Assembly: GCF_009827055.1 (NCBI RefSeq)
Contig: NZ_WUMK01000002.1
Coordinates: 62,001 to 126,000 of the forward strand
Reading direction: 5' to 3'
Length of the DNA stretch: 64,000 nt
Source of the DNA: Shinella kummerowiae
GTDB taxonomy: Bacteria; Pseudomonadota; Alphaproteobacteria; Rhizobiales; Rhizobiaceae
A program made the translations under genes and the position numbers. Position 1 is the first letter of the stretch, and each line of letters begins with the position of its first letter. Of the stretch, positions 1 through 64,000 are shown piece after piece. The notes beneath the pieces were generated by a model that was not told where the DNA came from, made no database searches, and saw only the letters and a program-made list of their open reading frames with translations.

Positions 1-437
<437 letters not shown>

Positions 438-466
438 GTCTCTCTCCCCTTTTGCGTTTTGACCGA

Positions 467-2119
467 TCAAGCGAAACGGGCGAAGAACCCGCTCCAGGCC
501 GGAAGTTCGATATTTTCCTCATGCATGATACTGTCGAAGCCATGGCCCTCCAGCGCTTCCAGCGTGCCGGACGGCAGATCGGCAAGACGCGCCACCGGGC
601 TCATGTTGAAGGCGCAGAAGACCTTTTCATTGCCATGCGTGCGCACGAAGGACAGGATCGCGCCTTCTGCCGAGTGGAACTGGATCTCGCCCTTGACGAG
701 GGCAGCGTGCTCCTTGCGGAAGGTCAGGAAACGCCGGTAATGCGCCAGCACCGAGGCTTCGTCGCCGTCCTGCACGTTGACGGCACGCTCAAGATGGACG
801 GGCGCAACCGGAAGCCACGGCTTACCAAGACTGAAGCCGCCGGACTGTTGCCCGCTATCCCAGACCATCGGCGTGCGGCAGCCGTCGCGCCCCTTGAAAT
901 CCGGCCAGAACTGAATGCCGTAGGGGTCCTGAAGGTCCTCATAGGCGAGCTCGGCCTCGGGAAGCGCAAGCTCCTCGCCCTGATAGATGCAAACCGAGCC
1001 GCGCAGCGACATCAGAAGGCTGGCGAGCAGCTTGGCATGGGCCTCATGGTCGGTAACCGCATTGCCCCAGCGGCTGATATGGCGCATCACGTCATGGTTC
1101 GAGAAGGCCCAGCAGACCCAGCCCTCGGGTGCCGCCTTTTCCAGCGCGTGCTGCGTTTCGGCGACGAAGGCCGGCGTCAGCGGATCGGGCGCCAGGAACT
1201 CGAAGGCATAGCACATGTGCATCTTGTCGCCGCCGGAGGTGTATTCGCCGGCGATCTCCAGGCCACGCTGGCTGTCGCCGACTTCGCCGACGGCGGCAAT
1301 CGCCGGGAACTCTTCCATGACCGCGCGAAAACGCTTCAGGAATTCCAGGTTTTCCGGCTGGTTCTTGTCGTAGAGATGTTCCTGGTAGTTGTAGGGGTTC
1401 ACGGCCGGTGCGGTCTGCGCATTGCGGCGCTCGGGGGCAAGCGACGGGTTGTCGCGCAGTTCCTTGTCGTGGAAGTAGAAGTTGATCGTGTCGAGGCGAA
1501 AGCCATCGACGCCGCGCTCCAGCCAGAAGCGGGCAACCGACAGCAGCGCGTCCTGAACCTCTGGATTGTGCAAGTTGAGGTCCGGCTGCGAGGTCAGGAA
1601 ATTGTGCATGTAATATTGCAGGCGGGTCGGATCCCACTGCCAGGCGGAGCCGCCGAAGATCGACAGCCAGTTGTTCGGCGGTGTGCCATCCGGCTTGGAA
1701 TCCGCCCAGACATACCAGTCCGCCCGCGGGTTGGTGCGCCGGGAGCGGCTTTCGACGAACCAGGGGTGTTTGTCTGACGTGTGCGACAGGACGAGGTCGA
1801 TCATCACGCGGATGTTGAGGCGATGGGCCTCGGCGATCAGCGCGTCGAAATCGGCAAGCACGCCGAAGATCGGATCGACGTCCTGGTAATCCGAGACGTC
1901 GTAGCCGAAATCCTTCATCGGCGAAGTGAAGAACGGCGAGATCCAGATCGCATCCACCCCGAGCGAGGCGACATGGCCGAGGCGTTCGGTGATGCCGCGC
2001 AGATCGCCGATCCCGTCGCCATTGGTGTCCTGGAAGGAGCGCGGGTAGATCTGGTAGATCACCGCGCCGCGCCACCAGTCCTTGTCCGGCTGGAGAAGAG
2101 TGGAATCCAACGTCGTCAT
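467..2119 (-). CDS. aglA: Alpha-glucosidase AglA, GH13 family
   Basis: A 550-residue cytoplasmic alpha-glucosidase that hydrolyses imported alpha-glucosides such as sucrose, maltose or trehalose. The four GH13 motifs are present: region I DLVLSHTS, region [11 protein letters not shown] with the nucleophile Asp, region III GEVGD with the acid/base Glu, and region IV FSNHD. The N-terminus has [17 protein letters not shown], typical of oligo-1,6-glucosidase/alpha-glucosidases. There is no signal peptide. The ATG at 2119 is preferred because an AGGA lies nine bases before it; an in-frame ATG at 2125 lies only three bases after the same AGGA. It lies between aglG and aglK in the operon. Confidence 0.92.
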
Positions 2120-2145
2120 TCTCATATGTCCTGTCGTGAAGTTTA

Positions 2146-3291
2146 TCAGCCGCCCTTGACCGACCCCGCCAGCAGGCCGCGCACGAGGAAGCGCTGCAGG
2201 CTGAAGAAGACGATGAGGGGGACGATGATGGTGATGAAGGCGGAGGCCGTGAGGATTTCCCAGTTGCCGCCGCGCGAGCCGAGCAGGTTCACGAGACGCC
2301 CCGTCAGCACAAGTTCCTCATTGCCGGCACCCAGGAAGACCATGGCGACGAGCAGGTCGTTCCAGGTCCACAGGAACTGGAAGATGGCGAAGGAGGCAAG
2401 CGCCGGGAAGGAAAGCGGCAGGATGATCTTCACGAAGATATCAAAATCGGAAGCGCCATCGACGCGGGCGGATTCCATGATCTCGCGCGGCAGGCCGGCC
2501 ATGTAGTTGCGCAGCAGGTAGACGGCGAGCGGCAGGCCGAAGCCCATATGGGCGAGCCAGATGCCGACATAGGTTTTTGCCGGCACGCCGAAGAAGGCGC
2601 CGACACCGTTGTACAGCCGAAGCAGCGGGATCAGCGACATCTGCAGCGGCACGACGAGCAGGCCGACGATGACCGCGATCAGGATCGCCCGGCCGGGGAA
2701 CGGCATCCAGGCGAGCGCGTAGGCGCAGAAGGCGGCAACGAGGATCGGGATGATCGTGGCGGGGATCGCCACCGTCAGCGAGTTGATGAACGAAGCACCG
2801 ATGCCTTCGGCGTTCAGCACTTCGCGGTAGTTGTCGAGCGTGAAGCGCGGCGGCACGGAGGCCGTATAGAAGATGCGCTGGCCGCGCGTGCCTTCCATCT
2901 TGGTCGGCGAGACGATTTCGTAGCTGCCGTCTTCGTTGACGGTCAGCGTCTGGCCGTCGCCGATATCGGCCGGCTTGCCGGGCTCGAAGGCGGCCGGCTG
3001 CATGGGGCGGAAGCCGAAGGCGGAGACCTTGGTCGTGCCGCCTTCCACGAGATTGCCCGATATGACGAACTTACCGTCACGCTCGACCTGCGCCTCCGGC
3101 GAGGCGGCACGGCCGGTCATGTTCTGTGAGGAGGTGGAGAGGGCCGTCCACCAGCCGGAGACGGCAAGCTGGTCCTTGTCGCGCAGCGACGAGATCAAGA
3201 GGCCAGCGGTCGGCAGCGTCCAGAGGGCGACGAGCAGCAGGACCGAGAGATGGACGACGAAGATGAGTGGCGAACGGGATGTGGCGATCAT
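2146..3291 (-). CDS. aglG: Alpha-glucoside ABC transporter permease AglG
   Basis: A 381-residue inner-membrane permease of the MalG/binding-protein-dependent type. After the first membrane segment (residues about 10-33) there is a large periplasmic insertion (about 35-150), as in AglG and MalG relatives. Five more membrane segments follow. The coupling EAA loop is seen as EIMESARVDGASDFDIFVKIILPLSFPAL, here split as EIMESARVDGAS and IILPLSFPAL. It begins 1 bp after the aglF stop, so translation is probably coupled. It pairs with AglF to form the channel energised by AglK. Confidence 0.9.
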   Translation of the reverse strand: MIATSRSPLIFVVHLSVLLLVALWTLPTAGLLISSLRDKDQLAVSGWWTALSTSSQNMTGRAASPEAQVERDGKFVISGNLVEGGTTKVSAFGFRPMQPAAFEPGKPADIGDGQTLTVNEDGSYEIVSPTKMEGTRGQRIFYTASVPPRFTLDNYREVLNAEGIGASFINSLTVAIPATIIPILVAAFCAYALAWMPFPGRAILIAVIVGLLVVPLQMSLIPLLRLYNGVGAFFGVPAKTYVGIWLAHMGFGLPLAVYLLRNYMAGLPREIMESARVDGASDFDIFVKIILPLSFPALASFAIFQFLWTWNDLLVAMVFLGAGNEELVLTGRLVNLLGSRGGNWEILTASAFITIIVPLIVFFSLQRFLVRGLLAGSVKGG

Positions 3292-3292
3292 C

Positions 3293-4303
3293 TCAATGGC
3301 CTTCCATTTCCTTGGTGGCGTTGCGGATGTTCCAGATCATGATCGGGATGACGAGGATCATGATGACCACGGCGATGGACGCGCCGCGCCCGAAATCGCC
3401 GCCGCCACGGAACATCCAGTCGAACATCAGGTTCGCCAGAACCTGCGTCTGCCACTGGCCGTTCGTCATGGCGAGCACGATGTCGAAGACCTTGAGCACC
3501 AGGATGGTGATCGTCGTCCAGACGACGGCGATCGTGCCCCAGATCTGCGGCACCATGATCTTGAAGAAGATCTGGAAACCGTTCGCGCCATCGATGACGG
3601 CCGCCTCGATCGTCTCCTCCGGTATGCCGCGCAGTGCGGCCGAGAGGATCACCATGGCAAAACCGGTCTGGATCCAGATCAGGATGACCATGAGGAAGAA
3701 ATTGTTCCAGAACGGAATGGTCATCCAGGCTTCCGGCGCACCGCCGAAGGCGACGACGATGGCGTTCAGGATGCCGATCTGTTCGGATCCTTCGGCACGG
3801 TAGTCATAGACGAACTTCCAGATGACGGCCGCCCCGACGAAGGAGATCGCCATTGGCATGAAGATCAGCGTCTTGGCGATATTGCCCCACCAGATGCGGT
3901 CCGTCAGCGCAGCGATGACGAGGCCGAAGAAGGTGGCGAGCGCCGGCACGACGAGCAGCCAGAGGAAATTGTTGAAGATCGACTGGCGGAACTCGCCATC
4001 GTTGATCATCCAGGAAAAATTGCTGAAGCCGACGAATTGCTGGCCGGTTCGGTCATGGAAGGCGAGCCGCACGGATTCGAAGACAGGATAGACGAGGTAG
4101 ATCGCCAGCGCGAACAGGGCCGGCGCCATGAACAGCCAGGGCCGGATCGCATTGGTGATGCGCAGATTCTTCGAAGCCTTGGCGCCCGTCAGCCCCTTGG
4201 AGGGGAACAGCTTGTCGAGCAGCCAGTTCGTTCCGAAGAAATAGACGACGCAGGCGAGAACGCCCCCGACCATCGTGGAAATGGCGAATAACAATTGCTG
4301 CAC
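3293..4303 (-). CDS. aglF: Alpha-glucoside ABC transporter permease AglF
   Basis: A 336-residue inner-membrane permease of the MalF/UgpA type. An N-terminal hydrophobic segment (residues 5-25) is followed by a cytoplasmic stretch and five to six membrane segments. The EAA loop is visible as EETIEAAVIDGANGFQ followed by IMVPQIWGTIA. The start is GTG at 4303, supported by GGGGAGG eight bases upstream. It follows aglE after a 143-bp gap that contains a hairpin and is followed almost directly by aglG. Confidence 0.9.
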   Translation of the reverse strand: MQQLLFAISTMVGGVLACVVYFFGTNWLLDKLFPSKGLTGAKASKNLRITNAIRPWLFMAPALFALAIYLVYPVFESVRLAFHDRTGQQFVGFSNFSWMINDGEFRQSIFNNFLWLLVVPALATFFGLVIAALTDRIWWGNIAKTLIFMPMAISFVGAAVIWKFVYDYRAEGSEQIGILNAIVVAFGGAPEAWMTIPFWNNFFLMVILIWIQTGFAMVILSAALRGIPEETIEAAVIDGANGFQIFFKIMVPQIWGTIAVVWTTITILVLKVFDIVLAMTNGQWQTQVLANLMFDWMFRGGGDFGRGASIAVVIMILVIPIMIWNIRNATKEMEGH

Positions 4304-4411
4304 GGAAGTTCCTCCCCAGGAATGCTTCCCCCGATGGACCTTCAGGGGTCAGTCGATCATTCACGCGGCGTTGCACCGCGTGGTCCGGCTGCACTTCGGC
4401 ATGCTTGGGAA

Positions 4412-4437
4412 AACCGGCCGGCGGATGCCGACCGGTT
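4412..4437 (-). other. Intercistronic hairpin between aglE and aglF
   Basis: Arms AACCGG (4412-4417) and CCGGTT (4432-4437) enclose an inner GGC/GCC pairing, just after the aglE stop. There is no T-tract, so it looks like an mRNA-stabilising or partial-attenuation hairpin. Such structures often keep binding-protein mRNA more abundant than permease mRNA. The function is inferred. Confidence 0.45.
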
Positions 4438-4446
4438 CACCGGATT

Positions 4447-5805
4447 TTACTTGATTGCGTCCCAGGACTTCTGGACACCGGCGGCGACATCGGCCGCGGA
4501 TTTGCCGCCGACGAAGTCGATCATGCCGGTCCAGAACGCGCCCGCGCCGATCTTGCCCGGCATCAGGTCCGACCCGTCGAAGCGGAACGTCGTCGAATTG
4601 AGCAGGATCTCGCCCTGCTTCTTCATCGGCGCGTTGGCATAGGCTTCCTGGTTGGCGCTCTTGAAGGGCGTCAGGAAGCTCGTCTGCGCCATCCAGACCT
4701 CATGCGCGATCGGCGTCTTGAGGAACTCGATGAAAGCGCGCGCGGCCGGCGTGTCCTTGGTGATCATCGCGAGCGTGCCGGCACCCAGGACCGGGTTGCC
4801 GAGCTCCGGCTTGCTGGCATAGGGCGGCATGTAGAAGAAGTCCGCATCCTCGCCGACCACCGTGCCTTCCGGGAAGAAGGACGGGATGAACGATGCCTGG
4901 TGGTGCAGGTAGCACTTCGGCGGCGAGGCGAAGAGACCCTTTGGGCTGTCGCGGAAGTCGGTGGAGGCAACGGCTGCCGCGCCGCCATCGACGAACTTGT
5001 CGTTCTTGGCGAACCAGCCGAACTCATCGAGCGCGCCGGTCACGGCGGCATCGGTGAACGGGATCTGGTTGGTGACCCACTTGTCGTAGGTTTCCGGTGT
5101 TGCGGTGCGCAGCATCAGGTCTTCGACCCAGTCGGTCGCCGGCCAGCCGGTGGCGCCGCCGGAACCAAGGCCGATGCACCAGGGTGTGCCGCCATCGGCA
5201 ACGATCTGTTCGGTCAGCGCCTTCAGGTCTTCCATGGTCTTGGGCACTTCGTAGCCGGCATCTTCAAAGTTTTCCGGCACGTACCAGACGAGCGACTTCA
5301 CGTCGATCTTGTAGGGGAAGGCGAAGAGTGCTGCATTGCCGTCCTTGCCCTTATAGGTCGAAAGATCGACCCACGACTGGCCGGCGGCGTAATTGTCGAG
5401 CAGCCATTTCTGGGTCTCGTCACCCAGCGGCGAGAGGTAACCCTTGGAGGCGAGGTCGGCGATCAGGCCGGGCTGCGGGAGGATGGCGACATCCGGCGGG
5501 CTGCCGGCCTGCGTGTCGATGACGATCTGCTGTTCGTAGTTTTCGGAGGAGGAGTACTTGATCTCGACGCCCGTCGCCTCGGTGAAATAGGCGTAGACGA
5601 CCTTGAAGAGTGCTTCGTCCTCACCGCGCCAGGGGCCGAAAATGGTCAGCGTCTGGCCCTTAAGGTCATGGCCCTTCTTGAAATCTTCAAAACTCTGCCA
5701 GTTGAACTTGGAATCTTCGCCGGGCTTGAACTTCAAATCCGCCGCAGCAGCGCCGCCCGCCATCAAAAGCGCGAGGGCAGCCGTCATCAAAAACGTCTTT
5801 TTCAC
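4447..5805 (-). CDS. aglE: Alpha-glucoside-binding periplasmic protein AglE
   Basis: A 452-residue extracellular solute-binding protein (MalE-like, family 1) that captures alpha-glucosides and delivers them to AglFGK. It has a Sec signal peptide: KK, then FLMTAALALLMAGGAAAA with cleavage near AAA-DLKF. The mature part shows SBP features such as GSPPDVAILPQPGLIADLA. The start is a GTG at 5805 with GGGAGG at 5813-5818; upstream in-frame codons have no ribosome site and would bury the signal peptide. It is the first gene of the operon, read away from aglR, with operator-like palindromes upstream. Confidence 0.92.
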   Translation of the reverse strand: MKKTFLMTAALALLMAGGAAAADLKFKPGEDSKFNWQSFEDFKKGHDLKGQTLTIFGPWRGEDEALFKVVYAYFTEATGVEIKYSSSENYEQQIVIDTQAGSPPDVAILPQPGLIADLASKGYLSPLGDETQKWLLDNYAAGQSWVDLSTYKGKDGNAALFAFPYKIDVKSLVWYVPENFEDAGYEVPKTMEDLKALTEQIVADGGTPWCIGLGSGGATGWPATDWVEDLMLRTATPETYDKWVTNQIPFTDAAVTGALDEFGWFAKNDKFVDGGAAAVASTDFRDSPKGLFASPPKCYLHHQASFIPSFFPEGTVVGEDADFFYMPPYASKPELGNPVLGAGTLAMITKDTPAARAFIEFLKTPIAHEVWMAQTSFLTPFKSANQEAYANAPMKKQGEILLNSTTFRFDGSDLMPGKIGAGAFWTGMIDFVGGKSAADVAAGVQKSWDAIK

Positions 5806-5870
5806 CTGATTTGCCTCCCATAGCAAACCCACCCTCTCCCGGGGCAGGCATCCTCTAAAATACCCCAAAA

Positions 5871-5886
5871 TTCAAAGCGCTTTGGA
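5871..5886. promoter_or_regulatory. LacI-type operator 1, upstream of aglE
   Basis: A 12-bp perfect palindrome CAAAGCGCTTTG at 5873-5884, 67 bp upstream of the aglE GTG. The central CG and CAAA/TTTG arms are the pattern bound by LacI/GalR regulators. The likely ligand is AglR, encoded next door. Related copies lie at 6036-6049 and 6081-6094. Confidence 0.75.
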
Positions 5887-6035
5887 TTTCCTTTCATCCC
5901 ATTTCCCCCTCGCCCTCGTCAAGTCCCCCCAAATCAATTCACTGCAAATCTGCGGCTTCTGACGCAGTGCAGCGTATTTTTGCGCCGCAAAACGGGCAAA
6001 TACGCTTTTCCTCCATGATTTGCTGATGTTAGATG

Positions 6036-6049
6036 CCAAAACGCTTTGG
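6036..6049. promoter_or_regulatory. LacI-type operator 2 in the aglE-aglR intergenic region
   Basis: CCAAAACGCTTTGG is a near-perfect palindrome with one mismatched pair. It is centred about 164 bp from operator 1 and 45 bp from operator 3. Both spacings suit looping or joint control of the divergent aglE and aglR promoters by AglR (inference). Confidence 0.7.
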
Positions 6050-6080
6050 ATGAAAATCGGGGAACCATAACGCCAGGGAT

Positions 6081-6094
6081 CCAAAGCGCTTCGA
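6081..6094. promoter_or_regulatory. LacI-type operator 3, upstream of aglR
   Basis: CCAAAGCGCTTCGA is a slightly degraded copy of the CAAAGCGCTTTG palindrome, ending 22 bp before the aglR GTG. It is well placed for autorepression of aglR. Confidence 0.65.
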
Positions 6095-6116
6095 CTATAT
6101 CAAGAAAGCTAAGCAT

Positions 6117-7145
6117 GTGAATCTCAAGCAATTATCGCAGTTGCTGGGCCTGTCTCAGACAACCGTGAGCAGGGCATTGAACGGGTATCCGGAAGTCAAC
6201 GCGGAAACACGCCAGCGCGTGCTCGATGCCGTGCGGGAGACCGGATACCGACCGAACCGCGCCGCCCAGCGCCTCGCAACGGGCCGTGCCGGCTCGATCG
6301 GCCTCGTGATGCCGACGGCCGATGGGATCGAATCCGACGTGCATTTCGGCGAATTCCTGGCCGGCCTCGGCGATGAGGCGGCCAAGCACGATTTCCATTT
6401 CGTCATCAATCCGAGCCATCCGGACGAAGAGGTCGCGACCTGCCGGCGGCTGGTGGCGAGCGGCAATGTCGATGCGCTGTTCCTTGCCTATATGCGCGAG
6501 AAGGATCCGCGCATCGCCATGATGAAGACCTTGAAAACGCCGTTCGTCGTGCACGGCCGCTCGATCGGCGTGCCGACCGACTATCCGTTTCTCGACATCG
6601 ACAATACCGGCGCGTTCTACGATGCAGCGCGCCTGCTCGCCCAACTCGGCCACCGGCATTTTGCGCTGTTGAACGGCCCGGACTATCTCGCCTTCTCAAT
6701 CCGCCGCAAGAAAGGCACCGTGCGCGCGCTTGCAGAACAGGGACTCGTGCTGCGCGAGGACTGCGTGCAGCATTCGCAGATGACGGACGAGCATGGTTTT
6801 CGCGCCATGGAACGCTTTCTCCAGCTCGATACGCCGCCGACGGCGGTGCTCTGCTCCAGTACCGTTCTGGCGCTCGGGGCTGTGCGGGCGATCAACCAGG
6901 CGGGACTGAAGCTCGGCGTCGACATTTCACTGATCGCGCATGACGACGTGCTGCCCATGCTGAAGCCGGAGAACTTCATGGTGCCGCTGACGACGACCCG
7001 CTCGTCGCTGCGCGCCGCCGGCCAGCGCATCGCGCGCCGCCTGATCGCCGGCATCCTGCAGATCGAAACGCTGCCGCAGCAGGAATTGTGGAAGACCGAC
7101 CTGATCGTGCGGGCTTCAACGGGACCGGCGCCGGCGGGAAAATGA
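6117..7145 (+). CDS. aglR: LacI-family transcriptional repressor AglR
   Basis: A 342-residue LacI/GalR regulator, divergent from aglE. The N-terminal helix-turn-helix is LKQLSQLLGLSQTTVSRALN (residues 3-22), followed by the hinge helix around NRAAQRLATGRAG. The rest is a periplasmic-binding-protein-like sugar-sensing domain ending in the usual SLRAAGQRIARRLIAGI dimer segment. The start is GTG at 6117; the overlapping ATG at 6115 reads straight into TGA. It is expected to repress the agl operon and release on binding an alpha-glucoside. Confidence 0.9.
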   Translation: MNLKQLSQLLGLSQTTVSRALNGYPEVNAETRQRVLDAVRETGYRPNRAAQRLATGRAGSIGLVMPTADGIESDVHFGEFLAGLGDEAAKHDFHFVINPSHPDEEVATCRRLVASGNVDALFLAYMREKDPRIAMMKTLKTPFVVHGRSIGVPTDYPFLDIDNTGAFYDAARLLAQLGHRHFALLNGPDYLAFSIRRKKGTVRALAEQGLVLREDCVQHSQMTDEHGFRAMERFLQLDTPPTAVLCSSTVLALGAVRAINQAGLKLGVDISLIAHDDVLPMLKPENFMVPLTTTRSSLRAAGQRIARRLIAGILQIETLPQQELWKTDLIVRASTGPAPAGK

Positions 7146-7147
7146 AA

Positions 7148-7168
7148 AAGGCGCCCCACGGGCGCCTT
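7148..7168 (+). terminator. Hairpin after aglR
   Basis: Eight-bp perfect stem AAGGCGCC (7148-7155) / GGCGCCTT (7161-7168) with loop CCACG, starting three bases after the aglR stop. The following T-run is short (TTGGAGTT), so termination strength is uncertain. Confidence 0.6.
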
Positions 7169-7191
7169 GGAGTTGCAGTTGAGACCGACAA

Positions 7192-7266
7192 ACCTCTCCT
7201 TCGTCATGGTCGGGCTCGACCCGACCATCCATCCAAGCGCGGGACGCGGCTGTGGGTCCTCGGGTC
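7192..7266. repeat. RIME-like palindromic intergenic repeat, left part
   Basis: Contains the perfect hairpin ATGGTCGGG-CTCGA-CCCGACCAT (7206-7228) and ends in CCTCGGGTC (7258-7266). This two-hairpin layout (GGTCGGG..CCCGACC, then CCTCGGG..CCCGAGGATGACG) resembles the RIME/palindromic elements scattered in rhizobial intergenic DNA. The matching right part lies beyond the IS at about 8408-8424, so the element is interrupted. Confidence 0.65.
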
Positions 7267-7284
7267 GAGCAACCGTGGACATTG

Positions 7285-8223
7285 TTATGCGAATGCGGGA
7301 TCGGAGCGAGCGATAGCATTGAGGATCGTGATGAGCTTTCGCATGGTTGCGACCATCGCGAGCTTGAAGGGTTTGCCGCGCGCCCTGAGCCCTTGATAGA
7401 AGCCGGCGAGGACGGGATCCTTGACCTTGACGGCACTGAGGACGGCCATGTAGGCGATGTCGCGCAGGTGTTTTCGCCCGCCGGTACAGCGCCCGTTTCG
7501 CTCGCAAGTGCCCGACTGGCGCGCATAGGGCGCGACACCGACAAGGGCTGCGGCAACCTTGGCCGAAACCTTTCCCAGTTCCGGCATGTCGGCCAGCAAA
7601 GCCGTGGCCAGAACCGGGCCGACGCCGGTGACCTTGCGAAGCCGGGCATGGCATTGACGCAACCGCGCCACCTTGGCCAGCAAGTCCGTGATCGCCGCAT
7701 CGAGAGTGGCGATATCCTGTGCGATGGTCGCCAGCCGCTTTTCGATCATTGACCGCACGAGTGGCTCGTCGATGGTGTCGAGCTGGCTGATGAGCCCACT
7801 CTTCTCGGCCAGCAGTCGTCGGCGGTGCGCGCTGATCGCACTGAGCCTGCGGCGGTCGCGGTCCGGGGCATAGGGCGTGAGGTCTGCTCGCACCGCCACC
7901 AGGTAGCGGGCGATCATGGCGGCATCGATCCGGTCGGTCTTGGCCAATTGACCGATACCGCGGGCGAAGCTGCGCACGCGGGCGGGTGCAACGACATGCG
8001 CTTCAACGCCTGCCGCATGAAGACTGTCGGCCAGCCTGCTCTCATAGCCGCCCGAGGCCTCCAGACCGACCGCCACCGGTCCCAGCCCGGCGATGCGCCG
8101 AACGAGCTGCGCGATCGCGTCCGATGACGTGCCGCAACGCAGGCTCTCGCCGGCGGGATGGATATGGACGTCGAAGTGGTGTTTGGAAACGTCGATGCCG
8201 ACAAAAGACAGGTCGTGTATCAT
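7285..8223 (-). CDS. IS110-family transposase (DEDD recombinase)
   Basis: A 312-residue full-length transposase. The N-terminal RuvC-like DEDD domain shows FVGIDVSKHHFDV, GLEASGGYE and AKTDRIDAAMIARY. The central part is a coiled coil. The C-terminal Transposase_20 domain shows VTGVGPVLATALLADMPE and VGVAPYARQSGT, with the expected catalytic serine in RQSGT, followed by GGRKHLRDIAYMA. No frameshift or stop is seen, so it may be active. ATG at 8223. The host direction of transcription is opposite to aglR. Confidence 0.92.
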   Translation of the reverse strand: MIHDLSFVGIDVSKHHFDVHIHPAGESLRCGTSSDAIAQLVRRIAGLGPVAVGLEASGGYESRLADSLHAAGVEAHVVAPARVRSFARGIGQLAKTDRIDAAMIARYLVAVRADLTPYAPDRDRRRLSAISAHRRRLLAEKSGLISQLDTIDEPLVRSMIEKRLATIAQDIATLDAAITDLLAKVARLRQCHARLRKVTGVGPVLATALLADMPELGKVSAKVAAALVGVAPYARQSGTCERNGRCTGGRKHLRDIAYMAVLSAVKVKDPVLAGFYQGLRARGKPFKLAMVATMRKLITILNAIARSDPAFA

Positions 8224-8407
8224 GGCCTTGCTCCCAGGCTTGTGGTGCGGGCGAAAGCCCGATCAACCGTTCGGGGTCAAAGGGAGCAGGCAGGGCCTTG
8301 CTTGACCTCGGCTGTCTCAAACCAGCCCGAAAGAACGGCCGCCTGCCTGCATCAGCCGGGAAGCGCTTCCCGGCTGATGCGACGAGTAAACCACATCCTC
8401 TCCACAC
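8224..8407 (-). ncRNA. Candidate IS110 bridge-RNA region
   Basis: Non-coding end upstream of the transposase. In IS110-group elements this position encodes the bridge RNA that pairs with donor and target DNA. Seen here are a 32-bp perfect palindrome (8349-8380) and the small hairpin CGGGC-GAAA-GCCCG (8248-8261, written on the plus strand). The exact RNA ends and guide loops cannot be derived by eye. The call rests on position and family knowledge. Confidence 0.45.
8349..8380. repeat. 32-bp perfect palindrome within the IS110 non-coding end
   Basis: Left arm GCATCAGCCGGGAAGC (8349-8364) is the exact reverse complement of the right arm (8365-8380). It can form a very stable hairpin in RNA from either strand. 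It may be the 5' stem of the bridge RNA or a terminator that insulates the transposase from outside transcription. Confidence 0.85.
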
Positions 8408-8424
8408 AAGCCCGAGGATGACGA
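8408..8424. repeat. RIME-like palindromic repeat, right part
   Basis: AAGCCCGAGGATGACGA continues the CCTCGGG arm left behind at 7258-7264 on the far side of the IS. Joining the two restores CCTCGGG-TC..AAG-CCCGAGGATGACG, a common form of this repeat in rhizobia (from memory of the repeat type). Confidence 0.6.
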
Positions 8425-8474
8425 CGGTGAGGTCTGGAGGGCGTCTCCAAGTCCGCTGAAGGGGTCTGCTTCCC

Positions 8475-9374
8475 TCAGAACTTCGGCGGCGTCCTGCCGG
8501 CTTTGCGGTAGGCGGCGATCACGGTGTTGGCCATCAGCATGGCGATGGTCATCGGGCCGACGCCACCGGGGACCGGGGTGATGGTGCTGGCAACCTTGGC
8601 GCATTCCTCGAAGGCGACGTCACCCACCATGCGCGACTTGCCCTCGCCCTTTTCCGGCGCCGGGATGCGGTTGATGCCGACGTCGATGACGGTGGCGCCG
8701 GGCTTCACCCAGTCGGCCTTCACCATTTCCGGGCGACCGACGGCGGCGACCAGGATATCGGCGTTGCGGCAGACCCCGGCAAGGTCCTTCGTGCGCGAAT
8801 GGGCGGTCGTGACGGTTGCGTTCGCAGCCAGCAGCAGCGCGGACATCGGCTTGCCGAAGAGGTTGGAACGACCGACCACCACGGCATTCAGGCCGGAAAG
8901 ATCGTCGCCGTGGGTGCGGCGCACGAAAACCATGGCACCAGCCGGCGTGCAGGAAACGAGGCCGCCATCGAGGTCGCCGGTCGCCAGCTTTCCGGCATTG
9001 ACGACATGCAGGCCGTCGACGTCCTTCTCGGGCTTGATCGACTGGATGATCGGATCGGACTTGAGATGTTTCGGCAGCGGCAACTGAACGAGGATGCCGT
9101 GGATGTTCGCGTCGGCATTCAGCGTCTCGACCAGCCGGGCAAGCTCTTCCTGCATCGTCTCCTCCGGCAGCGTGTGCTGGATGGAGGTAAAACCGCATTC
9201 CTTGGCCATGCGGCTCTTCGACGAGACATAGGCGTGGCTGGCAGGGTCGTTGCCGACGATGACGACGGCGAGGCCGGGCTTGACGCCCGTTTCCTTCTCC
9301 AGAGCGGCGGACGCGGACTTCACAGTGTCAATCACGGAAGCGGCAACCTGCTTCCCATCGATAATGGTGGTCAC
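8475..9374 (-). CDS. folD: Bifunctional methylenetetrahydrofolate dehydrogenase/cyclohydrolase FolD
   Basis: A 299-residue cytosolic enzyme interconverting 5,10-methylene-, methenyl- and 10-formyl-tetrahydrofolate with NADP. The substrate site shows [13 protein letters not shown] with the catalytic Lys, and the signatures [12 protein letters not shown] and [16 protein letters not shown]. The NADP fold shows [14 protein letters not shown]. The start is GTG at 9374 with GGGAGAG upstream; the ATG two bases earlier reads into TGA. It is a housekeeping gene standing alone beside the IS. Confidence 0.96.
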
Positions 9375-9912
9375 ATTTCTCTCCCTGAACGGCGTGCGCC
9401 CACTCTACCGGAGCGGCTGCACGACGGAATGGCCTTTTAACGCCCTATGCTGTCCAAAACGGATAATTTCAAGCGCCTCCCCTCGGAAACAACCTGCCCA
9501 ATTTATTAACACACGCTTTCCTGTCAGCCGTGAGAGGGCGCACCGGTAGCATGAAGGAACCTTTCAAGCCGGCGAAAGAGTCCTTTTTTGAAGCACGGCC
9601 TACAAATATTTTTGCGCCAAGAGGGGCATTCAAGGCACACAACCTTCCCACAAACTCAAAGCTTATCAACAGCTTACAATCCTGAAAACCAGCATGGTTA
9701 GCAACCCTTAAACCGGGTCGCCGACCTTTTAAAGAATTCCTTAAAAGCCCTTTCAGGGGGAATTGCTAAATCCGCTGACAGCAGCACAAGCATTGCGGGA
9801 GCAGCATGAAGCCCTTTCCCACTCACCTCACCGAAAGCACCGCCCGACAAACCATGATGGTCGTCGGGGCTGGCCTTCCTGCGCTTGTGGTCGCGGTACA
9901 AGGAGCCCTGCC
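9375..9912. other. Intergenic region between folD and the WecG-like gene
   Basis: 538 bp between divergent genes. It is relatively AT-rich in the middle (about 9480-9760). I found no ORF with family similarity, no RNA gene and no clear repeat. An AAGGAG ribosome site at 9899-9904 serves the downstream gene. Both promoters should lie here. Confidence 0.5.
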
Positions 9913-10722
9913 ATGAACCTCGCGTCGGGTAACATCGTTGCGTCACAGCGTGACATACTGGGCCTGCCGGTCTGCGAGCTGGACTGGGCCGACGCCTTCG
10001 CCTTTGCCGAGGAGGTGGCGACTATGCCCTTCGGCCAGACCGTCATCGCCTTCATCAACGCCAACAATGCCAACCTGATGATGCGAGACCAGGACTACCG
10101 CGCCGTGCTCGAGCGGCAGGTCGTCTTCCCAGACGGCCATGGTGTCGACATCGCCTCCATGGTGTTTCACGGCCGCAAGTTTCCGGCCAACCTCAACGGC
10201 ACGGACTTCGTGCCGGCATTGCTGACCTACATCACCCGCCCCATGCGCGTCGCCCTGATCGGCACCCGCAAGACGACGCTGATGCGGGCAGCGGAAAACT
10301 TCCGCCAGCATGCGCCGTGGCACGAGTTCATCCCGATTTCCGACGGCTTCTTCGACCGCGAAAAGTCCGACGAGATCATGGAGCAGGTCCGCGACGCCAA
10401 GGTGGACATCCTGCTGGTCGCCATGGGCAGCCCGGCCCAGGAAAAATGGATCGATCGGCATGTCGGCCCCGGCCATGCGCGGCTGGTTCTCAGCGTTGGC
10501 GCGCTTTTCGATTTCGTTGCCGGCGACGTGCGGCGTGCGCCGCTCGGTATCCGTAGGCTGCGGCTCGAATGGCTCTACCGGCTCCTCCAGGAACCGACCC
10601 GGCTGTGGCGGCGCTATATCCTCGGTAATCCGGTCTTCCTGTATCACGTCATGCGCTACAAACTGTCGGGCATGGTAGTGAAGCGTCGGCAAGACGACAC
10701 GGCAAAAGCCGGCCTGCTCTGA
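9913..10722 (+). CDS. WecG/TagA/CpsF-family glycosyltransferase
   Basis: A 269-residue GT26-family enzyme that transfers an N-acetyl-hexosaminuronate or -mannosamine residue to a lipid-linked sugar in exopolysaccharide or surface-glycan synthesis. Family hallmarks are FINANNANLMMRD, VFPDGHGVDIAS, LNGTDFVPALL, ILLVAMGSPAQEKWI and the C-terminal RRLRLEWLYRLLQEPTRLWRRY. ATG at 9913 follows AAGGAG by eight bases; in-frame codons from 9763 have no family similarity. No other polysaccharide gene lies next to it, so its pathway is unclear. Confidence 0.85.
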   Translation: MNLASGNIVASQRDILGLPVCELDWADAFAFAEEVATMPFGQTVIAFINANNANLMMRDQDYRAVLERQVVFPDGHGVDIASMVFHGRKFPANLNGTDFVPALLTYITRPMRVALIGTRKTTLMRAAENFRQHAPWHEFIPISDGFFDREKSDEIMEQVRDAKVDILLVAMGSPAQEKWIDRHVGPGHARLVLSVGALFDFVAGDVRRAPLGIRRLRLEWLYRLLQEPTRLWRRYILGNPVFLYHVMRYKLSGMVVKRRQDDTAKAGLL

Positions 10723-10735
10723 CGCAGCCGGCTTT
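10705..10735 (+). terminator. Hairpin overlapping the end of the WecG-like gene
   Basis: Nine-bp perfect stem AAAGCCGGC (10705-10713) / GCCGGCTTT (10727-10735), with the stop codon in the loop. It lies between convergent genes. The T-run is only three bases. Confidence 0.5.
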
Positions 10736-10773
10736 CACGAGAATAATCATGCATTTCCTAAGAGCGGTAGGCT

Positions 10774-11304
10774 TCAGTGCCCGCCGCTCTTTTCCGTTTG
10801 CTGCCCGCCCGGAACCTCGCCCTTGAGCAGGGTCACGCCCTTCTTGGGCGCCGGATCCTGCACCGAAGCGGTGGTGATGTAGTCGATCTGCTCGACATAG
10901 ACATCGGCGATGACATCGGCGCCAAACCGACGATTCAGCCCCTCCTTCACGACGCCCCGGAACGCATCGAGATCGAAACTTCCGGTGTTCGCCACGTCGA
11001 TCATCTTCTTGCCGACGAGCAGCGTGTAAAGCTCGTCGGTGATCATCTGCGGCAGGGGCACGACCTGCTTTGCAGCAAGCTCCTTGTTCGCCTTGTAGGC
11101 AAGCTTGGTCAGCAGATAGCCGTGGACGCCACCATCGCTAATCACCGGAACGGTCGTCGTGTAGCCCGTCACGAATTCCATCGCGGCTTCACGCGCGGCG
11201 GCTTCCGTGTCCACCTTGGGCGCCGAGGCCATCTTCAAGGAGAAGTAGACCGAGGCAAGCGTGATGACGAGGATCCAGACGCCGGTGCCGATGAGCTTGA
11301 TCAT
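10774..11304 (-). CDS. Conserved small membrane-anchored protein of the flagellar operon
   Basis: A 176-residue protein with one N-terminal membrane helix (LIGTGVWILVITLASVYFSL, residues 3-22) and a periplasmic remainder, ending in a His/Gly-rich tail. The ATG overlaps the stop of the flgN-like gene by 4 bp (11301-11304). It is the last gene of the run that begins at the flgJ-like gene. I do not recognise a named family; position suggests a flagellum-linked role. Confidence 0.7.
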   Translation of the reverse strand: MIKLIGTGVWILVITLASVYFSLKMASAPKVDTEAAAREAAMEFVTGYTTTVPVISDGGVHGYLLTKLAYKANKELAAKQVVPLPQMITDELYTLLVGKKMIDVANTGSFDLDAFRGVVKEGLNRRFGADVIADVYVEQIDYITTASVQDPAPKKGVTLLKGEVPGGQQTEKSGGH

Positions 11305-11669
11305 GTGCCGTAGCCCAGGCGGAACTGTTCCTGCGAATAGGTGCCGTCGGCCTCGAGGTCCTGCACGGCATTCTTCAGGATGGTGACCACTTCGCGCACC
11401 GCATCCAGATGAGCGGACACACGCTGTGCATTGGTGGCGAGCTTTTCACGCACACGGCCGAGCTGAGGCGAGAAGCTGGCCGGGACCTCATCGGGACGCA
11501 CGTCGCGCGTCAGCATGGAGAGTTCATAGAGGCAGCGGCTCTTGTGGGCGTTCGAGGTCGGCAGATCGAATTCGGGATCGTTGCCGATATTGTCGTTCTC
11601 GTTGTCGATGATCGTCTCAAGCCGGCCAAGGACGGTGCGGATTCGGATCTCGTTGCTAGCCTGTTCCAT
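11301..11669 (-). CDS. flgN: FlgN-like export chaperone
   Basis: A 122-residue all-helical protein with the FlgN pattern: LGRLETIIDNENDNI at the N-terminus, a middle HKSRCLYELSMLTR, then KLATNAQRVSAHLDAVREVV and a closing TYSQEQ. FlgN holds the hook-junction proteins FlgK and FlgL for export; both are encoded in the same cluster. The similarity is by pattern rather than strong identity, so the call is moderate. It overlaps the downstream gene by ATGA and lies 15 bp after the flgJ-like gene. Confidence 0.6.
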   Translation of the reverse strand: MEQASNEIRIRTVLGRLETIIDNENDNIGNDPEFDLPTSNAHKSRCLYELSMLTRDVRPDEVPASFSPQLGRVREKLATNAQRVSAHLDAVREVVTILKNAVQDLEADGTYSQEQFRLGYGT

Positions 11670-11684
11670 TTTTTTGTTCTCCGC

Positions 11685-12239
11685 TTACGCTTTGGTGTCT
11701 TGTTCTTTGATGCCCGGCGTCAGGTCGGCAAAGACCTTGCGCTGCAGGGCATCAACCATGCCGGTGGCGACACGATCGGTATTCTTGTCCTTTTCGGGAG
11801 AAGCGGCGCCAAGGCCGCTGCTCTTGGCAAGGCTCGCGGCGATGCCGATGCCGCCGCCCTTGGACAGCGCTTCGCCGAGCTGGTCGGCCATCATGCCACG
11901 CCACATCTCGCCGGCCGTACCCTTGCCGTAAATTTCTTCGCTTTCGGCCGGCATCATGGACTTCACGAAATTCTGCAAAACCATGGTCTCGAATTTGCGC
12001 ATATGCTCCGGCACAGACTTGCCGTTCACCGCGGAAACCCCGGCAGATGCATGGCTGCTTGCCGAATCCCGGTTGAGAATGCCGACGGCGGCCTGGAAAC
12101 CGGCGCCCGCTTCGGCAAGGCTCGTCGCCTCGAAGGCAGCCTTGTTCGATTTCAGCTTGGCCTGCGCTTCCTGAACCAGGGTCGGGTCGGCAGCGCGCAC
12201 GACATCGAGCACCAGATCACTGGGGGGAGAAATTGCCAC
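11685..12239 (-). CDS. flgJ: FlgJ-type rod-binding protein, without muramidase domain
   Basis: A 184-residue protein whose second half is the rod-binding domain: FETMVLQNFVKSMMPAESEE, then GEMWRGMMADQLGEALSKGG and GIGIAASLAK. Enterobacterial FlgJ has an added peptidoglycan hydrolase domain; here it is absent, as in other alphaproteobacteria, where a separate lytic enzyme serves (see 22169-22747). The N-terminal half is of low similarity. It is the first gene of a three-gene run. Confidence 0.75.
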   Translation of the reverse strand: MAISPPSDLVLDVVRAADPTLVQEAQAKLKSNKAAFEATSLAEAGAGFQAAVGILNRDSASSHASAGVSAVNGKSVPEHMRKFETMVLQNFVKSMMPAESEEIYGKGTAGEMWRGMMADQLGEALSKGGGIGIAASLAKSSGLGAASPEKDKNTDRVATGMVDALQRKVFADLTPGIKEQDTKA

Positions 12240-12514
12240 GTCTAGAGCCTTTCAGGTGGTTCCTGCGCGCCGGACCCGTCCTCATGGCGGTTCGCCGGCT
12301 TCTGACCGTTTGGACATCCGGTTTGCCCGCGCCAGACAAGCGGCAGCTTCGGTAAACCTCTTCATCGTCCGGAAGCGACTATCTCTGCTCAACCTTACGG
12401 GAGGCTGGTGGCAAATGACGAAGCCGTGACGAGGGCAACCGTGAAATCCACTTTGACGCAAGCTTGATAAGACGACGGTAAATCGCCTTGTCTTACAGAG
12501 GCTTGTAGAAAAGC
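12240..12514. promoter_or_regulatory. Upstream region of the flgJ-flgN run
   Basis: A 275-bp gap between the fliJ-like stop and the flgJ-like ATG, both on the minus strand. It presumably carries a terminator for the flgE-fliJ run and a promoter for flgJ. I found no long hairpin with a T-run and no ORF of note. Confidence 0.35.
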
Positions 12515-12913
12515 CTATTCCGTACCGCCCTTGTAGGCGATGTGCTGATCGATGAGATCGTAGATCGCATCGTCCGCCGCCTCGCGATCCTCGGCGCTGC
12601 GGGCTTCCTTCCTGTGCTCGTCCATGCGGTCGCCCTTGGTGCGTTCGCGCACCACGCGCATCTCGTGCATCTGCTGCACGTTGGCCAGCATCTGGTCCTG
12701 TTGCTGGAGTTTGCTGTGCTGGCTGGAATAGTGCTTGGAAAAGCTTCTGTGCACCGGATTGAGCGAATTGATCGCTTCGGCGACGGCGTCCATGGTCTGG
12801 GCCACCTCCTCGCGCTGGCGGGTGGTGGTGGCGAGATCGATCTCCGCCATCTTTTCGAGATGGCGCTGCACGTTGACGAGGCGCTTGAGCTTTTCCGAGC
12901 GGCTCTGCGCCAT
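12515..12913 (-). CDS. fliJ: FliJ-like flagellar export protein
   Basis: A 132-residue, highly charged coiled-coil protein: SRSEKLKRLVNVQRHLEKMAE at the N-terminus (written in two parts in the gene), then long Gln/Glu/Arg-rich helices. Length, charge and position right after fliR fit FliJ, the stalk that couples the FliI ATPase to FlhA. The ATG at 12913 has GGGGAG seven bases upstream, inside the end of fliR, and lies 2 bp after the fliR stop. An in-frame GTG at 12919 is less well placed. Confidence 0.65.
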   Translation of the reverse strand: MAQSRSEKLKRLVNVQRHLEKMAEIDLATTTRQREEVAQTMDAVAEAINSLNPVHRSFSKHYSSQHSKLQQQDQMLANVQQMHEMRVVRERTKGDRMDEHRKEARSAEDREAADDAIYDLIDQHIAYKGGTE

Positions 12914-12915
12914 CG

Positions 12916-13671
12916 TCACTCTCCCCTGAAAACCGGAATGAAGCCTGCCGCGAAAATCTCGAGCAGCGAGGAGAGGCCGAAATACAGCAGGAACAGGCCG
13001 CCCATGATGATGAAGGGCAGCGAAACGAAGTAGATCGGGATCTGCGGTGCGAGCTTGTTGATGAGGCCGACGGAAACGTTGAACACCAGGCCGTAGAGAA
13101 TGAAGGGGCTCGCGAGCCGGAGCATGATCATGAAGGTCTGGCTCAGCGTGTCGGTGAGCGTGATCAGCGCGCTCTGCGGATTGAAGCCCGCGCCGAGCGG
13201 CATGACGTTGTAGGATTCGATCAGCGCCCTCAAAACGACGTGGTGGAAATCCAGCATGAACAACACCAGCAGGCCGGCAAAGGACAGCAGGTTCGTCAGC
13301 TGGTTTTCAGCCGTATCTTCCAGCACGTCGGGCGTCGGCGGCGCGTTAAAGCCCATCATCATGGTCAGCACCGTGCCGGCGAACTGCAGGCCGAGCACGT
13401 AGTAGCGGGCGATGAGGCCGATGACCGCGCCGGTCAGCGTCTCGAAGACGATCAGCGTCAGATAGTTCGCGATCGTGCCCGACGACGCACGCGGATAGAT
13501 CGTGTCCCACAGGATCGGCAGCACGCCCATGGAGATCGCCACCGCCAGGAGCAGCCGGATCTGGACGGAGAGACGTGCCGAGGAAAAGCCCGGCAGCAGC
13601 ATGAAACACCCGCCGACACGGCAAAAGGCGGCAAACAGCGCCAGCACCGTGCCCTGCGGGTCCGTTATCAT
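12916..13671 (-). CDS. fliR: Flagellar export gate protein FliR
   Basis: A 251-residue inner-membrane protein with about six hydrophobic segments. The N-terminus shows [19 protein letters not shown], then [12 protein letters not shown]-type helices and the family segment [29 protein letters not shown] (cited in part). With FliP and FliQ it forms the core export gate. The ATG overlaps the flhA stop by 4 bp (13668-13671). Confidence 0.95.
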
Positions 13672-15755
13672 GAAATGGAGCCGAGGATCTTGATCTCGAT
13701 GCCCTTGGCGAGCTCGACATGCGAGAGGACCGGCAATGTGGCAAACAGGCGCTCGATGATCATGCGCACATATGTACGGGATTCGGGCGATGTGACCAAG
13801 ACAAACGGCGTGCCGCGGTCCAAAAACTCGCGGATAACCCGGGTCGCCTGCTCGGAGAACTCTTCGAGCTGGCGCGGATCGATGTCGAACTCGACGATTT
13901 CACCCTTCGAGTCGCGCTTCAGCGCCTGGTGGAAGACCATGTCCCACTTGTTGCCGAGGCGAAGCACCGGCAGCACGCCATTGTCGGTGAGGTCGCCGCA
14001 GATCTGCTGCGCCATGCGGATGCGGACATGTTCGACGATCTGCTCGGTCTTGCGCACATGCGGCGCCAGTTCGGCAACCGCTTCCAGAATGAGATGCAGG
14101 TTGCGGATGGAGACGCGCTCGGCAAGCAGCAGTTTCAGTACGGCCTGCAGGCCGGAATAGGACATGTGAGACGAGCAGATTTCGTCGGCGAGCTTGCGGT
14201 ATTCCGGATCGAGGCGCTCGATCAGCACCTTCACATCCTTGTAGGACAGAAGCTGCGGTAGGTTGTTACGGATGACTTCGGACAGATGCGTCAGCACGAC
14301 CGAAACGTTGTCGATCGGGTGGAAACCTTCGCGGCGCAGGTCGTCGGCAAAGGTTTCGAGGATCGACACGGCCGGCATGCCGAAAGCGGGTTCGCGGATA
14401 TCGTCGCCCGGAACACTCGGCTTGCGACCACCGCCGGTGACCACCAGCACTTCGCCGACACGCACGATGTTCGATGCGATCGTCGTGCCGTGAATACGGA
14501 TCTGGTAGGACTTGTCGGGGATCGAGATGTCGTCGGACACCTTGATTTCCGGCACGACGAAGCCGTACTGCCCGGCAAACTTCTTGCGCATCTTGCCGAC
14601 ACGGAAGGCGAGTTCCTGGTGCGCGCCGAGCAGGCGCGTGGAGACCTGCTTGCCGAGCAGCAGTTCGATTTCGGCCGTCTTCAGCACGGACTTGACCGAA
14701 TCCTTCTCCTGATCGCGCGTCTGCTGGACCTGCTGGGCTTCCGCTTCGCGCTTGACGCGGTTTTCCTCGGCGATGCGGCGCGGGATCATCCATGCGCCGA
14801 ACGCCATGAGACCGCCGAGCGCCATGAAGGGAAAGAACGGCAGGCCGGGAATGATGGCCAGGAGGATCATCAGGCCGGCGGCAACGAAGAGCGCGCGCGG
14901 ATAGCCGGAAAGCTGGTTGACGACGGCCTGGTCGGTGGAGCCCGCCGTGCCGCCGCGCGAGACGATAAGGCCGGCAGCAAGCGAAACGATGAGGGCCGGG
15001 ATCTGCGACACGAGACCGTCGCCGACGGACAGCTTGACGAAGACGTCGGCTGCCTCGCCCAGTTCCATGCCATGGCGGAAATAGCCGATGATGATGCCGC
15101 CGAACACGTTGATGGCGGTGATGAGCAGGCCGGCGATGGCATCGCCGCGCACGAATTTCGACGCACCGTCCATCGAACCGAAGAAGGAGCTTTCCTCTTC
15201 CAACTCGCGGCGGCGCAGCTGCGCCTGCTTCTCGTCGATCAGGCCTGCGGAGAGGTCGGCGTCGATCGACATCTGCTTGCCGGGGATGGCGTCGAGGGTG
15301 AAGCGCGCGCCGACTTCCGCGATACGCGTCGCACCCTTGGTGATGACGATGAAGTTCACCACGATGAGGATCATGAAGACGATGATACCGATGACAAAGT
15401 CACCGGACATGACGAGGCTGGCGAAGCCGGCGATCACGCCGCCCGCCGCATCGTGTCCCTCGTTGCCGTGCGAGAGGATGACGCGCGTCGTCGCGATGTT
15501 GAGCGCGAGGCGTATCATCGTGGCGATCAGCAGCACGGTCGGGAAGGACGAGAATTCCAGCGGCCGCTGGATCCACAGCGACACCATCAGGATCAGCACC
15601 GAAAAGGCGATGGAAAACGCCAGGCCGATATCGATCATGAAGGGCGGAATGGGCAGGAAGAGGATCGACAGGATCGTCAGGATGCCGACGGCGAACGCGA
15701 TATCGCGGCCATTCGGGCTGACCTTCGGAATATTGATTGCCGGTACCTGCGCCAT
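13668..15755 (-). CDS. flhA: Flagellar export gate protein FlhA
   Basis: A 695-residue protein of usual length. The N-terminal half has about eight membrane segments with the FHIPEP signature region around [20 protein letters not shown] and [18 protein letters not shown]. The C-terminal half is the cytosolic ring that docks chaperone-substrate complexes and FliJ. ATG at 15755, 107 bp after fliQ. Translationally coupled to fliR. Confidence 0.97.
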
Positions 15756-15862
15756 CTGAATGCTTCCCGTCTCATCATGAGAGGCTGCGGCGCGTCACAC
15801 GCACCGCCCATTTCACCTCATGACCTACAGGCCGAAGCTTGCGCGAAGGTTGGGAAAACCGA

Positions 15863-16129
15863 CTAGAAGCCGCTTTCTATGCGGGAAAAGACGAGATCGG
15901 TAAAAATGGAGATCTGGGCGCCGATGAAGGGGGCCGAGATGGCGATCGTCACGAAGATCGCGAGGATTTTCGGCACGAAGGTGAGGGTCATTTCCTGCAC
16001 CTGGGTCAGCGCCTGCACAAAGGCAATGGCGACGCCCACGATCATGGCGGCAAGCACGGCCGGGCCGGAGGCCGCGATGACCGTCCAGATGGCTGCCTGC
16101 GCTATATCGAGGGCGTCTGCCTCATTCAC
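15863..16129 (-). CDS. fliQ: Flagellar export gate protein FliQ
   Basis: An 88-residue protein with two membrane helices (IWTVIAASGPAVLAAMIVGV and ILAIFVTIAISAPFIG) and the conserved LTQVQEMTLTFVPKI link. It joins FliP and FliR in the export gate. The ATG overlaps the flgD stop by ATGA (16126-16129). Confidence 0.95.
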   Translation of the reverse strand: MNEADALDIAQAAIWTVIAASGPAVLAAMIVGVAIAFVQALTQVQEMTLTFVPKILAIFVTIAISAPFIGAQISIFTDLVFSRIESGF

Positions 16130-16572
16130 GTTTTGGTATCGCTCTTTCCGTCGCTGATCTTCACGCCAGGCCCGATAACGAGGGTCTTGCCCGAATCAAG
16201 CTTCGCTACGATGCCGTCATTGTATAGTGTCACTTCCTTCACCACACCAGTGATCTTGCCGTCTTCGCTGGTAACGGTGCGGCCGATCACGGAGTTGGCT
16301 TCCTGCAGCGACGTGCGCTGGAGCAGGCTTTCCAGATTCTTGTTCGTCTTAACCGTCTGCTCGACCTGCGAGAAGGTCGCAAGCTGCGACATCTGCTGAG
16401 TCGCATCCATCGGCTCGGTCGGGTCCTGGTTCTTCATCTGCGCCACGAGCAGCTTCAGGAAGCTCTCGTATTGCAGCGTCGTGGACTTCTCGTCCGTCGA
16501 CGATTCCGAACCCGAGACAGAGGGCGTATAGGGCGTGTTGGCGCTCGACGCGGCGCCGACGGGCGTTACCAT
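16126..16572 (-). CDS. flgD: Hook-cap assembly protein FlgD (short form)
   Basis: A 148-residue hook scaffolding protein. The conserved N-terminal motif is [19 protein letters not shown], followed by [15 protein letters not shown]. The C-terminal part is a small beta domain ([17 protein letters not shown]). It lacks the second Ig-like domain of the about 230-residue enteric FlgD, as is usual in rhizobia. It overlaps flbT by 7 bp and fliQ by 4 bp. Confidence 0.93.
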
Positions 16573-17012
16573 GGTGCGATCTCCCTGCGGATCTGTTCGA
16601 TCGTGGCCGGTGCCATTTCGTGATTGTTGAGAATGCGGTCCTCGAGCGGGTAGAGCCCGCGGATCGCCTTCAGCGCTTCAAAGACGCGGTCCTGGGTGAC
16701 GAGTGCATCGACACGCTTCAGCTCGGCCAGAACCTCTTCGTTCTTGAAGCAGGAGAGCAGCATGATGACCGACTTGCGGAACATGGCGATCGACTGTTCG
16801 GCGCCTTCCGGGTTGATCAAGGCCATCTGCGCGATGAAATAGAGCTGGCGAAGCGGCGTCGTCGCCTGTTCCGGCTGGAGAACATGGTTCTCCAGAAGGA
16901 ATGTGACATCGTTGAGGAACTCGACGGCCACCTTGCGGTCGACCCTCAAAACAGCGCCGTTGACGAAAATGCGCTCACCGGACTTCAGGGATATACGCAG
17001 GGTACTTTTCAT
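16566..17012 (-). CDS. flbT: Flagellin synthesis regulator FlbT
   Basis: A 148-residue FlbT-family protein: [20 protein letters not shown] at the N-terminus and [20 protein letters not shown] in the middle. In Caulobacter FlbT binds flagellin mRNA leaders and lowers translation until the hook is finished; in some relatives it activates. The three flagellin leaders in this window share a motif that could be its target (see findings). It overlaps flaF by 4 bp and flgD by 7 bp. Confidence 0.93.
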
Positions 17013-17362
17013 TTGATGCCATCCTTGATGATGGTGGTGATGTCGATGATGCCCTGGAAGTTCGTCGATTCGCGTTTGCGGATCTTTTCGATTTCCTTGA
17101 GAATCCAGATTGCAATGGAGATGAGATTGGCCCTCAGCTCGTCGTCGAGCTGGTTCTCCGGGTTTCCGAGGTCTTCGATGAAGCGGATCCAGACGCGGCG
17201 CGTGAAGTAAATGGCCTCCACCGCCTCCTTGCCGTAGTTGCCGCCATCGGACGCCATTGCCGCCTTGAGGAGCGCGATCGAACGGTCGAGAACCTGTCGT
17301 TCCCGATCTTTCGAGACGGCGACGCCCTCCTCCATGATCTCGGCATATGAAAACTGGTACAT
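17009..17362 (-). CDS. flaF: Flagellin assembly regulator FlaF
   Basis: A 117-residue FlaF-family helical protein. Family features are the N-terminal [19 protein letters not shown] and [19 protein letters not shown]. FlaF works with FlbT and is needed for flagellin secretion in alphaproteobacteria. ATG at 17362; overlaps flbT by ATGA. Confidence 0.93.
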
Positions 17363-17400
17363 TCAGACATCCTTCATGTGTGTCCGTACCCTCTGGTTCA

Positions 17401-18456
17401 TCAGAGGTAATTCAGCAGGCTCAGGTTCTGGATCCTCGACGTCAGCGTGTAGGCGAGCGAAAGCTGCGATTCGAGCGTGGTGACACGCGTGGCCGCCTCG
17501 TAGGTATCGATCCCTTCCATGTCCTTGATGCTGTTGCTCAGAATGGTGATCTGGGCACCGAGCGAGGTGTTGGCCTGGGCAACACGCGCTTCGGAGATGC
17601 CGAGCTTGCTGCGCTCGCCGTCAATGCCGGAAATCGCCCTGCCCATATAGTCGATCGACGCGTCGCTGACGACTTTGCGCGCGCTTTCACTGATGTTGAG
17701 CGCCAGCAGTTCCTGTCCCAGCACGAGGCCGAGCGCCATGTAGCGCATGCCATCCGTGTTGGTGTTGGTCGAACTCTGCACGGTCTCCGATGTGCTGACG
17801 CGGCTTTCCATGTTCTCGCTGGACGCGTTCGACCAGTCGTTCTCCCAATCCACACCCGTGAAGCTCGATTCGAGCGTGTCGATGAAGGACTGCATGTCCG
17901 CCGGATCGATGGTGGCGACAGCATTGTCGTCCTGATCGAAGCCGAAATGCGCGAGGAAGGCGGCGTCGAATTCGGCCTTGGCGTCCGAAACGGGCGATTC
18001 CTGGAAATAGTCGTTGAGCGGCATCACGTCGGAATTGATGCCGGCGAAGAGATACTCGCCGCTGAAGGACGTGTTTGCAGCCGCCGTAAACGTCTGGAGG
18101 GCGCTGCCGAGGTTCTTCTGCGCCAGTTGAAGCTGATCGGCGGAGGTGATGCCGGAGAGTGCGATCAACACACCCATGGCGTCGTTTGCCGCCGTCGACA
18201 TCGTGCCCAGGGCTTCCTGCGAGGCAGAGAGGCGCTGCGTGGTGAGCGCGTTCGTGCTTTTCAGCGATTCCATCCGCTGGAGATCGCGGTGCAGGTTGAG
18301 CGTGCGTGCGGTCTTGGCGCCGAGAACTGCACCGACGTCCGAATGACGCCCGGTGACGCTTTCCTCCTGGACTTTCAGCATCTCCTTCTGCGCGGTGGCC
18401 ACGGTGAGCCGCATCGCATTCTGGAGGGACATGTTCGAAACGAAAGAAGCCTTCAT
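17401..18456 (-). CDS. flgL: Hook-filament junction protein FlgL (HAP3)
   Basis: A 351-residue flagellin-like junction protein. The N-terminal coiled coil ([20 protein letters not shown]) and the C-terminal one ([14 protein letters not shown]) pair as in flagellin D0. The middle has the HAP3 [19 protein letters not shown] segment. It follows flgK by 3 bp and is probably co-transcribed and exported with FlgN help. Confidence 0.92.
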
Positions 18457-18459
18457 GCC

Positions 18460-19872
18460 TTAGCCCGCCGCTTGGAGAAGCGCTGCGATCATCTCATCGA
18501 CCGCTGCCACGAGTTTCGCCGACGCCTTGTACGACTGCTCGAGGTCGAGAAGCAGCGCGAGCTCCTCATCGAGGCTGACGGCAGTCACATTCAGGAGGGC
18601 TTCCTGGGTGCGGCCGAGAAGCGCCGACTTGTCGTCGCCCGCCGTCGTCGCCGCACTGCGAAGCTGCTCCACCCAGCCGACTGATGACGTGCCGAAGGCC
18701 AGGATGGTCGCAGACGTGTCGATTGCGGCATCCGGATGAAAGGTCATCGGCGCCTCGAAAGCGGACGCATAACCGTTCAGCAGCTCGGAGAAGCTCGCAT
18801 TGTTGTCGACGTTGTAGTTGGTGTTGATGCCGTCGCGGAGCAGCATCGGATTGCCGCCCTCGTTCGATATGACATCGGGGTTCACGCGGATGACGGTGGA
18901 GAGGCCCGGATCCGTCAGCGCCGGCAGGCCGTTGCTGATGAACAGGCCCTCGTCCGTGCCTTCCGAGAACATCGTGATGACGCCACGGGCAATTTCGTCG
19001 AGCTGCTTCTGGAAGGTCGGCGCGGCATGGTCACGGATCTGCAGCAGGGCTGCGATCGAGCCTTGGGCGCTTGTGTTGCCGCCGGCGCCGGCCTGGATGG
19101 CGACACCGTCGATATAGACCTGATTGCCAGTCACGGCCGCCGTATAGGTTGGCGTCGGCGCGAAGGTCACCGTCCGTGCGGTGGTCTCGAAGAGAACGGT
19201 GCCGTCGCTCGTATAGAGCGCGAGATCGTTGTTCGTCCGCTTCATGGTGCTGACGCCGACGATCGACGAGATCTGGGTCAGCAGCTTGTCGCGCTGGTCG
19301 AGCGCGTCGTTGACGTCCGTACCGGCCGCGGTGCCCTGCTTGACCTGGTCGTTGTAGGTCTTGAATTCCTTGAGCAGGCGGTTGAGTTCCGTGACCGAAG
19401 TCGCGATGTCGGAATCCGCTTCGGCGCGCAGTTTCTGAAGCGCCTGCGAGGTGGTGTTCAGCGAATTGGCGACGTCGATTGCATCCGCCACGACCGTCTC
19501 GGCGAGCGAGACTTCGTTCGGCTTGTCGGCGAAGGTCTGGAGATTGTCGCGCAGCTTGGCAAGGTAGGTGGACGGGGCGAGTTCGTAGTCCTCGCCGCCG
19601 AGCATCGTCTTCATCCGCGTCAGGCCGGACAGCAGCGTATCCTGCCCGGCGGACTTGGAGATGCTGAGCAGGTTCTGCTTCAGCAGCGCTTCGTTCTGGG
19701 CACGCTGCGTTTCGACCACCGACGCGCCGGTCGCCGCCGTGGCGAGGATGGCCGAGCGGCGTGCGTAGGCCGTGTCGCTTGCATTGGCAATGTTCTTCGA
19801 CGCGACGGCCGATTGCAGGCCGACGTTGGAGAAGTTGGACTGAGCAGTCTTCATTGCTGCTGAAAGCGACAT
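18460..19872 (-). CDS. flgK: Hook-filament junction protein FlgK (HAP1)
   Basis: A 470-residue junction protein, with SLSAAMKTAQSNFSNVGLQS and SKNIANASDTAYARR at the N-terminus (rod/hook-type SxNIAN motif) and DLEQSYKASAKLVAAVDEMI at the C-terminus. It links the hook (FlgE, encoded upstream) to FlgL and the filament. ATG at 19872, 42 bp after flgE. Confidence 0.93.
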   Translation of the reverse strand: MSLSAAMKTAQSNFSNVGLQSAVASKNIANASDTAYARRSAILATAATGASVVETQRAQNEALLKQNLLSISKSAGQDTLLSGLTRMKTMLGGEDYELAPSTYLAKLRDNLQTFADKPNEVSLAETVVADAIDVANSLNTTSQALQKLRAEADSDIATSVTELNRLLKEFKTYNDQVKQGTAAGTDVNDALDQRDKLLTQISSIVGVSTMKRTNNDLALYTSDGTVLFETTARTVTFAPTPTYTAAVTGNQVYIDGVAIQAGAGGNTSAQGSIAALLQIRDHAAPTFQKQLDEIARGVITMFSEGTDEGLFISNGLPALTDPGLSTVIRVNPDVISNEGGNPMLLRDGINTNYNVDNNASFSELLNGYASAFEAPMTFHPDAAIDTSATILAFGTSSVGWVEQLRSAATTAGDDKSALLGRTQEALLNVTAVSLDEELALLLDLEQSYKASAKLVAAVDEMIAALLQAAG

Positions 19873-19914
19873 CGTTGCTACCTAACTCTGGAATGCACGC
19901 GGTTTTAAGCCGCC

Positions 19915-21114
19915 TTATCTCTTGAGGTTGACGAGGACTTCCATGAGTTCCGAGCCGGTCTGGAAGACCTTCGAGTTCGCCGTGTAGTTACGCTGCGACT
20001 CGATCATGCTTGTCAGTTCTTCGGCGATGTCGACGTTGGAGTCTTCCAGCGCGCCGGAGATGATGCTGCCGTAGCCGTTGGTGCCGGCATAACCCATGAC
20101 GACGACGCCGGATTCGTTGCTCTGCGAATAGACGTTGCCCGGCAGCGGCTTCAGGTTGTCGGGGCTCTGTACCGACGCCATGGCGATGCGGTACTTCGGC
20201 GTCAGTTCGCCGTTGCTGTATTTCAGCGAGACGATGCCGTCGTCGCTGATTTCGTAACCGGTCACCTTGCTGGCGCCGTTGCCGTCGATCTTGCCGTTGG
20301 ACACGTCGAAGGCGGAGGCAAGCTGGCTCGAGCCACCGACAGTGATGGAGAGCGCGTTCAGGTTTGCTCCGTCGATGACCTGCGCCGTCGTGGTGATCGT
20401 CGCGGGCGACGGCGTCAGAAGCTGGCCTTCCGAATCGAAGGTCATGGCGATCGGACCGGCAATCGTGGTGCCGTCGTAGCTCGCTTCCACGGACCAGGCA
20501 TTGTCGGCGGTCTTCGTGTAGGTGAACTCGATCAGACGCGTGTTGCCCTGGCTGTCATAGGCAACGAGCGAGGTGGTCTTCTCGTAACCGACTTCTTCGT
20601 TGGACGGCAGGTTGACGTCGAGCGCACCGGCGGTCGAACCCTTGGCGTTCAGCGCGCCGGACGACAGGTTGATCTGCTGCAGGCCATCGAAGCCGTTGAC
20701 GACGATCGTCGGATCTTCGGTCGAGGAATATTCGTAGCCCATCAGCGTGTAGCCGGCGGAATTCTGCAGCGAGCCGTCGTCCATCATGGTGAAGGCGCCG
20801 GCGCGGGTCATGTATTCCTGACCGTCCGTCCCTTCGACGATGAAGAAACCCTTGCCGTTGATGGCAAGATCCGTCGCGGAGGTGGTGTAGGTGAAGGTGC
20901 CCTGCGCGGAGATGGAATAGCGCACGTCCGTGGTGACGCCGCCCGAATTATAGGCGCCGCCCGTCGAAGGCAGGATCAGGGAGGAGAACTGGGTCGAGGC
21001 CTTCTTGTAGCCCGTCGTATTCGCGTTGGCGATGTTGTCGGCAACCGTGCTCAGGCGGTTAGCCTGTGCGTTCATGCCGGAAACACCCGTTCTCATCGTG
21101 CCGTAAAGACTCAT
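19915..21114 (-). CDS. flgE: Flagellar hook protein FlgE
   Basis: A 399-residue hook subunit. Start at 21114: the protein begins MSLYGTMRTGVSGMNAQANR and has the LSTVADNIANANTTGYKK rod/hook motif. The C-terminus has VDIAEELTSMIESQRNYTAN and FQTGSELMEVLVNLKR. The open frame extends 381 bp further upstream, but that part has no family similarity and overlaps the region after rem. It is expected to be a class II/III gene controlled by Rem. Confidence 0.96.
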   Translation of the reverse strand: MSLYGTMRTGVSGMNAQANRLSTVADNIANANTTGYKKASTQFSSLILPSTGGAYNSGGVTTDVRYSISAQGTFTYTTSATDLAINGKGFFIVEGTDGQEYMTRAGAFTMMDDGSLQNSAGYTLMGYEYSSTEDPTIVVNGFDGLQQINLSSGALNAKGSTAGALDVNLPSNEEVGYEKTTSLVAYDSQGNTRLIEFTYTKTADNAWSVEASYDGTTIAGPIAMTFDSEGQLLTPSPATITTTAQVIDGANLNALSITVGGSSQLASAFDVSNGKIDGNGASKVTGYEISDDGIVSLKYSNGELTPKYRIAMASVQSPDNLKPLPGNVYSQSNESGVVVMGYAGTNGYGSIISGALEDSNVDIAEELTSMIESQRNYTANSKVFQTGSELMEVLVNLKR

Positions 21115-21214
21115 GTCATATCCCCGTTCGTCTCGTACTTCGACCCTATGGGACGGGCCTTGCGTGAAGCTGGCTGCCGGGGTCCGCCTTCCCCGCCAAC
21201 CGGCGATCTCGATC

Positions 21215-21889
21215 TCAGTTTTGCCAGTCGATGCAGTAACCAAGGAAACGCTTGGAATCGATCGGGTCGAAACCGAGCTTCTTGCGCAGTTTCTTGCGCA
21301 GCTTGCTGATGTGACTTTCGACGACGTTTTCCTCGACGTCCTCGTCGAAGATCCCGTAGATCGCGTTGAAGATCTGGGTCTTGGAAAGCCGGCGACCGCG
21401 GTTGGCGACCAAGTATTCCAGGATGCGGCGCTCGCGGCGCGGCAGCGGGAAGACGTCGTCGTTGATTTCCGGATCGCGTCCATCCGAGAAGACACGGATC
21501 GGGCCGATTTCGGTGAAATTGGTGAGCGCCTTCAGACGGCGCCGGATGGCCGCCGCACGGGCCAGGATTTCCCGTGGATGAACCGGCTTGCGCACGACGT
21601 CATCGACACCGCTGTCGAACAGCGCAAGGGTGTTTTCGAGGGACGGTGTATCGCTGACCGCGATCACCGGGGCCTGGGTACGATCCCGGATGGCCCGCGG
21701 CAGCTCCATATGGAGCTGGCTCTGACCAATCAGGAATGCCTCGACCGCATCGATGTCCGAATCGGCGGCGGTCGTAACCCACTCGCCGAATTCACGGGGA
21801 TCGAACCCCGTCGAGGGCACGCCCTCGCGACCAAAAAGAGAAGTATAGCCGTCTTTCACGAGCTCGCGCTCATCAACCACTACGATCAT
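21215..21889 (-). CDS. rem: OmpR-type motility regulator Rem
   Basis: A 224-residue two-domain regulator. The receiver-like N-terminal half keeps the lysine ([15 protein letters not shown]), but the normal phospho-acceptor position is not Asp (the segment reads [11 protein letters not shown]). The C-terminal winged helix shows [20 protein letters not shown] and [18 protein letters not shown]. In Sinorhizobium Rem is activated by VisNR and switches on later flagellar genes during exponential growth. It lies between the lytic transglycosylase and flgE, as in related genomes. Confidence 0.92.
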
Positions 21890-22004
21890 TCGTCCGCCTC
21901 CGAATCAGTGTGGTGCTTCGTTCGGGCAGTGGTACGAATCGGGCGATTCACCGGCAACTAGAGGAAGTGACTGGGTGAATTTAATAATTGATTAAGAATT
22001 GCGT

Positions 22005-22039
22005 GCCGATTTGGTCTACATATAGTAGGACCAATCGGC
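22005..22039. promoter_or_regulatory. Dyad symmetry upstream of rem
   Basis: GCCGATTTGGTCTAC and GTAGGACCAATCGGC face each other around ATATA, with single-base bulges. The dyad lies about 116-150 bp upstream of the rem ATG. It may be an operator for VisNR or a hairpin ending the upstream fliK/transglycosylase transcript. The 279-bp gap 21890-22168 also holds two GTTAAC repeats (22066-22071, 22076-22081). Confidence 0.5.
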
Positions 22040-22168
22040 CATTGCCACAATTTTATGGTGGAAAAGTTAACAAAGGTTAACGACCGCCCTTGTCGCTCTA
22101 AAACAGGGCGCATTGTTGCCACATTACGGAACAGATTTCCGAAAGAATAAATTCAACCTTTAGTCGAA

Positions 22169-22747
22169 TTATTGGCAGAACTGTTTCGCGTTCTGAGTCC
22201 AGCTTCCATAGCCCGTTGCAACCAAGTTGGCGATCACCCGGCAGACATATCGCTTTTGCGCCGGATCGTTGTTCGGCCCCGCATGATAGCGGGCAACGGC
22301 CATCGTCCAGGTTTCGTGCCGGGCATGAAGACGCGCCAGAAACGCCGCCGCATATTCGACGTTCTTGCGTGGGTCGAACATCTCCGCCGGCGATGCGAAC
22401 TGGTCGCCGTGGAAATGGTGGTTGATCTGCATGCAGCCGAGATCGATCAGTTTTGCGCCGCGGGCACGCGCGGCCTCGAATGCCTGCAGGGCATCCTGCC
22501 GGTCCTGGCCGAAGAACGCCTTGCCCTCGATGTTCATGGCATAGGGCTGCAACGAGCCCTTGCGGCCGGTCTCGGTGAGGCCGACCGAATAGAGGATCCC
22601 GGCAGGAATATCGTATTTGGCGGCGGCGGCGAGAATCTCCCGTTCGCAACTGCCGACGGCGGCTTCAGCGTCAGAGGTAGACGCCGCCAGAACGCAGAGA
22701 CTGGCTGCCAGCGACGCCAGCAGCATTGTCCGACGTGTTGCCTTCAT
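22169..22747 (-). CDS. Flagellar-locus lytic transglycosylase
   Basis: A 192-residue periplasmic murein lytic enzyme with an SLT fold. The signal peptide is MLLASLAASLCVLAASTS-like with cleavage near AEA-AVG. Catalytic-site motifs are GILYSVGLTETGR (catalytic Glu), LGCMQINHHFHG and AVARYHAGPNN. It probably opens peptidoglycan for the rod, replacing the hydrolase domain missing from FlgJ. The ATG at 22747 has GAGGAA at 22755-22760 and lies 77 bp inside fliK in another frame. Confidence 0.87.
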   Translation of the reverse strand: MKATRRTMLLASLAASLCVLAASTSDAEAAVGSCEREILAAAAKYDIPAGILYSVGLTETGRKGSLQPYAMNIEGKAFFGQDRQDALQAFEAARARGAKLIDLGCMQINHHFHGDQFASPAEMFDPRKNVEYAAAFLARLHARHETWTMAVARYHAGPNNDPAQKRYVCRVIANLVATGYGSWTQNAKQFCQ

Positions 22748-24323
22748 GGGATGCTTCCTCGCGTGAGAAACTGCGTGCAGACTGCCCTTCGGCGCCCTGG
22801 CGGCCATTGCCGCCCTCGCGGGCCTGCGGCTGGCTGGAGAACTGCGGCTGCTGTTGCTGGCTCTGTCCGTCGCCCTGCTGTGCATCCGCGCCTCTGTCGG
22901 CCGAGGTAAACTGGACGCTGACCTGGTCGACGGCAAAACCCTGATCGCGCAGGGCCTTGACCATAGCGTCCTGGTCCTCGCTGAGCTGGCGGTAAGCCTC
23001 CCCCGTCTGCACTTGAAGCGAGACGACCAGTGTGTCGCCATGCAGCCTCAGCGTCGCCGTGACGAGACCGAGTTCGATCGGATGCATCTGGATCTTCAGC
23101 GTGTTGACGACCTTGCCGGTCATGGCCTCGTGCGGTTGCAGGAGGCTACCGGTCGAACTGAGCGACGCCGCCCAGGACGGGTCCTGTGTGAGCGCCGTCG
23201 TCACGGCCGCCGAATTGCCCGTCGACGCAAGGCCGATATACCGACGCGCATCGACCACCGTCACCGTTTCGCCTTTCGGGCCCGTCGTATTGGCGTCACG
23301 AACGGTCGTGCGCTCGCCGTCGACGGAAATGCTCATGTCGACGTCGCGGCCCTTGCCGTCGGCCCGGATCAGCCGGAAGAGCTGATCGGCATCGGATTCC
23401 GACTTGGTTGCGGCCATGTCGACAGCAGCCGCATCGGCATGCGTCGCATCATCCGCCAGGGCCGAGGAGACATCGGCGTGGATATCGACGAGGTCCGCCG
23501 CCTTGCCATCCGGCTGCTCGTCGCCAGTCTGCCCGCCTGCCGCGGCCGCGATCGCCTGGCCATTGGTCATGGCCTGCGCGGCGGCATTCGGAGCAGCGAG
23601 AAGCGCCAGCAGATTGCCGACATCCACGGCGTTGCCGGTATCCGGCACGGCGCCGGCTTCGACATCCGCGGCCTTGTCGGATTTGCGGTCGGTGGACTCG
23701 TTCTTGACCCTGCCCTGTGTTTCGGCCGGCAGTTTCTCAGCCGACTTGTCGGCAAGATCATGAAATACCGGGACCTTTTCGTCCAGGATCTTGTCTGTTT
23801 TCGCGATCGGGTCGCCATCGCGCCGCGTCGCGGCCTTTGTTCCGCTGTCGACATCCGCTTTCCCACCGGAAATGACCCCGGCCTTTTCACCGGGTACAGC
23901 ATCGGTCGGCACAGCACGGTCCGGCTTGGCATCACCTGGCAGAGCGTCACCAGGCACAGCCTTGCCTGTCGGGATCTTTAAGCCAGCGAGTTCATCAGAC
24001 CTGACAGCAGCCTTTTCGGCCCCCTCGGCGCCGGCCCTGCGCAGCGCTTCAGCAATGCCGGGCAGGTTCGAACTCGACGTCCTGACCCGCGTATCACCAG
24101 TCTGCTCGGCCGGTACGGAGCGCGCCGCAGCACCAGCGGTTTGGATCGACAGGTTGGCGCCCTTGCGGCCTCCCTCGCCTCCACGACCGGCAAGGTTTGC
24201 CACGGTGCTGGCGAAATCGCCAGTTTTGGGAACGGTCCCCGCGGTCTTCGCGTATCCGACCTTGTTCTTCGCCGACGCCTGGTTCTGCGCGGCACCCAAA
24301 ATTCCGTTCGCGGTGTTGCTCAA
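22671..24323 (-). CDS. fliK: Hook-length control protein FliK (formerly MotD)
   Basis: A 550-residue Ala/Gly/Asp/Lys-rich protein. The long low-complexity N-terminal and middle part serves as a molecular ruler. The conserved C-terminal Flg_hook domain shows LKIQMHPIELGLVTATLRLH, LVVSLQVQTGEAYRQL and LRDQGFAVDQVSVQF. In Sinorhizobium MotD was reassigned as FliK. The tail is Gln-rich (QQGDGQSQQQQPQ). It overlaps motC by ATGA and the transglycosylase start by 77 bp. Confidence 0.92.
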   Translation of the reverse strand: MSNTANGILGAAQNQASAKNKVGYAKTAGTVPKTGDFASTVANLAGRGGEGGRKGANLSIQTAGAAARSVPAEQTGDTRVRTSSSNLPGIAEALRRAGAEGAEKAAVRSDELAGLKIPTGKAVPGDALPGDAKPDRAVPTDAVPGEKAGVISGGKADVDSGTKAATRRDGDPIAKTDKILDEKVPVFHDLADKSAEKLPAETQGRVKNESTDRKSDKAADVEAGAVPDTGNAVDVGNLLALLAAPNAAAQAMTNGQAIAAAAGGQTGDEQPDGKAADLVDIHADVSSALADDATHADAAAVDMAATKSESDADQLFRLIRADGKGRDVDMSISVDGERTTVRDANTTGPKGETVTVVDARRYIGLASTGNSAAVTTALTQDPSWAASLSSTGSLLQPHEAMTGKVVNTLKIQMHPIELGLVTATLRLHGDTLVVSLQVQTGEAYRQLSEDQDAMVKALRDQGFAVDQVSVQFTSADRGADAQQGDGQSQQQQPQFSSQPQAREGGNGRQGAEGQSARSFSREEASHEGNTSDNAAGVAGSQSLRSGGVYL

Positions 24324-25642
24324 CTGCCTTCTCCTTTCAAGAGCGCGTCGATCTCGTCGAGCTTGGACCGGCCACTCGATACGAATGTATCGAACGCCGG
24401 ATCAATGCCCGTCTCCGCCGCCTGCTCTTTCTTCTTCTCGTCCGGCTCGGCGGCGGTGGCGATCGGGGTTTCCCCCGCGCCTGCCTGCGGATCCATCGAC
24501 CGCTCCGCCGTTTCCGCCTCATTCAGGCCCGCATAGGACGCGTCTTCGGACTGTTCCGGCACCGCGGCCGCCTCTGTTTCGGTCAGCGCCGCCTGTGGTG
24601 CGCGCAGCACCTCTTCGGCAACCGCCTTGGCCGCAGCCTTCAAGGCGCGGTCCTTCTCGGAAAGCCTGTCGTCCGGAATGGCGATGATGGATTCCATGGC
24701 AGACGAGACATCGCCGGAGGGAACCGAGGCCAGCCCGGAATAGAGATCGGCCAGGACCCGCGGCGTATTCTCCCCGTCCTCGGACAGCATCTGCGCGCGT
24801 TCGGCGGCGAGCGAGGCGAGTTTGTTCTTGCCCGAGATCGCGGCGAGCCGCGCCATGCGCAGATAGACCTCCCGCTGCCGCGGCACATCCATGAAGGACA
24901 GGACCTCGAGAATATCCTCTTCCTTGATCGCCTCGAAATGATCGACGGCGAGCTTCACGAAGAGGTCGGCGAACTGGCTGGCATAGGGCGAGCGCAGGTA
25001 GCGCCGCGCGTAGCGGTTCGCATAGACCATGCTCTTGTCGATCCAGCCGGCCTCGCTCGTGACATAGACCGAGCGGCGCAGTGCCGCCTCTTCGACGATC
25101 GTGCCGGGGGCCACCAGCCGCGCCCAATCGAAATAGGTCAGCGCCAGCGCGGGATCCTTGCGGATGACCGAGTTAGCGGACACCAGCGCCAGATAGGGGC
25201 CGACCCGCGCGCGTTTGTATTCCGGAAAGATGTCGGCCAGCGACTTCACGCTCTGGCTGCCGCGGCCGCTCAGATAACTGCGCAGCGCATCGGTGAGGCG
25301 GGAATCGAAATGACCGTCGACATCCCGCTTGATGAGAAGCTCCAGCGTCTCCGGGTTGCCGCCGCTCATGGCGTAGACGAGTGCTGCGTCCACGTTGCGA
25401 GGGTCATCGAAAATCGCGGCGTCCGCCGTGCGAAACCGTTCGTCGATGGTGGACAGCAGAAAGCGCTGCATCTCCATTGCGGAATGGTCGCCGAGCGCCA
25501 CCGTGTCCTGCACATATTGCAGCGAACGGATCATCTTGTAGGGCGCGAGATCGTCGAGATCCTCCGCGCAGGCGGGCGTGGCCGCGGAAGCAATGCCGCA
25601 GAGGACCGAACCCATCAGAAAGAGGCGCCGCAACCGGTCCAT
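24320..25642 (-). CDS. motC: Periplasmic motor protein MotC
   Basis: A 440-residue chemotaxis/motility protein found in rhizobia. The N-terminal signal peptide (RLRRLFLMGSVLCGIASAAT, cut near ACAEDLDD) sends it to the periplasm, where it stabilises the MotB stator domain. The rest is helical with an acidic, low-complexity C-terminal third. ATG at 25642, 4 bp after the motB stop; upstream in-frame codons overlap motB. Its chaperone MotE is encoded at 42112-42657. Confidence 0.92.
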   Translation of the reverse strand: MDRLRRLFLMGSVLCGIASAATPACAEDLDDLAPYKMIRSLQYVQDTVALGDHSAMEMQRFLLSTIDERFRTADAAIFDDPRNVDAALVYAMSGGNPETLELLIKRDVDGHFDSRLTDALRSYLSGRGSQSVKSLADIFPEYKRARVGPYLALVSANSVIRKDPALALTYFDWARLVAPGTIVEEAALRRSVYVTSEAGWIDKSMVYANRYARRYLRSPYASQFADLFVKLAVDHFEAIKEEDILEVLSFMDVPRQREVYLRMARLAAISGKNKLASLAAERAQMLSEDGENTPRVLADLYSGLASVPSGDVSSAMESIIAIPDDRLSEKDRALKAAAKAVAEEVLRAPQAALTETEAAAVPEQSEDASYAGLNEAETAERSMDPQAGAGETPIATAAEPDEKKKEQAAETGIDPAFDTFVSSGRSKLDEIDALLKGEGS

Positions 25643-25646
25643 GGCG

Positions 25647-26837
25647 TCAGCCGCCTTCCGCCTGGATGAGGATTTCGATGCGGCGGTTGGCGTCGGCCAT
25701 CGGATCGGTCGGCACCTTGAGGCGCCGGTCGGCAAAGCCCGTCACCTGGCTCACGCGCTTCTCCTCAAGCCCGCCGCGCACCAGCATGTAGTAGGCGCTC
25801 TGCGCGCGATCCATCGAGAGCCGCCAGTTGTCGTTCTTGCCACCGGCAAAGGGACGGGCGTCCGTATGACCGCGGATCGCGATGGCGCCCGGACGGCTTG
25901 CGAGGATCTTGCCGATCTTCTCCATCGCCAGCACCATGTCGCGCTGGGGTACGGCCGAACCGATGTTGAACATGGGCGTATCGAGCTGATCTGTCAGGCT
26001 GACGAGCAGGCCGCCTTCGGCCGGCGTGACCGTCAGGCCTTCCGCCAGCTTGCCGAGCGTGCCGATCTCCTTGTTGATCTGCTTTGCCAGCTCGGCCGCT
26101 TCCTTGTCTTCCTTGGTCTTGGCTTCGTCGGCAGCAACCTGTTCGGCTTCAACCTTCGCAGCTTCCGCCTCGGCCTTTGCAGCTTCGGCCTTCTCCGCCT
26201 CTTCCTTGGCGAGTGCCTCCTGGACGGTCTTGCCCTCGCTGCCGGCGCTGGTTGCCTGCGAGATGTCGACCTGCTGCGTCCAGAAGTCCGGATCGAACGG
26301 ATCGCGATAGGCTTCGCCGCCGCTGGCGCCGGTGGACGGGCCGGAATTGGCCGCACCGCCCTCGCCCTTGGCGCTCACATTCGCCTGCTGGCCGACTTCC
26401 TGCGCGATTTCGGAGAGCACCGAATAGGGATTATCGAAGAAATTGGCCTCGGAGTACTGGGTCTCCTCGCCGGCCGTGGTCTTCTCGTCCTTGCCGCTTT
26501 CCGCGCCGTTGCCGCTTGCCTGCTGTTGGCCCTGTTCCTTGGACTTGTCCTGCGTCGCCTCGCCTTCGGCGCTGTTGGCCGGCTTCTTCACCGATTTGTC
26601 GGCCGGCTTGTCGTCGGTCAGCTTGATCGGGTTGAAATAGGAGGCGACGGAGGCCTGCGTCTTCTCGTTGGCGGCATTGACGAGCCACATCACGAGGAAG
26701 AACGCCATCATGGCCGTCATGAAGTCGGCATAGGCGATCTTCCAGGCGGCCGAATGATGGTCACCCTCATGATCGCCATGTCGCTTGACGATGATGATCT
26801 CGTTCTTGCCGTGGTGATGATTTTCGCCTTCGCTCAT
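25647..26837 (-). CDS. motB: Flagellar stator protein MotB
   Basis: A 396-residue stator subunit. A His/charged N-terminus precedes the single membrane helix with the proton-binding Asp (KIAYADFMTAMMAFFLVMWL). A long Glu/Ala/Lys-rich linker follows. The C-terminal OmpA-like domain (IRGHTDARPFAGG, LSMDRAQSAYYML, DANRRIEILIQ) anchors it to peptidoglycan. It pairs with MotA, encoded at 50053. It overlaps the FliH-like stop by 4 bp (26834-26837). Confidence 0.96.
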   Translation of the reverse strand: MSEGENHHHGKNEIIIVKRHGDHEGDHHSAAWKIAYADFMTAMMAFFLVMWLVNAANEKTQASVASYFNPIKLTDDKPADKSVKKPANSAEGEATQDKSKEQGQQQASGNGAESGKDEKTTAGEETQYSEANFFDNPYSVLSEIAQEVGQQANVSAKGEGGAANSGPSTGASGGEAYRDPFDPDFWTQQVDISQATSAGSEGKTVQEALAKEEAEKAEAAKAEAEAAKVEAEQVAADEAKTKEDKEAAELAKQINKEIGTLGKLAEGLTVTPAEGGLLVSLTDQLDTPMFNIGSAVPQRDMVLAMEKIGKILASRPGAIAIRGHTDARPFAGGKNDNWRLSMDRAQSAYYMLVRGGLEEKRVSQVTGFADRRLKVPTDPMADANRRIEILIQAEGG

Positions 26838-27487
26838 GCAAGCACCTTGCGTACGGTATCGGCCCAGGCCGCCATTCGCGTTACCAGGACGGTTTCGCCA
26901 AACTCCACCGTCAGATCGACATCCTGCATTTCGACATGCTTGAAGACGGGCATGCTATCTTCGAAATGCGATTTCAACTGTTCGAAGAGGTTTGCCGGCC
27001 CCTTCACCGTAACCGTGACACCTTCGCCGCCCGCAAGACCTTCCGTGATCATGCGCGCAAGATCGGCAACCGCGCCCTTGGTAAGCACAAGGCTCATGAT
27101 GGGCGCCAGGACCTGCGCGGTCTGGGCCGCGACAAGATCGGCAACCTCGGCGGTCAGTCCGGAAAACCGTTTGGCCAGCGCGTCCGCATAGTCCTGCTCA
27201 TAGCGCGCCTTGAGGGCGTCAAGCTCGGCCTGATGCGCATCATTCAAAGCGGTCATGTCCGCCTCGTGCCTTGCGGCAAACTCTGCCTCGGCTTCCGCGC
27301 GACCTTCGGCAAAGGCCTCGGCGCGCTCCGCCGCAACATCGACCTGCGGTTCTGCGAACGGCATCGCGAGGGGCTCGGCCCCGGCAACGTCATTGGTCTG
27401 CGTGAACGACGGCGACGAGAAGGTCGGCGTCTTCGCACGCGGCGGTGCGCCGAAATCCTTGAGGTAACGGGCGAGTTGCACACTCAT
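26834..27487 (-). CDS. Possible FliH-like export ATPase regulator
   Basis: A 217-residue cytosolic protein. After a Pro-rich start it has an Ala/Glu coiled coil (AEAFAEGRAEAEAEFAARHE) and a C-terminal alpha/beta part (GEGVTVTVKGPANLFEQLKS and VDLTVEFGETVLVTRMAAW). This layout is FliH/YscL-like and no other fliH is seen in the window, but the sequence match is weak. The ATG at 27487 starts MSVQLARYLKDFG; upstream frame is spurious. Translationally coupled to motB. Confidence 0.5.
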   Translation of the reverse strand: MSVQLARYLKDFGAPPRAKTPTFSSPSFTQTNDVAGAEPLAMPFAEPQVDVAAERAEAFAEGRAEAEAEFAARHEADMTALNDAHQAELDALKARYEQDYADALAKRFSGLTAEVADLVAAQTAQVLAPIMSLVLTKGAVADLARMITEGLAGGEGVTVTVKGPANLFEQLKSHFEDSMPVFKHVEMQDVDLTVEFGETVLVTRMAAWADTVRKVLA

Positions 27488-27711
27488 GCCGCGCCCTCCA
27501 GCCCTGCCGCGTGCCGGACGAATGCAAACAGGGCCCGACGGGAACCCCGCGGACCGTTTCGACGCTCGCTCTCGTAAACACTGGAAGCTGACACCACCGC
27601 TGACCTGTCTCCTCGACATCGAGCCTTCCGGAAGAGGAAAGGCACACAATCTTCCTGATCGTGCCATCGAACCTAGGGGTCCAAACTTGTGCGAGGATGA
27701 AGATGAAAGGT

Positions 27712-27746
27712 GTTGGGCCGCGCCAGGGCAAATCGCGCGGCCCAAC
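27712..27746 (-). terminator. Terminator after the third flagellin gene
   Basis: Perfect 12-bp stem GTTGGGCCGCGC (27712-27723) / GCGCGGCCCAAC (27735-27746) with an 11-base loop, 53 bp past the flagellin stop. It separates the flagellin from the FliH-like/motB run. The T-run on the minus strand is short (CCTTTC). Confidence 0.7.
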
Positions 27747-27798
27747 CGCCCGCCTCGGCCGATGACCACGGCCGGGCGGAAGCAAGACCTCCCTGCCC

Positions 27799-28767
27799 TT
27801 ACTGACGGAAGAGCTGGAGGATGTTTTCTGCGCTCGAATTGGCGATCGAGAGCGACTGGATACCCAATTGCTGCTGGGTCTGCAGTGCCTTCAACCGCGT
27901 CGATTCCTCGTTCATGTCGGCATCGACCAGGCGGCCGATGCCCTTGTCGATCACGTCGCCGAGCGAGGCGACGAAGCTTTCCTGCATCTCGATGCGCTTG
28001 GTGATGGCGCCGAGCGTGGAGGCCGCGTTCGTCAGGCCTTTGAGGATGAAATCCGTGACACTGATCATGCCATCGATTTCTTCGTAGGTCGTATCGGCCC
28101 TGAGCTGCACCACAGTGTCATCAGCGGGGTTGCCGAGATCGTCCATGTTGATGATGGAGTATGGACCGAACGCTGGCGGGTTCTCCATGACGTCGGCAAG
28201 ATCGATGGGTTTGGTGAGGTAACCCTGCTCGGGTGTTTCGATGTCGATCAGCACGGAGTTCGCGGTGTCGAAGTCGAGCGTGGTGACCTTGACGTTGCCG
28301 TCGGCGCTTCGCACGAAGGAGGCAACGACGGATTTTATGCCGAGAGCGTCGTCACCGGTATTATAAAGCCAGTTCTCGCCAGAAAAGGAGGCCGACTGAG
28401 CCGCCGAAATGAGCTGGTTCTTCAATTCGGAAATTTCGTCGTTGATCTTGGTCTTGTCGACGCCCGGCTCTCGCGCGGCGACCAGCTTGGCTTTGATCTC
28501 GCTCATCACGTCGATGACGCTTTCCAAGGAGGTATAGGCGGTATCGACCTTGGCGGCACCGAGGCCGAGCGCGTCGGCGACGGTGGAGATGGCGCGGTTG
28601 TCGGAGCGCATGGTGGTCGCGATCGACCAGTAGGCGGCGTTGTCGGCGGCGGTTTCGACGCGCATGCCGGAGGAGACACGCGCCTGCGTCGTCTCGAGGC
28701 TGTTGTCGATCGAACGGAGGGTCTGCAACGCAGCCATGGCGGCGGAGTTGGTCAAGATGCTGGTCAT
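27799..28767 (-). CDS. flaC: Flagellin (third copy)
   Basis: A 322-residue flagellin. The D0/D1 N-terminus starts MTSILTNSAAMAALQTL and contains AADNAAYWSIATTMRSD. The C-terminus has GRLVDADMNEESTRLKALQ and LGIQSLSIANSSAENILQLF. The middle is short, as in rhizobial flagellins. The start at 28767 is chosen by similarity to the other flagellins; an in-frame ATG is two codons upstream. It is split from the other two flagellins by the plus-strand cassette 29471-37684. The letter (C or D) is tentative. Confidence 0.92.
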   Translation of the reverse strand: MTSILTNSAAMAALQTLRSIDNSLETTQARVSSGMRVETAADNAAYWSIATTMRSDNRAISTVADALGLGAAKVDTAYTSLESVIDVMSEIKAKLVAAREPGVDKTKINDEISELKNQLISAAQSASFSGENWLYNTGDDALGIKSVVASFVRSADGNVKVTTLDFDTANSVLIDIETPEQGYLTKPIDLADVMENPPAFGPYSIINMDDLGNPADDTVVQLRADTTYEEIDGMISVTDFILKGLTNAASTLGAITKRIEMQESFVASLGDVIDKGIGRLVDADMNEESTRLKALQTQQQLGIQSLSIANSSAENILQLFRQ

Positions 28768-29470
28768 TGGCATTTGCCCTGAGTAAGTGATTGTCGGGGA
28801 CATGCCGGAGTGAGGCGGGGGACCGGTAACGATGGGAGGCTTCATGCAACCGACGCCGCTCGTTTGCCCTGGGCGTCAGTCCATCGTTCTTAATGATTGG
28901 TTAACGGCCAATGGTTAACAAATGGTTAACGCCGTTAAGGATTTGGAAAGGAAAATGAAAAAAGCGTAAACGAGCGATGGCAGGTTTTTACGGTTTTCAA
29001 CCTTTCCGCGACAAAACCATGACACGCCCTGCCTGTAAGTGGCACGATACCGTGCGATTTTGGCAAACGACCGTTCCGTTTCAGGTCAGGCCGCTTTTGG
29101 AATTGCAAGGATGTGTTGCATCTCATTAACGCATTATTAGAGGTTCCTGCTTAGAACTTTGCTTAGTTGTAGGACTTCTACCCGTATAGGGCCTGCAACC
29201 ACTGGCGTGGGGATCGGAGCCGCCTTCTGGCTCTGGAAGCATGATGCCCTTCCGATACGCTGGCTCGTTCGAGTCATGTTCCATGAAAACAAGTTATCGT
29301 CCGCGAGGACACCCGAATTGCGAAGCCAATGACGGGTCCGGGGGGACGTCCAACGCTGCAGCAAGCGCAGGGACATGCTGAGTATGCCGTAAAGGCGCCG
29401 AACAGGCCCTTTGCGCTGCGACTCGCAGGGCATTGACGTTTGTGGTCAGCCAACCATCAAGGGCGCGTTC
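28768..29470. promoter_or_regulatory. Divergent region between the third flagellin and the octapeptide-repeat gene
   Basis: 703 bp without a convincing gene. On the flagellin side it holds the shared leader motif GGGGACATGCCGGA (28796-28809), ACCGGT (28822-28827) and CATGC (28843-28847). Further out are three TGGTTAAC repeats (28898-28905, 28912-28919, 28923-28930). Toward the repeat gene there is a GCATGATGC (29239-29247), similar to the outer flagellin motif read in that gene's direction. Promoters were not placed. Confidence 0.5.
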
Positions 29471-32400
29471 ATGACTTCAATCGTCACATCTCTTTCGATC
29501 AACCAGATCCGGGCGCTCTCGTCGACCGCGATCGCGAACCTCACCACAACCGACGTCGCAGCTCTCACGAGCACGCAGATCAAGGCGCTGAGCTCCACGC
29601 AGATCGCGGCTTTCGAAACCGAAGACCTCGCGGCCTTCTCCTCGACCCAGATCAGCGCCGTCACCGCCGCCGCCATCACCGGCCTCACCCTTTCGCAGAT
29701 GGATGCGCTGGGCTCCACCAACATCGGCGGCCTCACCTCGGCGCAGATGAACGCGCTCAGCACGTTGCAGATCAACCAGCTGAATTCCGATCAGGTCGAT
29801 CTCCTGACGAGCACGCAGATCGCAGCCCTCAGCGCGGCCGCCCTCGGCACGATGACCTCGGACGAAATCGGCACCTTCACCTCGGATGAAGTCTCCGCCA
29901 TCTCCACCAAGGTTCTGGCAAGCCTCTCCACCGCCGCCATCGCAAACTTCAACAGCGATCAGATCGGCGCCCTCAGCACCAAGCAGGTCGCATCGCTGAC
30001 CAGCGCGCAGATCGCCGTCCTGACCTCGGACCAGATCGACGGCATGACAAGCGGCCAGGTTGCCGCTCTCACCGCCAAGCAGATCACGGCGCTCACGACC
30101 GATGCCGTCGCATCGCTCGACAGCGACCAGATCGGCGCCCTGAACGCCAAGCAGATCGCAGCCTTCTCGACCGCACAGGTCGCCATCCTCGACTCCGACC
30201 AGGTTGCCGCTCTGAGCAGCACCCAGATCGCAGCGCTGAGCGCCGACGCACTCGGCACGATGACCTCGGAAGAAATTGCAACCTTCTCCTCCGATGAGAT
30301 TGCAGCCATCTCCACCAAGGTTCTTTCGAGCCTCTCGACGGCGACCATCGCAAACCTCGACAGCGACAAGATCGCTGCCCTGACTTCCAAGCAGGTCGCG
30401 GCTCTCACCAACGCCCAGATCGGCGTCCTGACGTCGGATCAGATCGACGGCCTGTCTTCCGACAACGTCGCCGCGCTGACCGCCAAGCAGATCACGGCGC
30501 TCACGACCGACGCGCTGGTATCGTTCGACAGCGACCAGATCGCTGCCCTGACGGCCAAGCAGGTCGCTGCCCTCTCCTCTGCCCAGGTCGACGTCCTGAC
30601 CTCCGACCAGATCGACGCCCTCGACAGCGTCCAGATCGCGGCCCTCAGCGCAGCGGCACTCGGCACGATGTCCTCCGACGAGATCGCGACCTTCACGTCT
30701 GACGAAGTCGCCGCAATCAGCACGAAGGTCCTGTCGGCCCTCTCGACCGCCACGATCGCAAACTTCGACAGCGCACAGATCGGCGCCCTGAACAGCAAGC
30801 AGATCGCCGCCCTCACCACCGCCCAGATCGGCGTTCTCACCTCCGATCAGCTCGACGGCCTGTCCTCCGACAACATCGTTGCCCTGACCGCCAAGCAGAT
30901 CACGGCGCTCACGACTGATGCCGTCGCATCGCTCGAAAGCGACCAGGTGGCTGCCCTGACGGCCAAGCAGGTGGCTGCAATGACGACCGGCCAGGTCGAC
31001 GCCCTGACCTCCGATCAGGTTCAGGCCCTGACCAGCACGCAGATCGCGGCCCTCGGTGCCGTGGCGCTCGACACGATGTCCTCCGACGAGATCGCGACCT
31101 TCACATCTGACGAAGTCGCCGCCATCTCCACGAAGGTGCTGTCCAGCCTGTCCACCGCAACGATCGCAAACTTCGACAGCGACAAGATCGCAGCCCTGAC
31201 GTCGAAGCAGGTTGCTGCCCTCACCAACGCCCAGCTCGGTGTTCTGACCTCCGATCAGCTGGACGGCCTGTCGACCGACAACATCATTGCCCTGACCGCC
31301 AAGCAGATCACGGCGATCACGACCGATGCCATCGCATCGCTCGAAAGCGACCAGATCGCAGCCCTGACGTCGAAGCAGGTCGCAGCCCTGAGCTCCGCCC
31401 AGGTCGACGCACTGACCTCCGACCAGGTCCAGGCTCTGAGCAGCACGCAGATCGCAGCCCTCAGCGCCGCAGCGCTGAACACGATGTCCTCCGACGAGAT
31501 CGCGACCTTCACGTCCGATGAAGTCGCAGCCATCTCGACCAAGGTTCTGTCTGCCCTTTCGACCGCTGCCATCGCCAACCTCGACAGCGACAAGATTGCC
31601 GCTCTCAGCAGCAAGCAGGTTGCAGCCCTGACCGCAGCCCAGATCGGCGTCCTGACGTCCGATCAGGTCGATGGTCTGACCAGCAACAACATCGTCGCCC
31701 TGACGGCCAAGCAGATCGAAGCGCTCACGACCGACGCAATCTCGTCGCTCGACAGCGACCAGATCGCCGCCCTCACGGCCAAGCAGGTTGCATCCTTCAC
31801 CTCTGCTCAGATCGACTCGCTGAACTCCGACCAGGTCGAAGCTCTCGACAGCGACCAGATCGCCGTCCTCAGCGCCGCGGCACTCGGCACGATGACCTCC
31901 GAAGAACTGGGTAAGTTCACCTCTGATGAAATCGCCGCCATCAGCACCAAGGTCTTGGCCGCTCTGTCCACCGCTGCCATCGGGAACTTCGCCAGCGATC
32001 AGATCGCAGCCCTGAGCTCTGCCCAGGTTGCCGCTCTGACCACTGCGCAGGTCGCAACCCTGACCTCCGATCAGCTCGACGGTCTCAGCTCCGACGTGAT
32101 CACGGCCCTCACTGCCACCCAGGTCGCAGTTCTGACCACTGATGCGATCGCATCGCTGGAAAGTGACCAGGTCGCAGCCCTGACCTCCAAGCAGGTTGCC
32201 GCCCTGACCACCGCGCAGGTCGCAACCCTGACGTCGGACCAGGTCGACGCCCTGACGAGCACGCAGATCGCAGCCCTCAGCGCCGCAGCGCTCGGCACGA
32301 TGAGCTCTGACGAGATCGGTACCTTCTCGTCTGACGAAGTCGCCGCCATCAGCACCAAGGTTCTGGCCGGCCTGTCGACCGACATCGTGTCCTTCCTCAG

Positions 32401-32902
32401 CAGCGAACAGATCAGCGCCCTGAGCACCGGCCAGCTTGCCTCGCTGACAACGGCACAGATCGGCGTCCTCTCCTCCGACCAGGTTGACGGTCTGACCTCC
32501 GACAACATCGTCGCCCTGACGGCCAAGCAGATCGAAGCGCTCACGACCGACGCCATCTCGTCGCTCGACAGCGACCAGGTCGCAGCCCTGACGAGCACGC
32601 AGATCGCAGCCCTCAGCACGGCCCAGGTCGCAACGCTCACCTCCGACCAGGTCGAGGCTCTGACGAGCACGCAGATCGCGGCGCTCAGCTCTGCCGCACT
32701 CGATGCGCTGGCTTCGGACGAGATCGCGACCTTCACGTCGGACGAGATCGCCGCAATCAACGTCAAGGCACTGCCGGGCCTCTCCACCGAGGACATCGGT
32801 GCCCTGAGCTCGGAACAGGCGCGGGCCTTCACCAGCCAGCAGATCGGCGCGCTGAACAGCTCGCAGGTCGAAGCGATCATCGCAGCCTACAACGACGTCT
32901 GA
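29471..32902 (+). CDS. Giant octapeptide-repeat protein, unknown function
   Basis: A 1143-residue protein. Residues 1-9 are followed by 141 back-to-back octads with no insertion or deletion, then a six-residue tail (AAYNDV). The octad consensus is [STA]-[DKTA]-[QE]-[IV]-x-[AG]-[LFIM]-[TSDN]. From residue 122 the octads form a 17-octad super-repeat (136 residues, 408 bp), seen as seven full copies plus a partial one; landmark octad AALGTM[TS] recurs every 408 bp. No Cys, Trp or His is seen; Tyr and Pro occur once, near the C-terminus. There is no Sec signal or membrane segment, but the N-terminus MTSIVTS resembles flagellin MTSILTN. ATG at 29471; 60 bp of upstream open frame has no repeat. I do not recognise a named family. 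Confidence 0.85.
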   Translation: MTSIVTSLSINQIRALSSTAIANLTTTDVAALTSTQIKALSSTQIAAFETEDLAAFSSTQISAVTAAAITGLTLSQMDALGSTNIGGLTSAQMNALSTLQINQLNSDQVDLLTSTQIAALSAAALGTMTSDEIGTFTSDEVSAISTKVLASLSTAAIANFNSDQIGALSTKQVASLTSAQIAVLTSDQIDGMTSGQVAALTAKQITALTTDAVASLDSDQIGALNAKQIAAFSTAQVAILDSDQVAALSSTQIAALSADALGTMTSEEIATFSSDEIAAISTKVLSSLSTATIANLDSDKIAALTSKQVAALTNAQIGVLTSDQIDGLSSDNVAALTAKQITALTTDALVSFDSDQIAALTAKQVAALSSAQVDVLTSDQIDALDSVQIAALSAAALGTMSSDEIATFTSDEVAAISTKVLSALSTATIANFDSAQIGALNSKQIAALTTAQIGVLTSDQLDGLSSDNIVALTAKQITALTTDAVASLESDQVAALTAKQVAAMTTGQVDALTSDQVQALTSTQIAALGAVALDTMSSDEIATFTSDEVAAISTKVLSSLSTATIANFDSDKIAALTSKQVAALTNAQLGVLTSDQLDGLSTDNIIALTAKQITAITTDAIASLESDQIAALTSKQVAALSSAQVDALTSDQVQALSSTQIAALSAAALNTMSSDEIATFTSDEVAAISTKVLSALSTAAIANLDSDKIAALSSKQVAALTAAQIGVLTSDQVDGLTSNNIVALTAKQIEALTTDAISSLDSDQIAALTAKQVASFTSAQIDSLNSDQVEALDSDQIAVLSAAALGTMTSEELGKFTSDEIAAISTKVLAALSTAAIGNFASDQIAALSSAQVAALTTAQVATLTSDQLDGLSSDVITALTATQVAVLTTDAIASLESDQVAALTSKQVAALTTAQVATLTSDQVDALTSTQIAALSAAALGTMSSDEIGTFSSDEVAAISTKVLAGLSTDIVSFLSSEQISALSTGQLASLTTAQIGVLSSDQVDGLTSDNIVALTAKQIEALTTDAISSLDSDQVAALTSTQIAALSTAQVATLTSDQVEALTSTQIAALSSAALDALASDEIATFTSDEIAAINVKALPGLSTEDIGALSSEQARAFTSQQIGALNSSQVEAIIAAYNDV
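29846..32740 (+). repeat. 408-bp tandem super-repeat inside the octapeptide-repeat gene
   Basis: The landmark codons for GTM[ST]SDE (or DALASDE in the last) begin at 29846, 30254, 30662, 31070, 31478, 31886, 32294 and 32702, each exactly 408 bp apart. Copies are clearly diverged at third positions, so this is an old expansion kept in frame. Middle copies (30662, 31070, 31478) are closest to each other. Confidence 0.92.
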
Positions 32903-32927
32903 TCCGGACGATCGATCCCGAAAACTG

Positions 32928-32959
32928 GCGGCGCGGTTCTTACCGCGCCGCTTTTCTTT
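32928..32959 (+). terminator. Terminator of the octapeptide-repeat gene
   Basis: Ten-bp stem GCGGCGCGGT (32928-32937) / ACCGCGCCGC (32942-32951), loop TCTT, followed by TTTTCTTTT. A textbook intrinsic terminator 25 bp after the stop. It suggests that the glycosyltransferase genes downstream have their own promoter. Confidence 0.88.
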
Positions 32960-33110
32960 TGGGCATGGGGCACACGAACCCGCACCCCACGCCATCCCCG
33001 CCGCGAAAAACGATCAGCCCGACGCAAGACAACTCCGATAGCAAGGCAAACGAGCTCCTTTGCGAGTCGTTCAACAGCCCGGCCAGCAGGCCACTTGCCG
33101 CAGGATGTCC

Positions 33111-35156
33111 ATGACCGTCAGCACCCCCATCGTTCCTGATCCGAACGCACCGCTCCTCAACCTGCTTGGGCGCGCCCGCAACCAGCAGCTTTCGCTCGCC
33201 GAGCTGTTCCAGACCGCGGAAGCCCTTGCCGCTGGCGGCGCCACCCTGCCGGCCATCGAGCTCTACAAGACCTGGATCGCCTTCAACGACACCAATCCGC
33301 TGCTGCATCTCGCCTATTTCAATTTCGCGGTATCGCTTTCCAAGGCGGGGGACACCGCCGCGACGATCCACGCCCTGCGCGCGGCGATCCGGATGAGCCC
33401 GCAGTTCGGCCAGGCCCATATCAATCTCGGGCGGACGCTGGAGGATTGCGGCCTGACGGGGCAGGCCGTCCAGCAATGGCGCACCTTTGCGGATGCGACG
33501 GCGGACATTACGCCCGACAAGATCAACAACCGTCTGCTGAGCCTCCAGCATATCGGCCGTGTTCTGGAAGCAACCGGCAATCTCGAAGAGGCGGAAGCCG
33601 CCCTCTGGCAGGCCATGGAGCTGCAGCCCTCGCGTACCGAGGCCGCCCAGCACTGGATTTCGCTTCGTATGCGCCAGTGCAAATGGCCGGTCGTCGCGCC
33701 GTCGACCCACATCACCTCGCGGCAGTTCATGGACGCGATGTCCTCCATGACGATCGCCTGCTACACGGATGATCCCCTCTTTCACATGGCCAAGGCGCAC
33801 CGCTACTGCCAGGCGACCGTCGGCCGACCGGCCGATCTCAAGGCTTTCGTGCGCAAGCCCGTGCGCCACAAGAGCGGAACCGGCCAGCGCCTGCGCGTCG
33901 GTTACGTTTCCTCCGACCTGCGCCAGCATGCCGTTGGTTTTGCGCTGAGCGAGCTGCTCGAACTGCACGACAAGTCCAATGTCGAGGTCTTCGCATACTA
34001 TTGCGGCGAGCCGGTCGTGCTCGACCAGACGCAGGCGCGCATCAAGCTTGCGGTCGATCATTGGTGCGACATTACCAAGTTGAGTGACATCGACGCGGCC
34101 CGGCAGATCGTCGCCGACGAGATCGACGTGCTGATCGACGTCAATGGCTATACCAAACACGCCCGCACGAAAATCTTCGCCTATCGCCCGGCCCCGGTGA
34201 TCGTGAATTTCTGCGGCTATCCCGGAACGATGGCCAGCCCGTATCACCAGTACATGATCGCCGACGACCAGATCGTGCCGCCGGAAAATGAGCTGTATTA
34301 TACCGAGAAGGTGCTTCGCATCCCCTGCAATCAGCCGGTGGACCGCAAGCGCACCGTCAACCCGCGCCCGACCCGGGCGGCGGTCGGCCTGCCGGAAGAC
34401 GCCTTCGTCTTCGCAAGCTTCAACGGCATGCAGAAGATCACCGCCAACTGCTTTGCCCGCTGGATGGCCATCCTCACCGCCACGCCGGGCAGCGTGCTGT
34501 GGCTGCTGGTCGGCGATGACAGCGTCAACGAGCGCGTCAAACAGATGGCAGAACAGGCGGGCGTCGCGCCGGAGCGGCTGATCTTTGCCGGCAAGACCCA
34601 GAACCCGGATCATCTCGCCCGCATCGGCCTTGCCGACCTGTTCCTCGACACCTTCCCCTATGGCGCGCATTCTACCGCCGCCGACGCCATCACCCAGGGT
34701 CTGCCGGTGCTGACCGTCGCGGGCAAGAGTTTCGCCTCGCGCTTCTGCGCCAGCATCGTCGTGGCGGCCGGCATTCCCGAACTCGTCTGCAAGAGCCCGG
34801 ACGACTACGTGCACCAGGCGGTCGCCTTCGCGAAGGATCCGGCGCGTCTTGCCGCGGTCAAGGCTTCGCTCCTGCAGCAACGGGAAACCTGCGCGCTGCG
34901 CGACATGCCGGCCCTTGCCCGCCGGCTCGAAGAATTGTTCTGGCAGATGCAGGGCGAAGCGGAGCGTGGCGAGACGCCCGTGCCGGACCTGCGCAACCTC
35001 GACCTCTACTACGAGGTGGGTGCCGAGCTTGCAGCCGCGAATATCGATTTCGAAGACGACGAGGCCTACAGGCAGCGCTACCGCGCGCAGCTTTCCATCC
35101 TGAACGACTTCGCACCACTTTCACCCGACGCTCGCCTCTGGACCGCTGCCGTATAA
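33111..35156 (+). CDS. O-GlcNAc-transferase-like (SPINDLY/GT41) glycosyltransferase with TPR repeats
   Basis: A 681-residue cytosolic protein. Residues about 30-200 form TPR helices (LLHLAYFNFAVSLSKAGD, FGQAHINLGRTLEDCG). The C-terminal GT41 catalytic domain shows RVGYVSSDLRQHAVGFALSE, IVNFCGYPGTMASPYHQYMI, FASFNGMQKITA and FLDTFPYGAHSTAADAITQG followed by LPVLTVAG. Such enzymes add sugar to Ser/Thr of proteins; in several bacteria they glycosylate flagellin or adhesins. Candidate targets here are the flagellins and the Ser/Thr-rich octad protein. ATG 33111 or 33105; both are weakly supported. Confidence 0.87.
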   Translation: MTVSTPIVPDPNAPLLNLLGRARNQQLSLAELFQTAEALAAGGATLPAIELYKTWIAFNDTNPLLHLAYFNFAVSLSKAGDTAATIHALRAAIRMSPQFGQAHINLGRTLEDCGLTGQAVQQWRTFADATADITPDKINNRLLSLQHIGRVLEATGNLEEAEAALWQAMELQPSRTEAAQHWISLRMRQCKWPVVAPSTHITSRQFMDAMSSMTIACYTDDPLFHMAKAHRYCQATVGRPADLKAFVRKPVRHKSGTGQRLRVGYVSSDLRQHAVGFALSELLELHDKSNVEVFAYYCGEPVVLDQTQARIKLAVDHWCDITKLSDIDAARQIVADEIDVLIDVNGYTKHARTKIFAYRPAPVIVNFCGYPGTMASPYHQYMIADDQIVPPENELYYTEKVLRIPCNQPVDRKRTVNPRPTRAAVGLPEDAFVFASFNGMQKITANCFARWMAILTATPGSVLWLLVGDDSVNERVKQMAEQAGVAPERLIFAGKTQNPDHLARIGLADLFLDTFPYGAHSTAADAITQGLPVLTVAGKSFASRFCASIVVAAGIPELVCKSPDDYVHQAVAFAKDPARLAAVKASLLQQRETCALRDMPALARRLEELFWQMQGEAERGETPVPDLRNLDLYYEVGAELAAANIDFEDDEAYRQRYRAQLSILNDFAPLSPDARLWTAAV

Positions 35157-35212
35157 CCATCCGGCGGTCGTCAGCGTGGCAGTGATCGACAATTCTGAAT
35201 GACGAGGACAGC

Positions 35213-36496
35213 ATGACCCCAGTTATCCTGGTGACCTTTGCCGGACGGCAGAAACGGATGGAAATCCTGACCCAATACGTCCGACGGGCGTTGGATCTCG
35301 GGATCATCGACGAGTGGCATATCTGGGATTTCACCCGCGCGGACGACGACTACGCCTGGGTGACCCGGGAATTCGGCCCTGCCCGCTATATGGGCTCGAA
35401 GGTGCCGTATCAGACAGCAGGGACCGTCACGCCGCAGGCCTCCTTCCGCACGAGCGCACGGATCCGTCACGACCTGCACATCGCGATCGTTCCGAACGAT
35501 CGGTCGCAGGAGTGCTACGAGATCGTGGTCGGCGGCTGGAAAAACACCCATTCGGCGCTGCGCAAGATCACGCGCGACCAGCTGCAGAATTTCGACCGGG
35601 ACAACCAGGCCAATCTCTGGATCAAGCCGACGCCGGGCGCCCTGTCTCCGGGACAGCCCAATGAGGTCGTGCTGATGCTCGATTCGGCGGGCGTGCCGAC
35701 GCTGCGCATCAACGATGCGACGATCGGCACCTGGCCGGAGCTGAACCTTGGCGCCGGCGCGTCGGTTCTCATTCGCGGCGGCTGGGGCGCCGATCTGGAA
35801 CTCTGCGACGTCAATGCCCGGACCCGGCGCTATATCGGCAATCCGCGCGAGCAGCTGCCCTATTTCCAGGCCTACGAATATTACGCGACACGGATCGACG
35901 CCTTCGCCGACGCCGTCTTCCTGAAGTGCGACGATGACATCGTCTATCTCGACATCGACAAGCTGGATGGCTTCATCCAGTTCCGCCGTGCCAATCCGCA
36001 CTACTTCGTCGTGTCGGCAAACGTCGTGAACAATGGGGTATGCGCCTACTTCCAGCAGCAGGCGGGTTCCATTCCGGCAAGTGTCGGCGATTTCGAAAGG
36101 CCGCCGGGCGGTTTTGGCGGCTCTCTCTGGGAGAGCGCGGAACGCGCGACGCAGTTGCATGCCTTCTTCCTTAGCACCGGCGGCGCGGCGTTGCCCCTCC
36201 CCGAGCCCGTCGTCGACTGGACCGAACGGCAGTCGATCAACTTCATCGCCTGGCTGGGGCGCGACCTGCGCCACATGGCGCTGCCGCAGGGCGATGACGA
36301 ACACGCCCTCACCATCGGCGTGCCGACCTTCCTGGAGCGGCCGTCCGCGATCTATTCCGACTTCATGGTGAGCCATCTGAGCTTTGGCCCGCAGGAGCGC
36401 GGCTGGGATCCAACCGCGCTGATCGAAGCCTACGAAGTCTTGATGCGCGACCGGCTGTTTCCGGCAGATGCACCACGGCTGCGGGCCGCAGGCTGA
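35213..36496 (+). CDS. Glycosyltransferase-like protein with an embedded PF12248-like domain
   Basis: A 427-residue cytosolic protein. The N-terminus (PVILVTFAGRQKRMEILTQYV) and the segment KCDDDIVYLDIDKLDGF (about residue 240) look like a GT-A glycosyltransferase with an Asp-rich metal motif. Residues about 75-195 form an inserted module with YEIVVGGWKNTHSALRK, resembling the farnesoic-acid O-methyltransferase-named PF12248 domain, now thought to be a beta-sandwich ligand-binding module. The sugar and acceptor are unknown. It lies 56 bp after the GT41 gene with GAGGACAG before the ATG, so it is probably co-transcribed with it and glf. Confidence 0.65.
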   Translation: MTPVILVTFAGRQKRMEILTQYVRRALDLGIIDEWHIWDFTRADDDYAWVTREFGPARYMGSKVPYQTAGTVTPQASFRTSARIRHDLHIAIVPNDRSQECYEIVVGGWKNTHSALRKITRDQLQNFDRDNQANLWIKPTPGALSPGQPNEVVLMLDSAGVPTLRINDATIGTWPELNLGAGASVLIRGGWGADLELCDVNARTRRYIGNPREQLPYFQAYEYYATRIDAFADAVFLKCDDDIVYLDIDKLDGFIQFRRANPHYFVVSANVVNNGVCAYFQQQAGSIPASVGDFERPPGGFGGSLWESAERATQLHAFFLSTGGAALPLPEPVVDWTERQSINFIAWLGRDLRHMALPQGDDEHALTIGVPTFLERPSAIYSDFMVSHLSFGPQERGWDPTALIEAYEVLMRDRLFPADAPRLRAAG

Positions 36497-37684
<1,188 letters not shown>

Positions 37685-37704
37685 GGCGCCTGCCCATGAA
37701 CGAC

Positions 37705-37731
37705 GAAGGCCCCGGCAAAACCGGGGCCTTC
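37705..37731. terminator. Shared terminator between glf and the second flagellin
   Basis: Eleven-bp perfect stem GAAGGCCCCGG (37705-37715) / CCGGGGCCTTC (37721-37731), loop CAAAA, between convergent genes. There is little T-run on either side, but the stem is strong. Confidence 0.75.
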
Positions 37732-37766
37732 TGAATAATGCGAAGGGTTCGAGCCTCCTCTTCCGA

Positions 37767-38732
37767 TTAACGGAAGAGCGTGAGGATGCCTTCGGCCGAG
37801 GAGTTGGCGATCGACAGGGCCTGGATACCGAGCTGCTGCTGGGTCTGCAGGGCCTTGAGGCGGGTCGATTCTTCGTTCATGTCGGCGTCGACGAGGCGGC
37901 CGATACCGCTGTCGATGGCGTCGATGAGCTTGGAAGCGAAGTCTTCCTGCAGGTCGATGCGCATGGAGATCGAACCGAGCTGCGAAGCAGCCTTGGTCAT
38001 CAGCTGGATGGCGGCTTCCGTCAGGTTGAGGGCTTCAGCCATTTCTGCGTCGTCGAAGGCCGAGATGTCGAGCGTCACGACGGTGTCGGTGATGGTGTAG
38101 GTGTTGCCGGTCGGGTCGATGTCGTCACCAGCCGTGCCGAGGATACCACCGGCGCTCTGGGTGTGGTCGGACGTGTCGACCGTGCCGAACAGAACGTTCT
38201 GGCCATCGGCGGTCAGTTCGTCGAGCGTGTAGACCGTGGTGTTGACCTTGACCGTGCCGCCAGCGTCGCGAACGAAGCCCGAAACGATCGTCTTGTCTGC
38301 GACTGCGTCGGCAGCGGTGCTGTCGAATACGAGCCAGTTCTGGCCGTTGAAGGCGGCGCCCGAAGCGATCGAGACCAGCTGCTGCTGGAGCTGCGTGATT
38401 TCTTCCTGAACCTTGGCCTTGTCGACGCCCTGTTCGGTTGCCGCGGTGACCTTCTTCTTCATTTCCTTCACGACGTCGATGGCGGCTTCCATACCGGCAT
38501 AGGCGGTGTCTACCTTGGCGGCGCCGAGGCCGAGGGCGTCCTGAACGGCGGAAAGCGCCATGTTATCGGAGCGCATGGTGGTAGCGATCGACCAATAGGC
38601 GGCGTTGTCGGCGGCTTCACCGACGCGCATGCCGGACGAGACGCGGCCCTGCGTGGTTTCCATGGCGCTGCCGATAGAGCGCAGGGTATTGAGCGCGGAC
38701 ATTGCCGCGACGTTGGTCAGAATGCTGGTCAT
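37767..38732 (-). CDS. flaB: Flagellin (second copy)
   Basis: A 321-residue flagellin. The N-terminus is MTSILTNVAAMSALNTLRSI with EAADNAAYWSIATTMRSDN. The C-terminus is RLVDADMNEESTRLKALQTQ, LGIQALSIANSSAEGILTLF. The middle region differs from the other copies. ATG at 38732. Lies downstream of the first flagellin, with its own upstream control motifs and terminator, so it is likely a single-gene unit. Confidence 0.94.
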   Translation of the reverse strand: MTSILTNVAAMSALNTLRSIGSAMETTQGRVSSGMRVGEAADNAAYWSIATTMRSDNMALSAVQDALGLGAAKVDTAYAGMEAAIDVVKEMKKKVTAATEQGVDKAKVQEEITQLQQQLVSIASGAAFNGQNWLVFDSTAADAVADKTIVSGFVRDAGGTVKVNTTVYTLDELTADGQNVLFGTVDTSDHTQSAGGILGTAGDDIDPTGNTYTITDTVVTLDISAFDDAEMAEALNLTEAAIQLMTKAASQLGSISMRIDLQEDFASKLIDAIDSGIGRLVDADMNEESTRLKALQTQQQLGIQALSIANSSAEGILTLFR

Positions 38733-38907
38733 GTTAAAAGTGCCCCTTGAGTGGCTGACTGAGGAAGGGCATTCCGGATGTTACCGGGGAACGGTGGTCA
38801 GCATCATGCCTGCCAACCGGTTAAGTTTTTTGGTTAACCCACCGTTTCGATGTCCCCAGAAAACCGCAATAAAGTTAAGGAATTCTTTCGCGCCAAAAAA
38901 AATAAAA

Positions 38908-38937
38908 AAGGCCGCGCCCGTTTCCGGGTGCGGCCTT
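38908..38937 (-). terminator. Terminator after the first flagellin
   Basis: Thirteen-bp stem (one G-T) AAGGCCGCGCCCG / CGGGTGCGGCCTT with loop TTTC. On the minus strand it is followed by TTTTTTATTTTTTTT. A strong intrinsic terminator 51 bp past the flagellin stop. Confidence 0.92.
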
Positions 38938-38988
38938 TCCTTTGGGGTCTGGCGCGGGTCAGCCTCCGCGCCGTTTCCCGTCCGTCTA

Positions 38989-39873
38989 TTAACGGAAGAG
39001 CGAGAGGATGTTCTGCGAGTTGGAGTTCGCGATCGACAGCGACTGGATAGCGAGCTGCTGCTGGGTCTGCAGAGCCTTCAGGCGGGTCGATTCCTCGTTC
39101 ATGTCAGCGTCGACCAGACGGCCGATACCCTTGTCGAGAGCAGAGGTCAGCTTCGAAGCGAAGTCTTCCTGGAGGCCGATGCGCATGGAGAGCGAGCCCA
39201 GGTTCGAACCAGCCTTGGCAAGGTTGGTCAGAGCCGTTTCGATCGTGTCGAGGTGGCCGGCAACTTCGGCGTCGGTCGTGGCGTCGGTCAGCTCGATAGC
39301 GAGCGTGTCGGCCAGGTAACCGGTGCTGTCGTCGACTTCGCCGGTGGACGGGTCATAGGCGCCGAACAGGGCGTTTGCAGCCGAGTCGTAGGTAGCCGTC
39401 GTGACCTTGACCGTGCCGTCATCGCCGCGCACGAAGCCCGTGACAACGGTGGTTTCAGCGGAGCCGCCGGCCAGCCAGTTTTCGCCGTTGAACGTGGCGG
39501 AAGCGCCGATGCTCTTCAGCTGGTCCTGGAGCTGGGTGATTTCTTCCTGGACCTTGACCTTGTCAACGCCCTGCTCGGTTGCGGTGACGAGCTTCTGCTT
39601 GATCGTCTTGACGACGTCGATGGCAGCTTCGACACCGCCGTAGGCGACGTCAACCTTGGCGGCGCCGAGGCCGAGGGCGTCCTGAACAGCGGAAAGGGCT
39701 GCATTGTCGGAACGCATGGTGGTCGCGATCGACCAGTAGGCAGCGTTGTCCTTGGCCGCGCCAACGCGCTGGCCGGACGAAATGCGGCCCTGCGTCGTTT
39801 CCATGTCGTTGTTGATCGTGCGCAGCGTCTGGAGAGCTGCCATGGCAGAGGTGTTGGTGAGAATGCTCGACAT
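38989..39873 (-). CDS. flaA: Flagellin (first copy), probable main filament subunit FlaA
   Basis: A 294-residue flagellin, the shortest of the three. It starts MSSILTNTSAMAALQTLRTI and has KDNAAYWSIATTMRSDNAAL; it ends in LAIQSLSIANSNSQNILSLF. It is the flagellin nearest fliP, the position of flaA in Sinorhizobium. ATG at 39873 with a conserved leader motif just upstream and a strong terminator. Confidence 0.94.
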   Translation of the reverse strand: MSSILTNTSAMAALQTLRTINNDMETTQGRISSGQRVGAAKDNAAYWSIATTMRSDNAALSAVQDALGLGAAKVDVAYGGVEAAIDVVKTIKQKLVTATEQGVDKVKVQEEITQLQDQLKSIGASATFNGENWLAGGSAETTVVTGFVRGDDGTVKVTTATYDSAANALFGAYDPSTGEVDDSTGYLADTLAIELTDATTDAEVAGHLDTIETALTNLAKAGSNLGSLSMRIGLQEDFASKLTSALDKGIGRLVDADMNEESTRLKALQTQQQLAIQSLSIANSNSQNILSLFR

Positions 39874-39904
39874 TCTGTTTGTCCCTTTGAACGAAATACT
39901 GATG

Positions 39905-39957
39905 GGGGACATACCGGACTAAAAAACTTACCGGTTACGGCGGTTCGGCGTCATGCC
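39905..39957 (-). promoter_or_regulatory. Conserved flagellin leader/promoter motif upstream of flaA
   Basis: Holds GGGGACATACCGGA (39905-39918), ACCGGT (39930-39935) and CATGCC (39952-39957). The same three blocks with nearly the same spacing occur upstream of the third flagellin (28796-28847); a compressed version lies upstream of flaB (38765-38809). They may be promoter boxes, a FlbT-type leader site, or both. Confidence 0.55.
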
Positions 39958-40112
39958 AACTCGGTTTCTCCAGAGACCTGAAGGGATACCAAACCCGTCG
40001 TGTGAGCCCAAACCTCGCAGCCAATCCTTGCCAACTTCTTAAATCGGGCAAGGGGGCGCAAACCGCTGAGAAACAGGGTGAACGACGGGTAAATCTGTAT
40101 GGTTAAGGGGGT

Positions 40113-40859
40113 CTAACTGAAGGACCGCACGAGACTGCCGACGAGCAGATTCCAGCCATCGATGAGCACGAAGAACAGGATCTTGAAGGGCAGTGAAATC
40201 GAGGTCGGCGGCAGCATCATCATGCCCATGGCCATGGTGATGGTGGCGACGATCATGTCGATGACGAGAAAGGGCAGAACGACCAGGAAGCCGATTTCGA
40301 AGCCGCGACGGATTTCGGAGATCATGAAGGCCGGGATGACGACGCGCAGGTCCGCGACATTGTTCTGCATGACCGTCTGGCCACGCTCTTCGGCAAGCGA
40401 AATGAACAGCTCGATGTCCTTGTCGCGCGTATTGGCCACCATGAATTCGCGGAACGGCTCGGCAATGCGCTTGGCGGCTTCCGTTTCGTCGATCTGGTTG
40501 GCGATCAGCGGTTCGACGCCGTTCTGCCAGGCGCGGTCGAAGGTCGGCGCCATGACGTAGAAGGTCATGAACAGCGCGAGCGACACGAGGATCATGTTGG
40601 ACGGCGTGGTGGCAAGCCCCATGCCGGAGCGCAGGATCGAGAACGCGATGACGAAGCGCGGAAAGCTCGTCACCATGATGAGGATGCCCGGCGCGACCGA
40701 AAGGACGGTGAGCAGCCCGAAGGTGCGGATGATCCAGGAGGCGGCCGAGCCGTCGATCTGCCCATTGAGAAGCCCGTCCGGCAGCTGCAACTGCTGCTGG
40801 GCGTAGGCCATACCGGTCATCGCCATCATGGCGACGAAGGTCAGAAGGGCTCGAATCAT
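40113..40859 (-). CDS. fliP: Flagellar export gate protein FliP
   Basis: A 248-residue inner-membrane protein with a cleavable signal (LLTFVAMMAMTGMAYAQQ). Family motifs are LSVAPGILIMVTSFPRFVIA, RSGMGLATTPSNMILVSLAL and the C-terminal IDMIVATITMAMGMMMLPP. It builds the export-gate pore with FliQ and FliR. Overlaps the fliL stop by ATGA. Confidence 0.96.
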   Translation of the reverse strand: MIRALLTFVAMMAMTGMAYAQQQLQLPDGLLNGQIDGSAASWIIRTFGLLTVLSVAPGILIMVTSFPRFVIAFSILRSGMGLATTPSNMILVSLALFMTFYVMAPTFDRAWQNGVEPLIANQIDETEAAKRIAEPFREFMVANTRDKDIELFISLAEERGQTVMQNNVADLRVVIPAFMISEIRRGFEIGFLVVLPFLVIDMIVATITMAMGMMMLPPTSISLPFKILFFVLIDGWNLLVGSLVRSFS

Positions 40860-41371
40860 TCGATCACAAAGGTCCGGAACATGACGTTGGTTACGCGCCC
40901 TTCGGACCGAAGGTCAACCCGCTCCTGTAGGTCTTCCCGGAGATATTGAAAACCGCGCGGTCCCTGCACCTGCTGGAGGGAGACCGTGCGCATATAGGCT
41001 AGGATGTCCTGGTGGATTTCTTCGGCGAGCGCAACGTCCGGCGCGCCCCGGAACATGAGCGCGACTTCAAGGCGAACGCGGTTGTCCGACGGGTAGGCAA
41101 GATTGCTGGTGATCGGATCGAGCAGCACGATACCGTTCGCCTCGGTGGAGATGTGGGGCACGTCCTGCCCGGCCTCCCCTTCCGCGCCGCCGGCAGGTTC
41201 GGCCTTCGCCACCTCTTCCGCCGGCTTTTCGGCGGGGGGTGGCGCCAGCATGTTGCCGACGAGCCAGCCTCCGCCGCCGGCCAGCAGCGTCAGCACGGCG
41301 ATGGCCGCGATGGTGATGACCAGCGTCGGCTTCTTCTTCTCCGGGACGTCGCCCTGTGCTTCTTCCGCCAT
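40856..41371 (-). CDS. fliL: Flagellar basal-body protein FliL
   Basis: A 171-residue single-pass inner-membrane protein: a charged N-terminus (EEAQGDVPEKKKP), a membrane helix (LVITIAAIAVLTLLAGGGGW), an Ala/Glu linker and a periplasmic stomatin-like domain (RLEVALMFRG, VTNVMFRTFVIE). FliL encircles and supports the stator. It follows flgH by 33 bp and overlaps fliP by 4 bp. Confidence 0.93.
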   Translation of the reverse strand: MAEEAQGDVPEKKKPTLVITIAAIAVLTLLAGGGGWLVGNMLAPPPAEKPAEEVAKAEPAGGAEGEAGQDVPHISTEANGIVLLDPITSNLAYPSDNRVRLEVALMFRGAPDVALAEEIHQDILAYMRTVSLQQVQGPRGFQYLREDLQERVDLRSEGRVTNVMFRTFVIE

Positions 41372-41404
41372 TTGCTTCTTCCCGGGTTGTTGGGCTGGTC
41401 CGCC

Positions 41405-42115
41405 TCAGAGCGGCGAGAACAGATCGATGGCCTGCTGGCCCCACGGCGGCTGCTGCACTTCGGTCAGGCGTCCGCGACCGCCATAGGAGATGCGGGCTTC
41501 CGCGATACGCTCGTAGGCGATCATGTTGTCGGCATCGACATCCTGCGGCCGCACGATGCCGGCGACATTGAGGATACGCAACTCATGATTGACCCGCACT
41601 TCCTGCGAACCGCTGATCAGCAGGTTGCCATTCTCGATGACGCCGGTGACGACCGCGGCGACGAGCAGGTTCAGTTTTTCTGAGCGCTCCGTTGTGCCGT
41701 CACCCTTGGTGCTGGTCGACGAGCCGTAGGTCAGGTCACCCTTCCCTTCGAGATCGGGCAGATCGCCGCTGGCGCCGAAACCGAGATTCATGCCGCTCTT
41801 GTTGGTGCGCGAGCGGTCGGTCTTGTTGTCGAAGGTCGCCCGGTCGTTGACGCGGATGTTGACGGTCAGGATGTCGCCCACCTTGAAGGCGCGCGAATCC
41901 TTGAAGAGCGCCGACTGCTGGTCGCTCCAGATCGAATACCCGGCGGCGGCGGTGCGCGGCTGCTTCGGATAGGCTGCCAATTGCGGCGTTTCGGCATAGT
42001 TGAGGCCGCTGCCGATCGGACTCATCGACGGCGCCTTGCCGATTTCGTTGATGGCCTGGCTGGAGCAGCTCGTCAAAACCAGCACGACGGCCAGGGCGGA
42101 GGCGGTCTTCTTCAT
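41405..42115 (-). CDS. flgH: Flagellar L-ring lipoprotein FlgH
   Basis: A 236-residue outer-membrane lipoprotein with lipobox LTSC at residues 14-17. Family motifs are FKVGDILTVNI, GNLLISGSQEVRVNHELRIL and AGIVRPQDVDADNMI. Forms the L ring of the flagellar bushing. Overlaps motE by ATGA. Confidence 0.96.
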   Translation of the reverse strand: MKKTASALAVVLVLTSCSSQAINEIGKAPSMSPIGSGLNYAETPQLAAYPKQPRTAAAGYSIWSDQQSALFKDSRAFKVGDILTVNIRVNDRATFDNKTDRSRTNKSGMNLGFGASGDLPDLEGKGDLTYGSSTSTKGDGTTERSEKLNLLVAAVVTGVIENGNLLISGSQEVRVNHELRILNVAGIVRPQDVDADNMIAYERIAEARISYGGRGRLTEVQQPPWGQQAIDLFSPL

Positions 42116-42657
42116 GACGGATCCTTTGACGTATTCGCTTTGCCGGCTATGGCGATTATGCGGGTGAGAAGGGCTGCCTTGTCGGCAGGCATTTCACCGA
42201 GAATGCTGCTCGACTGGCGCGCCGGCAGCTTCATCACGATCGCCGAAGCAATCTCCGGATTGATCTCGGCGAGCTGTGCGGCTGCGGCATCCGGTTTCAT
42301 CTTCCGGTAGATTTCGACCAGGCCGCCCTCGGCCATCTTCAGGAAATCGTTGCGGCGCTTGAGCCAGTCCTCGTATTCGGCACGCCGGGTCTCCAGCACC
42401 TTGATGCGTTCGTCGACGTCCTTCTGAAGGGTTTCGAGTTCCTGCTTCTGGATGAGATAGCGCTGGTCACGCGCGGCATCGGCGATGTTGGTGCAGAATG
42501 CACGGATTTCGTCGGCACTCGCGCTGGTGGTGGAGATGACGGGACGCTCTTCGGCAAAGGCGCCGGGAATGGCCATCAGGACAAAGCCGGCGACCGGCAA
42601 GGCAAGCTTGCGGGCCAGGACCCTTGCGGCGGCGGAAAGCGTGGGCTCGGTCTTCAT
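42112..42657 (-). CDS. motE: MotC chaperone MotE
   Basis: A 181-residue protein with an N-terminal signal or anchor helix (LALPVAGFVLMAIPGAFAEE), a coiled coil (RYLIQKQELETLQKDVDERI) and the MgtE-N-like C-terminal end (MKPDAAAAQLAEINPEIASA, LGEMPADKAALLTRII). In Sinorhizobium MotE is the periplasmic chaperone for MotC. Overlaps flgI and flgH by 4 bp on each side. Confidence 0.88.
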   Translation of the reverse strand: MKTEPTLSAAARVLARKLALPVAGFVLMAIPGAFAEERPVISTTSASADEIRAFCTNIADAARDQRYLIQKQELETLQKDVDERIKVLETRRAEYEDWLKRRNDFLKMAEGGLVEIYRKMKPDAAAAQLAEINPEIASAIVMKLPARQSSSILGEMPADKAALLTRIIAIAGKANTSKDPS

Positions 42658-43769
42658 TGCAGCACCAGTTCTGCCTGGAGGGCGCCTGCGGTCTTGATGC
42701 TCTGCAGGATCGAGATGATGCCGTCCGGCTTGACGCCGATGCTGTTCAGACCGGAGACGAGCGAGCGCAGGCTGGAACCGTCAAGCATGGCGACCTGGCC
42801 GCCGTCCTGCTGGACGAGGATGTCGGTGTTCGGCTCGACCGCCGTCTCGCCGTCGGAGAACGGCTCCGGCTGGACCACCCGTGGCATCTCGTTGACCTGC
42901 ACGGTGAGCGTGCCGTAGCTGACGGCGACCGGCGAAATCCGCACGTCCTGGCCGATGACGATCGTTCCCGTGCGCTCGTTGATGACGACGCGCGCCGGTA
43001 CATCCGTCTCGACGACGAGGTTTTCGATATCGGCCATCAGGCGGGCGAGGTCCGCCATCTTCGGCTTGGCAACGTAGACGGACTGCGAATCGCGCGATTC
43101 GGCGATCGGCGAGCCGTATTGCGCCGACGCATAACGATTGATCGCATCCGCCATGCCGACCGCTGTCGAGAAGTCCGGATTGCGAAGCTGCAGAACGAGG
43201 TCGGACGAATCCTTGAAGCGTGAGGGCAGCTCACGCTCGATGATCGCACCATTCGGCACGCGACCGGCGGTCGTCACGCCCTGCTGGACGGACGCGGCGT
43301 CGCCCGCGGCGCTGACGCCGGTGACGACGATCGAGCCCTGCGCCACCGCATAGATCTGGCCATCGGCGCCGGTCAGCGACGTCATGACGAGCGTACCGCC
43401 GCGCAGCGACGTCGAATCGCCGAGCGAGCCGACGGTCACGTCGATGCGGCTGCCAGGGCTGGAGAACGGCGGCAGGTTCGCAGTGACGAGCACGGCCGCG
43501 ATATTCTTGGCGCGGGTCTGCGTGCCGACCATCGAAATACCGAGGTTCTGCAGCATCGCCCGCATGGATTGTTCGGTAAACGGCGACGAACGCATGCTGT
43601 CGCCCGTGCCCTGAAGGCCGACGACGAGACCATAGCCGATGAGCTGGTTTTCGCGGCCCGACTGAAGCGAGGCGATGTCCTTGATGCGGGCGGCCGACAG
43701 CGCCGGACCGACAGCAAGGGCGAGGCAGGTGACTGTGGTCAGCACGCGGAGGAAAAGGGAACGCATCAT
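42654..43769 (-). CDS. flgI: Flagellar P-ring protein FlgI
   Basis: A 371-residue periplasmic protein with a signal peptide (FLRVLTTVTCLALAVGPALS). Conserved motifs are RIKDIASLQSGRENQLIGYG, LVVGLQGTGDSM and VVINERTGTIVIGQDVRISP. Forms the P ring. Overlaps flgA and motE by 4 bp. Confidence 0.97.
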   Translation of the reverse strand: MMRSLFLRVLTTVTCLALAVGPALSAARIKDIASLQSGRENQLIGYGLVVGLQGTGDSMRSSPFTEQSMRAMLQNLGISMVGTQTRAKNIAAVLVTANLPPFSSPGSRIDVTVGSLGDSTSLRGGTLVMTSLTGADGQIYAVAQGSIVVTGVSAAGDAASVQQGVTTAGRVPNGAIIERELPSRFKDSSDLVLQLRNPDFSTAVGMADAINRYASAQYGSPIAESRDSQSVYVAKPKMADLARLMADIENLVVETDVPARVVINERTGTIVIGQDVRISPVAVSYGTLTVQVNEMPRVVQPEPFSDGETAVEPNTDILVQQDGGQVAMLDGSSLRSLVSGLNSIGVKPDGIISILQSIKTAGALQAELVLQ

Positions 43770-44266
43770 TTCGCCACCACGTGCACGGTTCCGTCGCCCA
43801 TGACCGTACCGGAGACGATCACGCCGGAATCCTTGTTGCGGACCTTGATGAGTTCGCCGACCGCCGCATCCTGCAAAGGCGTGCCGGAGGCGCGCAAAAC
43901 CAAAGAACCATTGTCGAAGACGAGCTGGACGGTGGTGCCGCGGGAAACCGCAAAAGGCTCGCGCAGCGCCGAGGTGAGGATGACGCGCCCTGGCAACAGC
44001 GTGCGCTTCGAAATCAGGCCGCTGACGGCATTGATGTTTTCGGCATAGCCTTTGACGAGGTTCGGGTTGGTGACCTCGACCTCCTCGAGCTGTCCCGCCT
44101 GGATCTCCTCGCCGGGATAGATGATGCGCTTCGGCACGACGGCGGTGCGCATGTCCGCAAGCGCGGCATCGGCCACGAACAGGCCGATGAGCGCGAGCAA
44201 GGCGGCACGGCCGTGGGCCGAGACGGTCTTTCCTCTGCGAAGAGCTGCTGTCAGGCGAAACATCAT
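43766..44266 (-). CDS. flgA: P-ring assembly chaperone FlgA
   Basis: A 166-residue periplasmic protein with a signal peptide (AALLALIGLFVADAALA). The SAF-type fold shows VPKRIIYPGEEIQAGQLEEV, RTLLPGRVILTSALREP and VVAK at the C-terminus. Assists FlgI ring formation. An ATG lies at both 44266 and 44263; either could be used. Overlaps flgI by ATGA; 18 bp after flgG. Confidence 0.92.
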   Translation of the reverse strand: MMFRLTAALRRGKTVSAHGRAALLALIGLFVADAALADMRTAVVPKRIIYPGEEIQAGQLEEVEVTNPNLVKGYAENINAVSGLISKRTLLPGRVILTSALREPFAVSRGTTVQLVFDNGSLVLRASGTPLQDAAVGELIKVRNKDSGVIVSGTVMGDGTVHVVAK

Positions 44267-44284
44267 GTTCCCCGTATTCCGTTG

Positions 44285-45067
44285 TTATCTCAGGTTCTTG
44301 CTGACCACGGCCGCCATTTCGTCCGCCGCCTGGATGATCTTCGAGTTCATCTCATAGGCACGCTGCGCCGAGATGAGATCGGTGATTTCCTTGACCGGGT
44401 CGACGTTGGAGGCTTCGAGGTAATTCTGCTGGATGTAGGCAAAGCCCGCTTCATCCGGTGCGCCGACATTGGCCGGGCCGGAGGCGGCGGTTTCGCGGAA
44501 CAGGTTTTCGCCGAGCGGCTCGAGGCCGGCTTCATTGACGAAATTCGCCAGCGTGATCTGGCCGAGGTCCTGCTGGTCGCCGCCGACCGTCGCGAAGACC
44601 TGGCCGGACTTGCTAACGGTGACTTCCGTCGCATCCTGCGGCACGGTGATGCCGGGCACGACCGTGTAGCCGTCGAGCGTGACGAGCTGGCCATCGGCAT
44701 TGGTGTTGAAGGCGCCGGCGCGGGTATAGAGCGTGGAGCCGTCCGCCGCCTCGATCTGGAACCAGCCGCGGCCGATCAGGGCGAGGTCGAAGGAGTTGCC
44801 CGTGCTCGTCAAGCCGCCCTGGAGGTGCAGGTTGCGCACGGCGGCGGTCTTCACGCCGAGACCGACGATTGCGCCTTCCGGCACGACGGACTGGTTGGCG
44901 CGGTTCGGCACGCCTGCGGCGCGTTCCGTCTGGTAAAGCAGGTCGGAAAACTCGGCGCGGGCGCGCTTGAAGCCGGTCGTGTTGATGTTCGCGATGTTGT
45001 TCGCGATGACTTCAAGGTTGGTCTGCTGCGCGTTCATGCCGGTGGCGGCGATGGCAAGGGCTTTCAT
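44285..45067 (-). CDS. flgG: Distal rod protein FlgG
   Basis: A 260-residue rod protein with the motif [20 protein letters not shown] (residues 20-39) and the C-terminal coiled coil [40 protein letters not shown] is the FlgG core. Lies between fliE and flgA in the rod/ring run. Confidence 0.97.
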
Positions 45068-45076
45068 GTCCGGTCC

Positions 45077-45409
45077 TCAGATCTGCATTCTGGCTATTTC
45101 GAGATAGGCGGTGACGACCTTGTCGCGGATGGCGATGGCGGTCTGCAGCGTCTGCTCGGCGTTCATGACGGCGTCGACCACTTCGCGGGTCGTCGCCTTG
45201 CCCTGGATGGCTTCGAAGGACTTGGTTTCGCTTAGTCTGAGCGAATTGGTCGCTTCCGTCGCCATGTCACCCATCACCTGGGCGAAGCTCATGCCCGTAC
45301 CGGTGCCCTGCGCGACGGCAGGGGATGCGGTGCTGGAGGTGTCGTTGGTGACGCTCGAAAGGGCGCCGGTGGAAAAGAGCGAGTTGACGCCCTTGATGCT
45401 CTCGATCAT
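45077..45409 (-). CDS. fliE: MS ring-rod junction protein FliE
   Basis: A 110-residue protein. The C-terminal half has the FliE signature [20 protein letters not shown] followed by [29 protein letters not shown] lies before it. Connects the MS ring (FliF) to the rod (FlgB). Overlaps flgC by ATGA, 9 bp before flgG. Confidence 0.95.
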
Positions 45410-45825
45410 TGCGATGCCCTCAGGAGGTCGATGGTCGCGCTGATGAGATCGCGTGACTGCTTGATGCTCTGCAGGTTGGCTTCGTAAGAACGGTTGGCTT
45501 CCCGCATGTCGGCCATTTCGATCAGCATGTTGACGTTCGGCATCTTGACGATGCCCTGCTCGTTTGCCGCCGGATTGCCGGGGTCGTATTCGGTCGAGAA
45601 CGCGCCCTCGTCTACACCGAGGCGCTCGACCTGGACCAGCGAGGCGCCGGTCGCCCGGTCGAGCTCGGAGGCGAAGGTCACGGTCTTGCGGCGGAACGGG
45701 TCAGCACCGGGCGTATCGCCGGTGGAGCGGGCGTTCGCCAGGTTTTCCGAAACGATGCGAATGCGGGTAGATTGCGCCTCAAGTCCCGAGGCCGCGACTT
45801 TCATTGAAGCTACGAGCGGATCCAT
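45406..45825 (-). CDS. flgC: Proximal rod protein FlgC
   Basis: A 139-residue rod protein with [20 protein letters not shown] (rod motif) and [20 protein letters not shown] at the C-terminus. PYRRK-type segment is seen as [10 protein letters not shown]. Starts 3 bp after the flgB stop. Confidence 0.95.
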
Positions 45826-45828
45826 TTT

Positions 45829-46209
45829 TTACCTTCTGACTGTCATCAGCATCATGCGATGAAAGGCCTTTACGAGGCCGGCATTCAACTCGAAATCACG
45901 CTTGACCTGGCCCTCTTTCATGAGTTCCTCGGCAATGCCGACAGTGTTGCCGGACTCCTGCACGCCGATCTCTTCGGTGGGTTTGGTTTCGATGACGCGG
46001 CTTGCCATTTCGCTTTCGGTGAAATGGCCCGGCTGCGTCGCTGCCATGCGGATGCCCGTGGTTTCGAGCACCGCCTGGAAGGGAGTGACGTCCTTCGCCT
46101 TGAACCCGGGGGTGTTGGCGTTGGCGATGTTGCCTGCAACCACACTCTGGCGGACTGAGAGCCAATCGGCTTGCTTCGATGCCAGTTCAAACAGTTGTAT
46201 CGGTTGCAT
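45829..46209 (-). CDS. flgB: Proximal rod protein FlgB
   Basis: A 126-residue rod protein with VVAGNIANANTPGFKAKDV near the N-terminus and AGLVKAFHRMMLMTVRR at the end. The ATG at 46209 is preferred: GGAG lies six bases before it. An in-frame ATG at 46221 would have its AAGG directly against it. First gene of the flgBC-fliE-flgG-flgAI-motE-flgH-fliLP run. Confidence 0.94.
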   Translation of the reverse strand: MQPIQLFELASKQADWLSVRQSVVAGNIANANTPGFKAKDVTPFQAVLETTGIRMAATQPGHFTESEMASRVIETKPTEEIGVQESGNTVGIAEELMKEGQVKRDFELNAGLVKAFHRMMLMTVRR

Positions 46210-46403
46210 GACAAGCTCCATCCTTGTTCGGGATGAACCTACGGAGCCAATCTTGCGTGGGACTTGCTCCCGTGGCGGGGTATGCGCAAGCCGCTGAATT
46301 CCCGGGAAAATAAAGTGCTCGAGCGGCCTTTTCGGCCGCGAGCGGTCGGCAGGCCGCGACAGTGCGGACCGGCCGATTCGGAGGCGAGGCGAGCCGCCTT
46401 GCC

Positions 46404-46967
46404 TCAGTTGCGTTTGACGATGTCGCCGTTCGACGTGACGATGACCCAGGCACCGTCGCGCTGTTCGAGTGTCGCCAGGCGACTGTTGTCCGGTAGGATC
46501 GAGCCGACGCGCACGATGTACATGCCGCGCGCGTCCTCGATCAGTGCCCTGCCGTTTGCCACATGCATGAGGCGGAAGCCGGAATTTGCCGGCAGCGGCT
46601 GGTCGAGGCCGGTATCGACCGGCGCACCAAGCGTCTTTTCCGTGCTGCCGCCGGCCGTGGTGGCGGTCGCGACAGGGTCGACGCTTTCGAGCGGTGGGGT
46701 GTTGTCATTGTCGATCATGGCGGCGGGCGAAACGCTCATCACCTCCTTGGCCGCCGTCTCCGGCAGGTCGCGCGTCTTGCCCTCCCAGAGCGCGGGTACC
46801 GCGAACTTGCCCGGATTGAGAAAGACATACCAGGGAAAGAAGGCCGCCCCGGCAGCCAGCAGCACGCCGGCGCCAGCGAGCACCTTGTCGCTGGTGCTGT
46901 AGCGCCCGCTCTGCGGCCGCTTGATCGGCTGGACCCTCTCGTCCGCGTCGAAATCCGTCACTGTCAT
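46404..46967 (-). CDS. Conserved single-pass membrane protein downstream of fliI
   Basis: A 187-residue protein with a charged cytosolic start, one membrane helix (VLAGAGVLLAAGAAFFPWYV, residues 29-48) and a periplasmic part ending in a small beta domain (MYIVRVGSILPDNSRLATLE, WVIVTSNGDIVKR). The end resembles PilP-like domains. I do not know a named family. It overlaps fliI by 4 bp, so a flagellar role is likely. Confidence 0.7.
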   Translation of the reverse strand: MTVTDFDADERVQPIKRPQSGRYSTSDKVLAGAGVLLAAGAAFFPWYVFLNPGKFAVPALWEGKTRDLPETAAKEVMSVSPAAMIDNDNTPPLESVDPVATATTAGGSTEKTLGAPVDTGLDQPLPANSGFRLMHVANGRALIEDARGMYIVRVGSILPDNSRLATLEQRDGAWVIVTSNGDIVKRN

Positions 46968-48367
46968 CCCCTTCCTCGTGCCGGCGCACCGCCTTGCCCG
47001 GCCGCGTTCTTCAGCGCCATGGCAAGGTCGGAGAACGAATCGGCCGCAGGCCGTTCACTCGGCGTCTGTTTCAGAACCTCGTAGATGATCGGCACCTGCT
47101 TGATCGCCATGTCGAGATCGGGATCACCGCCCGGGCGATAGCCGCCGATGAGGCGCAGGTCCCGCGTCTCCTCGAAGCGATGGATCAGCGCCTTCAGGCG
47201 CGAGACCAGCTTTTCTTGGTCCGGCGTCCAGGCCTTGCGGGCGAGACGCGAAATCGAGGCGAGCGGGTTGATCGGCGGATAGCGCCCCTCTTCGGCGAGG
47301 CTGCGCTCCATCACGATGTGCCCGTCCAGAATGCCGCGCGTCGAATCGGCGATCGGGTCGTTGTGGTTGTCGCCGTCGACGAGGATCGAGATGATCGCGG
47401 TGATCGAGCCGGATCCCTCCGCGCCCGGTCCGGCGCGTTCGAGCAGGCGGGGCAGTTCCGTGAAAACCGAGGCCGGATAGCCACGCGCGATCGGCGGTTC
47501 GCCGGAAGCCGTCGCCACCTCGCGGATCGCATGGGCGAAACGCGTGACGCTGTCGATGATGAGCAACACATTGTCGCCTTGGTCGCGGTAGTGTTCGGCA
47601 ATGGTGACGGCGGTCAGCGGCGCCATCTTGCGCAGCATCGGGCTCTCGTCACTGGTCGCGACGACCGCGACGGACTTGGAAAGGTTGTCGCCGAGCGTAT
47701 CCTCGATGAATTCGCGCACTTCACGGCCACGTTCGCCGACCAACGCGATGACGACCTTGTCGAAGGCGTCGGCCCGCGCCAGCATCGACAGCAGCGTCGA
47801 TTTGCCGACACCCGAGCCGGCAAAGATGCCGAGACGCTGGCCAAGGCAGAGCGGCGCAAAGATATCAATCGCCCGAACGCCCGTGCTGAACCCCTTCTCG
47901 ACGCGCTTGCGCGTCATCGACGGCGGCGCGGAATTGTGGATGGACCGGCGATCGTCTCCCTGCAGAAGCGGGCCGAGCCCGTCGATCGGCTCGCCCAGCG
48001 CATTGATCGTGCGGCCGCACCAGGAGGCTGTCGGCGCGACGCGGAAAGCGCCCTTGCGGATGACCGTGTCGTGGATGCTGATCGGCTCGCCCGGCTCGAT
48101 CGGGCAGACGACGACCGAATCCGGCTCGACACGCACCACCTCACCGAGATGGATGCCGGTCGGGCTGCGATGCGCGACGAATTCGCCAAGCCGCACATGG
48201 CGCGACAGGCCGCTCACCGTGTAGTTGCCGGCGGCGATCGTCTGGACATGACCACCGTGCACGACGGAGAATTCCGGCGAAGAGTAGCGCTTCACAAGGC
48301 CGGCGAGCGCATTGAGCATGCGGCCGCCTTCGGGTCTGTTCGGTGTCCTGTTTTCTGTCGCCGCCAT
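46964..48367 (-). CDS. fliI: Flagellum-specific export ATPase FliI
   Basis: A 467-residue cytosolic hexameric ATPase of the F1-beta type. Walker A is FAGSGVGKSTLLSMLARADA, Walker B is NVLLIIDSVTRFAHAIREVA. Also seen are VALVGERGREVREFIEDTLG and PARGYPASVF-type ARGYPASVFTELPRLLERAG. Energises substrate loading with FliH and FliJ. Six bp after flgF. Confidence 0.97.
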   Translation of the reverse strand: MAATENRTPNRPEGGRMLNALAGLVKRYSSPEFSVVHGGHVQTIAAGNYTVSGLSRHVRLGEFVAHRSPTGIHLGEVVRVEPDSVVVCPIEPGEPISIHDTVIRKGAFRVAPTASWCGRTINALGEPIDGLGPLLQGDDRRSIHNSAPPSMTRKRVEKGFSTGVRAIDIFAPLCLGQRLGIFAGSGVGKSTLLSMLARADAFDKVVIALVGERGREVREFIEDTLGDNLSKSVAVVATSDESPMLRKMAPLTAVTIAEHYRDQGDNVLLIIDSVTRFAHAIREVATASGEPPIARGYPASVFTELPRLLERAGPGAEGSGSITAIISILVDGDNHNDPIADSTRGILDGHIVMERSLAEEGRYPPINPLASISRLARKAWTPDQEKLVSRLKALIHRFEETRDLRLIGGYRPGGDPDLDMAIKQVPIIYEVLKQTPSERPAADSFSDLAMALKNAAGQGGAPARGRG

Positions 48368-48373
48368 GATCGT

Positions 48374-49099
48374 TTACCGGCTTCCACCCAGCGTGCGCAC
48401 CGCCTCGTTCATCGATTCCTCGCTATCGCGCAGCAGCGATGCGATGCTTTCGAAGGCGCGGGTGACCTGGATGAGCTGCGTCATCTCGCCAATGGCGTTG
48501 ACGTTGGATTCCTCGACATAGCCCTGCACCACGCCGGCATCGAGGCGATCGACCACCGGTTCCGGCGCAATGGTGGTGATGATACCGCTGTTGCCGGCCC
48601 GCGTGAAACCGCCGGACAAATCCGCCGAGAAGAGGCCGAGTGCGGCGATCGGCTGGCCGTTCTGGTTGAGCTGCCCATCCGCGCTGAGCAGGATCGGCCC
48701 GTTGGCGGCGTCGAGCTGGATCGGCCCGCCGCCCGCGTCGAGCACGGCATAGCCGTTGAGCGTCACCAGTTCGCCGGCGTCGGTCAGCGTGAAACGACCG
48801 TCGCGCGTCAGCGTCGGGCCGGACGGCGTCTCCACCTGGAACCAGGCGTCACCCTTGATGGCGAAGTCCAGCGTACCGCCGGTCTCGGTCATGCCGCCGG
48901 CGCGCGTCGAGAGGAATTCGTTGCCTTGCGAAACAAAGGCGACGTCGGCAACCTTCTGGTCGCTGACCACCTGGTTGAACTTCACTTCCGTGGCGCGAAA
49001 ACCGACGGTCGTCGAGTTCGCGACGTTGTCTGCGAGGGTCGTCAGGCGGCGGTCGAGCGCAAGCTGGGACGAAAGCGATACATAGAGCCCGGTCTGCAT
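48374..49099 (-). CDS. flgF: Proximal rod protein FlgF
   Basis: A 241-residue rod protein: MQTGLYVSLSSQLALDRRLT and LADNVANSTTVGFRATEVKF at the N-terminus; GEMTQLIQVTRAFESIASLL at the C-terminus. Lies 1 bp after the DUF1217 gene and just before fliI. Confidence 0.95.
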   Translation of the reverse strand: MQTGLYVSLSSQLALDRRLTTLADNVANSTTVGFRATEVKFNQVVSDQKVADVAFVSQGNEFLSTRAGGMTETGGTLDFAIKGDAWFQVETPSGPTLTRDGRFTLTDAGELVTLNGYAVLDAGGGPIQLDAANGPILLSADGQLNQNGQPIAALGLFSADLSGGFTRAGNSGIITTIAPEPVVDRLDAGVVQGYVEESNVNAIGEMTQLIQVTRAFESIASLLRDSEESMNEAVRTLGGSR

Positions 49100-49100
49100 G

Positions 49101-49880
49101 TCAGCGACCTCCGAGTTTCAGATTGTTGATGGATAGAAGCAGGTCGGTCGAAATGCCGGTGAGGCTCGACGACTGGAAGGCCGTCAGCGGGTCATAGCTA
49201 CCGGACGGGTTTTCCAGTTCCCACATCGCGGTGAAGCGCTCCAGAAACTTTCCGACCTTCAACGGGTCCTTGAAGTCCTCGAGGTCGAGCATCTCTTCAT
49301 AATAGGCCGCCTGGCGGTCGATGTCGGTCGCGGCGAATTCCGCCGGAAGCTGGAAGGCGGTGCGCACGACCTGCGCCAGCGCGTCGTCGGCGATGATCGA
49401 ATAGCCCGAGGTGACGGTGGAGGCCATGCGCTCGAAATAGAGCGCGAGCCGAACGCCGGTATTGTCCTCGCCGGCGCTGATCTCCAGCGTCTGACGGGTA
49501 TATTTGTCGACCATGCCCTTCTGGGCGCGCTCGAAGGTGGTGGCGAACTCGCCGTATTTGGCGAAATTGAGCGATTCCGCCAGGGCCTTGTAGCGCGTGT
49601 CGGTGAGCTGGTTGGCGAAGGCATCCTTGTCGTCGACGCCTTCCGTCAGCACCTTGCGCATGAAGGCCTTGGCATAGGCCATATCCTCCAGGCCGTGCGC
49701 CTTCATGACGTAGTTATAAAGCCGGCTGTCGGCGAAGAAGTCGTCGACCGATTTCACGCTGCCGATCTTCGACAGGTAATACTCCGTCTCCCGCTTGACG
49801 TCCGGCTGCTCCGAAACGCGGCTCAGCGAGGTCTGGAGGTCAGCGGTAATCAGCTTGTAGCTTGTATAGGTGGTCGTCAC
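49101..49880 (-). CDS. DUF1217-family flagellar-locus protein
   Basis: A 259-residue protein of the DUF1217 family, common in alphaproteobacterial flagellar loci. Seen are TYTSYKLITADLQTSLSRVS, SVDDFFADSRLYNYVMKAHG, a repeated helical motif (YKALAESLNFAKYGEFATTF) and the end LSINNLKLGGR. The molecular role is not established. GTG at 49880 is chosen; an in-frame TTG at 49904 has no ribosome site. Divergent from motA across 172 bp, which should hold both promoters. Confidence 0.75.
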   Translation of the reverse strand: MTTTYTSYKLITADLQTSLSRVSEQPDVKRETEYYLSKIGSVKSVDDFFADSRLYNYVMKAHGLEDMAYAKAFMRKVLTEGVDDKDAFANQLTDTRYKALAESLNFAKYGEFATTFERAQKGMVDKYTRQTLEISAGEDNTGVRLALYFERMASTVTSGYSIIADDALAQVVRTAFQLPAEFAATDIDRQAAYYEEMLDLEDFKDPLKVGKFLERFTAMWELENPSGSYDPLTAFQSSSLTGISTDLLLSINNLKLGGR

Positions 49881-50052
49881 GATTGGCCGCCGATCAAGGT
49901 GCAAGAGGGCACGATTGCCCGTTTTGAGCCATGATCCTGCGGCGTTTTGCTTGCGCGAACCTGATCCGTAAACCTGGCGTTAGGTACAGCTTCACGCAAG
50001 GCTGGAGCCGTACTTCCAGAAGGGTCAGAATTGTGTCGGGACACCAGCGCTC

Positions 50053-50925
50053 ATGAACATCGTCATCGGTCTTATCGTTACCTTCGGCTGCGTCCTCGGC
50101 GGCTATATGGCCATGGGCGGGCACCTGGAGGTGCTGAACCAGCCCTTCGAGCTCCTCATCATCGGCGGCGCCGGGATCGGCGGCTTCATCGTCGCCAACA
50201 CCATGAAGGTCATCAAGGAGACCGGAAAGGCGCTTGGCGAAGCCTTCAAGCACAAGGTTCCCAAGGAGCGTCACTATCTCGATACGCTCGGCGTGCTTTA
50301 CAGCCTGATGCGGGATCTGCGCACGAAATCGCGCAACGAGATCGAAGCGCATATCGACAATCCGGCCGAGTCGACGATCTTCCAGTCCGCGCCGACGGTT
50401 CTCGCCAACAAGGAACTGACGGCCTTCATCTGCGACTACGTGCGCCTCATCATCATCGGCAATGCCCGCAGCCACGAGATCGAGGCGCTGATGGACGAGG
50501 AAATCCAGACGATCACGCGCGACAAGATGAAGCCCTATAACGCGCTCAACACGATGGGCGACGCCTTCCCGGCCATCGGTATCGTCGCGGCCGTTCTCGG
50601 CGTTATCAAGGCCATGGGCGCCATCAACGAGAGCCCGGAAATCCTCGGCGGCAAGATCGCTGCCGCCCTCGTCGGCACGCTGCTCGGCGTGTTCTTGTCC
50701 TATTCGATCGTCACGCCCATCACCACCAACATCAAGGTCGTGCGCGAGAAGCAGAACCGTCTCTACATCATCGTGAAACAGACGCTGCTCGCCTATATGA
50801 ACGGCTCCGTGCCCCAGGTGGCGCTGGAATATGGCCGCAAGACCATCTCCTCCTACGAGCGCCCGTCGATCGACGCGGTCGAGCAGGAAATGATGAACCC
50901 GGGCGGCGGATCGAAGGCGGCCTAA
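50053..50925 (+). CDS. motA: Flagellar stator protein MotA
   Basis: A 290-residue inner-membrane protein with four membrane helices: [20 protein letters not shown], then [18 protein letters not shown] and, in the C-terminal half, [20 protein letters not shown] and [19 protein letters not shown]. The cytosolic loop ([19 protein letters not shown]) contacts FliG. Forms the proton channel with MotB. First gene of the plus-strand motA-fliM-fliN-fliG run. Confidence 0.97.
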
Positions 50926-50928
50926 CAG

Positions 50929-51873
50929 ATGAGAGACGCGACCGTGACAGCACCGCCCGCCATGGACCCGATCGTTCTCGCCCGCCTCACCGGCCGGCTC
51001 GGCGACCAGGCGACGATCTCCAAGCTCTGCGCCAGCCTTGGCGACGTCTTCGCCGAATTCCTGCCGGACATGCTGGAAAGCGAGCTCGGCTTCGAGGTCG
51101 CGGTTTCCTATGCCGGCTTCGAGACCGGCAAATACGGTCCGCTGGTTGCCGGCCTCGGCGGCGCCATGGCGTGCTGCGACGCGTCGCTGCGCGACTGGTG
51201 CGAGCGCTTCACGCTGATCTGCGACAGCCCGATGATTATCACGCTCGTCGAGAACATGCTCGGCGCCATCAGCGATTCGATCGAGGATCCGGAAGCGCGT
51301 CCGCTGTCCAAGATCGAGCTCGATCTCGCCGCCATGATGTTTGACCGCATTTCCAGCGTGTTGAAGACCGCCGTCACCGATGCGAACAGCTACGAGCCCT
51401 TCCTCGGCCCGTCGCACAATGCCGAGACGCGCAAGCCCGCGGAAGACGGATCGGACGACAGCTTTGTCGCCATGGTCAACATGGCGGTCGGCATCGGGCC
51501 CGTGCTCTCGACCTTCCACGTCATCATTCCGCAGAGCGTTCTCCTGAAATCGACCGTCGCCGCACCCCGGCCCGCCAACGCGCCGAAGAACCGCGTCGAG
51601 TGGAGCGAAAAGCTCGGCGAGCAGGTCCGCCGCTCGAAGGTGACGCTCGAGGCGCGCATCCGCCTCGAAGCGCAGACGCTCGACACGATCAGCCGGCTTC
51701 AGGCTGGTGACATCATTCCGTTCAACGAATCGGGGGACGTGCGCGTGGAGGTGAACGCCAACGGCCGCAATCTCTATGTTTGCGAATTCGGCCGGTCCGG
51801 CGCCCGCTACACGGTTCGCGTCAAGGATACCTATGGCTCGGAGGACGACATTCTCCAGCACATCATCGGATAG
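50929..51873 (+). CDS. fliM: Flagellar motor switch protein FliM
   Basis: A 314-residue switch protein. The middle domain shows MIITLVENMLGAISDSIEDP and LSKIELDLAAMMFDRISSVL; the C-terminal SpoA domain shows KVTLEARIRLEAQTLDTISR and LQAGDIIPF. The usual N-terminal CheY-binding peptide LSQxEIDALL is not seen; the protein starts MRDATVTAPPAMDPIVLARL. Starts 3 bp after motA. Confidence 0.92.
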   Translation: MRDATVTAPPAMDPIVLARLTGRLGDQATISKLCASLGDVFAEFLPDMLESELGFEVAVSYAGFETGKYGPLVAGLGGAMACCDASLRDWCERFTLICDSPMIITLVENMLGAISDSIEDPEARPLSKIELDLAAMMFDRISSVLKTAVTDANSYEPFLGPSHNAETRKPAEDGSDDSFVAMVNMAVGIGPVLSTFHVIIPQSVLLKSTVAAPRPANAPKNRVEWSEKLGEQVRRSKVTLEARIRLEAQTLDTISRLQAGDIIPFNESGDVRVEVNANGRNLYVCEFGRSGARYTVRVKDTYGSEDDILQHIIG

Positions 51874-51935
51874 TTTAGGCATTAAGCCTGTCGAGCGGAA
51901 CGCCTCAGGCAAGTTTCGAATGGAATAGTGGTCAT

Positions 51936-52523
51936 ATGGCACCGAAGAAAACACCCCTTGACGACATGACGCCTTCCCTCAACGCTGGCGACCAGGAACT
52001 GGAGCAGGCGATCGACGACCTGCGCGGCGTTCTTCAGAAGGATGCTGCTTCCGGCGCAATGGGCGCAGGCCTGCCCGCGACCACGGACAGCGACCCGCTC
52101 GCCGCTTTCGGCGGCGATTTCGGCAGCTCCGACTTCGGCGGTGGCGCGACATCCGATTTCGGCGCCGACACAAGCTTCGGCGGGTCGGATTTCGGCGGCT
52201 CCGACTTCGGTGCTGGCAACGATTTCTCCGCGGACCTTGGCGAAGCCTCGAAGCCGGGCAGCGCGCTCGAGTCCAACATGGACCTCATCATGAACATCCC
52301 GATCGATCTGCAGATCGTTCTGGGCTCGTCGCAGATGCAGGTCTCCAGCCTCATGAACCTCAGCGAGGGTGCCACGATCGCGCTTGACCGGCGCATCGGT
52401 GAACCCGTCGAGGTCATGGTCAACGGCCGCGTGATCGGCCGGGGCGAAATCACTGTTCTTGAAAACGACGACACCCGCTTCGGGGTGAAGCTCATCGAAG
52501 TGAAGAGTACACGCAAGGTCTGA
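51936..52523 (+). CDS. fliN: Flagellar motor switch protein FliN with Gly-Asp-Phe-rich linker
   Basis: A 195-residue C-ring protein. The C-terminal SpoA domain (residues about 110-192) shows [40 protein letters not shown] and FGVKLIEV. The N-terminal about 105 residues include a low-complexity stretch (about 48-96) with repeated SDFG/GSDFG units. ATG at 51936, 62 bp after fliM. Confidence 0.94.
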
Positions 52524-52551
52524 TACCGCTGAGGTTTCAGGAGGATGATCC

Positions 52552-53592
52552 ATGATGGATTTCGAAAATTTCGGCACCTCGACAGCGGTTGGAACACCGC
52601 TTTCGCCGGTTGAGAAGGCAGCAGCCGTCCTTCTCGCCATGGGCAAGGGTGTTGCCGGCAAGCTGCTGAAGTATTTTACCCAGAGCGAACTCCAGGCGAT
52701 CATCGCCGCCGCGCAGAACCTGCGCGCCATCCCGCCCCATGAGCTGATCGACCTCGTCAACGAGTTCGAAGACCTGTTCACCGAAGGTGCGGGGCTGATG
52801 GACAATGCCAAGATGATGGAAGGCATTCTCGAAGAGGGCCTGACGCCGGACGAAGTCGATGGCCTGCTGGGCCGCCGCGCCGCCTTCCAGGCCTTCGAGA
52901 CGACGATCTGGGACCGCCTGCAGGATGCCGATCCGGTCTTCGTCGCGAAATTCCTGCTCAATGAACATGCGCAGACGATCGCCTATATCCTGTCGATGAT
53001 GCCTTCCGCCTTCGGCGCCAAGGTGCTGCTCGAGATTCCGGAAGACCGCCGCGCCGACATCATCAACCGGACGGTCAACCTGAAGGACGCGAGCCCGAAG
53101 GCGACCGCGATCGTCGAGGCGCGCGTCATCGAGATGATCAACGCGCTGGACGCGGATCGCAACGCGGTCGGCACCAACAAGGTCGCGGATCTCATGAACG
53201 AGCTGGAGAAGTCGCAGGTCGACGAAATGCTCGCCTCGCTCGAAACGGTCTCGACCGAATCGGTCAAGAAGGTGCGCCCGAAGATCTTCCTCTTCGAGGA
53301 CGTGCTCTACATGCCGCAGAAGAGCCGCGTCTCGCTGTTCAACGACGTCTCCGGCGACATCATCACCTCCGCGCTGCGCGGCACGACGATGGAACTGCGC
53401 GAAGCAATCCTCGCCTGCATCGGCGCACGCCAGCGCCGCATGATCGAATCCGATCTCGCCGCCGGCGACCAGGGCGTCAACCCGCGCGAAGTGGCGATTG
53501 CCCGTCGCTCGATCACGCAGGAAGCCATCCGCCTCGCGGCGGCCGGACAAATCCAGTTGAAGGAAAAGGAAGAAGAGCGGCAGGCAGCCTGA
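52552..53592 (+). CDS. fliG: Flagellar motor switch protein FliG
   Basis: A 346-residue rotor protein. It has the N-terminal MS-ring-binding domain (KAAAVLLAMGKGVAGKLLKY), the middle EHAQTIAYILSMMP motif and the C-terminal torque helix (KIFLFEDVLYMPQKSRVSLF and LREAILACIGARQRRMIESD). AGGAGG sits seven bases before the ATG at 52552. Followed by a hairpin with a T-run. Confidence 0.96.
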   Translation: MMDFENFGTSTAVGTPLSPVEKAAAVLLAMGKGVAGKLLKYFTQSELQAIIAAAQNLRAIPPHELIDLVNEFEDLFTEGAGLMDNAKMMEGILEEGLTPDEVDGLLGRRAAFQAFETTIWDRLQDADPVFVAKFLLNEHAQTIAYILSMMPSAFGAKVLLEIPEDRRADIINRTVNLKDASPKATAIVEARVIEMINALDADRNAVGTNKVADLMNELEKSQVDEMLASLETVSTESVKKVRPKIFLFEDVLYMPQKSRVSLFNDVSGDIITSALRGTTMELREAILACIGARQRRMIESDLAAGDQGVNPREVAIARRSITQEAIRLAAAGQIQLKEKEEERQAA

Positions 53593-53632
53593 CCCTCCTT
53601 GACACGTTGGCGCCACAGGCGGAGCGTATCTG

Positions 53633-53674
53633 CGGCCCGAATCTCCTAAAAAGGGGTTCGGGCCGTTTGTTTTT
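53633..53674 (+). terminator. Terminator or attenuator between fliG and flhB
   Basis: Nine-bp perfect stem CGGCCCGAA (53633-53641) / TTCGGGCCG (53657-53665) with a 15-base loop, followed by TTTGTTTTT. It separates motA-fliMNG from flhB, so flhB either has its own promoter or depends on read-through. Confidence 0.82.
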
Positions 53675-53703
53675 GGCCCGTCGGGGCCACCAGGGAGCGC
53701 GAC

Positions 53704-54783
53704 ATGTCCGACGAGGACAAGGACAGTAAAACAGAACTCCCGTCAGAGAAGAAAATCCAGGACGCGATGGAGAAGGGCAATACGCCTTTCTCCCGCGAGA
53801 TCACCTTGTTCGCCTCGACGCTGGCGATCTATCTCTTCCTCGTCTTCTTCATGCCGGGCGGCATTGCCCGCATGAACGAGACGTTGCGCGACTTCTTCGA
53901 GCAGCCGGAGGCCTGGAACCTCAAATCCGGCACGGATGTCATCGCCATCTTCCGCCACCTTGGCTGGGAGGCCGGCGCGCTGCTGCTGCCCATTCTGGTG
54001 ATGATGATGGTCTTCGGCGTGGCCTCGTCCGTCTTACAGAACCTGCCAACCCCCGTCCTGGAACGCGTGCGCCCGCAGATGTCCCGCCTCAGCCTGGTAA
54101 AGGGTCTCGGCCGCCTGTTCGGCAAGCAGGGCCTCGTCGAATTCGGCAAATCGCTGATCAAGATCATCATCGTGTCGCTGGTCGTGGCGCTTGCCATGCG
54201 CGGCAACTATTTCGCCTCGCTCGACACCATGTTCTCCGAGCCGGCGACGCTGATCTACCTGATGATTTCCGATGTCAACAAGGTGCTGCTGATCATCCTC
54301 TTCGCCACCGCGATCATCGCCGGCCTCGACTTCGCCTGGACCCGCCATCACTGGTTCTCCGAACTGATGATGACGAAGCAGGAAGTGAAGGAGGAAATGA
54401 AGCAGTCGCAGGGCGACCCGATCGTCAAGGCGCGCATGCGCTCGATCCAGCGCGACCGCGCCCGCCGGCGCATGATCACCGCCGTGCCGCGCGCCACTCT
54501 CGTCATCGCCAACCCGACTCACTTCGCCGTTGCGTTGCGTTACGTGCGCGAAGAAGGCGACGCACCGGTGATCGTCGCCAAGGGGCAGGACCTTGTCGCC
54601 CTGAAGATTCGCGAGATCGCGGAAGAAAACGGAATTCCCGTTTTTGAAGACCCGCCGCTCGCACGCTCAATGTTTGCGCAAGTCTCGGTGGATAGTGTCA
54701 TTCCACCGGTGTTCTATAAAGCTGTGGCGGAACTGATTCACCGGGTATATGCAGCTTCGCCCCAGACCAGACGGGTAAATTAG
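53704..54783 (+). CDS. flhB: Flagellar export switch protein FlhB
   Basis: A 359-residue protein with four membrane helices in the first about 220 residues and a cytosolic domain with the self-cleaving NPTH motif ([20 protein letters not shown], near residue 263). It starts [20 protein letters not shown], the family N-terminus. Cleavage between Asn and Pro switches export from hook to filament subunits. Confidence 0.97.
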
Positions 54784-54788
54784 ATCCG

Positions 54789-55232
54789 ATGAGAAAATGC
54801 ACCTATTCCGCCGAACGCGAGAAGATTGTTGCAGAAGCAATCTGCCCGGTCGCCACTGAGCTCAGATTGCTCGATGCTGCCGATCTTGTCTCGTTGTTGC
54901 GTTTCGAGTGCTACGGTAATCTGGCCGATCTGGTCTCCTCCGCCGCAGAACTGTATTTCCTGCCCGGCACGGTGAATTTCGGCGCCGGTGGCGACTATCG
55001 CCTCGATTGGGATACGGAGCCGGAAGTGACGCTGGACATGGAAATCCGCCCGCAGGGCGTGACGGTCTATGCGAAACTTCTGCTTCAGAAGGATACCGCC
55101 GGCGTGGAGGTCACCCACGTCGCCTTCAACAATCCGGCGGCCGACCCGGACGACAACACGGCCTTCCTGCGCAAGAGCCTGGCAGAGGCGCGGTACGTGA
55201 AGTCCAGCCCGTCGCCGCAACAGGCCCATTGA
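54789..55232 (+). CDS. Conserved small protein next to flhB
   Basis: A 147-residue protein, 5 bp after flhB and probably translated with it. No signal peptide or membrane helix. It has a helical first third (DAADLVSLLRFECYGNLADL) and a beta-rich rest (PEVTLDMEIRPQGVTVYAKL). I do not recognise a named family; position suggests a motility role. Followed by a strong hairpin. Confidence 0.7.
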   Translation: MRKCTYSAEREKIVAEAICPVATELRLLDAADLVSLLRFECYGNLADLVSSAAELYFLPGTVNFGAGGDYRLDWDTEPEVTLDMEIRPQGVTVYAKLLLQKDTAGVEVTHVAFNNPAADPDDNTAFLRKSLAEARYVKSSPSPQQAH

Positions 55233-55242
55233 CGAAAAGGCA

Positions 55243-55265
55243 GCGGCCATGCCAGGCATGGCCGC
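55243..55265. terminator. Convergent terminator between the small flhB neighbour and visR
   Basis: Eleven-bp perfect inverted repeat GCGGCCATGCC (55243-55253) / GGCATGGCCGC (55255-55265) around a single A. Lies 10 bp from both gene ends and can serve both strands. Confidence 0.75.
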
Positions 55266-55274
55266 GTTCGTTTG

Positions 55275-56018
55275 TCAGGTGATGTAGCCGAGACGAATGG
55301 CCTTCGCGATCGCCTGGATGCGGTTTACCGCGTCGAGCTTCGTTGTGGCCGTGCCGAGATAGGCGTTCACGGTATGCACCGACAGGCCCATCTTCTCGGC
55401 GATCGCTTCTGAAATGCAGCCATCACCGGCCATTTGCAGGCAGGCAATCTCGCGCTCGCTGAGCGCTTCGGACGGCGCCAGCTTCTTTTCCTCACAGGCC
55501 AGCATGTCGATGAGCATCTGGCAGCTTTTCATATGTATATCGACGATCAGGTCGCTGGACGGCGAAATGAAAGCGCCCATGAAGACGACATAACCGTTGC
55601 CATGCACACCCAGCCGGATGGGGAAGGCGATACCCGACCACGGCAGAAGTTGCGCCGGGAGGCGCGTGGTGAAGGGTTCGGCGCCCGATTCGGCGAACTG
55701 ATTGTTGCCAGCACCTTCCCAGATCAACGGCAGCATGGAGGCTTCGAGGTGAGCAAGCATCGTCGCGCCATAGGCGTCGAGGAGCGCACGGGTGTTCGCG
55801 CCGACGTCACGGCCCCAGTTGTGCAGCGAAAGCATCAGCTTGCGCGCCGAAGGAAGACCATGGCCGGCAACCCGGAGAACCGCGAAGTTCTCGGCCCCGA
55901 TGACCGTCTGCATCATCTGTAGGCGGGCAACGAAATCCGACGCCCGCGCCGTCTTCGACGGCCGCGCGAGCCGGATTTCCACCTCAAGGGCTGCGGGAGC
56001 GGAAAGCTGGATGTTCAT
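55275..56018 (-). CDS. visR: LuxR-type master motility regulator VisR
   Basis: A 247-residue regulator. The N-terminal ligand-like domain is followed by a GerE/LuxR helix-turn-helix (LSEREIACLQMAGDGCISEA, MGLSVHTVNAYLGTATTKL). With VisN it forms the heterodimer at the top of the rhizobial flagellar cascade. ATG at 56018; the upstream frame overlaps visN. Starts 11 bp after the visN stop. Confidence 0.92.
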   Translation of the reverse strand: MNIQLSAPAALEVEIRLARPSKTARASDFVARLQMMQTVIGAENFAVLRVAGHGLPSARKLMLSLHNWGRDVGANTRALLDAYGATMLAHLEASMLPLIWEGAGNNQFAESGAEPFTTRLPAQLLPWSGIAFPIRLGVHGNGYVVFMGAFISPSSDLIVDIHMKSCQMLIDMLACEEKKLAPSEALSEREIACLQMAGDGCISEAIAEKMGLSVHTVNAYLGTATTKLDAVNRIQAIAKAIRLGYIT

Positions 56019-56029
56019 GGCAGTTCTCC

Positions 56030-56773
56030 TCAGACCAGGCTGTTGCGAACGGCCCAGGCGATCGCTTCCGACCGCGTCTTCGTCGCGGTCTTTCGCATCA
56101 CGCTGGTGATGTAATTGTTGATCGTATTGCGTGAGATACCAAGGATGACGGCGATCTCGTCGCTCGTCTTGCCTTCGGCGATCCAGTAGAGGCACTCAAT
56201 CTCGCGTTCCGTCAGCTCCATCTCGCGGTCGTGACGAAGGATCACACCCTGGCAGCAGACGCTGGCGAAATAGCCGGTCATGACGCCGACATCACGCAGC
56301 TTGCTCTGCGAGAGGATAAAATGCTCCGGAAAGAGGAGCAGCAGCGACATGCGCACCCGGCCGACATGGAAGGCGATGACGCAATATTCACGGCTCGTGC
56401 CTCGCGGCACAGCGACGTCATCGGCGAGGTGATGGAAGCAGGGCTTGAGGAGCCCGAGGCACTTGTCCAGCTCACTCATGCGGGACTGGCTGGCGATGAC
56501 GGCACCGGAAATGATGCGTACCATGTCGAAAGGCCAATCCGAGGCGACGACGGTTTCGAGGCCCGCTTCGGGCGAGACGTCGTGGCGAACGAGAAGATAA
56601 TGCGAAGCGCTTACATAGTCGGTCAGCGCTTTCAGACCGGAGGAAAGGCCGGCGCGATTTGCACAGCGGCCGAGATGTTGAACCAGAAGCTCACGCGCAC
56701 TCTTACGCTCATTCGCTTCCGCGGAGAATCCATAGGATTCCCGGGTCGCGACATCCGACCGGATCGTTTCCAT
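56030..56773 (-). CDS. visN: LuxR-type master motility regulator VisN
   Basis: A 247-residue partner of VisR. The C-terminal helix-turn-helix is LTEREIECLYWIAEGKTSDE followed by LGISRNTINNYITSVMRKTA. ATG at 56773 begins METIRSDVATRE; the frame upstream has no similarity. First gene of the visNR operon. Confidence 0.92.
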   Translation of the reverse strand: METIRSDVATRESYGFSAEANERKSARELLVQHLGRCANRAGLSSGLKALTDYVSASHYLLVRHDVSPEAGLETVVASDWPFDMVRIISGAVIASQSRMSELDKCLGLLKPCFHHLADDVAVPRGTSREYCVIAFHVGRVRMSLLLLFPEHFILSQSKLRDVGVMTGYFASVCCQGVILRHDREMELTEREIECLYWIAEGKTSDEIAVILGISRNTINNYITSVMRKTATKTRSEAIAWAVRNSLV

Positions 56774-57278
56774 GATAGCCCCCTGTTCCGATTCCGAACG
56801 GAAAATTCCCGCCTCCTTCCCGTCAAGGGTTTTGGAACCATCCAAACCCCTTCCCGCTCAGGCCGCATCGGCAAGAATCACCAAACGAATCAGTAACTAA
56901 AGTGTACATCGGCTATCGCTAAAAACCACCGCCATCTTCTCGGGATTTACTTTTGCGGCCTTCTGTGAGTCGGCGTGACGAGAGTGATTTGCTTGCCTGC
57001 TCTTGCTGGAAGCCGTAACGTTAAGCGATTGTTAACCATGTGTTATTCGCTGTCGCCCGAACAAAAGCCTCCGCTAATTCGAGTGAAAATTGCGATTTGC
57101 GCATGCCGCCCTCAACCAATGTGGTGGTAATTTTTTTTCAGCAATCACACGGCCGTGAACTCGCCCGCCGACGTAGGGCGCCCGAATGGGCGAAATTGCT
57201 GCGCGCGCACTGAACAATCGTTGCCAAAAAGCGACAGGCTGGCCTCAAAGAACGGCGAGCGCCGTTCTTCCGGCAAAC
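56774..57278. promoter_or_regulatory. Upstream region of visNR and tail of the fliF transcript
   Basis: About 505 bp with no convincing gene. It should carry the visN promoter. One GTTAAC occurs at 57031-57036. A perfect 9-bp hairpin AAGAACGGC-GAGC-GCCGTTCTT lies at 57248-57269, just past the fliF terminator, and may be a back-up terminator. Confidence 0.45.
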
Positions 57279-57308
57279 AAAAACGCGGCCCCTTCGGGCC
57301 GCGTTTTT
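57279..57308 (-). terminator. fliF terminator
   Basis: Thirteen-bp perfect stem AAAAACGCGGCCC (57279-57291) / GGGCCGCGTTTTT (57296-57308), loop CTTC. Read on the minus strand it ends in TTTTTG. Lies 22 bp past the fliF stop. Confidence 0.92.
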
Positions 57309-57330
57309 ATTCGTCTTACAAGTGGAGCCG

Positions 57331-59025
57331 TCAGGCTGCTTCCTTCTCGGCGGACCACTTGCGCAGGATTTTCGCAGCGCGTTCCTCGCTGATGTCCACC
57401 ATCCGGCCGAGGCGGCGTTCCGGACCTTCCTTGACGCGGCGATTGAAGGTGCCATCGCTCTCGTCGCCGGCATTGAGCAGATCGTCCGTGCTGTCGAAGC
57501 CGAAGTCCGCGCCGAAGCCGTCCATGAGGGTGGCGCCGGGGCCACCGATACCGGCAGCGGGCGAGAAGTCGGGCAGTTCGAGACCAGCCGCATCGCTTTC
57601 CAGCGCATTGGCCGCGGCACCGCCACCGGTGACGGAGCGGACCGCCGGGCGAAGGCCGAACCAGACCACCAGGAAGGCGACGCCGATGAAGGCAAGCGCA
57701 TTGATGATGCCACCCAGATTGCGCGTCAGCACTTCCATGACGCCCGGTCCGGGCACGGCCTCGTTGAGCAACTCGTGATCAAGGAATTCCATCGCGGTGA
57801 TGGTCACGACGTCGCCACGCTCGCCGTTGAGACCGGCTGCCGAGGAGACGATCTTCTGCATGTCCGCGATATAGGCGTCGATCTTCGCCTGGTCCGCCGG
57901 CTCGCCGACCATGGCCGCCACGCGAGCCCGGTTGACGACGACCGCCACGGACAGCTTTTCGAGCGCATAGCCGTTGCGAACGGTCGCGACGGTCTTGCTG
58001 TTGATTTCGTAGTTGGTCTGCTCTTCCTTCTTGTCTGCCGCGTCGCTGGACTTCTGCCCGGTTTCCTGGCCGTCAGGACCGCCCTGCGGAATGTTCTGCT
58101 CGACGGTCGCGGCCTTGTTGGCGGCCTGCTGCTCGGACTTCTGGGTTTCGCGCGTGACGCGGACGGAGCGCTCGACGCGCGATTCCGGATCGTAGACCGT
58201 CTCTTGGATCTGCTGCGTATCCATATTGAGTGCCGCGGTGACGCTGGCGCGGAAATTCTCCATGCCGAGGAAGGGGGCGAGCGCCTTCTCGATATTGCGC
58301 TCGACTTCGCTCTGGATGGTCTGCACGGCCGTCAGTGACCGGTTGACCGCGCCGTTCTCCGCGTCGTCGCCGGAGGCGAGAAGCTGGCCGGCAGAATCCA
58401 GGATGGTCACGCCATCGACTTCAAGCCCCGGAACCGAGGCTGCCACCAGATGGCGGATCGCGGCCGATGATTCACGGCCGACCTGCGCGCCTGCACGGAT
58501 CATGACGGAGGCGGTCGGCACCTGTTCGGCTTTGCGGAAGTTGCCGCGCTCCGGCATGACGATGTGCACGCGGGCGGCGGCGATGCCGCTGATTTGCTGG
58601 ATGGTGCGGGCGATTTCGCCTTCAAGGGCGCGAACGCGCGTCACTTCCTGCATGAAGGAGGTGAGGCCAAGCGAGCCGACCTTGTCGAAAAGTTCGTAGC
58701 CGGAATTGGCGCTGTTCGGCAGGCCGCGTTCAGCGAGATAAAGCCGCGCCTTGCCGGTCTGGCCGACCGGGACCTCGATGCTGTCGCCTGCGGTTCCGGT
58801 GGTGAAATCGATATTGGCTTCGGCGAGCGCCAGGCTGATCTGGTTGACGTCGGTCTTTTCCAGTCCGACGTAGAGCGTCTCATAGGCTGGCTTGTTCACC
58901 AGGATCCCGGCTGCAAGCACGAGACCGACCGAAACGACGGCGGCTCCCGCCAGCATCGCAAGTTTCGCCTGCCCCAGCGAAGCCAGGTTCTTGTAGACTT
59001 TCGTCAACTGTTCCAACAGATTCAT
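57331..59025 (-). CDS. fliF: Flagellar MS-ring protein FliF
   Basis: A 564-residue inner-membrane ring protein with membrane helices near residues 22-44 (MLAGAAVVSVGLVLAAGILV) and about 460-480 (IINALAFIGVAFLVVWFGL). Periplasmic YscJ-type domains include LPNSANSGYELFDKVGSLGL and AARVHIVMPERGNFRKAEQ. The C-terminal FliG-binding end is GRMVDISEERAAKILRKW. ATG at 59025; upstream frame has no similarity. Single gene between two terminators. Confidence 0.96.
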   Translation of the reverse strand: MNLLEQLTKVYKNLASLGQAKLAMLAGAAVVSVGLVLAAGILVNKPAYETLYVGLEKTDVNQISLALAEANIDFTTGTAGDSIEVPVGQTGKARLYLAERGLPNSANSGYELFDKVGSLGLTSFMQEVTRVRALEGEIARTIQQISGIAAARVHIVMPERGNFRKAEQVPTASVMIRAGAQVGRESSAAIRHLVAASVPGLEVDGVTILDSAGQLLASGDDAENGAVNRSLTAVQTIQSEVERNIEKALAPFLGMENFRASVTAALNMDTQQIQETVYDPESRVERSVRVTRETQKSEQQAANKAATVEQNIPQGGPDGQETGQKSSDAADKKEEQTNYEINSKTVATVRNGYALEKLSVAVVVNRARVAAMVGEPADQAKIDAYIADMQKIVSSAAGLNGERGDVVTITAMEFLDHELLNEAVPGPGVMEVLTRNLGGIINALAFIGVAFLVVWFGLRPAVRSVTGGGAAANALESDAAGLELPDFSPAAGIGGPGATLMDGFGADFGFDSTDDLLNAGDESDGTFNRRVKEGPERRLGRMVDISEERAAKILRKWSAEKEAA

Positions 59026-59235
59026 TCTGTTCCCGCACGGACTAGTCGCCTGGACACCGGCCAACATGCCGGCGCTATCAGACAAATTTTCAATCTCGTG
59101 GGACGAAACCGGCACATTTCCGCACGCGCCGCCTGCCCCATGGAATACGCGGATCTGACCGACCCGAGATGGAGACTAGACCGTGAAACTTGCGCGAACA
59201 TGTCGTTGCCCTGCGGGAGGAAGGGGCAGGCAGCA

Positions 59236-59265
59236 ACGAAAAATGGCGCCGCGAGGGCGCCATTT
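59236..59265 (-). terminator. Terminator of the chemotaxis operon
   Basis: Ten-bp perfect stem AAATGGCGCC (59241-59250) / GGCGCCATTT (59256-59265), loop GCGAG; on the minus strand it runs into TTTTTCG. Lies 27 bp past the cheT stop and separates che genes from fliF. Confidence 0.9.
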
Positions 59266-59292
59266 GAAAAGACGATTATGCTTTCAAATCAA

Positions 59293-59682
59293 CTAGAAAG
59301 CTTCGAAATCGCCGACCGCCTTGCCGATCGGCTGAGAGTGGCCGTGGCGCATTCCGTTGCTCAACGCCTTCTGCATATCGGCAAGCTTCACCAGATTGAG
59401 CGCCGTCGTGACGTCGACGACCCAGTTTTCCGGAATGTTGCCGGTGATCGTGTCGATGAACTCGGCCAGGCCCCGTGTCTTCTGCACGGCAAGGTCGATG
59501 CCTTGCAGCACCATCATGCGTTCTGCCGCATGCGCCGCCGTTTCGCCGTGAACGGCGGCCAGTTGCGGCTCGATGCGTTCGATCAGATAGGCGACATCGT
59601 GCAGTTCGGAGACGATACGCATCAGGACGTCCGGAAGGGCTTCCTCCATGGCAGTCGCTGCACTCAGATACTCGGCTTGCAT
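59293..59682 (-). CDS. cheT: Chemotaxis operon protein CheT
   Basis: A 129-residue helical cytosolic protein, last in the che operon. The segment LAEFIDTITGNIPENWVVDV is suggestive of CheZ-like phosphatase folds. CheT is found in rhizobial che operons; its part in signal termination is not firmly settled to my knowledge. AAAGGG precedes the ATG by six bases. A 100-bp gap follows cheD. Confidence 0.82.
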   Translation of the reverse strand: MQAEYLSAATAMEEALPDVLMRIVSELHDVAYLIERIEPQLAAVHGETAAHAAERMMVLQGIDLAVQKTRGLAEFIDTITGNIPENWVVDVTTALNLVKLADMQKALSNGMRHGHSQPIGKAVGDFEAF

Positions 59683-59782
59683 GGGTAACCCTTTTGCCCC
59701 CGTGCGGGGCCGGCAGATCGATGATCAGAACCGGCAACGCACATACTTTGGTACTTCGCTTCCTTCGGGCGCGATTGCCCGA

Positions 59783-60337
59783 TCAGAAGAATTCGATCGA
59801 GCTTTCGACGGGCCTTGCGACAGGAACGGGCCGCTGTTCCAGCGCCACCGTCTTCTGCGTCTCGACTCCGGTCAGCGCATATTGCCGCGCGCGGCCACTC
59901 GACGGCCAATATTCCAGCTTGCGCCCGTGTTCACCGCCCGTGCTTTCGCCGACGACCTTGATGCCTTCGTCCATCAGGAACTGCCGGGCAAACAGCGCAT
60001 TCTGTTCACCGACATTGGAGAAGCGCGCGATCGTCTTCGCGCCGCCAAAGATCTTGGCTTCCAGCCGGTCGCGTCGCGCGCCCTGCTTGAGCAGACCGTT
60101 GATCAGCAGTTCCATCAGATGCACGCCGTAGCGTGTGGCATCGCCGCCCGAGGCCATGGCCTCGGCCGAGCCCGGCAGCAGGAAATGGTTCATACCGCCA
60201 ACACCAATGACCGGGTCACGCATGCAGGCGGCCACGCACGAACCGAGAATGGTGGTGAGCACCACATTCGGATCGTTGAGGACCTTGTATTCGCCCTGAA
60301 TGACATGGACGCGGCGCGTCCCGGCTTCTGCTATCAT
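59783..60337 (-). CDS. cheD: Chemoreceptor glutamine deamidase CheD
   Basis: A 184-residue cytosolic enzyme. The catalytic Cys is in [14 protein letters not shown] and the catalytic His in [10 protein letters not shown]; the Thr/Ser site is in [19 protein letters not shown]. Deamidates receptor Gln residues. Overlaps cheY by ATGA. Confidence 0.95.
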
Positions 60338-60723
60338 TTCAATGCCCCGAACACAGCTTCGATGGCTGCCTTCATCTTCTCGATGGTGAACGGCTTGGCG
60401 AGAACGTTGTTCGCACCGAGCGCCGCCGCCTTCTGCACGAGGGCACGGTCGCCCTGCGCGGTCAGGATGATGAAGGCCGCCTTCTTGGTGGTGGGGTTGG
60501 ACCGCACCGCCTGGAGGAACTCGATGCCATCCATCTTCGGCATGTTGAAGTCGGAGATGACGAGGTGGTGCGGCTGCTGGGCCATGATGGCCATGCCCTG
60601 CGCACCGTCACCGGCTGCCGTGATCTGCTTGAAGCCGAGTTGCTGCAGGGCATCGCCCAGCAGCAGGCGACTGGTCACCTGATCATCGACGATGAGGACT
60701 TTGATTTTTTCAGCGATAGACAT
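60334..60723 (-). CDS. cheY: Chemotaxis response regulator CheY (CheY2 type)
   Basis: A 129-residue single receiver domain. Acidic pocket [12 protein letters not shown], phospho-acceptor Asp in [16 protein letters not shown], conserved Thr in IILTAQGD and Lys in NVLAKPF. Its position after cheB matches the motor-controlling CheY2 of Sinorhizobium; the other CheY would lie outside the window. Shares one base with the cheB stop. Confidence 0.94.
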
Positions 60724-61778
60724 TATTCGCTTCCTTCTCTACGGGCCGCAGTGATCTTCAAGATTTCCTCCCCTATGGAGGAGAGCGGAAACTGGTGCTC
60801 GACGGCACCCAGCTCGAAAGCCACTCTTGGCATTCCATACACGACGCAGGTTTTTTCATTCTGACCGATGGTCCGTGCGCCTGCATGACGCATTTTCAAT
60901 AGGCCGCTTGCTCCGTCCCGGCCCATGCCGGTCAGGATGACGCCGACGGCGTTGCGGCCTGCTAGTTCGGCAACCGAATCAAACAGCACATCCACCGAAG
61001 GACGGTGGCCGTTGACTGGATCGCGTTCCACCAACCGGCAGCAAGGCGCATGCACGTTGGCGATCTGGAGATGGCGCTCGCCGCCGGGCGCCAGATAGAT
61101 TTTGCCGATTTCGAGCCGCGCGCCGTCGGTCGCTTCCTGTACCACCGGCGCGCAGAGCCGGTTCAACCGCTCGGCAAAACTCTTGGTGAAGGTCGGCGGC
61201 ATATGCTGCGTGATGACGGTCGGCGGGCAATTGACCGGGAATTTCTGGAGCACCGCGATCAGCGCTTCGACGCCACCCGTCGAGGAACCGATGGCGACGA
61301 CCCGGCGGCCGGGCCGGTAGCTGGCAACCGGATTGACATTGGCGGCGGTCGGCGCAAGCGGCGGCGGGTCGGCATGGAACCGGCGCTGCGAGCGGGCGGC
61401 CGCCTTTACCTTTTCGGCAAGATCACCGAACGGACGGGCGTCGCCCGGCTGCGGCTTGCCGACGCAATCGAAGGCGCCGATTTCCAGCGCCATCAGCGAG
61501 GCTTCTGCGCCGCGGTGGGTCAGCGTCGAGACCATGATGACCGGCATCGGCCGGAGCTTCATGATCTTGTCGAGGAATTCGAGCCCGTTCATGTTCGGCA
61601 TCTCGATATCCAGCGTCACGACGTCCGGATTGAGCTGCTTGATCGCGTTGCGGGCTTCCATGGCGTCGCCGGCCTGGCCCACGACATTGACGTCAGGGTC
61701 GGCATTGAGCACGGCCGTGATCAGGCCGCGCATGGTCGGCGAATCGTCGACGACGAGTACGCGCGCGGGTGCCATCAT
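60723..61778 (-). CDS. cheB: Chemoreceptor methylesterase CheB
   Basis: A 351-residue two-domain enzyme. The receiver shows [13 protein letters not shown] and [20 protein letters not shown]. The methylesterase triad is seen in [13 protein letters not shown] (Ser), [17 protein letters not shown] (His) and [13 protein letters not shown] (Asp). Removes receptor methyl groups added by CheR. Overlaps cheR by 4 bp. Confidence 0.97.
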
Positions 61779-62680
61779 GCGCTCCTCCTGTGCTTGCCGG
61801 TATAGCGGTAGGTTGTGATGCCGATATTATCGAACTGGTTCTTCGCCTCGCCGGAGACGCGCTCCGAATGGCCGATATAGAGGTGCCCGTTATCACCCAG
61901 CATGCCGGCGAAACGCGACCAGATCTTCACCTGCGTCGGCTCGTCGAAATAGATGACGACGTTGCGGCAGAAGATGACATCGAACGGGCCTTTGAACGGC
62001 CACTGCGCCATCAGGTTCAGCTCGTTGAAGGTGATGAGGCGCTTCACCCGGTCGTCGATCTGCCATTTCTGCCGGCCGCCGACATCCGTTTCGCGGAAGA
62101 ACTGCTTGCGCATGGCGGGATTGACCGTTTCGAGCGCCGTCGCGTCATAGGCGCCGGCCCGGGCGATCGCCAGGATCTTCGGGTCGATATCCGTCGCCAG
62201 GATACGGAAGTCGTAGTCGGCGGCGTTCGGCATCAGCGAGAGCACGGTGAGCGCGATGGAGTACGGCTCCTGCCCGTCCGAACAGGCGGCCGACCAGATG
62301 CGCACGCGGCCGCCATTGCGGGCCCGCGCCAGAAGGTCCGGCAGCACATCACTCTTCAGGTGGTCGAAATGGTGGTTCTCGCGGAAGAAGCGCGTGAAAT
62401 TGGTCGTCAGATGCGACAGCATTTCCTTGCGCGGACCCGCACCCGCCGGCGACGACACCAGCTCGCAATATTCCTTGAACCCCTTGAGGCCGAGCTGGCG
62501 GATGTGCTTCGACAGCCGCGAATAGACAAGCGAGGCCTTCGTCTCGTTGAGATAGATGCCGGCATCCGCATAGATCATGGCCGCAATCTCGGAGAGATCC
62601 TTGCGCGTCAGCGGATATTCGCCGCTCGCCAGGCACTCGTCCGGAGACTGTCTCGTGTCGATGGCCGGGGAATAGGTCAT
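61775..62680 (-). CDS. cheR: Chemoreceptor methyltransferase CheR
   Basis: A 301-residue SAM-dependent enzyme. The SAM site shows [20 protein letters not shown] and [40 protein letters not shown] is the family signature. Methylates receptor Glu residues. Overlaps cheW by ATGA. Confidence 0.97.
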
Positions 62681-63141
62681 GCGGCTTCACTTTCCGTATG
62701 CGGGAAGAGGGAATCGAGTTCGATGAGGCAGATCATGCGACCTTCCATGGCGAGGATGCCGCGCGCGTAGCCCTTTTCCGCTTCGTTCGCGATATCCGGC
62801 GTCGGCTGGATGTTCTCGTCGGTGACGGTGAGGATATCGGACACCGCATCGACCAGCAGGCCCACCACCTTCAGCCCGACCTGGGCGACGATGATGACGT
62901 GACGGTCGGTCGGCTCCGCCGCCTTCATGCCGAGGCGTTGAGACAGGTCGACGATGGGCAGGACGGCGCCGCGCAGATTGATCATGCCGAGGACATAGGA
63001 TGGCGCGTGCGGCATCGCTGTCGCCGGGGTCCATCCACGGATTTCCCGAACCGACATGACGTTCACGCAGAACTCCTGGTCGGCGATCCTGAACGCGATC
63101 AGTTCGCGCCCGTGCATGATGTTCTTTCCTGCGTACGTCAT
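62677..63141 (-). CDS. cheW: Chemotaxis coupling protein CheW
   Basis: A 154-residue adaptor between receptors and CheA. Seen are LIAFRIADQEFCVNVMSVRE, VLGMINLRGAVLPIVDLSQR and VVGLLVDAVSDILTVTDENI. ATG at 63141 is chosen, 4 bp after the cheA stop; an upstream in-frame start at 63162 would overlap cheA. Confidence 0.95.
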   Translation of the reverse strand: MTYAGKNIMHGRELIAFRIADQEFCVNVMSVREIRGWTPATAMPHAPSYVLGMINLRGAVLPIVDLSQRLGMKAAEPTDRHVIIVAQVGLKVVGLLVDAVSDILTVTDENIQPTPDIANEAEKGYARGILAMEGRMICLIELDSLFPHTESEAA

Positions 63142-63145
63142 CGTC

Positions 63146-64000
63146 TCAACCGGTTGCAGCAAGCGAGATGTCTTGTCTCAGGGAATGGCCGCGCGATGCC
63201 GCGACCACTGCGTCGACGTCCAGGATGAGAGCCACACGACCGTCGCCGAGAATGGTCGCGGCTGCGATGCCCGGAACGTGCGTGTAGTTCGCCTCAAGGC
63301 TCTTGATGACGACCTGGCGCTGGCCCTGGATCGCATCGACCATGAGCGCGCGCTGGCCGCCGCCTTCCGATTCGACGAGAAGTGCCACGCCATCCATCGG
63401 GTTGGCCTGGATGTTGCGGAAGTTGAGGATCCGGCCGACATCCACCAGCGGGCAGAAGGAGTTGCGGATCGAGATGAGCCGTTGCGAGGCGCCGAAGGAG
63501 TGGATGGCGGAGGCTTCCGGCTGGAGCGTCTCGACGATGGCCGTCAGCGGCACGACGAGCGTCTGGCCGGCGACCGTGACCACCATGCCGTCGAGAACGG
63601 CGAGCGTCAGCGGCAGGCTCATGGTGAAGACGGAGCCCTGGCCGGGCTTCGACGAGATCGAGATGCGGCCGCCGAGCGCCTGGATCGAGCGCTTGACCAC
63701 GTCCATGCCGACACCGCGGCCGGACAGGTCCGAGACCTTGTCGGCGGTGGAGAAGCCGGCGTGGAAGATCAGGTTGTCGATTTCCTCGTCCGACAGGTTC
63801 GCATCGGCCGCGATGAGATCGTTGTCGATGGCCTTCTGGCGCACCTTCTCGCGGTTGATGCCGGCGCCGTCGTCGGCAAGCTCGATGACGATGCGGCCGG
63901 AACGGTGTTTTGCCGTCAGGCGAACCGTGCCTTCCGGGTTCTTGCCAAGCGCCTCGCGCTTCTCCGGCATTTCGAGGCCGTGGTCGACCGCGTTGCGGAT
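63146..64000 (-). CDS. cheA: Chemotaxis histidine kinase CheA, C-terminal part
   Basis: Partial: the gene enters from the right edge. Visible are the N-box (NAVDHGLE at the very edge), G1 box (ADDGAGIN), G2 box (LSGRGVGMDVVKRSIQALGG) and the CheW-like P5 domain (LAVLDGMVVTVAGQTLVVPL, ILDVDAVV). The P1 phosphotransfer and dimer domains lie outside the window. Heads the cheAWRBYD-T run. Confidence 0.95.
   Translation of the reverse strand: MRNAVDHGLEMPEKREALGKNPEGTVRLTAKHRSGRIVIELADDGAGINREKVRQKAIDNDLIAADANLSDEEIDNLIFHAGFSTADKVSDLSGRGVGMDVVKRSIQALGGRISISSKPGQGSVFTMSLPLTLAVLDGMVVTVAGQTLVVPLTAIVETLQPEASAIHSFGASQRLISIRNSFCPLVDVGRILNFRNIQANPMDGVALLVESEGGGQRALMVDAIQGQRQVVIKSLEANYTHVPGIAAATILGDGRVALILDVDAVVAASRGHSLRQDISLAATG

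What the first reader, a model, noticed from the sequence alone, without database searches (positions are those of the whole stretch)
29471..32902. A 1143-residue protein made of 141 uninterrupted octapeptide repeats inside the flagellin cluster
Read by hand, residues 10-1137 divide into 141 consecutive eight-residue units with no indel. Each has a hydrophobic residue at positions 4 and 7, Gln/Glu/Asp at 3 and Ser/Thr/Asp/Asn at 8 and 1. The S/T-x-[QE] start of each octad looks like a helix N-cap box, so short capped helices in a solenoid are one possible fold; a beta-solenoid is another. I know no named family with this pattern. Lack of Cys, Trp and His and near-absence of Pro and Tyr suggests an extended extracellular structure.
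Basis: partly seen in the sequence, partly recalled or inferred. Interest (0 to 1): 0.85.

Follow-up and report, generated by a model that had tools for sequence, protein, structure and literature searches.

The report
Octapeptide helix-screw protein with linked glycosyltransferase
A bacterial protein built only of eight-residue repeats, each predicted to fold as one tiny helix, sits beside a gene for a sugar-attaching enzyme that accompanies such proteins in many related bacteria, which suggests a sugar-coated surface fibre.

Summary
In detail: the 1143-residue protein is Met, 142 gapless octads and AAYNDV, and it is translated (dN/dS 0.10-0.27). The repeat is not unnamed: it is Pfam PF20080, ALTTAQ repeat (E 3e-232), and a solved chain, 9zem 'HeliScrew4', matches in register (E 5e-27).

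The new part is next door: a TPR-GT41 (OGT-like) glycosyltransferase and UDP-galactopyranose mutase (glf). Of 80 loci holding this GT41, 75 have an ALTTAQ ORF in the held flank, 71 glf, 14 flagellin. In 199 family genomes it occurs in 17 of 26 with ALTTAQ and 0 of 173 without. Four of seven such loci outside the family also hold type I secretion genes.

Best reading: an alpha-solenoid O-glycosylated in the cytoplasm by its own GT41, probably at octad position 1, then exported, probably by type I secretion. The flagellin neighbourhood looks mostly genus-specific. Glycosylation, export and surface location are inferred.

The parts
29471..32902 (+). ALTTAQ octapeptide-repeat protein, 1143 aa: Met + 142 octads + AAYNDV
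29498..32761 (+). eight consecutive 136-residue (408-bp) super-repeat units of 17 octads
   Evidence: laid out; 70% identity at lag 136; aligned; one unit (30314-30721) modelled at pLDDT 95.2
32864..32899 (+). C-terminal end QVEAIIAAYNDV, a motif shared by many ALTTAQ proteins whatever their length
   Evidence: [AGS][YF] within the last 12 residues in 74 of 103 distinct closed C-termini, some of the 103 being wrong-frame ORFs
32927..32952 (+). terminator-like stem-loop with T-run just after the repeat gene
   Evidence: 2 such sites found in the region, 2.9 expected by chance, so weak
33111..35156 (+). TPR + glycosyltransferase family 41 (OGT/SPINDLY-like) protein; the ORF opens at TTG 33060, the start is probably ATG 33105 or 33111
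   Evidence: PF13844 E 6.5e-71; OGT 110 kDa subunit E 3e-74, XcOGT E 1.5e-67; start codons; first invariant Met of the alignment at residue 18
35213..36496 (+). 427-aa protein with a PF12248 stretch, role unknown; relative found in 40 of 80 GT41 loci
36527..37684 (+). glf, UDP-galactopyranose mutase; relative found in 71 of 80 GT41 loci
   Evidence: PF03275 E 7e-80; TIGR00031 314.5 bits, cut-off 303.75
27799..28845 (-). flagellin upstream (neighbour, not thought to be part of the system)
   Evidence: PF00669, PF00700
38989..39912 (-). second flagellin beyond glf (neighbour)
   Evidence: PF00669, PF00700

Best explanation
The protein is a pure ALTTAQ (PF20080) alpha-solenoid, a long screw of about 142 five-residue helices, and the substrate of the TPR-GT41 glycosyltransferase encoded next to it. 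Shown here: the repeat architecture, the predicted helix per octad, and the tight genetic linkage of this GT41 and glf with ALTTAQ genes across genera of the family and, in part, beyond it. Inferred: GT41 O-glycosylates Ser/Thr in the cytoplasm, most likely at octad position 1 (first residue of each helix), while position 8 is kept as structural helix cap; glf supplies UDP-galactofuranose as donor or for later extension; the chain is exported by a type I secretion system (linked in four distant relatives, not linked here) and forms a sugar-coated extended surface or matrix fibre, for example in adhesion.
For: Family: PF20080 E 3e-232; 9zem E 5e-27 in register. Fold: pLDDT 87.6 but pTM 0.48 over 1143 residues; pLDDT 95.2, pTM 0.87 for 136 residues. 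Linkage: of the 80 loci kept (best of 316) with the GT41 profile, 75 hold an ALTTAQ ORF in the held flank of at most 10 kb, within 1000 bp of GT41 in 73 of the 75 and in both orientations (34 upstream same strand, 37 upstream divergent, 4 downstream); glf in 71 and flagellin in 14 of 80. Of the five without, the genomes of L115, L119, L121 and L123 were searched and all four have ALTTAQ; that of L134 was not. Presence: 199 family genomes, GT41 orthologue (at least 950 bits, next best 346) in 17 of 26 ALTTAQ+ and 0 of 173 ALTTAQ- (Fisher p 2e-18, not corrected for descent; two of the 17 contain one in-frame stop). The 30 genomes with only divergent GT41s include 2 ALTTAQ+. Beyond the family: GT41 near ALTTAQ in L219, L223, L228/L229, L246, L247, L249, L255; type I secretion genes too in L223, L246, L247, L249. 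Composition: Ser/Thr at position 1 in 88% of octads of 60 GT41-adjacent ORFs against 58% in 35 non-adjacent ORFs (p 4e-13), position 8 75% against 76%; within genomes 13 of 14 pairs agree (p 0.013). H290, K459, H537 and D542 of the GT41, which I place from memory at OGT active-site positions, are invariant in 17 sequences.
Against: No glycan, enzyme activity or secretion was measured. Nine of 26 ALTTAQ+ family genomes lack this GT41, so the repeat does not need it. In two of the 20 genomes of the genus that have this GT41 (G003, G020) it and glf sit with flagellin and no ALTTAQ is adjacent, and FlmG, a TPR glycosyltransferase, acts on flagellin, so flagellin could be a substrate. In G001, G008 and G019 the adjacent repeat ORF is short and weakly matching (281-311 bits). 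No type I exporter is linked in the window; HlyD plus ABC relatives were seen in 1 of 80 loci (L170), by a search with only one query pair. The position-1 signal fails in G008 and is absent in G243, while G034 has 59%; the adjacent and non-adjacent sets also differ in Pro (0.4 against 1.8%) and total Ser/Thr (26 against 22%), some of the 35 are pieces of one gene, and relatedness is not corrected. Five of ten ALTTAQ+ genomes outside the family that I examined showed no GT41 in the stretch read.
Confidence: 0.62

Rival explanations
1. The GT41-glf pair glycosylates flagellin, as FlmG does in Caulobacter, and the repeat protein is a bystander or a second substrate.
For: Flagellin lies near the cassette in 19 of the 20 genomes of the genus that have this GT41; G003 and G020 have GT41 and glf with flagellin but no adjacent ALTTAQ; FlmG has a TPR domain and a GT-B-like domain (PMC7591256, passages).
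Against: Flagellin in the held flank of 14 of 80 GT41 loci, ALTTAQ in 75 of 80; G016 and Rhizobium sp. CCGE531 have GT41, glf and ALTTAQ with no flagellin in the stretch read; 0 of 173 ALTTAQ-free family genomes carry this GT41, although flagella were not surveyed there; G003 and G020 have ALTTAQ elsewhere.
Confidence: 0.17
2. The repeat protein is exported through the flagellar type III apparatus and decorates or accompanies the filament; its start MTSIVTSLS resembles the flagellin start MTSILTN.
For: Position in the cluster; MTSIITNL and MTSIVTNL starts in some orthologues; the window flagellin holds MTSILTN; in G243 another ALTTAQ gene lies near flhB and fliR.
Against: Similar starts occur in ALTTAQ proteins with no flagellin in the stretch read (MTSIVPSLS, MTSIVSSL) and the start is itself an octad; four distant loci carry type I secretion genes instead.
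Confidence: 0.1
3. An intracellular scaffold, never exported; the GT41 modifies it in the cytoplasm as OGT does in eukaryotes.
For: No Sec-type signal that I can see in the N-terminus (sequence; no predictor was run); no linked exporter in most family loci tested.
Against: Type I secretion genes near 4 of 7 GT41-ALTTAQ loci outside the family; acidic (pI 4.05), Cys-free, repeat-only composition, common in secreted fibres (general knowledge); a C-terminal motif kept whatever the length.
Confidence: 0.13

Closest known systems
Pfam PF20080, ALTTAQ repeat
   Same: Same octad; 42 stretches pass on their own, E 3e-232. This protein is a member.
PDB 9zem, HeliScrew4
   Same: 104-106 residues align without gaps in the same register.
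   Different: 120 residues, Pro mostly at position 1 where this protein has Ser/Thr (alignment). I could not read its title, origin or coordinates; it is not among the 50 rows shown of either Foldseek search (copy to April 2026).
FlmG, flagellin O-glycosyltransferase of Caulobacter crescentus
   Same: Soluble TPR plus glycosyltransferase protein that acts before export (PMC7591256, passages).
   Different: Its substrate is flagellin and its donor pseudaminic acid; here the linked partner is an ALTTAQ protein and the linked sugar gene is glf. No sequence comparison with FlmG was run.
HMW1C/HMW1, AIDA-I/Aah and serine-rich-repeat adhesin systems (recalled)
   Same: A dedicated cytoplasmic glycosyltransferase encoded with a repetitive exported adhesin; an HMW1C-like enzyme matches this GT41 weakly (E 4e-4).
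   Different: Different substrate folds and exporters; not tested here.
Mesothelin (PDB 8cx3)
   Same: Best Foldseek row for the 136-residue model; a superhelix of short helices (recalled).
   Different: E 1.4e-3, TM-score 0.41: too weak to claim a shared fold.

Membership tests
PF20080 ALTTAQ repeat | Profile score over the curated cut-off | tested here: met
   750.4 bits against 26.4
PF20080 ALTTAQ repeat | Tandem, gapless octads | tested here: met
   142 of 142 in register
HeliScrew-type fold (9zem) | Sequence match in register | tested here: met
   E 4.9e-27, unit positions 19-124
HeliScrew-type fold (9zem) | Structural superposition | not testable with these tools
   9zem not among the Foldseek rows shown; pdb_via not available
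GT41 (PF13844), for the neighbouring enzyme | Profile score, TPR plus catalytic domain | tested here: met
   239.7 bits against 25, TPR hits
GT41 (PF13844), for the neighbouring enzyme | OGT active-site residues kept | tested here: inconclusive
   H290, K459, H537, D542 invariant in 17 sequences; that these are the OGT active-site positions rests partly on the alignment and partly on memory
Glycosylated type I secreted adhesin | Linked type I exporter | tested here: inconclusive
   4 of 7 loci outside the family, HlyD plus ABC in 1 of 80 family loci, none near the window gene
Glycosylated type I secreted adhesin | Glycan on the protein; surface location | not testable with these tools
   needs experiment
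Lanmodulin / EF-hand | Curated cut-off; Ca2+ loop (DxDxDG, recalled) | tested here: not met
   Lanmodulin 40.6 bits against 135. EF-hand_11 passes its cut-off (49.7 against 21.7) only as a sum, no stretch passing alone. No DxDxDG seen in the octads printed
RTX protein | Glycine-rich nonapeptide repeats | tested here: not met
   36 Gly in 1143 residues, period 8; no RTX family among the 11 Pfam hits

The most novel reading that the evidence does not exclude
ALTTAQ proteins that travel with GT41 are O-glycosylated helical-screw fibres. One hydroxyl per octad (position 8) caps the helix and its neighbour (position 1) carries the sugar. A dedicated TPR-GT41, itself a superhelix, reads a screw whose surface repeats every 3.4 octads (17 octads = 5 turns), so that sugars line up as a periodic glycan stripe before type I export. 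This would be a modular glycoprotein fibre whose sugar changes with the linked sugar-nucleotide gene (glf here, a gene annotated UDP-glucuronic acid decarboxylase in Pseudoroseomonas).
Probability: 0.3. Interest if true: 0.85.

Novelty: new variant of a known kind. Interest (0 to 1): 0.6.

Why it matters
If true, it gives a functional hypothesis to a named repeat family for which my searches found no description, and a natural enzyme-substrate pair for bacterial GT41 enzymes other than flagellin glycosylation. The substrate is essentially one octad repeated 142 times, so acceptor rules could be read from short peptides or a HeliScrew-like fragment. A simple periodic helical scaffold with a cognate glycosyltransferase would also be useful for building glycoprotein materials.

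Tried and rejected
Beta-solenoid: both models are all-helical. Lanmodulin, EF-hand, LRR and other secondary hits: taken as pattern matches of a repetitive query. Fold searches of the full model against PDB and viral models: TM-scores below 0.3 in the 50 rows shown of each, taken as uninformative. Chance or an untranslated frame: rejected. Flagellar export from the MTSI start: weakened, because the start is itself an octad and similar starts occur away from flagellin. A strict rule of 12 consecutive octads gave ALTTAQ in 54 of 80 loci; a profile of four octads, built from the six orthologues of A3, gave 75 of 80, and I use the latter. Papers, seen as search listings only: ALTTAQ and HeliScrew (0 papers each), octapeptide or eight-residue solenoids, Shinella/octapeptide/GT41, O-GlcNAc transferase with type I secretion and adhesin (0 papers), GT41/adhesin/type I secretion (12 of 104 listed), heme utilization protein/type I secretion (10 of 112 listed). 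None of the titles listed describes this family or pair; the library holds open-licence PMC papers only, so this is not proof of absence in print. PMC2275737 (passages): PrsDE substrates of Rhizobium leguminosarum; 'octapeptide' does not occur in its text.
Full report
WHAT IS THERE. The ORF at 29471-32902 (+) encodes 1143 residues. Position 4 is I/V/L/M/A and position 7 L/F/I/M/V in 142 of 142 octads, against at most 33 in 1000 shuffles. Ser or Thr stands at position 1 in 117 and at position 8 in 115 of 142 octads. Sequence is 70% identical at lag 136, i.e. 17 octads. Six orthologues give dN/dS 0.10-0.27 in 15 of 15 pairs, so the frame is translated.

FAMILY AND FOLD. It is a member of Pfam PF20080, ALTTAQ repeat: 750 bits, 42 stretches. 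By sequence, PDB 9zem 'HeliScrew4' matches a profile of the 136-residue unit at E 5e-27 without gaps. AlphaFold gives one helix of about five residues per octad: mean pLDDT 87.6 with pTM 0.48 for the whole chain, so its overall curvature is uncertain; pLDDT 95.2 and pTM 0.87 for one unit, with 40 aligned repeat units as input. The helix starts near position 1, with position 8 as N-cap and position 3 at N3. Foldseek found no PDB chain with E below 0.001 for the unit; the best row is mesothelin, TM-score 0.41.

A LONG-RANGE PERIOD. A Fourier scan over octad index in 103 ALTTAQ ORFs (many of them close relatives) found 86 with z above 4 against shuffled octad order; the commonest dominant periods are 3.4 octads (32 of 86), 8.5-8.6 (23) and 2.4 (13). 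These equal 17/5, 17/2 and 17/7, and arithmetically the last two are aliased harmonics of 3.4. A screw with 3.4 octads (27 residues) per turn would explain why 17 octads, five turns, is the unit in this family. Orthologue lengths of 1007, 1143, 1279, 1415 and 1551, and 1687 in Rhizobium sp. CCGE531, are 136 apart; a group of three at 1359 and several shorter ones do not fit. Pseudomonas (5.5), Pseudoroseomonas and two other loci (2.0) show other periods. The turn number is inference, since I had no coordinates.

THE NEIGHBOURS. Downstream lie a TPR-GT41 protein (33060/33111-35156), a 427-residue protein with a PF12248 stretch, and glf, UDP-galactopyranose mutase. The GT41 matches the OGT 110 kDa subunit (E 3e-74) and XcOGT (E 1.5e-67). 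Of the 21 genomes of the genus (Shinella, inferred from named contigs of equal length), 20 have this GT41, all 20 with glf; ALTTAQ is beside it in 18 and flagellin nearby in 19. The exceptions: G003 and G020 have GT41 and glf with flagellin but no adjacent ALTTAQ, though ALTTAQ elsewhere; G016 has the cassette with no flagellin in the stretch; G006 lacks this GT41 and ALTTAQ, and no glf was found in the stretch read. In G001, G008 and G019 the adjacent repeat ORF is short (720-726 aa) and weakly matching.

WHOSE ENZYME IS IT? A profile search in genome contigs kept 80 loci of 316. An ALTTAQ ORF is in the held flank in 75, glf in 71, flagellin in 14; several loci are cut by contig ends, so these are lower bounds. 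ALTTAQ lies within 1000 bp of GT41 in 73 of those 75 and in both orientations. Of the five without, L123 and L134 have less than 550 bp before the gene; the genomes of L115, L119, L121 and L123 contain ALTTAQ; the genome of L134 was not searched. In 199 family genomes the GT41 orthologue (at least 950 bits; next best 346) occurs in 17, all ALTTAQ+; 9 ALTTAQ+ genomes lack it; none of 173 ALTTAQ- genomes has it. Two of the 17 hold an in-frame stop (G436, G381). Around ALTTAQ genes of eight of the nine genomes without it, no GT41 was found in the stretches read (G465 was not read). So this GT41 goes with ALTTAQ, but ALTTAQ can do without it. Loci and genomes are related by descent and the p-values are not corrected for that.

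OUTSIDE THE FAMILY. Surveys found ALTTAQ in 5 of 240 genomes drawn from the class and 16 of 398 from the phylum, the window's own genome included in both. I examined ten ALTTAQ+ genomes outside the family: G034, all four, and five of the 14. GT41 lay near an ALTTAQ gene in five: G034, G215, G243, G794, G812; it was not seen in the stretches read of G080, G181, G528, G563, G574. Two more came from a GT41 search of plasmids, so by selection: Pseudomonas asturiensis and Pseudoroseomonas cervicalis. Distances differ: immediately adjacent in G034, G243, G794, G812 and P. asturiensis; about 4-5 kb, with the secretion genes between, in G215 and Pseudoroseomonas. Four of these seven loci (G215, G812 and the two plasmids) hold HlyD and ABC type I secretion genes, with an outer-membrane channel in two. 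In Pseudoroseomonas a gene annotated UDP-glucuronic acid decarboxylase lies beside GT41 and no glf is annotated in the stretch.

WHICH HYDROXYL? In 60 GT41-adjacent ALTTAQ ORFs Ser/Thr fills position 1 in 88% of octads, against 58% in 35 non-adjacent ORFs (p 4e-13); position 8 does not differ (75 against 76%, p 0.08). Only ORFs of 500 residues or more were taken; three adjacent ones with fewer than 40 usable octads were dropped; ORFs 1.5-2.5 kb from GT41, and those of G243 (L219/L220), G215 (L223), G034 and G023 (L227) near a GT41, were left out; some of the 35 are pieces of one gene. The two sets also differ in Pro and in total Ser/Thr. Within 14 genomes the adjacent protein is higher at position 1 in 13 (Wilcoxon p 0.013; exception G008, with only 37 octads) and lower at position 8 in 12 (p 0.02). 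G215 fits strongly (95% against 31%); G243 does not (65 and 69% against 72 and 56%); G034 has 59% with no comparison.

MECHANISM. Shown: repeat, fold prediction, linkage, composition bias. Inferred: GT41 binds the nascent or folded screw in the cytoplasm and glycosylates position 1; glf supplies galactofuranose; export follows a type I route, for which the conserved C-terminus may be the signal; the result is a glycosylated extended surface or matrix protein. In this genome no exporter is linked.

VERDICT. The GT41 partnership, reaching beyond the family, is, as far as the searches go, not described, and it is directly testable.

Noticed in passing
window 29471-32902 and 103 ALTTAQ ORFs: Dominant octad periods 17/5, 17/2 and 17/7 in most family ALTTAQ ORFs tested, consistent with 3.4 octads per superhelical turn.
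   Followed up: partly
G000:C37:376519-383178 (L033:10457-17179, -): A second ALTTAQ protein of 2240 residues in the same genome, starting MTSVVSSLSIS; the genome's only match to this GT41 at E 1e-40 is the one in the window.
   Followed up: partly
window 35213-36496 (+): A 427-aa protein with a PF12248 stretch lies between GT41 and glf; a relative is found in 40 of 80 GT41 loci. Role unknown.
   Followed up: no
Mycobacterium phage Squirty gene 51 (H21) and phrog_15773: Phage proteins that match the octad repeat.
   Followed up: no
L222 (G243): A very long ALTTAQ gene (ORF of 3232 aa) lies beside a histidine kinase, flhB and fliR.
   Followed up: no
G528, G563, G574 (L250-L252): Genomes of one other family with ALTTAQ ORFs of up to about 5700 residues; no GT41 in the stretches read, and a period of 2.0 octads in the two ORFs tested.
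   Followed up: partly
window 29477-32995 (-): A 1172-aa antisense ORF open along the whole repeat gene; probably a by-product of the codon pattern of the sense repeat, whose third positions vary most.
   Followed up: partly
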